A program made the translations under genes and the position numbers. From a virus, in the IMG/VR virus record IMGVR_UViG_3300030450_000902, positions 1-43,860 of that record: DNA of 43,860 bases; one strand, given 5' to 3'. The notes under the pieces were generated by a model. It did no database searches and was not told the origin of the DNA. It saw only the letters and a program-made list of their open reading frames with translations. Shown here one piece after another: positions 1 to 43,860 of this stretch; position 1 is the stretch's first letter; each line of letters begins with the position of its first letter.

Positions 1-99
1 TCTAGAATAACCACTCGACTAAATGGATATGATCCCCGAAAAATGATCAAGCAATGTGCTTGGCTTACTTTAAATAATGGAAAAGGTGGGAAAGAATTC
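1..99 (+). repeat. Left copy of the imperfect terminal overlap
   Basis: Bases 1-99 align without gaps to 43762-43860. There are four differences, at window positions 12, 46, 75 and 81. Three are silent in the gene that crosses this segment and one is Ile/Val. This is what closing a circular or permuted genome looks like when the reads come from more than one strain. Confidence 0.9.
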
Positions 100-207
100 A
101 AGAAGTGTTTAGAAAAGAAGATAAGACAAACTAGACAAGATGTTACACATCCAGATCAAGTTGTTGAAGAGATTTGGCAACAACTAAAGAAAAAGTGTAG
201 CGGATAG
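1..207 (+). CDS. C-terminal part of a small Cys-containing basic protein (continues from 43729)
   Basis: An open frame enters at base 1 and stops with TAG at 205-207 (68 codons). It is in the same frame and nearly identical over 33 codons to the gene that starts at 43729 and runs off the right end. Joined across the ends, it gives a protein of about 79 residues with cysteines near positions 7, 10, 30, 47 and 77 and a Lys-rich tail (ending KKKCSG). It sits between the putative small terminase region and the large terminase, which starts 8 bases later. I do not recognise the family. A small DNA- or metal-binding role in packaging is a guess from position only. Confidence 0.75.
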   Translation, partial: SRITTRLNGYDPRKMIKQCAWLTLNNGKGGKEFKKCLEKKIRQTRQDVTHPDQVVEEIWQQLKKKCSG

Positions 208-214
208 TTGTTAA

Positions 215-1759
215 GTGCCTACCTTTAAATTACAGCGTGATAGTTTACAAGACAGATTCCTTAATTCCACTGCCAAAGTTCAGTTGTATGGAGGTGGATT
301 TGCTAATGGAAAGACTTCTGCAGCGTGTATTAAATGCATTAGGATCGCTAAAGACTATCCGGGTGCTAATATTCTTATGGCTCGTTCTACTTACCCTAAA
401 CTTAATGATACATTACGCAAAGAGTTTTTAAAGTGGATTCCTACAGATTGGGTAGATAGTTTTCCAAAAAGTGCTAATGCTTCTAATACTTGTACACTAA
501 AGAATGGCACAACAATAAACTTTCGTTATATAGCACAGCAAGGCAAGTTAGGTAATGAAGCTACAACATCTAACTTACTATCTGCTACTTATGACGCAAT
601 CATCGTTGATCAGATGGAAGATCCCGAAATAGTACACAAAGACTTTCTAGATTTGTTAGGAAGACTTAGAGGTATGACTCCTTATGAAGGAACTGACCCG
701 AAGATGCCTAATACTGGGCCTCGTTGGTTTATCCTTACAACTAACCCTACTCGTAATTGGGTATATAGAGAGTTAGTCCGTCCTCTTCATGAATTAGAAC
801 TAGGACATATAAGTGATAAGCTTCTTTGTGAGACTGATGAAAATGGTAAGATGATTTTTGAAGATAGGATGCCTAAACCAATTATCGAACTGTTTGAAGG
901 AAGTACTTATGAGAATAAGGACAATCTAGAAGAAGACTTTATAAAAACATTAGAGTCTTCTTATAAGGGACAAATGAGATCTAGATTCTTATTAGGTGAG
1001 TGGGCTTCTTATGAAGGACTAGTTTATCCTGCATTTAATGAAGGCATTCATGTTATGAGTCATCATAGTATTCATAACTATTACAAACAGTTACAAGTTA
1101 AAGCTTCAGGTATAACTTACTTAGAAGGATACGATTATGGACTAGCTGTTCCTTATTGTTATTTGTTTGGGTTTTGTGATAACTATGGTAATGTCTTTAT
1201 TCTTGATGGAGCTTATGAACGAGAAGTTCCATTAGATGATCATATCGCTTGTATTAAATCTATTCGTTCTATGTATAATATAGATGCATCGAACATGATC
1301 TTAGCTGATCCAGATATCTTTAGACGTAAGAGTACTGGAACAAAGTTAGTTGGTAAGGCAATTAGTGAGATGTTTATGGAAGAAGGTATCATATGTACTA
1401 GAGGAAACAATGATATCTCAAATGGAATTGTAAAGGTTAATCAATACTTATTACCTCAACAAAATCACCAGAATCCTATCACTGGTGAGTTTAATGCCCC
1501 ATACTTATATATATCAGATAAACTAGAATGGTGGATTAATGAAATATCTGATTACTATTGGATGAAGAACCCAATGGGGGAACAGTTAGATAAACCTGTA
1601 GATAAAGATGATCATGCTATGGATACTACTAAGTATATGTTATCGCATCGTCCTAATATATCTAAACTTATGGTTAAACAAAATCCTAAGAAAGTTGGTT
1701 GGTATCAATGGGGAGAGCGTGACGTAAACGAAGAACGTAGGAATATAAGACATGGCTAG
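215..1759 (+). CDS. terL: Terminase large subunit (DNA packaging ATPase-nuclease)
   Basis: A 514-residue protein that would power DNA translocation through the portal and cut the concatemer. The N-terminal ATPase half has a Walker A segment GGGFANGKT (Lys33), a Walker B IIVDQMED (Asp132, Glu135) and a coupling-type LTTNP segment near residue 187. The C-terminal RNase H-like nuclease half has an acidic residue in GYDYG (Asp307) and a final DDHAMD cluster (Asp466, His467, Asp470). Length and motif order fit the TerL family. The start is GTG at 215, forced by a stop just upstream; no clear ribosome binding site is visible. Its end overlaps the next gene by 8 bases. Confidence 0.95.
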   Translation: MPTFKLQRDSLQDRFLNSTAKVQLYGGGFANGKTSAACIKCIRIAKDYPGANILMARSTYPKLNDTLRKEFLKWIPTDWVDSFPKSANASNTCTLKNGTTINFRYIAQQGKLGNEATTSNLLSATYDAIIVDQMEDPEIVHKDFLDLLGRLRGMTPYEGTDPKMPNTGPRWFILTTNPTRNWVYRELVRPLHELELGHISDKLLCETDENGKMIFEDRMPKPIIELFEGSTYENKDNLEEDFIKTLESSYKGQMRSRFLLGEWASYEGLVYPAFNEGIHVMSHHSIHNYYKQLQVKASGITYLEGYDYGLAVPYCYLFGFCDNYGNVFILDGAYEREVPLDDHIACIKSIRSMYNIDASNMILADPDIFRRKSTGTKLVGKAISEMFMEEGIICTRGNNDISNGIVKVNQYLLPQQNHQNPITGEFNAPYLYISDKLEWWINEISDYYWMKNPMGEQLDKPVDKDDHAMDTTKYMLSHRPNISKLMVKQNPKKVGWYQWGERDVNEERRNIRHG

Positions 1760-3323
1760 TCCATTAAAAAGATTAATACAAAAGCTAGTAAGTCAATATA
1801 AAAGACGAGCAGCACAAAATAAGGCTGATGACGAAGCTTTAGCAGATTCTGGTACTGTTGGAGAAGTATATCGTCCTACAAGTGATCAACCTATTTCATC
1901 AGCTCCCGGTGAAGAACATGCTGAATCCTTTTTTGGCCCATCTGGTAGTGAATTAGATAGAGATCCAAATGTTATTTATGATTTGCAACAAACGATACGA
2001 GATAATCCGAATGTAAGGCTTAGTGGCACTATTGAACAACAATTAGATGATGTTCAACGAGAGCTAATTGATGAAGGGATATTAACAGATCTTACAAGAA
2101 GAGACACAAACATTATAAAAGATCCAAAAGGAGCTGAAGAACAAGCTCTTCGAAGAGCAAGAGCAAACGCTCCGAAAAAGTCAAAAGAACGAAAAACATA
2201 TCCGGGAGATAATCGTCCTCCAGAAGGATCAGAAGCTTCTCGTGTTATAGAGTTAGAAGAAATAGAAGAAGCTATGAAAAGTGGCAAAGGAAGAAAAGTC
2301 CCTCCCGGAACTGCTAAAGGACTACAAGATCCAAAAACAGCTCGTAGATCTGATGATATAGATGTTATAGGCGAAAAACGAGATGCACGAATAAGAGATA
2401 TAGATAAACAATTACAATCTCAGCGTAATCCAGAAATGAGACAATCACCAGCAATTAGAGAAGCACTAATAGAAGATATTGTAGAAGCTGATGTTGCTGA
2501 CTTAGCTGCTGGACAAGCCTTTGGAAGAAGTACTAGTAAAAGAAAGTTTGATCCAAGTAAGACTACAGCAGACAGAGAAATAGATAACTTTGGTTTACGG
2601 CAATTAGAAGATATATACGGAGTAAATCAAACAGGTACTGAAGCTGAGAGAGCTGTAAAAGCCCTTAGAAAAGAAACTGGCGATGCTTCTAGAGATTCTC
2701 TAAGATTGCCAGAGCCAAATGCAAGAGTAGCAGTTCCTCCAGACGTAAATGCATTTATGATGAGAAAACGACCTGATGCAAGTAAATTAGAGGCAGTACA
2801 AGAGAAACTAACTGGTCCATTAAATGAGCAGACAAAACAACGATTGCTTTTAGAAGAATTGCGAAATAGAGAAAAAACTGCAAATTTAAGGCAGAAAAGA
2901 CTTAGAAAAGAAGATCTTCCTGTAAAAGAATTATATCCTTATGGATCTAAATCTGGAGCAATAAAAGTTAGGGATGTTGACAGTATAGTATCATCAAAAG
3001 GCAGAGCTGGCCCTCAAGAGATATCTGCTAGGATTGATCGTCAAACAAATACAGTGTTGTTAAATCCAAAACAAATTGAAATAGATTTTAATAATAAACA
3101 ATGGACAAATCCTCGTGTTGCTGGAGTCAAACCTTTACCTGAAGATGCTTTTAAAACTCCTAACGAATATCGACAGTTTTTAATAGAACATGAAAAGGCA
3201 CATGCTGATTATCCTAAAAGATCAGGCGAAAGTCACATTGATTTAGAAAATCGTATAAATCAAATTGCAATGGAACGTATAATTTTTGCTAAACCGCCTA
3301 CTGGTGGTATGGCTGTAGAATAG
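1752..3323 (+). CDS. Charged protein with C-terminal HExxH motif, between terminase and portal
   Basis: A 523-residue protein, mostly charged and low in hydrophobic segments, so probably extended or helical. The last 50 residues look different: HEKAH at 480-484 is an HExxH zinc-protease signature, followed by Glu499 in a helix-like ENRIN segment that could be the third ligand of a gluzincin-like site. The place between TerL and portal is where head-maturation or minor head proteins often sit. I infer either a virion-associated metallopeptidase-like protein or a structural protein with a relic of that fold. No family assignment for the first 430 residues. It overlaps terL by 8 bases. Confidence 0.7.
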   Translation: MASPLKRLIQKLVSQYKRRAAQNKADDEALADSGTVGEVYRPTSDQPISSAPGEEHAESFFGPSGSELDRDPNVIYDLQQTIRDNPNVRLSGTIEQQLDDVQRELIDEGILTDLTRRDTNIIKDPKGAEEQALRRARANAPKKSKERKTYPGDNRPPEGSEASRVIELEEIEEAMKSGKGRKVPPGTAKGLQDPKTARRSDDIDVIGEKRDARIRDIDKQLQSQRNPEMRQSPAIREALIEDIVEADVADLAAGQAFGRSTSKRKFDPSKTTADREIDNFGLRQLEDIYGVNQTGTEAERAVKALRKETGDASRDSLRLPEPNARVAVPPDVNAFMMRKRPDASKLEAVQEKLTGPLNEQTKQRLLLEELRNREKTANLRQKRLRKEDLPVKELYPYGSKSGAIKVRDVDSIVSSKGRAGPQEISARIDRQTNTVLLNPKQIEIDFNNKQWTNPRVAGVKPLPEDAFKTPNEYRQFLIEHEKAHADYPKRSGESHIDLENRINQIAMERIIFAKPPTGGMAVE

Positions 3324-3332
3324 GAAGAGATA

Positions 3333-5504
3333 ATGGCAGAAGAGCAAATACCCACAGAAGTTGATGCTAATATAGATGATTCTCTTGGAGAAGCTAGACC
3401 AGCAAAACGTTCTCGTAGACGCAAAGATCCAACATATAAAGTAGTTGGTGACAGTAAAATTCCTGTTTCAAAAGCTACAGGTAAAATGTGGAAGTCACGA
3501 GTTTCACAAGCTAAATCTCATACAGAAGATGTTAGAGAAGCTTGGTCAGAAGCTATTCGATACTTTGAAAATGATCAATTAGAACATAGAGTTAGACAAC
3601 AATTTGCATCAGGAAATACATTAGGCAATCAAAAGCTTAATTCTAATATTACAGAGACAGAGAATGTTGTATTCGCTAATGTAACTACAATGGTTCCTGC
3701 TTTGTATGCAAGAAACCCGGAAGCAGAATTCACATCCAATGTAGAAAGCAAAAGGCAATTAGCTACTATAACAGAGCGACTTGTTAATGTATTAGGAGGA
3801 AGAAAGGCTGCTCCGGGAATCAACTTAAAGCCTAAAGCTAAGAGATGTGTTGTTACATGTCTTCTTACTAATAGAGCATGGATTAAGATTGGTTGGACAC
3901 AAAAACAAGAGTCAAGCGAACAAGCATTAGAAGATCTAGCTTCTCTAGCAAAACAATTAGAGAAGGCTAAAGATTCTAAGAAGATCATAGAGATAGAAGG
4001 AAGGATTCAAGCATTAGAAGAAAGTATTGATATACTTCAACCTTCTGGTCCATTTGTTAAAGTTAAGTCTCCATTTGAGATACATGTAGATCCTAATGCT
4101 AAAGAGATAGACTTATCTGATGCTAATTGGGTGATAGAAGAAGACATCTTACCAACTGAATTCATTATTGCTAAATATGCTACTAAGAAAGGTAAGGGTA
4201 ATGAGCATTACTCTATATATAAGCCTACTCACATTATGAAAGTCTCTATCGGAGATCAGAATGATGAAGATGATAATAGTGCCGACAACTTCAGTGTATT
4301 CGAAGAAGGCAAAGATACTGCCAAGTCTTTTGGATTTAATGATGAAGTAGCATTTGAAAAAGCTAAGATGACTAAAGTATTCAAAGTGTATGACAAGGTA
4401 ACACGAAGAGTACTTATGTTTAACTCTAAAGATTGGACTTGGCCTATTTGGGTTTGGGACGATCCAGATCAATTAGATACATTCTATCCTTTCTATCCAT
4501 TAACATTCTTTGAAAGCCCTAATGGTCCATTAACTAAAGGTGAGGTGTCTTATTACTTAGATCAACAAGATGCTATCAACGAAATAACAGATGAGACCCG
4601 GAGGGCAAGACGGTGGGGAAGGCGCAATATATTCTTTAACAGTAATGTGTTATCCCAAGAAGATGCGACTACAGTATTGAATGGTGACGATGGAACAGCG
4701 AGAGGACTTAATGTTCCAGTAGAGACTAGACTCTCAGATGTCATTGGATCAATACCTCCACCGTCTGTGCAGTTTGATAAGTTATTTGATAAAGAAAATT
4801 ACTATAGAGCTATTGATCGTATTTCTTCTGTTGGTGCTGTTATGCGAGGAGAACAGTTTAAAACAAATACAACTACTGCAGGAGTACAAGCTGGACAACA
4901 AGCAGCTAATATGCGAGTAGATGAAAAGGGAGATCAGATAGAAGATTGGATCGGCAACATCTATTGGGGAATTGCACAACTTTGTCTTATGTATATGCCA
5001 GTAGAACAAGTAGTACAATTAGTGGGAGAGGAAGCTCAAGATGTCTGGCAAAACTTATCTCCAGAAGAGATTAACACATTATCGCTTGTTGTACTTGGCG
5101 GTTCTACTAAGAAACCAACGAGCGCAGCAAAGAAAGAAGAAGCTCTCGAATTCGGACAAGTACTCGGACAATTCGTTAATGCAGCTCCCGGCCCAGTTCT
5201 TAAAGTCATGTTACAAGTTATGGAGAAGGCTTTTGACGAAGTAACTATGAGAGAAGAAGATTGGCAGGAACTTATTCAAGCTATTGAACAACAAGCAGGA
5301 GGACAACAACCTCCGGCTGAAGGACAGACAGGTGGTCCTAACGATATTGCTACAGCTAGTCCAGAGCAATTAAAACAAGTACTAGCACAACTCCCACCAG
5401 AGATTAAGCAACAAGTACAATCTGCTATAGAATCTGGTGTTTCACCGCAGCAAGCTTTACAAGCAGCAATGCAACAAGCTCAATCTGCTGAACAACCACA
5501 GTAA
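3333..5504 (+). CDS. Portal (head-tail connector) protein
   Basis: A 723-residue protein starting 9 bases after the previous gene. Its order (terminase, portal, scaffold, capsid) and its length, close to the P22 portal, support the call. A Lys/Arg-rich N-terminus is followed by a core with a coiled-coil-like stretch at about 205-240. The long helical region towards the C-terminus ends in a Gln/Ala-rich tail (about 645-723), as P22-like portals end in a helical barrel. The ring of subunits would occupy one vertex, dock the terminase during packaging and pass DNA at ejection. Confidence 0.85.
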   Translation: MAEEQIPTEVDANIDDSLGEARPAKRSRRRKDPTYKVVGDSKIPVSKATGKMWKSRVSQAKSHTEDVREAWSEAIRYFENDQLEHRVRQQFASGNTLGNQKLNSNITETENVVFANVTTMVPALYARNPEAEFTSNVESKRQLATITERLVNVLGGRKAAPGINLKPKAKRCVVTCLLTNRAWIKIGWTQKQESSEQALEDLASLAKQLEKAKDSKKIIEIEGRIQALEESIDILQPSGPFVKVKSPFEIHVDPNAKEIDLSDANWVIEEDILPTEFIIAKYATKKGKGNEHYSIYKPTHIMKVSIGDQNDEDDNSADNFSVFEEGKDTAKSFGFNDEVAFEKAKMTKVFKVYDKVTRRVLMFNSKDWTWPIWVWDDPDQLDTFYPFYPLTFFESPNGPLTKGEVSYYLDQQDAINEITDETRRARRWGRRNIFFNSNVLSQEDATTVLNGDDGTARGLNVPVETRLSDVIGSIPPPSVQFDKLFDKENYYRAIDRISSVGAVMRGEQFKTNTTTAGVQAGQQAANMRVDEKGDQIEDWIGNIYWGIAQLCLMYMPVEQVVQLVGEEAQDVWQNLSPEEINTLSLVVLGGSTKKPTSAAKKEEALEFGQVLGQFVNAAPGPVLKVMLQVMEKAFDEVTMREEDWQELIQAIEQQAGGQQPPAEGQTGGPNDIATASPEQLKQVLAQLPPEIKQQVQSAIESGVSPQQALQAAMQQAQSAEQPQ

Positions 5505-5516
5505 GGGGAAGTTATT

Positions 5517-6479
5517 ATGGATGATGAAGAACAAATACTCACAACAGATGATGCTATTTTAGATAGTATTGGAGAAGGGGATGAACAGACTACAAGCGAA
5601 AGTACTGAAGAGCAAGATTCTGGAACGGAAGAAAACGTTGCAGAACAAGCACCTACGACCAGTAGTGAACAAGATACTTCAAACAGCGATGGAGAACAGC
5701 AACAACAAAAAGCTGCTGGTCCCCAAGACCTCGTTGATGCACAAGGAAACGTTATCGCATCAGGAGGAAAAGAAAGACGCTTCTATGAAACAGCTCAAAG
5801 AGAAAAGCAACGTGCAGAAGGACTCACAAGAGAAGTTGAAACCCTCAAGTCACAGTTAGAAGCTATTAACAACGCTGGAACAATTGGAACACAGTATGAC
5901 TTATCTCCAGAAGAGGTTACTACTGGAGCACAAATCATAGCTGCTTATAAGAATAATCCAGTTGAAACTATTGAATATATGTTGACACAAGCACAAGCTT
6001 CTGGTCATAATGTAGATGCTATAGGCCAAAATGGTAACATGAATCTTAATGCTGTTAAGCAGATGGTAGATTCAGCAATACAACCATTAGTAGCTGAACA
6101 AAACGAGAGAGTAGAGGCAGAAGCTGCAGATAGTCGTGCTCAAGAAATTTACAACAATTTCAATTCACAATACCCCGACTCAGCAGTACATGAAAACTCT
6201 CTTGCCCGGCTTCTACAACAAGAACCTAGTTTAAGTCCAGAAGCTGCGTATTTTAAACTCCGATCATATTACATGGAACGTAATCTAGATTGGACGAAGT
6301 CCCTAGAACAGTTGCAAAGCGAACAAGCAAAGCAACAACCTAGTGTTAATACGCAACAAGCTGTTCCTGACGGTAATGTAATTTCTGAAAGAGTTACAGA
6401 TACCGCACAGGTAGCACCTGCAAATACAAGTACGTCTGACATAATTAAACAAGCTATGGCAGATGCTGGAATTAACTAG
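5517..6479 (+). CDS. Capsid scaffolding protein
   Basis: A 320-residue, very acidic, Gln/Glu-rich protein between portal and capsid genes. The first 75 residues are low-complexity acidic. A basic, coiled-coil-like stretch follows at about 85-120 (rich in Glu, Arg and Gln). The C-terminal end is short and helical. Composition and position fit internal scaffolds, which shape the procapsid and then leave it. A GGGAAG ribosome binding site precedes the ATG. No sequence motif proves the function, so the call rests on synteny and composition. Confidence 0.8.
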   Translation: MDDEEQILTTDDAILDSIGEGDEQTTSESTEEQDSGTEENVAEQAPTTSSEQDTSNSDGEQQQQKAAGPQDLVDAQGNVIASGGKERRFYETAQREKQRAEGLTREVETLKSQLEAINNAGTIGTQYDLSPEEVTTGAQIIAAYKNNPVETIEYMLTQAQASGHNVDAIGQNGNMNLNAVKQMVDSAIQPLVAEQNERVEAEAADSRAQEIYNNFNSQYPDSAVHENSLARLLQQEPSLSPEAAYFKLRSYYMERNLDWTKSLEQLQSEQAKQQPSVNTQQAVPDGNVISERVTDTAQVAPANTSTSDIIKQAMADAGIN

Positions 6480-6489
6480 GAGATTTTAA

Positions 6490-7449
6490 ATGGCAAGTAC
6501 ACCTATTGCCACAGTTCTCGAATCAACGTTAACTCGTTCTCGTAAGAAGCTAATTCTTGCTTCTATTAAGTCTAATGCTCTAATGGCTTGGGCTTTTGCG
6601 AACAATCGTGTTGAATTCGAAGACGGTGGTCACGAAATTACGAATCCATTAACTTTGGGTCGTAACCCTAACATAACTTCTTTTGAATACTATGATGAAC
6701 AACCAGTTGCTCAAACTTCCGAGTTTGACACAGTTACTTATAACTGGGCCAGAGTTGCTGGTTCTGTTGTTATCAGTGATCAGGAAGAGGACGAAAACCA
6801 AGGAGCTGCACAGATCTTTAAGCTTATGAAAGCTAAGATTGATGTTCTAGAAGAAAGTATTAAAGAGAAATTCTCTGAATATCTCTATGCTTCTGGTGCT
6901 GGTACAGATCCACAAGGTCTTGGATTACTTGTTCCCGATGATCCTACTACAGGAACTGTTGGTAACATTAATCGTGCTAATGAAAATCAGTGGAGAACTT
7001 CCGCTTATGACTTCAATGGCAACTTAGACAGCACGAACATTGAAGAAGCATTTGATGATATCCTTATGGATCTCACTCTTAAAGGCGACAAGCCTGATGT
7101 GATCTTAACTGGTCGTAACCTGTTTAGGCATTATCGTACTGCAGTAAGAGATAAAGTTGTTATCAACTTGTCAGAGTCTAACTCTGGTAAGAAGATGATG
7201 GACTTGGGTTTTGCTGGTGTTAAGCACCAAAACATCCCAATGCTGTATGATGAAGACTGCCCTGTTAATAAAGCATTCTTTATTAATAGTAAGTACTTAC
7301 GTCTACATATCCTTAAACATGTCAACATGAAGGTCAAAGAGTTAGTAGCTCCTTGGACGATTGATGCTCATGGTCGTAGGATTGTATGGCAAGGTCAATG
7401 GTGTTTATGGAAAGCATTCCGTACTCACGCAGTTTTGATTAACTCTTAA
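6490..7449 (+). CDS. Major capsid protein
   Basis: A 319-residue protein directly after the scaffold gene with a good GGAG site. Features that suit an HK97-fold capsid protein are an N-terminal helix-rich arm, a central acidic helix (SDQEEDENQGAAQIFKLMKA, about residues 96-115) and a beta-rich C-terminal half with a typical structured end (HGRRIVWQGQWCLW). Length and place fit one abundant shell protein per head. I cannot name the exact capsid family without a profile search. Confidence 0.85.
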   Translation: MASTPIATVLESTLTRSRKKLILASIKSNALMAWAFANNRVEFEDGGHEITNPLTLGRNPNITSFEYYDEQPVAQTSEFDTVTYNWARVAGSVVISDQEEDENQGAAQIFKLMKAKIDVLEESIKEKFSEYLYASGAGTDPQGLGLLVPDDPTTGTVGNINRANENQWRTSAYDFNGNLDSTNIEEAFDDILMDLTLKGDKPDVILTGRNLFRHYRTAVRDKVVINLSESNSGKKMMDLGFAGVKHQNIPMLYDEDCPVNKAFFINSKYLRLHILKHVNMKVKELVAPWTIDAHGRRIVWQGQWCLWKAFRTHAVLINS

Positions 7450-7466
7450 AAATAGGAGACAAGGGG

Positions 7467-7814
7467 ATGAATCAGGTTAATCTTAAACCAAGATACGAAG
7501 TACATAAGCTCGAAGGAACAGCCATGAGGCGAATCGCTAGTCCTAAGAAGGATAAGAAAGGCACACTACTAGGTGGATTTGACTACGAAGAAGTAGAACA
7601 TGACGCTGGTTGGATGGTGTACTTTCCTAGTGGCTCTTCCATTCGTATTTGGACGAAAGAAGAATTAGAACGACAAGGTTTTCATCACGATCCGACATTA
7701 GTAAACATGGAAACTGGGGATGAGACTGCTCCAATGAGTAGTACCAGTTTAAAAGCTAAGTCAGAACAGAAAAACGCTCGTACTAGGTCTTCTAAGTCTG
7801 CCACGTTAACTTAA
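7467..7814 (+). CDS. Hypothetical protein after the capsid gene
   Basis: A 115-residue protein with a folded-looking first 80 residues (aromatic residues and a WMVYFPSGSSIRIWT strand pattern) and a Lys/Ser-rich, probably disordered tail. GGGG before the ATG serves as ribosome binding site. Its place between the major capsid gene and the beta-rich 347-residue gene suggests a head-associated role such as completion or decoration. That is inference from position; I do not recognise the family. Confidence 0.7.
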   Translation: MNQVNLKPRYEVHKLEGTAMRRIASPKKDKKGTLLGGFDYEEVEHDAGWMVYFPSGSSIRIWTKEELERQGFHHDPTLVNMETGDETAPMSSTSLKAKSEQKNARTRSSKSATLT

Positions 7815-7826
7815 AGGACAAATAAA

Positions 7827-8870
7827 ATGACTAAAGTTGTAGGAGATTATCATCCACGAAGCATAAGCCAGTATGTTCCTAATATGGAATTTGCTGCTGA
7901 TGTTGTTGGTGATGAACACATTGCCTACCTTGGATCACCAGCAGCTCTCGATGCTGATGGTATTTGGGATGGAGTAAGTGCTACAAACTCAGCTACTTCT
8001 TATACAAGTGCTGATTACAAAACTACCTTTGATGGTAGTTCTACTTCTCTAACTTCAACGGCTGGAATGATTGATGCTACTTATGGACGTTGCCTTACTG
8101 CAACAGGTTCTAGTGGTTCTAATCATGTTTGTACAATTAAAGGTAGGGATTATCTTGGACAAGCTATGCAAGAGAATCTAACTCTTAGTGGTACTACAGT
8201 TATATTTGGTAACAAGGCATTCAAATTTGTAGATTCAATGGATATTGCTGCAGGAGCTACTGGAGATACTGTTGATATTGGATGGTTTGATCGTCTTGGA
8301 CTTCCTTATAAGACTGAACGGATTGTAGGTTACACAGAAGATGATGTAGCAAAACCACACGAAATTGCAGAAGTCTCTGTTGAGGTAGATGCTGTTCGAT
8401 TTGCTGCTGGAACTGATTGTCTAGTTCCTTCTCCTATTGCCGGACAAATAACAGGAGTTAACTCTGTTGTTACTACTGCTACCAGTGGAGAATCAACAGG
8501 AACTGTTGTGGTTGGATCAACTGATGTTGGTGGAATTTCTATCGTAATTGCTGGCAGCTCTGGCGTAGCAACAGTAGATAGTGATACTGCAACAACAGAT
8601 GATGACCAAACTACAAGTACTATTGCTAAGTTTGGTGCTATAGGAATTTCTCCTGATAGTACTCCTACTGGCGGTGCAGCGAACTATACGATTACTGTCG
8701 AACCCCTAGCATTTAAAGCTGGTGATGACACCACAACTCAGACAGCTACTACGGAAGATACTCGTGGTACTATCCGAGTTACAAGTGCTTGTGACGGTAG
8801 TATATCCTATGAAGCTCGTTGCAAAGTAAATACCACTGATCTTCATGGTATTGAACAGTATAACGGCTAA
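7827..8870 (+). CDS. Beta-rich virion structural protein (decoration or tail-like)
   Basis: A 347-residue protein rich in Gly, Ser, Thr, Ala and Val, with alternating patterns typical of beta sandwiches. Residues about 210-300 are especially Thr/Ser-rich and repetitive, as in Ig-like surface domains. A few Cys residues (near 91 and 101 and near the end) are present. It is the last gene before a strong hairpin and probably a highly made virion protein. Decoration protein, head fibre and major tail-type protein are all possible. Confidence 0.7.
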   Translation: MTKVVGDYHPRSISQYVPNMEFAADVVGDEHIAYLGSPAALDADGIWDGVSATNSATSYTSADYKTTFDGSSTSLTSTAGMIDATYGRCLTATGSSGSNHVCTIKGRDYLGQAMQENLTLSGTTVIFGNKAFKFVDSMDIAAGATGDTVDIGWFDRLGLPYKTERIVGYTEDDVAKPHEIAEVSVEVDAVRFAAGTDCLVPSPIAGQITGVNSVVTTATSGESTGTVVVGSTDVGGISIVIAGSSGVATVDSDTATTDDDQTTSTIAKFGAIGISPDSTPTGGAANYTITVEPLAFKAGDDTTTQTATTEDTRGTIRVTSACDGSISYEARCKVNTTDLHGIEQYNG

Positions 8871-8877
8871 ATAGGTA

Positions 8878-8918
8878 GACGGAGACTGTTTTTGTCCTCC
8901 CCTTTAACAGTCTCCGTC
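8878..8918 (+). other. Strong RNA hairpin after the capsid-decoration genes
   Basis: A perfect 13-bp stem (GACGGAGACTGTT at 8878-8890 with its complement at 8906-8918) encloses a 15-base loop. On neither strand is the stem followed by a run of T, so it is not a textbook intrinsic terminator. It lies 7 bases after the stop at 8870 and 11 bases before the next ATG, and may protect the 3' end of capsid mRNA, act as a processing site, or reduce read-through. Confidence 0.75.
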
Positions 8919-8929
8919 ACTATTTAATA

Positions 8930-9601
8930 ATGGCAACATTAACACAACTAATAACTAGAACAGCAGATAGGCTATCAATGGTAGCTGGTACTGGTGTTCA
9001 AACTTATGCTGAAGATCGCATTGGTGAAATGATTCAACATAAGTTCGATGTCTTGTTTGATGAAGTGTTTTGGCCTCAATTTCTTTCTTGGGCAGAATTA
9101 ACACTAGATGGGACGCTTGGAGTTGTTACAACTGATCTCACCGACTTAGTTAAAAGATTCGAAGACATTAGAGTTATATATCCAGATAACTCTAATACTG
9201 CTTTAACTAAAGTATCACCATTAACAACTAATCCATTTACGTTGTCAGGAACAACACCTATACACTATGAAGCTTTAGGACCAGCAGCATCTAATAAAAC
9301 AACAAGAGTATTTAATGTGTGGCCTAAAGGATCTACTGGAAACATTATTTTACAGTATCGAACGAAGCCAGATACCTTTGTATCTACTGATGAAGTTGAT
9401 TTTGATGATCAAGCTTTAATACTTGGTGCTACATTTGACTACCTAGAAGATGATGGTACTAACCCTAATGCTACACAAAAGTTTCAGTTACTCTTTGAAG
9501 CTAGAGTAAAACAACTGAAGAACACATTTAATAGTTCACCTATCAGTCTTGATCCTGTAACAGCATTACCACAAACATTTAGCTTTGTAGAATTGCCATA
9601 A
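8930..9601 (+). CDS. Head-to-tail adaptor / tail tubular protein A-like
   Basis: A 223-residue protein between the head genes and the large 611-residue tail protein. Pattern and position match the connector proteins that follow portal and capsid genes in short-tailed phages (P22 gp4 or T7 gp11 type): an N-terminal helical part with a WPQF segment, a beta middle, and a C-terminal helix that ends in a short strand. There is no ribosome binding site before the ATG; the region upstream is the hairpin at 8878-8918. The family call is by synteny. Confidence 0.65.
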   Translation: MATLTQLITRTADRLSMVAGTGVQTYAEDRIGEMIQHKFDVLFDEVFWPQFLSWAELTLDGTLGVVTTDLTDLVKRFEDIRVIYPDNSNTALTKVSPLTTNPFTLSGTTPIHYEALGPAASNKTTRVFNVWPKGSTGNIILQYRTKPDTFVSTDEVDFDDQALILGATFDYLEDDGTNPNATQKFQLLFEARVKQLKNTFNSSPISLDPVTALPQTFSFVELP

Positions 9602-9604
9602 ATA

Positions 9605-11440
9605 ATGGTTGATACATTCCTATTCCCACAAGGTCCAAGAGGACAATCTGCACAAGTATCACGAAGTCGTGTACTACTTGATGCTACTATTCGTGACTTT
9701 AGTGGTGGATGGAATGTTGTTGATAATGACTTAAACCTTAGTACTAAGTTCTCTAAAACACTAGAAAACATGCAAAGAGGTATTGATGGTTCTAATTCTG
9801 TTAGACCCGGTACTGAATTGTTTGCTGATACTAGTGACTACTTAGATGAAATTATAAATTGTGAGTATTATAATAACTATATAGTGTGTGTAGGGGCTAA
9901 TGGAAAAATAGTAAGAGTAGATGGAACAGGAGATGTCAAACTTATCTGGGACGACAATATGGCTTCTTCTCTTAGTGGTTCTCCTTCTGGATGGTCTACT
10001 ACTGTCTTTGTATCTTTTGCTCAGTATAATGGTGATTTGATCCTTTGTAATGGAGTAAATAAGCCATTGATAATAAACACTTCTATGGATGTTTCTTATT
10101 TACAAGACTTAGCTGATTTGACAAATGCAAACACTCCCATCGCTCGTTTTGTTGTTGCTCATGGACGTTATCTTGTTATGGCTGGTAGTTTGGTTAGTGG
10201 AGAAGAAGATAGATTATTTATCTCTGCCACTGATGTTGGGGGTACTTGGGTTGGCGACTCTGATCCAAATGACGCTGTTAATGTTGACTTAGGATCTCGT
10301 GTTCCTAGTGGATCTAACGTAATAAAAGGTCTTGGTAGGTTTAGAGACAAGCTTGTTGTTATGTTTGAAAACGCTACTCTAGTTGGAGAGTTAGGAGGCT
10401 TTGTTAGTTCTGCTCACGTTCCGACATTTGATGATGCAATAGAAAATGTAGGAGCTATCTCTCATAGAATGATACAAACTGTGGGAGAAGATATGATCTT
10501 TGGAGACAGAGCTGGTATTACTAACATGAAAAGAGCATTGTTTACTGGTAATATACAAAGTGACAGAGCATCTCAACTAATTAATCCAGCTTATCTTGCT
10601 TCTTTAGCGAATGTTTCTGCTACAGCTTCACAAGAAGATCGTATTTGGTCGCTTTGGGATAGTCAGTCAAACAATTATATGTTGTTTGTTCCTAATTCTG
10701 ATGTTGCTACTGATACAACTGAAACTCGTTGTCTTGTATATAAGAAGAATGAATCACTAAAAATAGAGGCTTGGCAAGATTGGCGTAACTGGAATTTTAG
10801 ATCTGGTTGTCGTTCTGCATTAAAAAGAATTTTCTTAACAGAAGGTGCAGATGTCTTTATACTAGGAGAAGAATACGAAGGTGGTAAAAAGATATTTAAA
10901 GATTATCAAAAGCATCAAGAGATGTGGGCGGATGACACTTCTTGGACAGATTTTACTGGATGGAGTCCTGTAGCAGATGAAGCAGATAGTGGAATTCCTA
11001 TAAGATTTGTTTGGGAATTACCTTGGTCTGATAATAACCAAAGATTTATTACAAAGGCTTCTAGATACATAGACTTTGATACTCAAGGAGATAATCGTTT
11101 TAAAGCTGAAATGTTTACTGATAATAACTTTGTTAGTAAGACAGATTTAGGAGAAGATTGGCAAGAGGATTCTCTTAAATGGAGTGATGATCTTGGATGG
11201 GATGTAGATGTATATGATCCAGCCCTTCAAATGGTTTTTGAAGGAGGAGATGCTCCGGGATTTGGAGCAGATGAATTTGGAGATGATTATGGAGGTGGCA
11301 GACCAACAAGATTAGAAAAGTTGATAGCTTGGACTTCTAAGTATAAGATAGAGAAACTTAGAATGTCTGGAGAAGCTACTAAAGAACTTAAATTTATTTC
11401 AATTACTCTTGCGTACCAATCTGGATCATTAAGGAGATAA
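9605..11440 (+). CDS. Tail hub / stabilisation protein (tail tubular protein B-like)
   Basis: A 611-residue protein that starts 3 bases after the previous stop. The first part has the pattern seen in beta-propeller tail proteins of podoviruses: a short N-terminal arm, the segment RDFSGGWNVVDNDL near residue 29, then repeated strands with Trp and Asp turns. The C-terminal third is rich in Trp, Asp and Gly. Its place and size fit P22 gp10 or T7 gp12-like nozzle proteins that extend the portal-adaptor channel. Named by size, composition and order. Confidence 0.7.
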   Translation: MVDTFLFPQGPRGQSAQVSRSRVLLDATIRDFSGGWNVVDNDLNLSTKFSKTLENMQRGIDGSNSVRPGTELFADTSDYLDEIINCEYYNNYIVCVGANGKIVRVDGTGDVKLIWDDNMASSLSGSPSGWSTTVFVSFAQYNGDLILCNGVNKPLIINTSMDVSYLQDLADLTNANTPIARFVVAHGRYLVMAGSLVSGEEDRLFISATDVGGTWVGDSDPNDAVNVDLGSRVPSGSNVIKGLGRFRDKLVVMFENATLVGELGGFVSSAHVPTFDDAIENVGAISHRMIQTVGEDMIFGDRAGITNMKRALFTGNIQSDRASQLINPAYLASLANVSATASQEDRIWSLWDSQSNNYMLFVPNSDVATDTTETRCLVYKKNESLKIEAWQDWRNWNFRSGCRSALKRIFLTEGADVFILGEEYEGGKKIFKDYQKHQEMWADDTSWTDFTGWSPVADEADSGIPIRFVWELPWSDNNQRFITKASRYIDFDTQGDNRFKAEMFTDNNFVSKTDLGEDWQEDSLKWSDDLGWDVDVYDPALQMVFEGGDAPGFGADEFGDDYGGGRPTRLEKLIAWTSKYKIEKLRMSGEATKELKFISITLAYQSGSLRR

Positions 11441-11442
11441 TC

Positions 11443-11688
11443 ATGGCTAGTGCTGTTGACTCAACATTACCAGCAGATAACGTAAAGGCTAGTAAGGCCG
11501 ACTTCCGAGCACAATTTCTTATTATTAAGAATGAAATTAGTGCTTTGCAAAAGAGAACTGGAGTTGCAGGGGCGAAAGCCTTCTATGGTTTTGTAGATCA
11601 AACCGACCTTGCAGAAGCAGTTCGAAAACACCATACGAAACACTCAACTCTTCCAGCAGATCTTGCTTATGGTAGAGCAACTTTATAA
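11443..11688 (+). CDS. Small hypothetical virion-region protein
   Basis: An 81-residue protein with a GGAG site directly at the end of the previous gene. The N-terminal 40 residues (LPADNVKASKADFRAQFLII) look like the short helical start found in many phage fibre-associated proteins; the rest is Ala-rich and helical with a His/Lys patch. It may help attach fibres or be a small virion component. Function unknown. Confidence 0.65.
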   Translation: MASAVDSTLPADNVKASKADFRAQFLIIKNEISALQKRTGVAGAKAFYGFVDQTDLAEAVRKHHTKHSTLPADLAYGRATL

Positions 11689-11700
11689 GGAAAATATACT

Positions 11701-12102
11701 ATGTCTGACAAAATTGGCGTTCTTGGCGAGGCAACTACAGCTTCAGCAGCTACTACTACAGTATATACTTGTCCTTCAGCAAAAGCTGCAAAGGTTAAGA
11801 TTATGTGGTCGGGCTTGTCTCATGCTTCAACAGGAACAGGTGACTTAACTCTTACTGTTAATGGAATTAATGTTGCAACTGTTCTTAATATGACTGCTGC
11901 AAGATATGTACATTCTAATAGCACGTTGTTAGTTAATCCAGAAACTGCTGCAGCTCCTACAGGTGCTACGGCATTATTAACTGTTGCTCCAGCTCCTTTC
12001 GAGTATTACTTGACTGCTGGAGATACTGTTCAATACACGATTGCTACTCTTGCTATGCAAAGTATTAATGTACAAGTCGTAGGAACTGAAATAGACGTTT
12101 AG
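11701..12102 (+). CDS. Small beta-structured virion protein
   Basis: A 133-residue protein with alternating Thr/Ser/Val/Ala patterns that suggest an all-beta domain such as a jelly roll. It has a GGAA site and lies between the small helical protein and the fibre gene. It could be a fibre accessory or head-surface protein. No family recognised. Confidence 0.65.
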   Translation: MSDKIGVLGEATTASAATTTVYTCPSAKAAKVKIMWSGLSHASTGTGDLTLTVNGINVATVLNMTAARYVHSNSTLLVNPETAAAPTGATALLTVAPAPFEYYLTAGDTVQYTIATLAMQSINVQVVGTEIDV

Positions 12103-12110
12103 GAAGTAAA

Positions 12111-13547
12111 ATGGCTGCTACTAATACAACTGCAAGCTTTAACTTCAACTTAACTGATTTCGATAAGATTCCTTGGCATACAGAACAGCATAACAACTGG
12201 CACATAGTTGATGCTTTAATGGCTCGGTTCTTAGCCATTAGTAATGTTAAAGGCGTTTGGGAAAACGCTTTAGCTGTTGCTGTTGGCGAGAGATATATTG
12301 ATTCAGCTACAGATACTATATATGAAGTACTGGTTGCTCACACTACTCCAAGTACAGGAACGTTTTCAGCATCAAGAACTGCAAATACTACTTACTGGCA
12401 AAGTGTAACTGTCGATGTATCTGCAAAAGGTACTTATGCACAAGCAACTGTATATAGTCCTAATGACTTTGTACAAGATGGTGCTAGGTATGGCGTTGTC
12501 CTTGCTACTTATACATCTGATAATACACAATCTACTGCTGCATTATCTTATGATGCTGATGTTACTGCAGGAAATATAGTAACACTTATAGATGTTAGTG
12601 GCCTTATTGCTGCTACTCATGATACTACAACAGTAGCTACTGGTGGAACTCCAACAGCTACTTATGATGTTGCTACTGGTAAGTTTTCCTTTGGACTTGT
12701 TACTGGTGCTACAGGTGCAACAGGAGCTGCTGGATCAGATGGAGCTGATTATACTTCTGATGCAGAGTTAAATGCTATTGCTGGATTAACAAGTGCTGCA
12801 GATAAAGGTATAAGGTTTACTGGTAGTGGTACTGCAGAAGTATTTACTATTACTGATACAGCTCAATCTATCTTAGATGATACAAGTGTAACTGCTGTTG
12901 CTACGACAATTGGTCTAGGTACTGGAGATTCTCCGCAGTTTACAGGCATTGAGTTAGGTCATGCTAGTGATACAACATTAGCTAGATCAGCTAGTGGAGT
13001 AGTAACTATTGAAGGATCAGTTGTAAAAACAGCAGGGACTGAGACAATCTACGTTCCAGCAAGTGCAATGTATCCTTGTAGTACAAATGGTTGTGCAACT
13101 TTAGATCAGGTAGAGACAACAGCACAACAACCTGAGTTTAAAGTCTTAGACTTTGATAAAGATAGTGACGAGTTTGCCCAGTTTACAGTAGCTTTTCCGA
13201 AGAGTTGGAATGCTGGAACAGTTACATTTAGAGTGTTTTGGATTGGAATTGCAGCTACAACAGGAGTTGCATGGACGTTAGCTGGAAGAAGTGTTGCAGA
13301 CAACTCTGAAGCCATTGGAGCATTTGGAACAGCAGTTGTTATTCAAGATGACTCTCAAGGTGATGCTACAGAAGTTCTTGTTAGTGGTACAAGTGGTGCA
13401 GTAACAATTACTAACGCTGCAGCCGATTGTCTAACATTCTTTCAAGTGTCAAGAGATGTATCTGATGGTAATGATGATATGGCTGGTGATGCAAGGCTTG
13501 CTGGTATTCAACTGTTTTATACTACTAATGCTACGAATGATGCATAA
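12111..13547 (+). CDS. Tail fibre protein with collagen-like segment
   Basis: A 478-residue protein. The N-terminal 30 residues (SFNFNLTDFDKIPW) resemble attachment tips of podovirus fibres. Residues about 197-213 carry a short Gly-X-Y run (GATGATGAAGSDGAD), which usually forms a triple-helix linker. A Ser/Thr-rich repeat region follows (about 215-305), with TIGLGTGDSPQFTGIELG, the sort of sequence common in trimeric fibres. A globular C-terminal domain (about 330-478) probably contacts the host. An AGGAAG site precedes the ATG. Strong candidate for the main receptor-binding protein or its shaft. Confidence 0.8.
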   Translation: MAATNTTASFNFNLTDFDKIPWHTEQHNNWHIVDALMARFLAISNVKGVWENALAVAVGERYIDSATDTIYEVLVAHTTPSTGTFSASRTANTTYWQSVTVDVSAKGTYAQATVYSPNDFVQDGARYGVVLATYTSDNTQSTAALSYDADVTAGNIVTLIDVSGLIAATHDTTTVATGGTPTATYDVATGKFSFGLVTGATGATGAAGSDGADYTSDAELNAIAGLTSAADKGIRFTGSGTAEVFTITDTAQSILDDTSVTAVATTIGLGTGDSPQFTGIELGHASDTTLARSASGVVTIEGSVVKTAGTETIYVPASAMYPCSTNGCATLDQVETTAQQPEFKVLDFDKDSDEFAQFTVAFPKSWNAGTVTFRVFWIGIAATTGVAWTLAGRSVADNSEAIGAFGTAVVIQDDSQGDATEVLVSGTSGAVTITNAAADCLTFFQVSRDVSDGNDDMAGDARLAGIQLFYTTNATNDA

Positions 13548-13549
13548 AA

Positions 13550-13759
13550 ATGGCTAGTGCAGAAAAATCTCTTTATCAAATGCTATTCGAAAGGGAACTT
13601 GGGCAGCCACCAGAGATGATTAGACAACTCCCAAGAGTAGAATTAGATCCTAAAGCACATAAAACTTTTCAAGAAGGACTTAAAAATCGAGAACGTTTTC
13701 AACATCCTCAACATCCTGTAGATCCAAACTCTCTTATTCAATTACTAGGTAGGAGATAG
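13550..13759 (+). CDS. Small hypothetical protein between fibre genes
   Basis: A 69-residue protein rich in Gln, Pro, His and Arg, with no hydrophobic segment. It starts 2 bases after the fibre stop. The GGAG near its end serves as ribosome binding site for the next gene, so the two are translationally linked. It may be a fibre chaperone or a small structural piece; nothing in the sequence decides. Confidence 0.6.
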   Translation: MASAEKSLYQMLFERELGQPPEMIRQLPRVELDPKAHKTFQEGLKNRERFQHPQHPVDPNSLIQLLGRR

Positions 13760-13762
13760 CTA

Positions 13763-14470
13763 GTGAGTTTTGGTTATCAAGTTCTAGGCTTTGGAGCTTT
13801 CCCTAATAGAATAACACCATCTGCTACAGCAACGTTAGTAGTAACAGGAACAAATGTTAGTGGTGGTGGATCAACTCATACTTGGAGTTCGGCTGCACTG
13901 GGAACTTCAACAGCCGATAGAGTTATTATTGTTCTTACACAAATCAATAGTAACGCTGGAGGCATTTCAGGTTGTACTGTTACTGTTGCTGGAAACCAAA
14001 TGAACGTGATAGTAGAACAGATAAGTGTTGGTGGGGCAACTGAACAGATGGTAGGAATATACGCTTATGCTTTAGGGGCAGATTCTGGTAGTACAAGTGG
14101 CGACATTGTTGTTACTGCTGTTGATCAAACACATTACCAATCAGAGATATTCGTATACGATGTTAAAGGTATTGTTGCCACAAGTACAGCAACGTGTTCT
14201 GACTCAGATAGAACAACATCAAATGCTTTAACAGGAACTCTTTCTATTCCTGCTGGAGGCTTTGCATGTGGCGTATCAAGATTTGGTAATTCTCGAACAG
14301 CGACTTGGAGTGAGCCTTTTACGGAACGCCATGATGCAAGTCACACTGGAGCGTATTATGCTAGTATTGCAGATGCTATTGGATTGTTCGGTTCAGCCAC
14401 AGTTTCGGTAACTCCTTCCGGATCTGCTAATCCGTCATTCTTTTGTGCAGCAAGTTTTGCATTAGCATAG
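13763..14470 (+). CDS. Adhesin-like beta protein (second fibre or receptor-binding candidate)
   Basis: A 235-residue protein with GTG start preceded by GGAG. It is made almost wholly of alternating Ser/Thr/Gly/Val/Ala strands with few charged residues, as in concanavalin-like or jelly-roll surface domains. Cys residues near 73, 147, 172 and 230 are scattered. Its place after the fibre gene points to a fibre tip or host-surface binding subunit. The family is not recognised. Confidence 0.65.
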   Translation: MSFGYQVLGFGAFPNRITPSATATLVVTGTNVSGGGSTHTWSSAALGTSTADRVIIVLTQINSNAGGISGCTVTVAGNQMNVIVEQISVGGATEQMVGIYAYALGADSGSTSGDIVVTAVDQTHYQSEIFVYDVKGIVATSTATCSDSDRTTSNALTGTLSIPAGGFACGVSRFGNSRTATWSEPFTERHDASHTGAYYASIADAIGLFGSATVSVTPSGSANPSFFCAASFALA

Positions 14471-14482
14471 GAGGTAGGGAAT

Positions 14483-14530
14483 ATGTTATTTATACAAGCT
14501 CTTACTTTTTTTAACTTTAAATGGTGGTAG
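14483..14530 (+). CDS. 15-codon hydrophobic micro-ORF with strong ribosome binding site
   Basis: ATG at 14483 opens a frame of 15 codons ending TAG at 14528-14530; the product is MLFIQALTFFNFKWW. AGGAGG stands 8 bases before the ATG, one of the best such sites in the window. The next gene (ATG at 14539) has no ribosome binding site of its own. The micro-ORF may be a leader that couples translation to the next gene, or a tiny membrane-active peptide at the head of the lysis group. Confidence 0.5.
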   Translation: MLFIQALTFFNFKWW

Positions 14531-14538
14531 CGTGACAA

Positions 14539-15042
14539 ATGGTATTAGCAGAATTATCGCTTGCCATAGCAGCGGTTAAAGGAGTTGGTGAAGCAATAGA
14601 TGCAGCTAAGAGTATTGCAGAAGTTGCTGGACAATTAGATAAAGCTTTAAATCTTACAGATAAAGCAGAGAAAATAAGGCCAAAGGGTAAGACAGAAGTA
14701 CGAGTAAACAAGAAATTAGAGCAATTTGAAGACAATACAGACGGAGAATCAACTAACTTAGGGGCTATAATTCAGGAAGTTAGTGATGAGGAAAATTTAA
14801 AGAACGAACTTTATCGAATAGGTACAAAGCTAGATGTTAAGTTTGGTCCGGGAACATGGGATAAAATCAAAGAGATACGAAGAAAGAGACTAGAGAAACA
14901 AGAAAGACTAGAGTACGAAGCTGAACAAAGAGAGATAGCGAGGGCGTTAGCAAGAAAGAAGTTTTGGCTAGAAGTATTAAAAGTAGTGGCATTAGTCGCA
15001 TCTATATCACTTTTTACTTATTGGTTATCGTTATATTACTGA
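14539..15042 (+). CDS. Helical protein with C-terminal membrane anchor
   Basis: A 167-residue protein. The N-terminal 50 residues are Ala-rich and helical, the middle is strongly charged (about 55-140, with a Lys/Arg/Glu-rich coiled-coil-like stretch), and residues about 146-165 form a transmembrane segment (VLKVVALVASISLFTYWLSL). It lacks a ribosome binding site and follows a 15-codon micro-ORF. Being first in a group with membrane proteins and the endopeptidase, it may work in lysis or at the cell envelope. Family not known to me. Confidence 0.65.
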   Translation: MVLAELSLAIAAVKGVGEAIDAAKSIAEVAGQLDKALNLTDKAEKIRPKGKTEVRVNKKLEQFEDNTDGESTNLGAIIQEVSDEENLKNELYRIGTKLDVKFGPGTWDKIKEIRRKRLEKQERLEYEAEQREIARALARKKFWLEVLKVVALVASISLFTYWLSLYY

Positions 15043-15051
15043 GGTGTTGAA

Positions 15052-15390
15052 ATGGAACTAACTGGAGCACATGCAATGCAAGCTTTAATGCTTGTTGGTA
15101 CAATTGCTGGAGGATATGCTGTAGTTAAGAGCCAATTAGCAAGAGTTATTCAAGACTTAGCTAAGATTAACGATGAGTTAGAGTCAGTTAATAAGAGATT
15201 AGATGCTGCTGAAAGTTCTACAGCAGTGTTTCAACACCAAATAACTGTGTTAGGACATATACTAAGTCCAGCAACATTGGAAAAGCGTCATAGAGAACTA
15301 GCTGATATACTGGCAAGAATTAAAGTAAATGAAGATCGTATTAATACTATTAGTGATATGCATAATCACACACATCCAAAGGTTGATTAA
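15052..15390 (+). CDS. Membrane-anchored coiled-coil protein (spanin- or holin-associated candidate)
   Basis: A 112-residue protein. A hydrophobic N-terminal segment (about 8-27, HAMQALMLVGTIAGGYAVV) is followed by a coiled-coil-like stretch (about 30-60) and a His-rich end. This N-in anchor with a long periplasmic helix resembles inner-membrane spanins, but no lipoprotein partner is seen. Its stop overlaps the start of the endopeptidase gene (TAATG), so the two are translationally linked. Spanin is a weak guess; membrane protein of the lysis group is safer. Confidence 0.6.
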   Translation: MELTGAHAMQALMLVGTIAGGYAVVKSQLARVIQDLAKINDELESVNKRLDAAESSTAVFQHQITVLGHILSPATLEKRHRELADILARIKVNEDRINTISDMHNHTHPKVD

Positions 15391-15797
15391 TGTTTAAAGT
15401 GTATGATCATTGGAAAGAAGTTCCTAATTCTTGGGCAGCATGGTCTTGGAAGTACTTTCAACCTAAAGAGTTAGCTTGTAAAGGAACAGGAAAGCTGAAG
15501 ATATCTGTTGACTTACTTGATAGTTTAGAAGCTTTACGTTCTAAGTATGCATCTTCTCTTTTAGTGTTAAGTGCATTTAGATCTAAGTATCATAATGCCA
15601 AAGTAGGTGGAGCTGTATTCAGTCGCCATCTAGTTGGTGATGCTTGTGATATCTCTATTGTTAATAGAGACAAACTTCTTATAGAGAAGTTAGCTAAAGA
15701 GTTTGGATTTACAGGAATTGGTTATTATAAGACATTTATTCATATAGATAGAAGACCAAAGAAAGCCCGATGGGGTAGGGAGAAATGGAATGTTTGA
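15390..15797 (+). CDS. Endolysin, peptidase M15-like (cell-wall endopeptidase)
   Basis: A 135-residue single-domain protein. It has the M15/VanY-like pattern: FQPKELACKGTG near residue 23, SAFRSKYHN near 61, then GGAVFSRHLVGDACDI with His80 and Asp87, and FIHID with His118. These three would bind the catalytic zinc and Asp120 is the following acidic residue. The family cuts peptide bonds in the peptidoglycan stem. No signal peptide is seen, so it would need a holin; the neighbouring gene encodes one. Length fits phage M15 endolysins. Confidence 0.85.
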   Translation: MFKVYDHWKEVPNSWAAWSWKYFQPKELACKGTGKLKISVDLLDSLEALRSKYASSLLVLSAFRSKYHNAKVGGAVFSRHLVGDACDISIVNRDKLLIEKLAKEFGFTGIGYYKTFIHIDRRPKKARWGREKWNV

Positions 15798-16245
15798 TTT
15801 GTTAGGTACTGTTTTAACTGGGGGAGCTACTGGAATAGTTGGTAGTGTCATTGGCAAATTGTTTGGCTTTGTTGACTATTGGGTTGAAGAAAAGAAAGCT
15901 GATAAAGAGCATGGACGAACGATTGAAATGCTTGAACTCCAAAATCAAATTGGCAAGGAAGAAAATGAACGTGAGATGGCAATGGCAGAAGCAAATGCTG
16001 ACGCAAATATGCGTATGGCATCCTACTCGCACGACTCAATGGCTGGTACAAGTAGTGTCTGGGTCGCTAATGTGTTACGTTTGGTGCGTCCTACTCTTAC
16101 TGTTGGTCTCATTATTCTAGTAGGAATTTTATATTTTGGGGCTGATATTGGAGGTAAAGCTACAATAGAAGCTAGTGTAGTTTATATGTGTTCGTCAGCC
16201 GTTCTATGGTGGTTTGGCGATAGAGCTATGAGGAGTAAGAAATGA
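15790..16245 (+). CDS. Holin-like membrane protein (three-segment type)
   Basis: A 151-residue protein overlapping the endolysin gene by 8 bases. It has a Gly-rich amphipathic N-terminal hydrophobic part (about 2-30), a charged middle (about 33-80), and two clear membrane segments near 98-118 (RPTLTVGLIILVGILYFGA) and 125-142 (ASVVYMCSSAVLWWF), with a basic C-terminal end. This order resembles the three-transmembrane holin family of gene transfer agents and marine phages. It would release the endolysin and set lysis timing. Confidence 0.7.
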   Translation: MFDLLGTVLTGGATGIVGSVIGKLFGFVDYWVEEKKADKEHGRTIEMLELQNQIGKEENEREMAMAEANADANMRMASYSHDSMAGTSSVWVANVLRLVRPTLTVGLIILVGILYFGADIGGKATIEASVVYMCSSAVLWWFGDRAMRSKK

Positions 16246-16355
16246 TAGCAATATTAAATAAGTTAGATGAAGTAAAGGCTTGGTGCAAAGAGCACTATAA
16301 ATGTACAGGAAGTGGTTTGATTGTTGGTTTTATTGTTGGTTATCTGTTAGGATAA
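16242..16355 (+). CDS. 37-residue membrane protein after the holin gene
   Basis: ATG at 16242 overlaps the TGA of the holin gene (ATGA), and TAA is at 16353-16355. The protein has a charged N-terminal half with two Cys (15 and 21) and a hydrophobic C-terminal end, SGLIVGFIVGYLLG, that would span the membrane. Too small for most gene finders, but the coupling and composition support it. It may be a second small holin or antiholin; unproven. Confidence 0.6.
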   Translation: MIAILNKLDEVKAWCKEHYKCTGSGLIVGFIVGYLLG

Positions 16356-16358
16356 GTC

Positions 16359-16772
16359 ATGGCAGAATTACCCCCCGAATTAGGTCCAATGCAACCTCCC
16401 ATGCAGGAGCAACCTTCTGATGGTTTTAGACAGCAGATTGGTCCATTAGCTGAAACAGGAGGACCAGTAGGAGCATTTATAAGTGAGTTATTAGGTATTG
16501 CTGATGACTTAGGATTTTTAGATGAAGCTTTTGGTCCAGAAACAATACAAGACCAAACTGACTTACAAGATGTTAATGCTGATCCAATGGAGTTTTTAAA
16601 CAAAGATCAGTTAACAACTCTTGTTAATTTGTTCTTAGCTATACCAGAGCCACAAAGATCTCAAATAGGTAATCAACTTAGAGATGAGTTGCCACCACAA
16701 GTAGCTTCTAGATTAGATGCTATTGTTAGATTTGTTCAAGGCAGAGATGCTCAGTTAGAGGTAGCAAGATAA
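16359..16772 (+). CDS. Hypothetical protein before the internal virion genes
   Basis: A 137-residue acidic protein with a Pro/Met/Gln-rich first 25 residues and a helical rest. AGGA precedes the ATG, and its stop overlaps the next start (TAATGG). Its place at the head of the four large internal-protein genes suggests a small internal or ejected virion protein. No family recognised. Confidence 0.65.
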   Translation: MAELPPELGPMQPPMQEQPSDGFRQQIGPLAETGGPVGAFISELLGIADDLGFLDEAFGPETIQDQTDLQDVNADPMEFLNKDQLTTLVNLFLAIPEPQRSQIGNQLRDELPPQVASRLDAIVRFVQGRDAQLEVAR

Positions 16773-18247
16773 TGGGATACGGTGGATTTTTTAAGAAGGT
16801 AATACGAATAGCGGTTCCTATGGCTGTTAGTTTTGTTGGTGGTCCTTTGGCAGTAGCAATATCAAGTGCCGCAATAACAGGAGCAACTGGTGGATCTTTT
16901 AAAGAAGCATTAATGGCTGGTGCTACTAGTTATATTGGATCACAAGTAACTCAAGGAATTAATCAAAGTATTGCTGGTACTCAAGCAGTTAATCCTGATC
17001 TAGTTCAGGGAGGTCGATTCTCTTTAGGCCCATATAAACCCAATATGATTGATTCAGGAGTAAGCTTGGCTGATCCATTTACAGTTACAAATCTTACTCC
17101 TACTGGAGAAGTACTAAGAAATGTAAATGATGCTGTAAGAGGTGGTATTACAGACGCAACTAGTGGTCTAGGTCTTGAAGATCTTGGAGCAGAGATAGTA
17201 GGGGGAGTTAAGACTCTTAGAACTCCTTTTGATTTCTTCCAAACAAATCAAGATATTCCTCTTATTGGTGGAGCACTTAAAGAGTTAGGACAATCAGCTC
17301 CTAATACAGTATTAGGCTCACTTGCTGGTGGAGCTACTACAATGACATTGAATCAAGCATTGTTAGCTAATACTCCAGAAGCAGATGAATTGCTTGCTGA
17401 AAATGGGTATACTCCTGAACTGATAGTAGCCCTTAAACAAGAAGCTCGTAATGCTATGTCTCAAGAAGCTTTTGATAGACTTATTGCTGATGTACAAAAT
17501 CCCGGACTTAGTGAAGAAGAGTTTAATAAGATACTAGCATCTGGCATTGAACGAGAGAATGTAGCTCTTGGTCCTGAGATAACAGAACAACAGTTTAAGA
17601 GTGTATTTGATGATCCTAGCCTTGGACAAAATATACTTAGAAGTGAAGAAGGATTACGAAGAGAAGGCTTTGGACAAGAGATCTCTTCTGCATTTCCGGG
17701 AGATGTGTTTCAATCATTAGATGACAGTATCGTTGATAGTATTGTTCAAGAAAGACAAGGACCAGCCCAACAACAGATAAGTCGTTTTGAGGCTAGAGGT
17801 AATCTTAATCCTACTGGAGGTAGAACAGCTAATCAATTTATTCAGGCACAAGTACCTCAAGCACAAGAAACAATTAGACAAGTTGGTGAAGGAGTACTTG
17901 GTGGATATCAATCTAATGTACAAGATGTACGAGATAGAGCCGAACAACAAGCTGGTGGATATAAATTAGGAGATGAGTTGTTTGATGTTACTCCATTTAG
18001 TCAAGAACGAGGAGAACTTGTAGAACAACAACAAGGAACATTAGGTTCCGATGTTAGAGGAGCATTAGGTAGTGATCCACTATTTGATGTTAGTGGTGCG
18101 TTACAATCTGCTGGTAGAGCACAAGGTGTTGTATCAGGACAAGGACAAAATCAAAGCTTCTTAGATAGTATAGCTGCTAGAGAGTTAGGTTCTACTGCAG
18201 CTAGAAATGAAAGAGGCTTACGGTCAAGAGGAAGTGGAGTATTTTAA
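16772..18247 (+). CDS. Internal virion (ejection) protein candidate 1
   Basis: A 491-residue protein. The first 60 residues are hydrophobic and Gly/Ala-rich (AVPMAVSFVGGPLAVAISSA), as in phage proteins that insert into the host envelope. The rest is long, Gln/Glu/Arg-rich and helical. It starts the run of four coupled genes (TAATG overlaps or abutting stops) that end in a 1460-residue protein, the same plan as the ejection-protein sets of T7- and P22-like phages. Call by position and composition. Confidence 0.6.
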   Translation: MGYGGFFKKVIRIAVPMAVSFVGGPLAVAISSAAITGATGGSFKEALMAGATSYIGSQVTQGINQSIAGTQAVNPDLVQGGRFSLGPYKPNMIDSGVSLADPFTVTNLTPTGEVLRNVNDAVRGGITDATSGLGLEDLGAEIVGGVKTLRTPFDFFQTNQDIPLIGGALKELGQSAPNTVLGSLAGGATTMTLNQALLANTPEADELLAENGYTPELIVALKQEARNAMSQEAFDRLIADVQNPGLSEEEFNKILASGIERENVALGPEITEQQFKSVFDDPSLGQNILRSEEGLRREGFGQEISSAFPGDVFQSLDDSIVDSIVQERQGPAQQQISRFEARGNLNPTGGRTANQFIQAQVPQAQETIRQVGEGVLGGYQSNVQDVRDRAEQQAGGYKLGDELFDVTPFSQERGELVEQQQGTLGSDVRGALGSDPLFDVSGALQSAGRAQGVVSGQGQNQSFLDSIAARELGSTAARNERGLRSRGSGVF

Positions 18248-19123
18248 ATGGCATTAGGTGACATATTAGGTGGGATTTCTGACTATTTTACAGGGCAAGC
18301 AGCCAATGAAGCAAACATACGAAGAGCAGAAATACAACGAGATGATGCTGCTAGAGCTAGAGAAGAAGCTAGAAAAGGTGCAACAGGAATAACTCCTGAT
18401 AGATCAACAACATTAAATCCTACTGGAGGGTTTAATATTGCTCGTAGGGGAGCAGAAAAAATATTAGGAGAAGGAGATAAACGGAGAGCAGAAGAAAGTA
18501 ATTTTTTAACAAGCAACTTTCAGCCTACATTTCCTACACTACAATCTGCTATTCGAAATGCTCAAGCAGGAGTTAATCAACAACGAGAAGCAGTAACAAA
18601 GCTTGGTGAGGATTTAGCTCTTAGACAGAACAGAGACTTTGGTGGTATAGGAAATACAGGACAAGCTGGTGCTATGGCACAACCAATGGCAGATATATTT
18701 AGTAAGTTGCCTATTGCTGCTGATGTTGGACGAAAAAACTTTAATGAACAGAATATAGCTGATGCAGCATTTCAAACAGCACAATTAAAGAATCTTCTTC
18801 CACAAGCAAAACCTTTAATTGATCTTCCTTATAATGCAGCTACTGCTATTCCTGCTAGTATTCCTATGCAACCTCCAGCATCTAATCTTGAAGCAGCTCT
18901 TGGACCACAAAATATTGGTTCAGTTATAAAACAAATAGGGCAACGAGAAGAAAGGGATGAGCAGCGAGACAGAGATGAAGCATTACTTAAACAAATATTA
19001 GCTGCTCGTGTAGCTGCTCCTACTACACAAACACAAAACCAAAACTTATTGAATAGACACTTACGCAATCAATTTTCAAACGCATCACCTTTGACAAATT
19101 ATACTGACAAGGACTTTGGATAA
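18248..19123 (+). CDS. Internal virion (ejection) protein candidate 2
   Basis: A 291-residue protein, Ala/Gln/Arg-rich and mostly helical, that directly abuts the previous stop. Its LNPTGGFNIARRG (about residue 56) echoes the LNPTGGRTANQF of the previous protein, so the two share a short motif. Likely packaged inside the head and sent into the host with the DNA. No enzymatic motif seen. Confidence 0.6.
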   Translation: MALGDILGGISDYFTGQAANEANIRRAEIQRDDAARAREEARKGATGITPDRSTTLNPTGGFNIARRGAEKILGEGDKRRAEESNFLTSNFQPTFPTLQSAIRNAQAGVNQQREAVTKLGEDLALRQNRDFGGIGNTGQAGAMAQPMADIFSKLPIAADVGRKNFNEQNIADAAFQTAQLKNLLPQAKPLIDLPYNAATAIPASIPMQPPASNLEAALGPQNIGSVIKQIGQREERDEQRDRDEALLKQILAARVAAPTTQTQNQNLLNRHLRNQFSNASPLTNYTDKDFG

Positions 19124-19770
19124 TGGCTGAAATAAATCCCCTAGCTTTTGCTGGAAGATCTCTTGACGATACATTAGGTAAGAGATTAACAAATGCTGAT
19201 GCTGCCTCTGCTGCATTACCGACTACTCTTGCTAAACAAACACTTGCTAATCGAGCATCTGCTGCTAGTGACTTATCTAAACTAAGAGGAGTACTTGCAG
19301 CTATTGGAGAAACTCCACAATCAATTGGTTTGGGAGGAGGAGGTCTTGATAGAATACGAAGACGACAAGATCTTAAAACTATGTTGCCTTCAGCAGCAGG
19401 TTTAGGTGCGGTATTTCCTGAAGGGAGAGTAAATATTTCTAATCCATTACTCTTTTCTACAGGAAAAAATCCTAAAATTGAAGCAGCATTTAAAAGTAAT
19501 CCTAAGAATGTTACAACTGCAGAAGAAGTTGTAACACAAGATGATTATGCTATAGGCGGTAAAGATTTAGTAGGAGTACCTAAAAAAAGGACAACCAAAA
19601 AATCTTTTAAAAAAGCACAAACAACAAAAGGTGGAGGATCTAAGTCAGACTCAGCCCTAGTAGAAGATGTTAAGAGAGGTATGCGACAATTTACTTATAA
19701 AGGTAAAAAGTATATAGGCCGAAAATCACCAGATGGTAAAACTATGATAGATGTAATTGCTCTTGATTAA
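19123..19770 (+). CDS. Internal virion protein candidate 3
   Basis: A 215-residue protein coupled by TAATG to both neighbours. The first 90 residues are helical and Ala/Leu-rich; the C-terminal half is Lys-rich (several KK pairs) and ends in a small beta-like segment (FTYKGKKYIGRKSPDGK). The basic tail would suit DNA or membrane contact. Function not known. Confidence 0.6.
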   Translation: MAEINPLAFAGRSLDDTLGKRLTNADAASAALPTTLAKQTLANRASAASDLSKLRGVLAAIGETPQSIGLGGGGLDRIRRRQDLKTMLPSAAGLGAVFPEGRVNISNPLLFSTGKNPKIEAAFKSNPKNVTTAEEVVTQDDYAIGGKDLVGVPKKRTTKKSFKKAQTTKGGGSKSDSALVEDVKRGMRQFTYKGKKYIGRKSPDGKTMIDVIALD

Positions 19771-22700
19771 TGGCTGAAACAATTCCCATAAAAGATGTAG
19801 TCTTTGATGAGCAAAAAGAAGATGTTCCTACATCTATTCCAATAAAAGATGTAACTCTTCAAGCTCCAAAAAGACCTAGTGATCCCGGTAAGCAAGCAAT
19901 TGCTGGTCTTAGTGACATCTTTACAGGTATTCCTCTTGCAACAGGATTTGTTGGACAAGGACTTGAGACATTAGCAGATTATGCTTTAGATGATAATGAT
20001 AAGACTTTTGTAGAAACTTGGGAAGAAGCAGGAAAAGAAGGAATAGATAAAGGTCTTCAGGATATAGGATTAAAGGGAAGAGATCTTACTAATAAGGCTT
20101 TAGGTATTAAGGAAGCACAATCTACTGAAGACCAAGCAGCTAGACTTTTTACTTCAATGATATTTCCCGGATCACTAGGAACTAGTTTATTAGGAAAAGC
20201 TGCTACGTTTCTAACTCCTCTTGTTAGAACTGGAAAAGGATTTACTAAACGTGCAGGAGTTCAATTAGGAATTGGTACTGGTATTGATCAAACAGTACGA
20301 GCTGCTATAGGCGATGAAGAGTTCCCTCTTTTGTTTTCTAAACAGGCATTAACTGGAGAACTTCCAGAAAGAGATTTAGAAGAAGATAAAGATCCTGAAA
20401 AATTTGATACCGAACCTCAGTTTCCTAAAGCACAAAACCTTGGTTCAAGATCTATTCCTATTGAAGAAGTTGAGTTTGTAGATATACCACCAATTCCTAT
20501 AAATGAGGTTGAGTTTACAAGTACAGATCCAAAGTATATTTTAGCAGAAGAAGAGAAAGCATCACAAGATGCAGAGAATTCTAACTTTATAAAGAATATC
20601 GTAATAGGCACAGGAGCAATTGCTCTGTCTATTTTTGGTGCAAAGTATATGGGGAAAGTAAGTAAAGCTAGAGTTGATGAAATGGCTATGTCAGGACTTT
20701 CTCCTACCAATTTAGAATCTTCTGCAACATCAGCTATTAATGAAATTAAAAACATTAGAGAGACACAAGGTAATATTGCTGCAGTTAAAGCTGTAAAAGA
20801 AAAAGCAGCTTCTAGTGTTTCAACTGGAACTAAAAGATTCTTTGGTAATACTTTTGATAAGACTAAACACAATGAAGAAGCATTAAGAGCTGCAGGAGTT
20901 CCAGAAGATGACATTTCAGAATTAAGTGGACAAGAAATAGTAGATGTCTTTGGAGTTGTAGAACAATTCTTAAAAGATGGAAAGATGGGACAAGGATCTA
21001 AGGCTGCTGTTCGATCATTAAAAAGTATTAAGCGTGAATACGATGCATTACCTAAAGAACAACAAAAAGAATTTATAGATGGAATAGGTGCAATTAGAGA
21101 AGATATTATTAGAACAAGAGCAACAGCTTTTGATGTCCTTCGACAATCAGAATCTGAGTTAATGCCCGGAATTACTGGACCGTCAAAACTTAAACAGGCT
21201 TTTGAAAGTGGCACTATTGATGATTTAGAATTAATTCTTAAAGAGCAAGAATCTTTGATTAATAATATTCGAGGAACAGAAGGACCATTAGAAAGAGCTA
21301 AACCGGGATTATGGAAAAGAAATGCTGAAGGCAAACAAGTATTTTATTCTGATGCTATATTAGGAAGTATGATTAAAACCTTCAATAAGAACCCGAACTT
21401 TGTAAGGATGCAAAAAGATTTAGCAAAGATAAATGAAGTAATACTTGATGAAGCTGTTAGGCTTGGAACATTTGATGAAGCTTTTGCTGCAGGATTGAAA
21501 AAGCAATTTACTAAAAATGGCTCTGTTATGTACTTGCCCGGAAAAGAAAATGTTTCTAGAGCTGCATGGTACAAGAGATTAGCAACAAACATGGGCTTTC
21601 ATACTTCGAAAGGAAAGACTCTTAATGAAGTAGGTAACTGGCATCTACAAGGATTAGCAGAAGGAAGTGGTATTGCGAGTCCATTAGATATATTTCAATC
21701 TATGGGTCATTATGCTTTTCAAGTAATGGATCATGTAAATACGTCAGTAAAACAATGGAACTTCTTATCAAGACTTACTGGCCTTCGTATGGTAGATAAT
21801 AAAGTTATAATACCCAAATTAAATGCAACTGATGATGCTACAGTACCAGTAAGGTATGTTGGAAGTTCTAGTATGGATGATCCACTAAATCAGGGAGGAA
21901 ATGTGCGTGTAAACTTCTCTGATGACGCTGAAATTGCTAAAAGATTTGATACAAAAGGTAAAGGTACATTTACTCCTCGACAATTAGCTCAAATGGATGA
22001 TGTTATTTGGGTGCAAAGAGGCAGTACTTATCATGGATTTTTTGTAGCAGACAAACAATTAAAGAAGTCATTAGAGTTTGATGCTGGCTTACATAATAGA
22101 GTATTAAAGTTTGGTAACTTCTGGAAAAATGTATTTACTAAGTTTACTACAGGTAATTTATCTCCATTTGGTATGATATCTTTCTTATACAATAACCAAA
22201 TCAGCTCATTTAATGCTGCATTACAAGCAAGTAAAGGTAAGAATGTTATTGGTACTGTTAAGAATGCCTCAAGAGAAGCATTTGAAACATGGAAAGATAG
22301 TTATAAAGGTGCTTGGGAATTGTTTTCTACTCGTATGTCTGAAGATATCTCTGACATGCTTACAAGATCAATACAAAATAATACTTTGTTATTTAGATCT
22401 AGTCCAGATTTGGTTAGAAAGATGCGTATTCTTACTAAAAGAAAAGTTCGTGACTCTTTGGTAGCTCCTTTACAAAGAGAGACAGGAAGATCTGCATCTG
22501 GTTTAGGTGCTAGTGAGTTTCAAGGTAACTTGACTAATGTATTTGAAGAAGCTGTTCCTTATGTTACTAAAACTAGAGGAGCTGGTGCATTACCACAAAT
22601 GTGGCGTGTCTGGAATCACTTAAATACTGCAATGCAAGAAGGTACAGCTCTTGGCATCACTATGAGAAAAGCACGAGAGTTAGCAGATAAAAATCCTACT

Positions 22701-24152
22701 CAAGCACAGTCACGATTATCTAGAGAAGCCAGAAAAATAGCTAATGATATCGTGGGTGATGTAAGATTAAGAGGATCTAGTGATACTGGAAAAGCTTTTC
22801 ATGCAGTAGTTCCTTTTTCTGGTGCAATGTTGCAAGCATGGTCAACATTAGGTAGGTCTATGAAAAAAGGGGGAGTGCAAAAAACTCTTGGGACTGTTGT
22901 CGCTGCTGTTGGTATTCCTACTGCATTAGAAGTAACATACAACAATACATTAGATGATGAAACAACTTATCCTGATGGAGGTTTTCCTCCTAGACACTGG
23001 ACATACAAACAGTACTTTTGGGAAGGGTTTACTGTTGACCAAAGAAATAATAATCACATATTCTTTGTTCCGGGTAAGCCTCCTTGGGAAGCTGTATTAA
23101 TACCAGTAACTCCTGAGATCAGTTTGTTCAGAGGATTTGTTATTGATGCTTTAGAAACTATAGGAGGATTATCTGATCCTGAATCTGGTTTAGGAGGACA
23201 TAATATAAAGAGGGCAAATCACTTTTTAGCAGGATTAGCTAGAGTTTTTGATATAGCATTGCCTCCTCCAATTGCTGCTGCTGGTTCTGCGTTAGGACTA
23301 GATTTACGAGCTGGTATATTACCAGATGATACAAAAGCTATGGGATTTGGTTTCTTTGAAGGAAGACCAATGCTTACAGGACAAAGAGTTACTGGAGACT
23401 TTGGAAGAACTAAATATGTAGGAGGAGAAGTAGACAAAGAAGTTGCAAATGTTTTGCAAGACATCTTTGGAGCTGCAGGAACATTATCTGTGGGGGTATA
23501 CGAAGCATTTAATGCTGGTAATGAATCTACGCCATTAAACACTAGAATAGAATATGCTACAGATGAGTTAGGAAGAAACATTATGAGGCAAGCAAGGTAT
23601 TTTCAGCCTCTCTTTGGAAAAGCATTACGAAATAATCCTGACCAAAATATAGTAAGGTCTGTGTTAGCACAAAAAGATGCGTTACAAAGATTTAGTAGAG
23701 ATGAACAACTAATGTACTCTGGAGGAGGAATGTCTGGAGACAGACCTATAAGAGGAAATACTGTTGATGCTCCTACAGATCCAGTACATCAAATGTTAAT
23801 CATGCAATCTAAAGATTACTTGAATCAAATAAAACCTATTGGTGATATGATAAGTAAATTACGACAAGATATCGCTACATTGGGAGCTGGAACACAAGAC
23901 CAATTCCAACAAAAAGCGATAACATTAAAAGAAAGAGATGAACTTATTGATAGCTTGAACTTGCAAATTCAATCTCTTAAATCATTAGAATTAACAGCAC
24001 TTGAAACATTTAAAGAACAATTTAAAGAATTTGCACATAAAAATACAGGCAGAGATATGTCAGACTTTAGATTTGAAACTTTCAAACCTAATGTTAATCC
24101 ATCAGGTTCAGTTTCTCCAGCACTTCCGAACTTACCCCGAACTTCTCAATAG
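19770..24152 (+). CDS. Giant internal virion protein (1460 residues) with repeated IPI motifs
   Basis: By far the largest gene. Four copies of a short motif, IPI-[KEN]-[DE]-V, occur at about residues 5-10, 23-28, 229-234 and 242-247, the last two followed by EF. A hydrophobic segment near 270-292 (FIKNIVIGTGAIALSIFG) could cross the membrane. The remainder is helical, and I see no lysozyme or transglycosylase signature. Size and last-gene position fit the largest ejection protein of podoviruses (T7 gp16 type). Its final 59 bases overlap the oppositely directed helicase gene. Confidence 0.7.
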   Translation: MAETIPIKDVVFDEQKEDVPTSIPIKDVTLQAPKRPSDPGKQAIAGLSDIFTGIPLATGFVGQGLETLADYALDDNDKTFVETWEEAGKEGIDKGLQDIGLKGRDLTNKALGIKEAQSTEDQAARLFTSMIFPGSLGTSLLGKAATFLTPLVRTGKGFTKRAGVQLGIGTGIDQTVRAAIGDEEFPLLFSKQALTGELPERDLEEDKDPEKFDTEPQFPKAQNLGSRSIPIEEVEFVDIPPIPINEVEFTSTDPKYILAEEEKASQDAENSNFIKNIVIGTGAIALSIFGAKYMGKVSKARVDEMAMSGLSPTNLESSATSAINEIKNIRETQGNIAAVKAVKEKAASSVSTGTKRFFGNTFDKTKHNEEALRAAGVPEDDISELSGQEIVDVFGVVEQFLKDGKMGQGSKAAVRSLKSIKREYDALPKEQQKEFIDGIGAIREDIIRTRATAFDVLRQSESELMPGITGPSKLKQAFESGTIDDLELILKEQESLINNIRGTEGPLERAKPGLWKRNAEGKQVFYSDAILGSMIKTFNKNPNFVRMQKDLAKINEVILDEAVRLGTFDEAFAAGLKKQFTKNGSVMYLPGKENVSRAAWYKRLATNMGFHTSKGKTLNEVGNWHLQGLAEGSGIASPLDIFQSMGHYAFQVMDHVNTSVKQWNFLSRLTGLRMVDNKVIIPKLNATDDATVPVRYVGSSSMDDPLNQGGNVRVNFSDDAEIAKRFDTKGKGTFTPRQLAQMDDVIWVQRGSTYHGFFVADKQLKKSLEFDAGLHNRVLKFGNFWKNVFTKFTTGNLSPFGMISFLYNNQISSFNAALQASKGKNVIGTVKNASREAFETWKDSYKGAWELFSTRMSEDISDMLTRSIQNNTLLFRSSPDLVRKMRILTKRKVRDSLVAPLQRETGRSASGLGASEFQGNLTNVFEEAVPYVTKTRGAGALPQMWRVWNHLNTAMQEGTALGITMRKARELADKNPTQAQSRLSREARKIANDIVGDVRLRGSSDTGKAFHAVVPFSGAMLQAWSTLGRSMKKGGVQKTLGTVVAAVGIPTALEVTYNNTLDDETTYPDGGFPPRHWTYKQYFWEGFTVDQRNNNHIFFVPGKPPWEAVLIPVTPEISLFRGFVIDALETIGGLSDPESGLGGHNIKRANHFLAGLARVFDIALPPPIAAAGSALGLDLRAGILPDDTKAMGFGFFEGRPMLTGQRVTGDFGRTKYVGGEVDKEVANVLQDIFGAAGTLSVGVYEAFNAGNESTPLNTRIEYATDELGRNIMRQARYFQPLFGKALRNNPDQNIVRSVLAQKDALQRFSRDEQLMYSGGGMSGDRPIRGNTVDAPTDPVHQMLIMQSKDYLNQIKPIGDMISKLRQDIATLGAGTQDQFQQKAITLKERDELIDSLNLQIQSLKSLELTALETFKEQFKEFAHKNTGRDMSDFRFETFKPNVNPSGSVSPALPNLPRTSQ

Positions 24153-25329
24153 CTTTTGTTGCTCTATAGAAAGTACCAGTAGCTTTTCCTGATTTTACTT
24201 TGAAGATTTGAATCATTCCACACTCATGCATGATGTTCATTAACATCTTAAACTCACTGGCATCTAGTTGTCTTTGTACTTTATTATGTAATTCATGATG
24301 TTTGATGCCATCACTTCCTGCACCTAATAAATGATCTCTTACCTTCTCAATACCTCCAACTAACTTTGCTCTGTAGCTGAAGTCTCCTCCGAACAAGGTG
24401 TTTGCACGAGTCTTAACCTCAGAGATAAGCTTACTTCCATGCCCGATGTGCCTACTTTGTATTTCCCTTGTTCCATCGTTAATGGCAAGACAGCTTGCGA
24501 TTCGTAACAAGTGATCGTCTTCTCTAGCTTCAAACCCGGATCTGAAAGGATCTGTGTGACTAGCTCGTGTGTTGTACCAGTTAGTGAATTTTTTAAGTCC
24601 TCCCGGTGAGATGCCAATTCGGGAAACATCTCTTGCTGCTTCAACTGTTTCATTGAATGACTCATATACCTTTCCATGATGATCTTCCTCTCTTTTAACA
24701 GGCCAAGCAATACTACGCTTTCTGTTATCGTCAACAATAAACATCACTCTACTAGTAAACCCACCTTCAATAACACTAGGGTTAATAGCAGTGACTAACC
24801 ATGATGGGGTAGATGCTGATAAGAATGTAACATATACATCCTTCTGTACTAACTCTCCCATCTGCAATGTACCCGGACTTGTTCGTAACTTCTGACAGTC
24901 ATAAAGATCAGTCAATAGACCGGGCATAGTACTCATGTATCCTTCTTTTCCAAGGATTGTGACGAGTTCGCTAATTGCGAAATTCGCTTTAGCAGTTCCA
25001 CCCTCTCGGCATCTGTCATGCAAATAAAGTTCGAGACTTTCCGGGCTTGTTTTTCCGGTAAGTATGGAATCAAATCCTTTAAGAAAAGAAAGTATGCTGC
25101 TAATAGCTGTAGACTTTCTCGTAGTCCCTGCTTCAGCAGCCAAAATAATATACCAATTATGATAAACTGGACTGTTAGGGCGATCCACATATACGTCACG
25201 GCCAACTCCTGTTCCTATTGCCCATAAGGCACACCAAAAATCATAGCTCTCTGCTGTTTCAACATAAGACATATACTCCATGTACTGTCCTATGAATGAG
25301 TCAGCAGGAACTAACTTCTTATAATTCAC
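24094..25329 (-). CDS. DUF3987-like replicative helicase / primase-associated ATPase
   Basis: A 411-residue protein with GTG start, coupled to the previous gene by GTGA. The P-loop is AEAGTTRKST (Lys72, Ser73), a variant of the Walker A motif with Arg where Gly is usual. The segment NFAISELVTILGKEGY could hold the Walker B acidic residue. The C-terminal 100 residues look like a winged-helix fold. The pattern fits the DUF3987 group often found as helicase or primase-helicase in phages. It is next to the DNA polymerase and no other replicative hexameric helicase is seen, so it may unwind DNA at the fork. Confidence 0.65.
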   Translation of the reverse strand: MNYKKLVPADSFIGQYMEYMSYVETAESYDFWCALWAIGTGVGRDVYVDRPNSPVYHNWYIILAAEAGTTRKSTAISSILSFLKGFDSILTGKTSPESLELYLHDRCREGGTAKANFAISELVTILGKEGYMSTMPGLLTDLYDCQKLRTSPGTLQMGELVQKDVYVTFLSASTPSWLVTAINPSVIEGGFTSRVMFIVDDNRKRSIAWPVKREEDHHGKVYESFNETVEAARDVSRIGISPGGLKKFTNWYNTRASHTDPFRSGFEAREDDHLLRIASCLAINDGTREIQSRHIGHGSKLISEVKTRANTLFGGDFSYRAKLVGGIEKVRDHLLGAGSDGIKHHELHNKVQRQLDASEFKMLMNIMHECGMIQIFKVKSGKATGTFYRATKAIEKFGVSSEVLEKLNLMD

Positions 25330-25673
25330 TGCAAGTCTTTCAAGTTAATACCTAATACTGATCGAATCATCTTTAACTTCCAACCTTCTTCCTCATGAAA
25401 TAATCCTGTTGTTACATACGTCTTTGGTCCTCGCTTTCGCACTTTACATATATGATAAGGTATCTTGAATGTATCACCATCATGAATAGGATAAGCAGTA
25501 GGTTTCGTTGACATCTTCTGGTTAATAGATGTAAAGGTGATGCCTTTCATAGATGAGTCTACAAAAGCTCCTATAGGAAATTTATGTGCATAGTCATGTA
25601 GTATAGTAAAGGCTACATAATCTTTATGTTTCTTTACTCCTATGTGGATTTGATGTCTGTCAGTGTTGACCAT
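25326..25673 (-). CDS. Hypothetical protein between polymerase and helicase genes
   Basis: A 115-residue basic protein with several His and aromatic residues and a likely beta-rich middle. It starts inside the 3' end of the polymerase gene (34-base overlap) and ends in a GTGA overlap with the helicase gene, so it is translated together with them. A small DNA-binding or replisome partner is a guess. Family not recognised. Confidence 0.65.
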   Translation of the reverse strand: MVNTDRHQIHIGVKKHKDYVAFTILHDYAHKFPIGAFVDSSMKGITFTSINQKMSTKPTAYPIHDGDTFKIPYHICKVRKRGPKTYVTTGLFHEEEGWKLKMIRSVLGINLKDLQ

Positions 25674-28102
25674 CTATGTACTCCTCCTTCATCTGCTACT
25701 GATTGCTTTAGGTCAATACCAATACTTACTTCTTGTCCTCTAATAAGTATTGGAGCCTGTGCATGTTTCTTCATAAGTCGTTGGACGGTGACAGCATCAC
25801 TAGGTTTATGGATGGCAATGAGAGCATCGTGTACGTTGAGTACCATTCTGGCATCGTTAGGCCATTCGGGATCTTCGTGACACAAATAGATGACGCTTGA
25901 TACTTTGTCACCGATTGTACTTTGGGGTACGAAAGCAATAACACTATCAAAACTTTCCTCCGTTAATCTTTCTATCCAAATGAGCCTCCGTCCAAAGGGC
26001 GTGTAGAGCATACGTTCGTCTCGGACAGTTTTAATTGTGGTGTCCCATCCTCTTTGTATTTCAGGGAAAGCCCTATGGTAACTGGCGTATGCTTCGTACC
26101 CTTGTTGAATCGGTATACCACACACTTCTGCAAGCTTGGGTGCTTGCATTCTATAGTTAAGACCGTGTACACATCGCTTTCCAAGATAGCGTTTAGTAGG
26201 GGTGAGATCATCGTTCCAATCTGAGGAGGGGATTGTATCGTAGTCTTCTTTAAATATTCTCGCAGCGTTTCCTCTATGGATATCAAATCCATCTTCATGT
26301 TCTGCCCTTTCAAAGTTTTCAATCAAGCCTTGAACATTCCAAAGGTATGCAACTACTTTAGCTTCTGCTTGTCTTAAATCAAAGTAACTAAACATATAGC
26401 CATCATCACACTTAAACATAGGATATGCTCTATGAGGTTGATTTTGTAAGTTCATCCCAGATCCCCACATAACTTTACTAGAAGATAAACGACCCGGAGC
26501 TGATTGCACACCGAACTGTTTATACTCACATCTAATCCTTCCATCGGGATCTACTTTTTGTGTGGCATATGTACTATAAAATTTATGTTCTTCTTTATAC
26601 TTATCTAGCTTTATTAAAAGTTCACGAGCTTCAGGTGACGTTTTAACATTGTCTTGCATTCTTTTACGGTTTTCTGCATTAGTGCTTGCTCCTCTTCCGA
26701 CCAACCTGAGATAGTTGAAGAACAATTCTGAAAGTTGTTTAGGACTGTTTGGATTTGGGTTAAAGTTTTTATCACCTGTGAGATCGTGGACACGAGAGTG
26801 GAAGTCTGTGAGTCTTTCATTTAACTCCTCCTTTAATTCAACTGCTATCTTATTTTTAAGTTCTATGTCTGCCAAGATTCCTCCAACTTGCATACTAATA
26901 AGATGTGGTTGCAGTCTCATAACATGTTCAAAGAAGAACTTAGATAAGTCTTGGTGTTTTAATTCTTTGCTAAGAGCAGCATGACAGGCCCAAGTGATAC
27001 AACAATCTTTGATGTTGTAATGCCAGAAGTCGTTAATGTTCCCACCTTCACGCCAAGTCTTGCCCTCGTCTTTATAGTAAGGATGATCCGTATATTGAGC
27101 AGTGAGATATCCAAGGTTATGGGGCATCCTTGGGTACAAGGTGTGATGTGCGAGTAGTGTGTCAAACCAAACATTCGGTACATAAATTCTATCCTTATAC
27201 CATAACCAGCCACAGTCAAAGGAACCGTTCTGAGCTATGAATTTATTTTCTTTATTATTAAATAACCTTTGTAGTTCGTATCTAAGTTTAAGCTCTTCGT
27301 CTGTACTAAATCTGTTTGATCTATCATCCCGGAAGTTAATGCAGATTCCAGTGTTAGGGTTGTCGGCCAATCCAATACAGGCGGTTTCATTGGCAATGAT
27401 TTCGATATCAAATGCAATTGGCTGTTTATTTCCACTAAGTCTTTTGATAAATTCGATACTTTCTTCATAACTTGGGTTAATAATTCCACTGACTTTATGC
27501 TGCTTAAACTTTCCATCTATTACTCTCCTAAGTTTTGCTATATCAAACTTGAACATAGGCTCCATAGATAAGTTGCGAAGAATGTGCCCAGGATTATTAG
27601 TTATAATAACCTTTACCTTCCTCTTCTTCCTACCAACTTCACATTCAATGACAGACCCACGCCAATTAGTAATCCCTGACTCTCCTATCAATGCATGTAA
27701 AGCAAAGTTACCGAGAGCCAAGATGTATTTAAGATTAGGTAAGTGATCTAATTCCCATTCAAGTAAGCCTTCCCAATGCTCTAGCTCTGGCTTCTTTACT
27801 GGATTACGAGCATCAGTTTTTGTAGACAATGCTACTTGCTTTTTAACTACATTAGTAACGTAACAATCAGCTCGTGTTATATCTACAGGACGTAACGTAT
27901 CCCATAGTAATCGACCAGCCCCTCCAACAAGAGGCATTGACATTTTACATTCATGTTCTCCGGGAGCTTCAGCTATTACACATATTTCACTGTCAAGTCT
28001 TCCGCTACCCAGACAGTTTACTTCTAATTGGCAAGCTTTAGCACGAGCAGTAAACTCTCTTAATAACCAACCTTCAGTTATTTTCTCCATTGGATCCATC
28101 AT
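25640..28102 (-). CDS. DNA polymerase family A fused to an N-terminal uracil-DNA-glycosylase-like domain
   Basis: An 820-residue protein with three parts. Residues about 15-200 match family-4 UDG: AEAPGEHE near 44, PLVGGAGRLLWD near 56, YVTNVVKKQ near 80, LALGNFALH, and a late NNPGHILRN. The Cys positions for the iron-sulfur cluster seem largely lost. Residues about 225-400 are the 3'-5' exonuclease: FDIE (Asp232, Glu234), QNGSFDCGW and a YNIKDCC motif. The polymerase follows, with motif A FDLRQAE (Asp575, Glu580), O-helix motif B RYLGKRCVHGLNYR (Lys642, His646, Tyr650) and motif C NVHDAL (Asp759). It replicates the phage genome. GGGGAG precedes the start. Confidence 0.92.
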   Translation of the reverse strand: MMDPMEKITEGWLLREFTARAKACQLEVNCLGSGRLDSEICVIAEAPGEHECKMSMPLVGGAGRLLWDTLRPVDITRADCYVTNVVKKQVALSTKTDARNPVKKPELEHWEGLLEWELDHLPNLKYILALGNFALHALIGESGITNWRGSVIECEVGRKKRKVKVIITNNPGHILRNLSMEPMFKFDIAKLRRVIDGKFKQHKVSGIINPSYEESIEFIKRLSGNKQPIAFDIEIIANETACIGLADNPNTGICINFRDDRSNRFSTDEELKLRYELQRLFNNKENKFIAQNGSFDCGWLWYKDRIYVPNVWFDTLLAHHTLYPRMPHNLGYLTAQYTDHPYYKDEGKTWREGGNINDFWHYNIKDCCITWACHAALSKELKHQDLSKFFFEHVMRLQPHLISMQVGGILADIELKNKIAVELKEELNERLTDFHSRVHDLTGDKNFNPNPNSPKQLSELFFNYLRLVGRGASTNAENRKRMQDNVKTSPEARELLIKLDKYKEEHKFYSTYATQKVDPDGRIRCEYKQFGVQSAPGRLSSSKVMWGSGMNLQNQPHRAYPMFKCDDGYMFSYFDLRQAEAKVVAYLWNVQGLIENFERAEHEDGFDIHRGNAARIFKEDYDTIPSSDWNDDLTPTKRYLGKRCVHGLNYRMQAPKLAEVCGIPIQQGYEAYASYHRAFPEIQRGWDTTIKTVRDERMLYTPFGRRLIWIERLTEESFDSVIAFVPQSTIGDKVSSVIYLCHEDPEWPNDARMVLNVHDALIAIHKPSDAVTVQRLMKKHAQAPILIRGQEVSIGIDLKQSVADEGGVHRWSTLTDIKST

Positions 28103-28364
28103 CTCCCCTATGCAAGTCTCTACCTAATATTGCGTACCCAATTATATCATCCCAATGATCTGCAGAGTATTTTCCACAAATAATTCTAGCTAGTTTAAGT
28201 AAGATGTTAAGAACAGCATATTCATGTGATCTCCATGCTCTTCTTTCTTGTAAACTAATTTGATTAGACATTGCTGAAATAAATCTTGCTCCAACAAAGA
28301 ATGTATCCTCTGCTTTGCCATGAGTTTCTTGTCTATCACTTAGCATATCAGAAAAGTCTTTCAT
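28074..28364 (-). CDS. DUF6378-like phage protein
   Basis: A 96-residue acidic helical protein. It matches the family pattern of RQETHGKAEDTF near residue 11, LLKLARIICGK near 54 and DHWDDIIGYAILG near 69. This small family is common in phages beside replication genes and may relate to nucleotide pyrophosphohydrolases of the MazG type; that is not proven here. Its start overlaps the previous stop (TAATG) and its end overlaps the polymerase gene. Confidence 0.75.
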   Translation of the reverse strand: MKDFSDMLSDRQETHGKAEDTFFVGARFISAMSNQISLQERRAWRSHEYAVLNILLKLARIICGKYSADHWDDIIGYAILGRDLHRGDDGSNGENN

Positions 28365-28690
28365 TATTCATCTCCTGATTCTTGGAGGATTAGAATATCT
28401 ACTTTCATTTGATCAATGTCATATTCGCCATTGACTAGTTCCATGATCATTTCCATAGCATCGTCTAAAGAGAAATCAGTACCAAGCCAATATTCAACTT
28501 GATCTTTGTTAACTAATAAATTTAACTCTTCTTTCCTATAAACTAACTCATTATCCGGTCCTTCATACTCTGAAGCATCATCTTGTATCACGATTTCATT
28601 GGTATCTTTATGTATTACCAATACCGTGCCAAAAATGTTTTGATCTATTACCTTAACTCTATCGCCTTTTTTAATTTTTATTTTACTCAC
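28364..28690 (-). CDS. Small protein with KOW/SH3-like N-terminal domain
   Basis: I choose GTG at 28690: GGAG lies 7 bases upstream and the codon overlaps the previous stop as GTGAGTAA. ATG codons at 28696 and 28708 are too close to that GGAG. The product has 108 residues. Residues 5-55 have the pattern KKGDRVKVID...GTVLVI...IVIQDD of a small beta-barrel domain, as in KOW or Tudor-like nucleic acid or protein binding modules. The acidic second half is helical. Role unknown. Confidence 0.65.
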   Translation of the reverse strand: MSKIKIKKGDRVKVIDQNIFGTVLVIHKDTNEIVIQDDASEYEGPDNELVYRKEELNLLVNKDQVEYWLGTDFSLDDAMEMIMELVNGEYDIDQMKVDILILQESGDE

Positions 28691-28868
28691 TCTCATTCTC
28701 CAACGCATTTTCTTGCAAATACATCTTGCACAATCTTGTTAGTGCATTTGATCTACTTAATTTTAACATTAATTCTTTTTGCATATGTGCTCGAACTATA
28801 TCTACGCAGACCAATTGTTCTAACGAAAATCCAATTACTCTGGCTGCATATTTTGGATTAGATACCAT
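28683..28868 (-). CDS. Small hypothetical protein
   Basis: A 61-residue helical protein. ATG at 28868 overlaps the helicase stop (TGATG), with AAAGGAG 7 bases upstream. Three Cys are spread through it. It is translated between the helicase and KOW-like genes. No family recognised. Confidence 0.6.
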   Translation of the reverse strand: MVSNPKYAARVIGFSLEQLVCVDIVRAHMQKELMLKLSRSNALTRLCKMYLQENALENESE

Positions 28869-30181
28869 CACTTATCTCCTTTCTTGTGTAAGCTAAGATT
28901 AATTGACTGTTGATCTGTAATTATAGACACATGAGTTTTGGCTCTGCTTATCGCTGTATAAAAGTTTTTACGATTAAGAAGAAAAGATCTTGATCTATTC
29001 ATGACGTAGCAAATACGATCATACTCTGATCCTTGACACTTATGTGTTGTAACAACATAAGCTAGATCTAAATCTTTTTGGGGGTTCATATAATATATGC
29101 CATAACGTCCTTGCATTTCTAGAGATACTGGAACAGTCACATCCTTATCTCCAAAGTCTATAGTAATATCTCCACAATCTTTGAAGTCTGTAACAACTCC
29201 TGTCTCTCCATTGAATACCTCTAAAGGATAACAGTTAGTTGTATAAATTACCTTATCTCCTATATACAACCTTTGTTCTTCTATGTTACTCCACTTATGA
29301 CGTTCAACAATTACATGTCTTTTGGAACTTGGTTGGAGTAGTTGTTGGATAGCAGAGTTAAGAGCTTCTGTACCTACCCAACCAACTTTGGTAGGAGATA
29401 TTATTTGATTATTGATTGCTCCATAATCTATCTCCTCTGCCAAATTATCTTGGACGAAATCTAATATAGTTTCTACTGGTGTATCAGTAAATTTAAGGGC
29501 AAAGTCTTCTTTTCGTAAAGGCATTTGACCTTTGATGATTCGTTGTCCATTAGAAATAATGTTACTGTCATTAGCTTGTCTATGAATAGTTTCTAAACTA
29601 ATTCCATCAAACTTATTAAGCATCTTTAAAAAGGACGATGGTTCCCTTTGTATTCTCTTGTTGCTTTCGATGGGTTGAAGCTGGTTAGCATCCCCAAACA
29701 TACGAATAACACCACCATTGGGAAGAGCATCAAGCAAATTCCGATGCACCTCAACTGACACCATAGCGTACTCATCAGCCAAGACAACTTTGTATTCAAT
29801 GGGATTATTCCTATCTTTCTTTGGGTCAGTAGTAACTAACGGTTTCCCTGTCTTATCATCCAGCTCACCGGGATGCGGATACTCCAATAGTCTGTGGATT
29901 GTGCAAGCTGGAATACCTGTTGCTTCAGTAATTCGTTTCGCTGCTTTACCTGTAGGAGCACACAAAACAACTTTGCAACCTTGCTTGTAGAGTTGACGGT
30001 AGACGTTTTGTAAAATAGTGGTCTTACCAGTGCCAGCAGCACCTGTAACAGCAACGATCCGCTTACTAAGATTAACGCAATCATTAACAGCTTTACGTTG
30101 AGTATCATCAAGCTCCATTTCATTACTTGTTGGCGGTATTACCTTTGTTATTTCTTCTCTTTGTTGGTTTAGGTAATTCAC
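28868..30181 (-). CDS. SF1B DNA helicase, RecD/Dda-like
   Basis: A 437-residue helicase that would move 5'-3' on single-stranded DNA. Walker A is GAAGTGKTT, about 50 residues from the start. Motif Ia APTGKAAKRI and motif II VLADEYAMVS follow, then FGDANQLQPI (motif III), a long insertion, and motifs V/VI THKCQGSEYD and YTAISRAK near the end. I take the GTG at 30181 because GGAG stands 9 bases before it; a TTG at 30196 and an ATG at 30118 are alternatives. Its 5' end overlaps the previous gene by 59 bases. Likely used for origin opening or recombination-dependent replication. Confidence 0.9.
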   Translation of the reverse strand: MNYLNQQREEITKVIPPTSNEMELDDTQRKAVNDCVNLSKRIVAVTGAAGTGKTTILQNVYRQLYKQGCKVVLCAPTGKAAKRITEATGIPACTIHRLLEYPHPGELDDKTGKPLVTTDPKKDRNNPIEYKVVLADEYAMVSVEVHRNLLDALPNGGVIRMFGDANQLQPIESNKRIQREPSSFLKMLNKFDGISLETIHRQANDSNIISNGQRIIKGQMPLRKEDFALKFTDTPVETILDFVQDNLAEEIDYGAINNQIISPTKVGWVGTEALNSAIQQLLQPSSKRHVIVERHKWSNIEEQRLYIGDKVIYTTNCYPLEVFNGETGVVTDFKDCGDITIDFGDKDVTVPVSLEMQGRYGIYYMNPQKDLDLAYVVTTHKCQGSEYDRICYVMNRSRSFLLNRKNFYTAISRAKTHVSIITDQQSINLSLHKKGDK

Positions 30182-30446
30182 TTTGTTCTTCTCCAATTGT
30201 CATGCTCGTAGATTTTGTGTCTCTATGCTTCTTGAGATTAGCTGCAACATGGACAGCACACCATCTAGTAAACATGGCTAATGATATTCCGAGGAGATAA
30301 GCCTCATGTTTGATAGCATCGTACTCTTTATTAGTACAACGTACTCTCAGGTTTCCCCCACGCTTTCCTGTGGAATTGACACCGTAGCCTAATTCGAATT
30401 CACTTGGAGTTGGAACTGTTATCTTCAGAGGAGGTTCGTAAGACAT
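30123..30446 (-). CDS. Small DNA-binding-like protein (ribbon-helix-helix / mobilisation-type fold)
   Basis: A 107-residue basic protein. Residues about 32-72 (NLRVRCTNKEYDAIKHEAYL, then GISLAMFTRW) show a beta strand followed by two helices, as in ribbon-helix-helix and mobilisation accessory proteins. The last 35 residues are basic and probably disordered. AAGGAA precedes the ATG. It may be a regulator or a DNA-binding partner of the helicase, whose gene starts inside its 3' end. Confidence 0.6.
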   Translation of the reverse strand: MSYEPPLKITVPTPSEFELGYGVNSTGKRGGNLRVRCTNKEYDAIKHEAYLLGISLAMFTRWCAVHVAANLKKHRDTKSTSMTIGEEQSELPKPTKRRNNKGNTANK

Positions 30447-30594
30447 TAAATTTCCTTATACGATGTGACATTGCTAATACATTTTTATGTCTGTAACACT
30501 TTTTATGGTTCTTTAAGAAACTATCAACGTGCATCCCACAATGAATACAATATCCAGAATTAAGATGCCATTCGTGCTTGTCGTCTTTAGGCAT
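30400..30594 (-). CDS. Small putative zinc-finger protein
   Basis: ATG at 30594 has GGGA nine bases upstream and gives 64 residues; a TTG at 30618 would add eight. Residues about 11-40 contain CIHCGMHVDSFLKNHKKCYRH, with two Cys in CxxC and later His/Cys pairs, a layout that could bind zinc. The end overlaps the next gene by 47 bases, which is long for this genome. A small nucleic acid-binding role is plausible but unproven. Confidence 0.6.
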   Translation of the reverse strand: MPKDDKHEWHLNSGYCIHCGMHVDSFLKNHKKCYRHKNVLAMSHRIRKFNVLRTSSEDNSSNSK

Positions 30595-30605
30595 ATCAAA
30601 GATTC

Positions 30606-30620
30606 CCTTGTGTGTCAAGG
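30606..30620 (-). promoter_or_regulatory. Inverted repeat CCTTG-ACACA-CAAGG (control motif copy 2)
   Basis: On the minus strand, a perfect 5-bp inverted repeat encloses ACACA. It contains the shared core TTGACACACAA also found at 37121-37131 and 41006-41016. TTGACA could act as a -35 box, but no good -10 lies 16-18 bases on. It is just upstream of the zinc-finger-like gene and may bind a regulator. Confidence 0.4.
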
Positions 30621-30738
30621 ATAGTTGTGTGTCTTACGCAAAGAAAGATCCCCTACTACCTATATGAACGATACTATCATTAAACTACCGAAACGGTTCA
30701 CTAACAACAGTAAGGTTGATAGATAGCAGGGGAAGGTC
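30621..30738. other. 118-base gene-free stretch in the minus block
   Basis: Between two minus-strand genes. It has a 14-base arm pair (30652-30665 with 30719-30732, two mismatches) around a loop of about 50 bases and a small ACCG-AAA-CGGT hairpin near 30687. No reading frame with a ribosome binding site is seen. It may form a leader or a weak transcription pause. Confidence 0.35.
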
Positions 30739-30957
30739 TTATGCTAAAGGAATTCGTTTATAGAAAGTATTAGCAGGAAGTCCCCCACTATCCATAATTC
30801 CTAATAACTCTTCAGCATTTTTAACTACTTGATGAATGGTTACATTCTCCTTTCTTAAAGGTAGAACATTGCCATCGTCATCTTTTACCGATATCACAGC
30901 GTAAACAGGTTTTACGGTGCGAATTATTTTCTTCTTTTCTTGATGTTCTTCAGCCAT
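30739..30957 (-). CDS. Small hypothetical protein
   Basis: A 72-residue protein, Lys/Val-rich, likely a small alpha-beta fold. It starts 2 bases after the DUF669-like gene without a visible ribosome binding site, so it is probably translated by coupling. Last gene before the gene-free stretch at 30621-30738. Function unknown. Confidence 0.65.
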   Translation of the reverse strand: MAEEHQEKKKIIRTVKPVYAVISVKDDDGNVLPLRKENVTIHQVVKNAEELLGIMDSGGLPANTFYKRIPLA

Positions 30958-30959
30958 AA

Positions 30960-31373
30960 TTAAGCTGCACGAACACGGTCGATAGTCGCACGAGTAACGC
31001 CTTCATAGGTGTCAAGGATAACATCCAATTCTGCTTCCATGCCTACCCACTCATTAACGTCTACTTTTTTGCTCAAAGGAGCACCAATTGCTTCCATGAA
31101 ACGCTTAGTACCATATCGAGCTTGTGGATTATCTTCCAAGCCTACACGTCTGTAAACTAAAGTAAGACCGTCTTCTGGTCCGTCCTTAAAGTCTGCAGGA
31201 AATTGGTCAGCACCAATGTGAAAAGAAATAGCACCGTACATAGTACCACGCTGGCTTTCTTTTACTTCTGCTTTTCTAATTACTCCTGTATAAGATCCTG
31301 CTGGTAAAGGCTCTGGAGCTTCTTGATTCTTGAGATCGACACTGAACTCAACAATGCTTGATAGTTCTTCCAT
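30960..31373 (-). CDS. DUF669-like protein (putative ssDNA-binding partner of Sak4)
   Basis: A 137-residue acidic protein with the layout of DUF669 or related small phage proteins: a beta start (LPAGSYTGVIRKAEVKES), a central strand set, a short helix (RYGTKRFMEAIGAP) and a C-terminal strand region with EGVTRATIDRV. Such proteins often sit beside Sak4-type recombinases and may act as single-strand binders. A strong AAGGAG site precedes the ATG. It lies downstream of the Sak4-like gene after a 132-base gap that may hold a promoter. Confidence 0.6.
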   Translation of the reverse strand: MEELSSIVEFSVDLKNQEAPEPLPAGSYTGVIRKAEVKESQRGTMYGAISFHIGADQFPADFKDGPEDGLTLVYRRVGLEDNPQARYGTKRFMEAIGAPLSKKVDVNEWVGMEAELDVILDTYEGVTRATIDRVRAA

Positions 31374-31413
31374 AGTATTTTCTCCTTGTATGTTTTGGTT
31401 AGTGGAACTGATT

Positions 31414-31442
31414 ATTATAGTGGTATCCTACATACTAGTACA
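31414..31442 (-). promoter_or_regulatory. Weak candidate promoter before the DUF669-like gene
   Basis: On the minus strand a perfect TATAAT (31419-31414) lies 17 bases after TGTACT (31442-31437), which matches the -35 consensus at only three positions. The gap between the two genes is 132 bases, unusual in this block, so a separate promoter for a highly made binding protein is reasonable. The gap also holds CTATATATAGTA (31478-31489), which recurs at 39741-39752. Confidence 0.3.
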
Positions 31443-31505
31443 GCCCCATGATCTAGTAGGTAGTATTCTTATAGTCTCTATATATAGTAATAAAGTGTGT
31501 GGCGA

Positions 31506-32312
31506 CTAAGGTAGAGGTATCTTCTTTCCTTTATTTTCTACCCAAGTCTCATACCAATTTGCAATTCCTTCGCCTTTCCATGATTCGGGATCGAAAGACC
31601 AAGAGAAGTCACTATTCCCTCCAGTAACAAACATCCGAGATTTCATAGGCTTGCGAAGACGAGAAGAACGGATAGTGATTTTTCTGTCCTTTCCTGTATC
31701 TTGCAAATGCCACACTTCTGATAATTTTATTGGTATCTCCGACTGCATTTTACCACCAACAAGAATGCTAACTTCAGTTGCACCAGTTAGCTCATCTTTT
31801 TGGGGAACATCTTCGTGTGCAATAAAAATAATATGCTTGTTAAGAGCACCTGTAACTCTAATAACTGACATGATTGCTTGCATGGTATAACTATTTCTTC
31901 TTCCATATCCTTGCAAAGTAGGCATTTCCATTGTTGCCCCTCTGACCATACTAACGCCATGCCTAAGAGACATTTCATTAAACGAAGTAATTGAATCAAA
32001 TACCACCGTCTTAATGTCTGGATTTTCATCCAACACTTGCTTGATCCCTCCAGCATTTTCATGTTTGAAAGTCTCCACTTTGTTAGGTGATTCCATACTA
32101 AAGTCAGCAATATAAATATCTTTTTGATCCATTAATGAACTCGTACCATCAGGATCGAAGTTGACCCACAAAATAGGTCGAGGAGCAGTAGCAGCTAGGG
32201 TGGTTTTACCAGCACCAGATGGACCCCAAATAATTGTAGACATTCTCTTTATTTGAGTTTCGGGCGTTGTTACTTCTACTGATCCTAAAGAAATTTTAGG
32301 TGTTGTCGCCAT
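31506..32312 (-). CDS. Sak4-like single-strand annealing recombinase (RecA-fold ATPase)
   Basis: A 268-residue protein. Walker A is GPSGAGKTT (Lys36), Walker B is KTVVFDSITSFNE near 100, and HIIFIAHEDVPQ near 160 fits motif 3 of RecA/RadA folds; GGKMQSEIPIKL near 185 follows. Length and the lone ATPase core match phage Sak4 or AAA_24 proteins, which promote strand annealing or exchange. It sits downstream of a RecB/Cas4-like nuclease and next to a DUF669-like gene, a common phage recombination set. GGAG stands 10 bases before the ATG. Confidence 0.8.
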   Translation of the reverse strand: MATTPKISLGSVEVTTPETQIKRMSTIIWGPSGAGKTTLAATAPRPILWVNFDPDGTSSLMDQKDIYIADFSMESPNKVETFKHENAGGIKQVLDENPDIKTVVFDSITSFNEMSLRHGVSMVRGATMEMPTLQGYGRRNSYTMQAIMSVIRVTGALNKHIIFIAHEDVPQKDELTGATEVSILVGGKMQSEIPIKLSEVWHLQDTGKDRKITIRSSRLRKPMKSRMFVTGGNSDFSWSFDPESWKGEGIANWYETWVENKGKKIPLP

Positions 32313-32493
32313 GTGTGATTGTCTCCTTATACATAAGCACTATTTCTATCGTATCATCAGGAAAGTTTTTACCACCGTATTCCTTTGCTTCCATATAAGT
32401 ATTAAAAGGTCCATAAGTACTTACTCCTTTAGAAAACAAACCTCTAAGGATAACATACGATGATTCTATTATAGTGCTATTACGTCCTGTCAT
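32296..32493 (-). CDS. Small hypothetical protein
   Basis: A 65-residue protein with ATGA overlap to the upstream gene and a 17-base overlap with the Sak4-like gene. Mixed alpha-beta pattern (SSYVILRGLFSKG; IEIVLMYKE), no Cys. Function unknown. Confidence 0.6.
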   Translation of the reverse strand: MTGRNSTIIESSYVILRGLFSKGVSTYGPFNTYMEAKEYGGKNFPDDTIEIVLMYKETITHGDNT

Positions 32494-32720
32494 TTGAGAT
32501 AGTCATATAACAAATTCGTTTCTACATAAGTCTTACTTGTTTGAATAAAACAACCAGAGTCAAAAAAGATATGACCTTGGTAGTAAGTAATCTTTTCTTT
32601 TATTACTGCATCTCTAAATTTATGACATGCTTTTATTGATTCAAAAGGATTAGCAGAGATAAGAGGGGTTTCCCAACCATTAAGACCAAATATCATAAAC
32701 ACTATCATAAGTTTACTCAT
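32490..32720 (-). CDS. Small secreted or membrane-associated protein
   Basis: A 76-residue protein with a hydrophobic start (MSKLMIVFMIFGLNGW) that could be a signal peptide or anchor. The remaining 55 residues have two Cys (near 31 and 57) that could form a disulfide. Start overlaps the end of the nuclease gene by 8 bases; end overlaps the next ATG. A cell-envelope role is inferred. Confidence 0.6.
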   Translation of the reverse strand: MSKLMIVFMIFGLNGWETPLISANPFESIKACHKFRDAVIKEKITYYQGHIFFDSGCFIQTSKTYVETNLLYDYLK

Positions 32721-33813
32721 TTAATACATCCCATTCATCATCTACCATTTCATTAATGATTTGATTCTTATCTTCTACAGTTTCTGAAGCACAGAAAGGC
32801 AAGAATGAACATGTTCTAAAGTATCTATTACAACTATGTGTATACATAGGTGCATCTATTACATTGTCTTTGTATTGGTCAATAGTATTAATAGTTGTAA
32901 CAAACCAATTAGCCCACTTCTCAAACATAAGAGGTGATCGTGGTACATACTCTTTTCTAATACCTTCTGCTGGAACTCTACCGATAGGTATTCGCATTCC
33001 AGAAACTAATGCATGGTTACAAGGTAGTCCTGTAAATGTAGTTGCTGCTAAACAATACCCAGTAATTTGGTGAGACAACATCCATTGAGATAGCCATGAA
33101 TCATCAAGCCTAGCACCAGTCTTCTCTTCTATTACTATAAGTTCATCCTTGTTGTAATGTAGACCATCTAACTTGCCAGTAAATCTAGCTGAACAAGTTG
33201 AAGTTTGATCATCCATCTTATATCTAATATCAACTACAATATTATATGGTATCTCTATGCCAACATCAGTCTTAGGATCTTTCTTATCTCTTATCCATAT
33301 AGGATAACGTTCCATATCATATGCATCTATATATGATATCAAGCTTTCCGAGATGTTTGATAACGTTCTTCGATTATCTGAAATATCGTCATAAAATGTG
33401 GAGGATTCGACTGCTTCAATAACAAAGTTGATTGTGTTTGTTCTATGTGTGGCTTGATTAGACAACGTACTGAGCATACGATCATATCTATCTTCACCGA
33501 AAAGTAAGACACCATGATGGTCCACATTCTTTTTCTGAACATCTGTCTTGGCTTGATATGCGTAGTATTGGTACAAGCGTACAGCCGCAAAGCCTTCATG
33601 TGAAGCACTGCCAGCTTCCAAAGCCATTGATCTTGCTGAATTTGGCATGGATTTGTGCATCTTATAACGTAGGATGCCCCATGTCGGACAAGTATTAACA
33701 GCAGATAGTTTGGTATGATCATAAGCAGGGAGTGCAACATCTGGAAATAGGATATTATCTGGTTCATCTTTAGCCATCCTCATATCTAATGATAGTAATT
33801 CAAACTTACTCAT
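32713..33813 (-). CDS. PD-(D/E)XK nuclease with Cas4/RecB-like iron-sulfur cysteine set
   Basis: A 366-residue protein. The core is FTGKLDG followed by IVIEEKTG (about residues 210-233), the Asp and Glu-x-Lys of the PD-(D/E)XK fold, then a QITGYCLA helix with Gln. Cys42 near the start and Cys328, Cys335 and Cys341 at the end would hold a 4Fe-4S cluster, as in Cas4 and AddB. It probably resects DNA ends to give single strands for the Sak4-like protein two genes on. The start overlaps the previous stop by 8 bases. Confidence 0.85.
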   Translation of the reverse strand: MSKFELLSLDMRMAKDEPDNILFPDVALPAYDHTKLSAVNTCPTWGILRYKMHKSMPNSARSMALEAGSASHEGFAAVRLYQYYAYQAKTDVQKKNVDHHGVLLFGEDRYDRMLSTLSNQATHRTNTINFVIEAVESSTFYDDISDNRRTLSNISESLISYIDAYDMERYPIWIRDKKDPKTDVGIEIPYNIVVDIRYKMDDQTSTCSARFTGKLDGLHYNKDELIVIEEKTGARLDDSWLSQWMLSHQITGYCLAATTFTGLPCNHALVSGMRIPIGRVPAEGIRKEYVPRSPLMFEKWANWFVTTINTIDQYKDNVIDAPMYTHSCNRYFRTCSFLPFCASETVEDKNQIINEMVDDEWDVLNE

Positions 33814-34030
33814 TTCCTCTTATACCTCTCACCTCATCAACAGCATTTGTAGCTGCTTCGGTAGTGGCTCCTAATTGTAAGAGTATATTAGTTACTTCAT
33901 TTAACATTTTAGCTAGTTCCATTATCTCTTGTTGTTGAGAACTAAGGGACTCTGCTAATGCTGTTAAGCAAACAACTATTTCAGGGTCAGCCTTACCTTG
34001 TAACCTTTCTCTTATTTCTCTAGCTTTCAT
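33806..34030 (-). CDS. Small helical protein
   Basis: A 74-residue acidic protein, helical throughout, with a coiled-coil-like heptad run in the middle (SSQQQEIMELAKMLNEVTNI). ATGA coupling links it to the upstream gene. Probably oligomeric. Function unknown. Confidence 0.65.
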   Translation of the reverse strand: MKAREIRERLQGKADPEIVVCLTALAESLSSQQQEIMELAKMLNEVTNILLQLGATTEAATNAVDEVRGIRGNE

Positions 34031-34263
34031 ATTCTTTCTCCAAGATTTCCTGCAGCTAGTATTTGTTCTACTCCAACTTGTTGATGTTTTGTTTGTGTTA
34101 TGACAAACTCATCTTTACCTGTATCAGGATTGTAAGTTAGCACTACTTTTATTGCACCTTTATATGATGCTGCTATAATTCCTAATCCAGTTTCTTTACT
34201 TCCTGTAGCTGTTGCAGACATTTTACGAGAACTCTTATCAATTACGCCATAAAAATGAGCCAT
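34027..34263 (-). CDS. Small hypothetical protein
   Basis: A 78-residue protein with strong AGGGAGG site before the ATG. Beta-rich pattern (GIIAASYKGAIKVVLTY, DEFVITQTKH). It resembles short conserved phage proteins next to recombination genes, but I cannot name the family. Confidence 0.65.
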   Translation of the reverse strand: MAHFYGVIDKSSRKMSATATGSKETGLGIIAASYKGAIKVVLTYNPDTGKDEFVITQTKHQQVGVEQILAAGNLGERI

Positions 34264-34273
34264 TTAATCCTCC

Positions 34274-34561
34274 CTATATTTGTTCAATTTCTAATTGCAA
34301 TGCTCTTAACTTTGTCGCTCTTTTTTCTAGATTAGCTGTAGCTCTATCAGCACGACCCAAGTCTTTGTCGAACATCTCCAGAGCTTTTTGCCACTGTGCT
34401 TCTAGTTGCTCCTTACGAGCAGCAGCTTGCATAAGAGTTAACTCTTCATATGCTCTTACAGGAGCTAACCTTCTTTCTCTTATCTTTGTGACTAACAACT
34501 CACGTTCATCTTCACTCATCTTAGTGAGGTCAGCCAAACTTATTGGTGTGTCTGCTTTCAT
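34274..34561 (-). CDS. Helical charged protein
   Basis: A 95-residue protein, nearly all helix with many Arg, Glu and Ala. Its start touches the stop of the oxygenase-like gene (shared base 34561). Possibly an oligomeric or DNA-associated small protein. No family recognised. Confidence 0.65.
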   Translation of the reverse strand: MKADTPISLADLTKMSEDERELLVTKIRERRLAPVRAYEELTLMQAAARKEQLEAQWQKALEMFDKDLGRADRATANLEKRATKLRALQLEIEQI

Positions 34562-35163
34562 TATTTAAAATCCGTATGAAAGTTAATTGAAAAACTTCTA
34601 CGTTCTCCTTCCAACTCTTTGGGCATTGGATATACTGCATGTCGTACTGATGCAGGGAATATATAGAAGTCACCTACACTAGGTATAAGATTCATTTGTG
34701 TAGTAATGAATGGAGCTAACTCACCATAGAACAAAGACAATGCACCACTCTCTCCATTCTTATGAGCTGGTTTACTTAATACTTCTTTAAAGTTGTCAGG
34801 TAATTTAAGATATCCAACAGATGTAATTAAACTTGTTGGATGTACATGATGTGGATTGTATTCTGTATGATCCATAGTACGATTGTACCAAGCGTCTTGT
34901 ACGTCCAAAGATATGTTCGCATTGAAATGTTTGGTGATATAATTTTGTGCTTGTTCTACAAACCAAGTCATTATGTTAGGGCTTAATCTTAGTTCATTCA
35001 TTCTAGCTTGTAACTTTATCTGTCCAATCAACTCCTTACTGTAATCAAATCTATCAAAGTTTTCTGGCATTGTTACAAATTCACAGTCAGCATTCAATTC
35101 ATCTACCATATCTTCTGGCATCTTCATGCCAACAATCGTAGGTCCAAATGGTTTTTGTTCCAT
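34561..35163 (-). CDS. Putative 2OG-Fe(II) oxygenase
   Basis: A 200-residue protein (start at ATG 35163, with GAGG 9 bases upstream; an ATG at 35172 sits too close to it). The C-terminal half has HHVHPTSLITSVGYL, which holds the first metal His, then VGDFYIFPASVRHAVYP with the distal His, and ERRSFSINF with the Arg that binds 2-oxoglutarate. This is the order of the phage 2OG-FeII_Oxy family, which hydroxylates proteins or nucleic acids. Substrate unknown. The HxH form rather than HxD is as in this family. Confidence 0.75.
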   Translation of the reverse strand: MEQKPFGPTIVGMKMPEDMVDELNADCEFVTMPENFDRFDYSKELIGQIKLQARMNELRLSPNIMTWFVEQAQNYITKHFNANISLDVQDAWYNRTMDHTEYNPHHVHPTSLITSVGYLKLPDNFKEVLSKPAHKNGESGALSLFYGELAPFITTQMNLIPSVGDFYIFPASVRHAVYPMPKELEGERRSFSINFHTDFK

Positions 35164-35164
35164 G

Positions 35165-35647
35165 CTATTCATCCTCTACAGGTTTTACATCGTAGTATGT
35201 ATTACCCTTCTTAGGTTTCGTAGAAGCTTTTACCGCATCATCTACGACAGCTTTTTCCACACCAGCACGAGCAAGATTGTTTAGTACATCAGTCAATGCC
35301 ACATTTTCGCCATCTTTGTTTTGGCGTTTAGTAAATACAAATGATCCATTGTCATGTAACACAAGTGTTTTGTTAGCAATGCCAGTTGGATCTACACCTA
35401 ATGCATCAGCACCAGAATCTAATGCTCGTTTAGATGTGTCGAATAGTTTCTTGTACTTACTATTGATTGCTGAATAAATTATGTAGTTGACCATTGCATT
35501 ATGCATGTCAGCTTCTTTGTTTACTTGTTCATTATCTTGGCTATCACTTTGAAACATTCTAAATAAATCTAAAGAATGATTATGTATGACATCGTTAATA
35601 TCATCTTGCATCTTACCAATAATGGTTGCTAGTTCATGTGCTTTCAT
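35165..35647 (-). CDS. Hypothetical protein
   Basis: A 160-residue acidic protein, helical in its first 90 residues and ending in a Lys-rich, probably disordered part. Coupled to the upstream gene by TAATG and one base short of the oxygenase start. May be a regulator or partner of the oxygenase. No family recognised. Confidence 0.65.
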   Translation of the reverse strand: MKAHELATIIGKMQDDINDVIHNHSLDLFRMFQSDSQDNEQVNKEADMHNAMVNYIIYSAINSKYKKLFDTSKRALDSGADALGVDPTGIANKTLVLHDNGSFVFTKRQNKDGENVALTDVLNNLARAGVEKAVVDDAVKASTKPKKGNTYYDVKPVEDE

Positions 35648-35937
35648 TATATTTTCCTCATCATCTCGTTGATTTCATTTGTTGCATGACTAATTACGTT
35701 AGTTAGTTCTAATATCTTATCTTGTATTACTTGTATTCTATCTCGAACTTCTTCTTCAGTTACATGTTCAAGATCATTGGTATCATAATGTCTTTCGAGT
35801 CCATTATAATCACAGACAGTAATACCAGCGTCATTATCTTGCCGGATTACAATCATAGGTTGTTGTGTATTTTGTGGATCTTCGGAGATAACACGAGCGA
35901 TATCTCCTGCTTTGAATAAAGATTCAACTTTTCTCAT
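35647..35937 (-). CDS. Small protein with SH3/KOW-like start and coiled-coil end
   Basis: A 96-residue acidic protein with GGGGAG before the ATG. The first 50 residues (FKAGDIARVISE...PMIVIRQDNDAGITVCDYNG) look like a small beta barrel; the rest is a helix with many Ile, Glu and Asn. The same two-part plan occurs in the protein at 28364-28690. Function unknown. Confidence 0.65.
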   Translation of the reverse strand: MRKVESLFKAGDIARVISEDPQNTQQPMIVIRQDNDAGITVCDYNGLERHYDTNDLEHVTEEEVRDRIQVIQDKILELTNVISHATNEINEMMRKI

Positions 35938-35949
35938 AGAACTCCCCTT

Positions 35950-36150
35950 CTATTTAATGGTTTGCTTCTGTTGTTGCTCTAATAAGTAATCAATTGCTTT
36001 ATTATTCTCTTTTATTTGTTTCTCTAATTTTCTCACCCGATATTCAGAGTTGATAGCACTACCAGCTCCTGCAAGTGGTAAAGCAAACGAACAACCGCAG
36101 AGTATTACCACACAAAGACCAACAATAAGTAATAGATTTGCTTGATTCAT
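35950..36150 (-). CDS. Small membrane or lipoprotein-like protein
   Basis: A 66-residue protein starting in TAATG overlap with the DUF932-like gene. Residues 5-30 are hydrophobic and include LCGCS, which could be a lipobox-like site (LCGC), although the motif is not perfect. A charged coiled-coil tail with many Gln follows. It would sit at the inner membrane. Possible lysis or exclusion role; unproven. Confidence 0.6.
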   Translation of the reverse strand: MNQANLLLIVGLCVVILCGCSFALPLAGAGSAINSEYRVRKLEKQIKENNKAIDYLLEQQQKQTIK

Positions 36151-37067
36151 TATGCAGCAATTTCCATGAACTCATCAGAGCTTATCCAAGATCTAACTTG
36201 TTGCTCTCTGTTCATGAGTGTTGATGCTTTATGATCGCTTTCAGTCTCTCGTATGGAGAATTCCCCTGAATCCGTGCTCGAATAGAACGTAGCTGCCGAG
36301 TATAACGCCCACACGGTACGTCCATGTGTATGGCACTCAATGCGGAATTGTCGCATGAGTTGTTGCACTCTACGTTCTGATACATTGGGCATTGCCTCGA
36401 AACACTTTTCAGCTTCTTCATCACTTATTTCCTTACCTACCCAATGACTCCATTGTTCTGCTTGTTTATAAAATATATCAACTGATGCTCTTAATCTGTC
36501 TGTTAACTTAGGAACTGTAAGCCCAGATGTATGTCGTTTGACAATCATATCATATGATCCTGTAACCATTCCATTTGTACAGAAGAAGTCAATTGCTCCG
36601 TGGTAAAACTTGAACGAGGATGAACCATCATACCCATTAATAATGATAGTTCGAAAGGCAATATCGGAGTGTCTGGACCCGATATCTGCACTAATGTTCG
36701 GGAAGATGTAATTTCTGATAGTTGTAGCTCCCAAGTATGATATTGAATCGGTTCTTCGCACATTGTCTAGTTCCTCATCTGACATAACTTCCATGAATGT
36801 ATCTTCTACTCCCTCACAGACATCCTTTGTGTGCAGTACCTTATAATTCTTTCCAACAACACCTAGACTATGAGGATAACCACTCCATTCTCTTACGATA
36901 TGCTTATGACTAGGATCTTCATAAAAATTATCGGTTCCTTTAAAGTAGCACGGTCTTTCCCATACAGGAAAGTATAAACTAGACTCATCACTAAATACTT
37001 CAGGCTTACTTCTTGTCTCATACTCGTTGTTGTTTGTTATTGGATGTAGTTGTGTAATGTTATTCAT
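36150..37067 (-). CDS. DUF932-like protein
   Basis: A 305-residue protein. I take ATG at 37067 because AAGGAGG stands 7 bases upstream. The core (about 140-190, FRTIIINGYDGSSSFKFYHG then FFCTNGMV and a later HTSGL) matches the DUF932 family found in phages and plasmids. The function of that family is not known. It is the first gene after the promoter-palindrome at 37103-37131, so it may be the start of a controlled unit. Confidence 0.75.
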   Translation of the reverse strand: MNNITQLHPITNNNEYETRSKPEVFSDESSLYFPVWERPCYFKGTDNFYEDPSHKHIVREWSGYPHSLGVVGKNYKVLHTKDVCEGVEDTFMEVMSDEELDNVRRTDSISYLGATTIRNYIFPNISADIGSRHSDIAFRTIIINGYDGSSSFKFYHGAIDFFCTNGMVTGSYDMIVKRHTSGLTVPKLTDRLRASVDIFYKQAEQWSHWVGKEISDEEAEKCFEAMPNVSERRVQQLMRQFRIECHTHGRTVWALYSAATFYSSTDSGEFSIRETESDHKASTLMNREQQVRSWISSDEFMEIAA

Positions 37068-37102
37068 TAAAACCTCCTTGTCCTTTATTGGATCAATGAT
37101 TG

Positions 37103-37131
37103 TTTGTACCATTATGGTACTTGTGTGTCAA
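37103..37131 (-). promoter_or_regulatory. Promoter with palindromic operator in its spacer
   Basis: On the minus strand, TTGACA (37131-37126) is followed after 17 bases by TACAAA (37108-37103). The spacer and -10 edge hold a perfect 15-base palindrome, GTACCAT-T-ATGGTAC (37106-37120). A protein bound there would block RNA polymerase. The unit drives the DUF932-like gene. The -35 is part of the shared TTGACACACAA motif. Confidence 0.6.
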
Positions 37132-37132
37132 T

Positions 37133-37165
37133 AAAAAAGCCCCCACACTATTGAAGTGTAGGGGC
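37133..37165 (-). terminator. Intrinsic terminator, minus strand
   Basis: Stem of 11 bp with one mismatch (37139-37149 with 37155-37165), five-base loop, and then TTTTTT on the minus strand (37138-37133). It ends the unit holding the HNH gene and lies directly before the promoter of the DUF932-like gene. Confidence 0.8.
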
Positions 37166-37241
37166 AGAGTCTAAGTCTTTAACATCACACAAGGAGGATA
37201 CCTGAAACGGTATTCCAACTTATTAGTATGAAGTTATAAAC

Positions 37242-37682
37242 CTATTCTGTCAACTGTTTATGGCTTCTTCCTGTATCAATAGCAGATACAGCTTCTCTAG
37301 ATACTCCATAAAGATCAGCACATTCTTGTTGTGTTTTTCCTTCTTTTCTTAATTTAATAATAGCTTTTACCACAATTTTGGGAAGTCCATGACGCTCTCG
37401 TTCTTTCATGTCATTCATATTATCTTGGTGTGAACCCCAACGTAAATGGTGAGGATTGCAACAAGTACCATTGTCACAACTATGTAATACTTGCCTATCT
37501 TCTTGTGCCTCGCCTGTAAAACATTCCAAGACGTAGGCATATGATGGACGGCATTTCCCTTGAACAGTAAAGTAGGGTCTGCCATCTTTGGCGTTAAGTC
37601 TTCCTTTCCATTCCCAACAGTCATTATTGTCTCCCATATTTACATGTTTAAAGACATCTTTAGGTGAATTAGTACGACTCAT
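37242..37682 (-). CDS. HNH endonuclease with C-terminal helix-turn-helix
   Basis: A 146-residue protein. I take ATG at 37682, coupled to the previous stop as ATGA; an upstream Met has no site. Residues 67-88 carry HSCDNGTCCNPHHLRWGSHQ, the HNH_3 core with His67, Asn76, His78/79 and His85. The C-terminal 40 residues (RKEGKTQQECADLYGVSREA) form a helix-turn-helix that would bind the target site. This is the make-up of free-standing homing-type nucleases. Confidence 0.88.
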   Translation of the reverse strand: MSRTNSPKDVFKHVNMGDNNDCWEWKGRLNAKDGRPYFTVQGKCRPSYAYVLECFTGEAQEDRQVLHSCDNGTCCNPHHLRWGSHQDNMNDMKERERHGLPKIVVKAIIKLRKEGKTQQECADLYGVSREAVSAIDTGRSHKQLTE

Positions 37683-37906
37683 TTGATTTCCAATACACTT
37701 TCTGTACCATCTGGATGCCAAGTGACACGATTTATACTACCATCATCTAATAGCTGTAAGAAAGTACCATTAGTAAAGTCACCGTTAGCCATTAACCATA
37801 AACGCCAATAGCCATACTCCATGTCTATGTCTATTCCATGTACACGTTCTACTCGGAGCTGTTTAATATGATTATCTAATGGCACTCGCATAGGTAGTGG
37901 ACGCAT
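37679..37906 (-). CDS. Small hypothetical protein upstream of the HNH gene
   Basis: A 75-residue protein starting at ATG 37906 with GGAGG five bases upstream. Trp-rich beta pattern (YGYWRLWLMANGDFTNGTF). Coupled to the HNH gene by ATGA, so the pair forms one small unit between two terminators. No family recognised. Confidence 0.65.
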   Translation of the reverse strand: MRPLPMRVPLDNHIKQLRVERVHGIDIDMEYGYWRLWLMANGDFTNGTFLQLLDDGSINRVTWHPDGTESVLEIK

Positions 37907-37920
37907 AATAACCTCCAAGC

Positions 37921-37932
37921 CGTAAGTCAAGG
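37921..37932 (-). promoter_or_regulatory. Shared motif CCTTGACTTACG
   Basis: This 12-mer on the minus strand occurs again at 39915-39926. TTGACT could be a -35 box, but the following -10 is unclear (TATTAT at a short 14-base spacing, overlapping the ribosome binding site). It lies just upstream of the 75-residue gene. Confidence 0.35.
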
Positions 37933-37960
37933 GGCGATTTACCTACCCTTCGATACAAAT

Positions 37961-37997
37961 AAAAAGTGAGAGATAGCACTTGAATGCTACCTCTCAC
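37961..37997 (-). terminator. Intrinsic terminator, minus strand
   Basis: Thirteen-position stem with one mismatch (37966-37978 with 37985-37997), six-base loop, then TTTTT on the minus strand (37965-37961). It ends the upstream minus unit that includes the 173-residue gene. Confidence 0.8.
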
Positions 37998-38009
37998 TAG
38001 ACATATTAG

Positions 38010-38531
38010 TTAAGCTGCTTTAACTTGTTGTGATTTATTTTGGTATGCTTGTCTATTAAGACTAGCTTTAGACTTAATCTCAGCATAACTAAGTTGTTCT
38101 AAATCTCTGCTAATATCATCATGCTTTCTGATATTAACTCCTAATATAATACCAGCAGTACGCATACGTTTAATCAATTGCTTTCTGAACGTTTCAACAT
38201 TGAGAATTTCATCTCCTTTATTCTCAGTATCAATATGCTCACTATCGGCATTAGTTGTTCCAAACCAATTGTCGATCACATATGCTTCTTTGGTAATACC
38301 TTGACCATTTAACTTTTGTAATCGTGACTCTGTATTAGGTAGTAATGTACCGCCAAGATATTCTATTTGACGTTCCATTGCTCCAGCTAATCCAAAGTGT
38401 GCTTGCCTATTTAGCCATGCATCATCACATAATATCCCTGTAATTTCTGCATGATCTATAGCTTGTTTAAGTTCTACATCATCTTCGTTAACAATTAATT
38501 CGTTCATAAATTCTATTACTGAAAAGCTCAC
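38010..38531 (-). CDS. Hypothetical protein
   Basis: A 173-residue protein. GTG at 38531 is chosen because AGGAG stands 7 bases before it; a longer frame up to 38567 has no such site. Mixed helices, Asp/Glu-rich in the middle, basic at the end. It overlaps nothing downstream and is followed by a terminator, so it is the last gene of its unit. Function unknown. Confidence 0.7.
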   Translation of the reverse strand: MSFSVIEFMNELIVNEDDVELKQAIDHAEITGILCDDAWLNRQAHFGLAGAMERQIEYLGGTLLPNTESRLQKLNGQGITKEAYVIDNWFGTTNADSEHIDTENKGDEILNVETFRKQLIKRMRTAGIILGVNIRKHDDISRDLEQLSYAEIKSKASLNRQAYQNKSQQVKAA

Positions 38532-38541
38532 TGTATTTCTC

Positions 38542-38922
38542 CTATGTGATTGTGAAATTTCTTCCATTTAAGTATTTGTCTTTATAGTCTTGTAGTGTTA
38601 GTTCGTTGTTTGTAATACGATGTTCTCTTGCATCGCTAACAGTCTCCCACTTTTCTATGTCAGTGGGTTGTCTCTTCTCATATAACAAGTTTCTTGATCT
38701 TACTTCACTTCTTAACCAATCAGGTAAGTCATCATAACCTGAGTCTCCATACTCGCTAAGATGTCTATTGACTTCTTCATCAGACATATAAGGCTTCACC
38801 TTATTCATAGCTGTTCGTATCTCTTTCGGTTCTTTTGGAATAGTTGGTAAATCTTTTTGTCTTGGTTCATGCCATATGCAATACAATACATAGTCATCTC
38901 CAAGTGGCCTAGATATACTCAT
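38542..38922 (-). CDS. Hypothetical charged protein
   Basis: A 126-residue protein with many charged and Tyr/Trp residues and an acidic middle (EEVNRHLSEYGDSGYDDLPD). ATGA overlap with the previous gene. No family recognised. Confidence 0.65.
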   Translation of the reverse strand: MSISRPLGDDYVLYCIWHEPRQKDLPTIPKEPKEIRTAMNKVKPYMSDEEVNRHLSEYGDSGYDDLPDWLRSEVRSRNLLYEKRQPTDIEKWETVSDAREHRITNNELTLQDYKDKYLNGRNFTIT

Positions 38923-39104
38923 ATCATCTCCTTTCTCCGAAACACCCCGAGCTTTTTACCACACCAAACCAACCAATGATTTTCTAGTTGTTCTATGTAA
39001 TCATCTTGTTGTTGTATGATCTCGTTTAGTTTTTGGAGTTCATTTAAACAACTAGTATAGTTGTATAAGTCCTCGTTTAATTCCATGTTCTTTATTGCTT
39101 TCAT
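38919..39104 (-). CDS. Small coiled-coil protein
   Basis: A 61-residue protein with GGAG site, helical with a heptad-like run (LNELQKLNEIIQQQDDYIEQ) and a basic end. Coupled by ATGA to the next gene. Unknown role. Confidence 0.6.
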   Translation of the reverse strand: MKAIKNMELNEDLYNYTSCLNELQKLNEIIQQQDDYIEQLENHWLVWCGKKLGVFRRKEMI

Positions 39105-39118
39105 GTTGTATCTCCTCC

Positions 39119-39238
39119 TTAACTATGTGTTATGTATAAGTATATGCACATACCAATACACCAGATGTATGCCCATGCGAGTACAGCGTAACAAATCCAA
39201 TCGGATTTGCTTCTTGGTTTAGGTAATGTAATTTTCAT
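39119..39238 (-). CDS. 39-residue single-span membrane protein
   Basis: ATG at 39238 with AGGAG 7 bases upstream, TAA at 39121-39119. A basic start (MKITLPKPRSKSDW) is followed by one membrane span rich in Trp, Tyr and Cys (ICYAVLAWAYIWCIGMCIYL). The stop codon touches the ribosome binding site of the next gene. One of several tiny membrane proteins in this part; may alter the host membrane early in infection. Confidence 0.7.
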   Translation of the reverse strand: MKITLPKPRSKSDWICYAVLAWAYIWCIGMCIYLYITHS

Positions 39239-39248
39239 TTTGTTTCTC

Positions 39249-39614
39249 CTATACTTTGTGAATGTGTACTGGGATGTTGTATTGGTGTGCGAGGTCAATC
39301 ATGTGTCCTGTTCCTCGTGACTTACCATCCCATAAAGCTACGAGTGCATCTGCATACATCGCCATCTCTGAGTTGCGTATGTATCCTGCTCTCTTACCAT
39401 GATGTGCCCAATTAGCTGGCATTCTCTTGATTGGAATATTATGAACAGTTGCCCATAGCTCACCTAGACGATCTGCTCCTCTAGCTGTTCCTGATACCAC
39501 TTCAGTAATTGGCATAAAGCCTTCTATTAAACTATCCATTATGAGCATCTGCATCGCATTTTCAACTACACCATAATCAGTAATATCTCTTGAACCTGCT
39601 ATGATTAATTTCAT
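39249..39614 (-). CDS. SLOG-family protein, YspA/DUF2493-like
   Basis: A 121-residue protein. The pattern IIAGSRDITDY at the start, VVSGTARGADRLGE near 39, GYIRNSEMAMYADALVALWDG near 78 and a final GT..MI segment fit the YspA/YpsA-related SLOG fold, which binds nucleotide-like ligands. Related domains occur in phages and in nucleotide-signal defence systems. Here it could sense or remove a host signal, or serve metabolism. Preceded by AGGAG that lies within the micro-ORF at 39617-39688. Confidence 0.8.
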   Translation of the reverse strand: MKLIIAGSRDITDYGVVENAMQMLIMDSLIEGFMPITEVVSGTARGADRLGELWATVHNIPIKRMPANWAHHGKRAGYIRNSEMAMYADALVALWDGKSRGTGHMIDLAHQYNIPVHIHKV

Positions 39615-39616
39615 GT

Positions 39617-39688
39617 TTAACTCCTATTAAAATTACCCAAAACCATATACACAAACACCAGAAGGAATAAAGCACACACTCTCAACAC
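39617..39688 (-). CDS. 23-codon hydrophobic micro-ORF ending at the SLOG gene start
   Basis: GTG at 39688 opens 23 codons, MLRVCALFLLVFVYMVLGNF plus three more residues, ending 2 bases before the SLOG gene ATG. Its last codons contain the AGGAG of that gene. It overlaps the 34-codon frame upstream by 7 bases. Its sequence resembles the micro-peptide at 40595-40687. Either a membrane peptide or a coupling leader. Confidence 0.4.
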   Translation of the reverse strand: MLRVCALFLLVFVYMVLGNFNRS

Positions 39689-39690
39689 GA
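39641..39690 (-). repeat. Element A of a pair of related 50-bp elements
   Basis: Aligns to 40641-40690 with roughly three quarters of bases identical and a few one- to two-base gaps. Shared blocks include CACAAAC-CCAGAAG, GCACACA and CAACACG (plus-strand reading). Both copies lie just upstream of a minus-strand gene. Confidence 0.6.
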
Positions 39691-39786
39691 AACATTTGTA
39701 TAGATTTTACCACATAAACTAACCAAATAACTGCTACATACTATATATAGTAGGACATACAACATGTTGTGTAAGGATCTATACAT
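39682..39786 (-). CDS. 34-residue membrane peptide with strong ribosome binding site
   Basis: ATG at 39786 with AAGGAGGTG 5 bases upstream, the best site in this region; TGA at 39684-39682. The peptide has a hydrophobic stretch NMLYVLLYIVCSSYLVSLCG and three Cys. It overlaps the micro-ORF downstream. A real product is likely from the site alone; a role in the membrane is inferred. Confidence 0.5.
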   Translation of the reverse strand: MYRSLHNMLYVLLYIVCSSYLVSLCGKIYTNVSC

Positions 39787-40033
39787 CTATACACCTCCTT
39801 GTGTTTATGTAATATCAATGACTTAGTGTTAGTTGTTGTTAGTAGTCGCTAACACGCTTAATTGCACATATAGTAACACTTAACTGCACATTAACACTGA
39901 TAAATGTCACACATCGTAAGTCAAGGACTCGTAGAGCAAGTCAAGGTAGCATTTGCCGAAGGCTGGACTGACGTTCCCTATTCTCTAATCACTTAACGTG
40001 TCCTGTTCTTACAGGACGCAATTCTTTAAGACA
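39787..40033. other. Gene-free control stretch
   Basis: No frame with a ribosome binding site. On the minus strand it carries two CCTTGACTT boxes exactly 20 bases apart (39918-39926 and 39938-39946) and a perfect 7-bp hairpin GTCCTGT-TCTT-ACAGGAC (40000-40017), extendable to 9 bp with a wobble pair. The second box has a possible -10, TATCAG, after 16 bases. Likely promoter and leader for the genes from 39786 down. Confidence 0.4.
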
Positions 40034-40070
40034 TAAAAAAAGGCTAGAAGGATGTTAATCCTTCTAGCCT
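40034..40070 (-). terminator. Strong intrinsic terminator, minus strand
   Basis: Perfect 13-bp stem (40041-40053 with 40058-40070), four-base loop, then TTTTTTT on the minus strand (40040-40034). It ends the first minus unit (99- and 53-residue genes). Confidence 0.9.
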
Positions 40071-40077
40071 ATGGTAG

Positions 40078-40239
40078 TTAGCTGATGATAGGTGCTATAC
40101 TAGCAATATCAGAATCAACTAGATATTGTCGATGATCATACTCGGCTTGAGCTTGGATCTTGTCGTGCTCTGTAGCGAATTGTGAGTTAATCAATGCTCT
40201 CAAATCTCTTAGTGTGTAGTCTTGGATATCATGTCTCAT
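40078..40239 (-). CDS. 53-residue hypothetical protein
   Basis: ATG at 40239 with AGG seven bases upstream, TAA at 40080-40078. Helical, acidic, no Cys (MRHDIQDYTLRDLRALINSQ at its start). Lies 60 bases after the 99-residue gene and 8 bases before a strong terminator, so it closes the first minus unit. Probably an early host-takeover or accessory protein by position. Confidence 0.65.
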   Translation of the reverse strand: MRHDIQDYTLRDLRALINSQFATEHDKIQAQAEYDHRQYLVDSDIASIAPIIS

Positions 40240-40298
40240 GTTGTAACCTCTTTATGTGAAGTGGGAGGATGAGATGTTCATCACCCTCCCTGTTGATG

Positions 40299-40598
40299 TT
40301 AAGACTTAACGAAATCAGCGAAAGCGTCACTGAGTTTAGGCTCACGAGTAAGAATTCCGTGATTGACCATAGCGGTTAACATATTGTAGCGATTAATTTT
40401 ACCAGCTTCCATCAACGAGGCTTGCTGGTCGAAAACTTTGAAGAACTTTTTCGCTGTTTTCGTTGCAGAGTTCTCATCAGGGAATTGCTCTGTCAATGAG
40501 TAGTTACTTTGCCAACTGGGAGCCGACAAGGTAATAACAACGTGCTTGCCAGAAGGATGACGCTTGATAGAAACAGATGGACGTGAAATATTATTCAT
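40299..40598 (-). CDS. 99-residue protein, first well-supported gene of the minus block
   Basis: ATG at 40598 has GGAG nine bases upstream and overlaps the TGA of the micro-ORF at 40595-40687 (ATGA). A longer frame to 40709 lacks support. The first 30 residues are basic and beta-like (RPSVSIKRHPSGKHVVITLS); the rest is helical. Base use is more GC-rich than in neighbouring small genes. Early regulator or host-interacting protein by position; family not known. Confidence 0.7.
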   Translation of the reverse strand: MNNISRPSVSIKRHPSGKHVVITLSAPSWQSNYSLTEQFPDENSATKTAKKFFKVFDQQASLMEAGKINRYNMLTAMVNHGILTREPKLSDAFADFVKS

Positions 40599-40687
40599 AA
40601 GTAGTAACTCCGTAAGTTGTTGTTGACTTGTCGTTGTGACAAACCATTCACAAACCCCAGAAGAAAGGAGCACACATGTTCCAACAC
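40595..40687 (-). CDS. 30-codon micro-ORF translationally coupled to the 99-residue gene
   Basis: GTG at 40687 opens 30 codons (starting MLEHVCSFLLGFVNGLSQ) and ends in ATGA overlap with the next gene. Its first 16 residues resemble the micro-peptide at 39617-39688 (shared pattern ML..VC.FLL.FV). No ribosome binding site is visible. Could be a leader. Confidence 0.35.
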   Translation of the reverse strand: MLEHVCSFLLGFVNGLSQRQVNNNLRSYYL

Positions 40688-40690
40688 GGG
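40641..40690 (-). repeat. Element B of a pair of related 50-bp elements
   Basis: Partner of 39641-39690 in the same orientation relative to the next gene. The pair could be a duplicated control element or duplicated leader-peptide gene. Confidence 0.6.
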
Positions 40691-40824
40691 GGGACATAGT
40701 ACCGAACACCGACAGTAGTGATGAGTGAGGATAGGGGGGTAGTAATGAGAATAAAAACTCCCCCCGTTCCCAAAACTTGTGTTAGAGAATAGATCGTCAG
40801 TCCTATAATAAGATCTATCGTCAC
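40648..40824 (-). CDS. Possible 58-residue membrane protein
   Basis: Frame from GTG 40824 (or ATG 40860, 70 residues). Two hydrophobic stretches, IDLIIGLTIYSLTQVLG and GVFILITTPLSSLITTVGV, would cross the membrane, and the end is Trp/Phe-rich. The AAAGGGG directly before the GTG is too close to be a normal site, and the region has G runs, so this may be chance. Overlaps the micro-ORF at 40595-40687 by 40 bases. Confidence 0.3.
   Translation of the reverse strand: MTIDLIIGLTIYSLTQVLGTGGVFILITTPLSSLITTVGVRYYVPPCWNMCAPFFWGL
40789..40818. promoter_or_regulatory. Inverted repeat around a TATAAT
   Basis: ATAGATC at 40789-40795 pairs with GATCTAT at 40812-40818, and a plus-strand TATAAT (40804-40809) lies between. 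No -35 box fits at 16-18 bases. Possible operator or hairpin in the control region. Confidence 0.35.
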
Positions 40825-40937
40825 CCCCTTTACCAAAAACGAGGGAGGCGTGTAGCACACATTGATATTATATATTTTTAGTACGAGGTTATACTAAAGA
40901 GTACGAAGTCGGGCCACTGCGTAGCCCGGAATATCAT
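40825..40937. other. Gene-free part of the divergent control region
   Basis: AT-rich run near 40862-40880 with a minus-strand TATAAT, near-repeats GTACGAGG and GTACGAAG (40881 and 40901), and a small hairpin CGGGC-9-GCCCG (40910-40928) without a T run. No supported gene. Confidence 0.4.
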
Positions 40938-40966
40938 TTGACAGATTAATTTTTACACGTTAGACT
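40938..40966 (+). promoter_or_regulatory. Candidate promoter for the plus-strand block
   Basis: TTGACA (40938-40943), exact consensus, is followed after 17 bases by TAGACT (40961-40966), four of six matches to the -10. It points towards 41059 with no gene between. Best sigma-70-type promoter seen for the long plus unit. Confidence 0.55.
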
Positions 40967-41001
40967 AACCTACCACTCCACAGGGAACTATACATATAAT
41001 A

Positions 41002-41020
41002 TATATTGACACACAATATA
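41002..41020 (+). promoter_or_regulatory. Inverted repeat TATATTG-ACACA-CAATATA (control motif copy 3)
   Basis: Perfect 7-bp arms around ACACA, containing the core TTGACACACAA (41006-41016). It lies 36-64 bases after the likely start of transcription and 38 bases before the first plus-strand gene, so it suits an operator or a second -35. Confidence 0.5.
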
Positions 41021-41058
41021 GCCACTGACAAAACAACTTAAAACAGGAGACAAGAGTT

Positions 41059-41529
41059 ATGGCTACAAGTGCAGAGTTCTGGACTTCATCGACATATGGA
41101 CCGAATGATACAGCAGGTTCTTATGAATTTCTAAGTGGAAGATCACCTAACCGTTATCACTTAATGCGTCTTCTTCGTAAGAAGAACATGAGAGAGATGG
41201 GTGAAATCATTTCAACACTATTAACTGATGCTTCACCTTCTACAACTGCTAGTGTTACTATTAGTGAGTTAACTGCTGAAGCTAACACACAAGACAATGT
41301 TCAAGGCGGTGTTCGTACTATTGCTGCTAAAGAGCAAATGGGTCTTACTTATAATAGTGATAAAGATGATGCTTCTGCTAATACTTCTCGTGCAGTTACT
41401 GCTGCTGATGTAACAGCATTACAAACAGAAGTAATTCCTTCTGGTGCTAGAGCTAATAGAGCACCATCTACTTATCCTACTGATGCTTCTGGCAATGGTG
41501 GCGGTGGTAAGTTCGATCAAGGATTTTAA
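41059..41529 (+). CDS. Hypothetical protein, first gene of the plus block
   Basis: A 156-residue protein with AGGAG nine bases before ATG. The first half is helical with a basic LLRKKNMREMGE segment; the second half is Thr/Ala/Ser-rich and ends in a Gly-rich tail (GNGGGGKFDQGF). Such Gly-rich tails occur in small virion proteins. As first gene after the promoter it may be made early and strongly. Family not recognised. Confidence 0.65.
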   Translation: MATSAEFWTSSTYGPNDTAGSYEFLSGRSPNRYHLMRLLRKKNMREMGEIISTLLTDASPSTTASVTISELTAEANTQDNVQGGVRTIAAKEQMGLTYNSDKDDASANTSRAVTAADVTALQTEVIPSGARANRAPSTYPTDASGNGGGGKFDQGF

Positions 41530-41531
41530 TT

Positions 41532-42767
41532 ATGGCACAGACATATGGAGACTTAGATCCTAATGCCATGCCTGATATGTATCATAAGGAGGTTCCTTCA
41601 GCATTAAGTACTGAAGTTCCTCTAGATGCACAAGGGAATAAGATAAATCCTTTAGGCCGTTCAATGGATAATACATTGCGTGGATTATTTGCTGGATCAT
41701 TGCCTCAAGCTCCTGTTGACCCTGTTATGACTAATATGGGAAGCAGAGCTACACAACCTAATAACATTTTTCCTACTCTAGAAGATAGTCAAGGTACTAA
41801 TATTTTATCTCAACTAGAAGATAATTTTCCAGAAGGTTATCCAAATGATGTACCAGCTACTGCTACAGTAGAAAGAGCTGTGTTTCCTAGAGATAGGCAA
41901 GATGTGTTAGTTGATCAAGATAATCCAAATCTTGGTGTTTCTACACAAAGGAGATCTGCTGAAGATCCTAATATTACAGGAGGCAGCCCTTGGTATATTG
42001 GAACTGAAGGTTCTAATATGCAAACGATAGCTAATGCGGTTAAGAATGTTACTGATACCACTAAAAGAAGGTTTACTGATCCAACTAAAGCTCCTTATGA
42101 AAGATTGATGGATGCCGCTGGAGCTGGTGCAGATTGGCTTATAGATCAAATACCAGCACTTTCTGGAGAACTTCTAAAAGGTTGGAAGTGGTTTACAAAT
42201 GTTCCCGGACAAAAAACAAATCAAATCTATGCGAATATTGATGAAGAAACAGACAGAATGCAAAGAGAACATACAGGAGACATTTCACAATATCCTTACG
42301 GAAAAACAGCAAGAAAACTCATTGGAAAAGGTAGTCAAGCTATCCGACAAGGTAAGCAAACTTTACAAGATGCTATTAGAGATCGTGCCGCTTCTTCTCA
42401 AATTCGTCACTCCTCACAAGTACCACCTCGTATGCCTTTTGATAGGAGTTTAGAAATAGATGCTAATGATCCTAATAGCCCTAATATGGGATATGGACCA
42501 TCTTTTGACGAAAGGGATCCTATTGCTGAGAATATTAAGGAAACAACAGATCCAAATTCTGATGTTATTACAATAGAACCAGAAGATGCTCCTATGGGAG
42601 AAAGATCACCAATAGATAACATCATAAATACTTTAGGACTCTTAGAAATGAGTGAAGCACAAAGAGCAGGAAGAATTGCTGCATTACCAAATCATATTAG
42701 AGATGCTGTTTTACAAAGAGTTACTGATATAATGCAAAGTGCTGACATTGGTGATGATATAAACTGA
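41532..42767 (+). CDS. Hypothetical virion-associated protein
   Basis: A 411-residue protein rich in Pro, Asp, Asn and Gln, with long probably disordered parts at both ends and a more ordered middle (about 155-240) containing hydrophobic helices and Trp (GELLKGWKWFTNV). Its end overlaps the small terminase start by one base (GATG). Low-complexity pattern is like internal or head-associated proteins. No enzyme motif seen. Confidence 0.6.
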   Translation: MAQTYGDLDPNAMPDMYHKEVPSALSTEVPLDAQGNKINPLGRSMDNTLRGLFAGSLPQAPVDPVMTNMGSRATQPNNIFPTLEDSQGTNILSQLEDNFPEGYPNDVPATATVERAVFPRDRQDVLVDQDNPNLGVSTQRRSAEDPNITGGSPWYIGTEGSNMQTIANAVKNVTDTTKRRFTDPTKAPYERLMDAAGAGADWLIDQIPALSGELLKGWKWFTNVPGQKTNQIYANIDEETDRMQREHTGDISQYPYGKTARKLIGKGSQAIRQGKQTLQDAIRDRAASSQIRHSSQVPPRMPFDRSLEIDANDPNSPNMGYGPSFDERDPIAENIKETTDPNSDVITIEPEDAPMGERSPIDNIINTLGLLEMSEAQRAGRIAALPNHIRDAVLQRVTDIMQSADIGDDIN

Positions 42768-43345
42768 TGCTTCCTCAAGGAACAGAACCGTTAGTATTAG
42801 CTGATGGCACTAAGATAAATCCTGTAAATGGATCAGTATTACAGGAAGAAGTATTAGTAGAAGTTCCTAATACGGAACAAATTAAAAGGGAGATTGTTGC
42901 TTCTAAGAAAAGAATCAGTGATCTCCCTGTTCCGACAGCTCAAATGAATACTCTTAGTGTTATTATATCTTACTCATTATTTGGTATTAGTGATGAAGAT
43001 ATATCTAATACATTACTTATTCCTATAGACCAACTTAAAGTTATTATGGCTTCTGATGAATACAGAGGACTTAAAGAAACATTTGTACAAAACATTGTAG
43101 AATCTGACTTATCTAATGTACGAAGTATGTTTGTACAAAATAGTCACAAAGCTGCTCAAACTATGTTTAACTTATTAGATAGTGATAGTGAAGCTACAAG
43201 AGGTTCGGCAGCAAAAGATGTATTAGATAGAGCAGGACAAAGACCTGTTGATGTTGTTGAACATAGACATAAGATGGAAGGTGGTCTTACTATTGAGTAT
43301 GTAGAAAAGAAAGATGACATTCCAACAATTGATGTAGACTTTTAA
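42767..43345 (+). CDS. Putative terminase small subunit
   Basis: A 192-residue protein. Residues about 63-105 form a helix-turn-helix (LSVIISYSLFGISDEDISNT then IPIDQLKVIMASDEY), as in TerS DNA-binding heads. A helical middle and the C-terminal ATRGSAAKDVLDRAGQRPVD (about 144-163) fit the oligomerisation and TerL-contact part of many marine phage small terminases. It would pick the packaging start site. It lies four small genes upstream of terL across the circular join. Confidence 0.75.
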   Translation: MLPQGTEPLVLADGTKINPVNGSVLQEEVLVEVPNTEQIKREIVASKKRISDLPVPTAQMNTLSVIISYSLFGISDEDISNTLLIPIDQLKVIMASDEYRGLKETFVQNIVESDLSNVRSMFVQNSHKAAQTMFNLLDSDSEATRGSAAKDVLDRAGQRPVDVVEHRHKMEGGLTIEYVEKKDDIPTIDVDF

Positions 43346-43358
43346 AAAGGAGAAAGAA

Positions 43359-43589
43359 ATGGCAACCGTAGTAGAGAAAAGTGGAAATGGTGGTGGAACA
43401 GTTGGTTCTGGACCAGAGAATGAATACAGTCGTGTTAGTGTTGTAGCTAGTGCTTTATCTGGTACAACTGTCCCTAGTTTTGTAGGACAAAAAGGAACTG
43501 ATACAACTGCTGATCAAAATTACATTGGACAACGTACTAGTCTTACTAGCACCTCTGCATTAGCTAATACTGATTGGGCTAAAATTTAA
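43359..43589 (+). CDS. Small Gly/Ser/Thr-rich protein
   Basis: A 76-residue protein with AAAGGAG site. Low-complexity, beta-like (VVASALSGTTVPSFVGQKGT). Lies between TerS and the other small packaging-region genes. May be a minor virion protein. No family recognised. Confidence 0.65.
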   Translation: MATVVEKSGNGGGTVGSGPENEYSRVSVVASALSGTTVPSFVGQKGTDTTADQNYIGQRTSLTSTSALANTDWAKI

Positions 43590-43601
43590 GGAGTAATTTC
43601 A

Positions 43602-43736
43602 ATGCCTTATGGACCGGGAACTTATGGAGATAAAGTAGGAAGACCTCCAAAAAAGGGAAAGCCTAATAAGATTGTACAAGTCTTAGCTTCTCGTAATACA
43701 AATAAGCCAATGAATAAGGGAAGTCGTAATGTTTAA
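43602..43736 (+). CDS. 44-residue basic protein
   Basis: ATG at 43602 with AAGGAG ten bases upstream; TAA at 43734-43736. MPYGPGTYGDKVGRPPKKGK is followed by a Lys/Asn-rich end. It overlaps the next gene by 8 bases. Short GTYG...GRPPKK proteins of this type are seen beside packaging genes in marine phages; function unknown. A nucleic acid contact is plausible from the charge. Confidence 0.7.
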   Translation: MPYGPGTYGDKVGRPPKKGKPNKIVQVLASRNTNKPMNKGSRNV

Positions 43737-43860
43737 CCCTATATCTTGTGGCATGTGTATTTCTAGAATAACTACTCGACTAAATGGATATGATCCCCGA
43801 AAAATGGTCAAGCAATGTGCTTGGCTTACTTTAAACAATGGTAAAGGTGGGAAAGAATTC
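43729..43860 (+). CDS. N-terminal part of the small Cys-containing protein that continues at base 1
   Basis: ATG at 43729 overlaps the stop of the basic protein (ATGTTTAA). The first 44 codons are here, starting MFNPISCGMCISR. The frame runs off the end and continues at window position 100 in the circular genome, giving about 79 residues. Confidence 0.8.
   Translation, partial: MFNPISCGMCISRITTRLNGYDPRKMVKQCAWLTLNNGKGGKEF
43762..43860 (+). repeat. Right copy of the imperfect terminal overlap
   Basis: Same 99 bases as 1-99 with four substitutions; see the left copy. Confidence 0.9.

Follow-up and report, generated by a model that had tools for sequence, protein, structure and literature searches.

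Polymerase gene and genomic context

The window, i.e., the whole stretch of 43,860 nucleotides of viral DNA analyzed here, carries a minus-strand gene for a DNA polymerase in which a uracil-DNA glycosylase (UDG)-like domain, a 3'-5' exonuclease domain and a family A polymerase (PolA) domain are fused (Table 1). This polA gene is flanked downstream by a primase-like gene, whose place is taken by a DUF3987 gene in the Microcystis phage, and upstream by a helicase gene. Other features of the window include a gene for a Sak4-like annealing protein near that for a DUF932 protein, a 2OG-Fe(II) oxygenase gene, and a long open reading frame (ORF) that faces the replication genes and overlaps the 3' end of the primase-like gene.

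Table 1. Features of the window discussed in the text (E. coli PolA numbering where indicated)
Feature	Position	Strand	Basis
1460-aa ORF; overlap with primase-like gene at 24094..24152	19770..24152	+	
Primase-like gene downstream of polA	24094..25329	-	PHROG match (phrog_14296)
UDG-exonuclease-PolA fusion polymerase, 820 aa	25640..28102	-	ORF; Pfam domains; phrog_17 DNA polymerase, E=2.5e-87
Family A polymerase domain, aa 421-781	25760..26842	-	Pfam PF00476 DNA_pol_A, E=3.7e-34
Motif C, His758-Asp759 = E. coli H881-D882	25826..25831	-	Alignment
AFVPQ (A723..Q727): Ala at 845, Pro at 848, Gln849 retained	25922..25936	-	Alignment
Motif B / O helix, R638-R651 (RYLGKRCVHGLNYR)	26150..26191	-	Alignment; predicted helix 637-648
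Asn649 codon = E. coli I765; co-varies with His762	26156..26158	-	Alignment; column comparison
His646 codon CAC = E. coli F762	26165..26167	-	Alignment; codon reading
Motif A, from D575 (= catalytic Asp705) to E580 (= ribose gate Glu710; Glu retained in window phage)	26363..26380	-	Alignment
3'-5' exonuclease domain, aa 214-382	26957..27463	-	Pfam PF01612
N-terminal UDG-like domain, aa 32-180; Asn (N170, TNNPGHILRN) at the position of the motif-B His	27563..28009	-	Pfam PF03167; alignment to TM0511 1vk2 (HPSYLLRN)
RecD/Dda-like SF1 helicase upstream of polA	28868..30196	-	Pfam and PHROG matches
Sak4-like annealing protein	31506..32312		
2OG-Fe(II) oxygenase	34561..35172	-	phrog_81
DUF932 protein	36150..37112	-	

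The O-helix stretch of the polymerase reads TKRYLGKRCVHGLNYRMQAPKLAEV, in agreement with the first-pass annotation. A MAFFT alignment that took in E. coli PolA, T7 gp5, a T5-like polymerase and other phage enzymes pairs R638, K642, H646 and Y650 with E. coli R754, K758, F762 and Y766, and D575, E580, Q727 and H758/D759 with D705, E710, Q849 and H881/D882. There are no gaps between 758 and 766, and the spacing of eight residues from Lys to Tyr equals that of E. coli, Taq and T7. The same register for H646 was obtained independently of MAFFT by phmmer against Taq structures, and a profile alignment concurs. The first-pass annotation had placed His646 at the F762 position and had set this against Phe, Tyr or Leu at the site; the three alignments bear out the placement and exclude those residues.

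Membership in family A is supported by the DNA_pol_A domain together with the equivalents of D705/D882, K758, R754 and Y766, all of which are present. In an AlphaFold2 model, residues 637-648 form a single helix (moderate confidence), and Foldseek pairs the chain with Klenow and Bst polymerases at good E-values and low whole-chain TM-scores. At the level of this model, which is globally weak (pTM 0.52; whole-chain TM ~0.26 to Klenow), the PolA fold is confirmed by AlphaFold and Foldseek.

Position 762 in surveys of viral polymerases

Position 762 (Tyr526 in T7) determines dideoxynucleotide (ddNTP) discrimination and serves as a marker for classifying viral polymerases and guessing phage lifestyle, with Phe and Tyr read as lytic and Leu as temperate. 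In Keown et al. 2022 (PMC9069017), only sequences with Phe, Leu or Tyr at 762 were kept, so that His762 could not be seen by design. Nasko et al. 2018 (PMC6302109) examined 2,095 hybrid-assembly PolA peptides, among which the Phe, Tyr and Leu counts total 2,045 and, by our own subtraction, 50 are left over. No report of His762 was found in the literature searched on viral PolA, a scope outside which the founding Schmidt 2014 paper falls. The window polymerase, with His646 at 762, therefore lies outside the Phe762, Tyr762 and Leu762 types of virioplankton surveys, and the survey papers agree with the earlier claim that marine studies treat these three residues only. The accompanying interpretation of His as an unusual state is partly supported: its effect is still not predictable from Phe/Tyr/Leu data, but it is no isolated oddity, since His762 is fixed throughout a large polymerase clade as well as in one or more further lineages, and known cultured phages have it.

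Distribution and origins of His762

IMG/VR scans with the window protein and with an alignment of its relatives revealed His762 in all 80 scorable close relatives (45-79% identical), encoded by CAC in 49 and by CAT in 31. Because the residue is invariant in 80/80 sequences with both codons in use, it is held by selection rather than being a product of sequencing error or chance. Among distant relatives with cultured or complete genomes, His762 is also found in Desulfofustis LS06, Manatee Spring ctMlz233, Microcystis Mel-JY34 and Caulobacter Kuura. In addition, it is present in Pseudomonas phage Ph_15, whose polymerase is ~99% identical in PaP2, 119X and PaMx phages, as well as in Polaromonas Tiera, Actinoplanes phiAsp2, Streptomyces TP1604 and JustBecause, Microbacterium WaterT and the M. 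abscessus prophage GD43A-4. The state occurs both in a named prophage (GD43A-4) and in lytic-type phages such as PaP2. L215, a contig assigned to a Nanohaloarchaea MAG, bears a phage-type His762 UDG-PolA and is probably a viral contig within that bin.

The DNA pattern R..[GA]K...HG.NYG matched at least 120 IMG/VR loci, and the matches listed included 117 scorable family A polymerases with His762, all preselected by the pattern for Asn765 and Gly767. Codon patterns identical except for the 762 codon returned 0 loci for His, 57 for Tyr (complete) and at least 120 for Phe in IMG/VR, and all scored loci of the Tyr and Phe sets proved to be genuine polymerases. Since the chosen Arg, Ala and Gly codons are rare in His-type genes (expected joint fraction 0.0046), the zero for His sets only an upper bound of roughly 650 such loci in IMG/VR. 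Codon patterns leaving out position 762, designed to be unbiased, gave chiefly chance matches in IMG/VR, with ten polymerases and 0 His, and provide no frequency estimate. His762 is a minority state among viral PolA.

Phylogenetic trees were built without columns 762, 765 and 845 and, in later trees, also without 710. The window polymerase falls inside an all-His clade (99 SH-aLRT; 98/95 in a later tree; 99/97 under the C20 mixture), the actinophage His clade with Gly848 and Asp710 is placed elsewhere in the tree (support 100/100), and the His loci L204 and L186 are nested among Tyr762 enzymes (support 100/100). A single His762 clade is rejected by the AU test (p=0.001), and once long branches are left out of the mixture tree, its supported branches require three changes at 762. 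These topologies place His762 in two separate lineages at the least, and probably in three; a single origin is disfavored by the AU test and the mixture tree, and a gain followed by losses is a less likely alternative.

Residues that accompany His762

A column comparison of 127 dereplicated polymerase domains (71 His and 56 Phe/Tyr/Leu) indicated that, after 762 itself, the most divergent positions are 765 (Asn), 848 (Pro/Gly versus Ile/Leu/Val), 714 (Val) and 845 (Ala/Ser versus Asn). All of the approximately 90 His sequences not preselected for Asn765 have Asn or Ser at this position, Ser in only two. Asn845 occurs in 116/116 Phe and 55/57 Tyr scorable loci (171/173), and Ala or Ser in 205/207 His loci. 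Similarly, Glu710 is present in 119/119 Phe and 57/57 Tyr loci, and Asp replaces it in 77/206 His versus 0/176 Phe/Tyr loci; the search pattern imposed no selection on 845 or 710 in the Phe and Tyr loci. These comparisons suggest that His762 does not act alone, with 765, 845 and 848 shifting alongside.

The replacement of the ribose gate Glu710 by Asp was observed in L012, L013, L407-L411 and about 70 other His loci belonging to two separate His762 lineages, and the trees require two origins of Asp710, both within His clades. According to PMC4882331, Glu710 and Tyr766 are conserved without exception across the family, a statement that, as regards Glu710, the Asp710 His762 enzymes contradict.

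Taken together, the window protein probably serves a tailed phage as a working replicative polymerase of family A, with a co-evolved, lineage-fixed alternative dNTP pocket. This reading draws on direct observations, namely the residues themselves, their invariance under purifying selection, their co-occurrence, their repeated appearance in distinct lineages and the intact state of the catalytic core. The order of events may be hinted at by Arthrobacter phage Gorgeous and locus L321, which combine Tyr762 with Ser/Gly765, Ala845 and Pro848, and by locus L480, which combines Phe762 with Ala765 and Pro848. These enzymes look like intermediates, and second-shell changes may come first and then permit His762.

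The same Tyr762 relatives lend some weight to compensated drift, whereby His762 would have appeared by chance in lineages already altered at 765, 845 and 848, with no distinct function and with Phe- or Tyr-like behavior, the background merely tolerating His. An independent-pairs test found two independent contrasts on supported branches, below what significance needs and insufficient for a test of drift; the covariation is therefore not significant after correction for ancestry, and much of it could reflect shared ancestry. However, His is kept without exception across highly diverged sequences and has appeared in two or three lineages, and Asp710 arises twice, exclusively with His. Drift is thus considered unlikely, while being the strongest competitor of the co-evolved pocket.

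UDG domain and its fusion

The UDG-like domain of the window protein passes the superfamily-level Pfam UDG threshold (52.9 versus 24.3) but does not reach the cut-off for family 4 UDG (TIGR00758, 69 bits versus 125). The motif-B His of family 4 (HPxxLLR) is missing from the window protein and its relatives, which have Asn instead, and in this family the domain may have lost some of its glycosylase strength or may serve to sense uracil. UDG is fused in 79/79 window-family members and in several other His polymerases. It is also fused to Phe762 polymerases (SPO1-like SBSphiC, PMBT14, L015 and 10/84 pattern loci), and the PaP2-type and actinophage His762 enzymes are devoid of it. A link between His762 and the UDG fusion, as suggested in the first-pass annotation, is consequently not specific, and His762 as a by-product of the fusion was rejected because each occurs without the other. 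In Caulobacter phage Kuura (L014), the match to the window UDG-PolA is split across Kuura_029 and Kuura_026, a natural unfused arrangement.

The fusion within the window clade could also be explained by a pocket specialized for non-standard nucleotides, in modified or uracil-containing DNA. The phage-encoded 2OG-Fe(II) oxygenase would fit such a role, and phage PolA can alter base preference, as DpoZ does (PMC8599892). A DpoZ/aminoadenine DNA link was nevertheless rejected, since phiVC8 DpoZ carries Leu762 rather than His; the window protein also scores far below the cut-off of the DpoZ profile (NF038380, 42 bits versus 500). Residue 762 touches the sugar and phosphate rather than the base, the distribution of UDG runs across Phe762 and His762 enzymes alike, and no base-modification gene was found among the ORFs covered by a non-exhaustive scan. 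Specialization for non-standard nucleotides is accordingly regarded as very improbable.

Proposed nucleotide pocket

Inactivity fares worse still: apart from divergence from model enzymes, nothing favors a degenerate polymerase with 762 free of constraint, and this is extremely improbable because the catalytic and dNTP-binding residues are all retained and the site is invariant with synonymous codon change. The chance that another residue is the true 762 equivalent is negligible given the conserved spacing and concordant alignments, and artefact or sequencing error behind His646 is rejected by this agreement and by the mixed CAC/CAT codons of relatives.

In the co-evolved pocket, the layout would comprise His762, Asn (seldom Ser) 765, Ala/Ser845 and Pro/Gly848 where other enzymes have Phe/Tyr/Leu, Ile/Leu, Asn and Ile/Leu/Val, respectively. 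The imidazole of His762 would pack on the deoxyribose as the Phe/Tyr ring does elsewhere. The beta-phosphate is reached in T7 by the hydroxyl of Tyr526 as well as by the 3'-OH of the incoming nucleotide (PMC3997047), and the N-H of His762 might also donate a hydrogen bond there, mimicking the Tyr526 hydroxyl; by analogy with T7, such a contact is possible rather than likely. Asn765, three residues further and hence one turn along on the same helix face, would steady His762. Palm residue Asn845 is a checker of terminal base-pair shape in Klenow, where N845A reduces selectivity (PMC3347538), and this function would have been abandoned in His762 enzymes, with Pro/Gly848 remodeling the neighboring, facing Q helix of the palm. 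The predicted phenotype is ddNTP discrimination intermediate between the Phe and Tyr types, and ribose selection would be altered further in His lineages with Asp710.

More broadly, the combination His762-N/S765-A/S845-P/G848 can be put forward, with confidence somewhat short of likely, as a fourth, recurrently evolved active-site class of viral PolA that 762-based surveys filter out or leave unreported, with a different mechanism of sugar/phosphate selection and with the Glu710 ribose gate relaxed to Asp in some lineages. At least one pipeline keeps Phe, Leu and Tyr only, and given a fourth state at 762 that is fixed and recurrent, some of the diversity of phage PolA is lost by design. Natural enzymes with Asp710, or with Ala845, which lowers selectivity in Klenow, offer ready tests of how the nucleotide pocket is constructed, and might also yield polymerases that handle ddNTPs, rNTPs or analogues in new ways. 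As judged from sequence comparison, a co-evolved His762 active site in phage polymerases appears new relative to the literature searched, and its catalytic effect is a prediction.

Comparison with known systems

T7 gp5 resembles the window polymerase in being a replicative phage enzyme with a polar, hydrogen-bond-capable ring at 762 (Tyr526), but it has Tyr762, Leu765 and Asn845, and no UDG domain was found in it. The SPO1-like UDG-PolA of Bacillus phage SBSphiC shares the UDG-like N-terminus on a family A polymerase, whereas it has Phe762, Leu765, Asn845 and degraded UDG motifs.

The actinophage enzymes (phiAsp2 pas55, Streptomyces TP1604 and M. abscessus prophage GD43A-4) share His762, Asn/Ser765 and Ala845 with the window polymerase and differ in forming a separate clade with Gly848, Asp710 and no UDG. 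The phiAsp2 polymerase is the C-terminal part of a 1415-aa protein, and the His762 domain is likewise C-terminal in very long proteins (about 1,400-1,550 aa) at L407, L117 and other actinophage-type loci; in TP1604, primase and polymerase are separate adjacent genes.

The polymerase of the cultured Pseudomonas phages PaP2, 119X and PaMx41 (Ph_15, L019), annotated merely as DNA polymerase I, has His762, Asn765 and Ala845 as in the window, but is only ~21% identical, is without a UDG domain and has Y734 and N754 replacing His and Arg. A PDB sequence search found no close solved relative of this PaP2-type polymerase. The full architecture of the window protein is matched by Desulfofustis LS06, Microcystis Mel-JY34 and Manatee Spring ctMlz233 (26-29% identity); Mel-JY34 and ctMlz233 differ from it in having Asp710 and retaining the UDG HP motif, whereas all three share with it the UDG-exonuclease-PolA fusion together with His762, Asn765 and Ala845.
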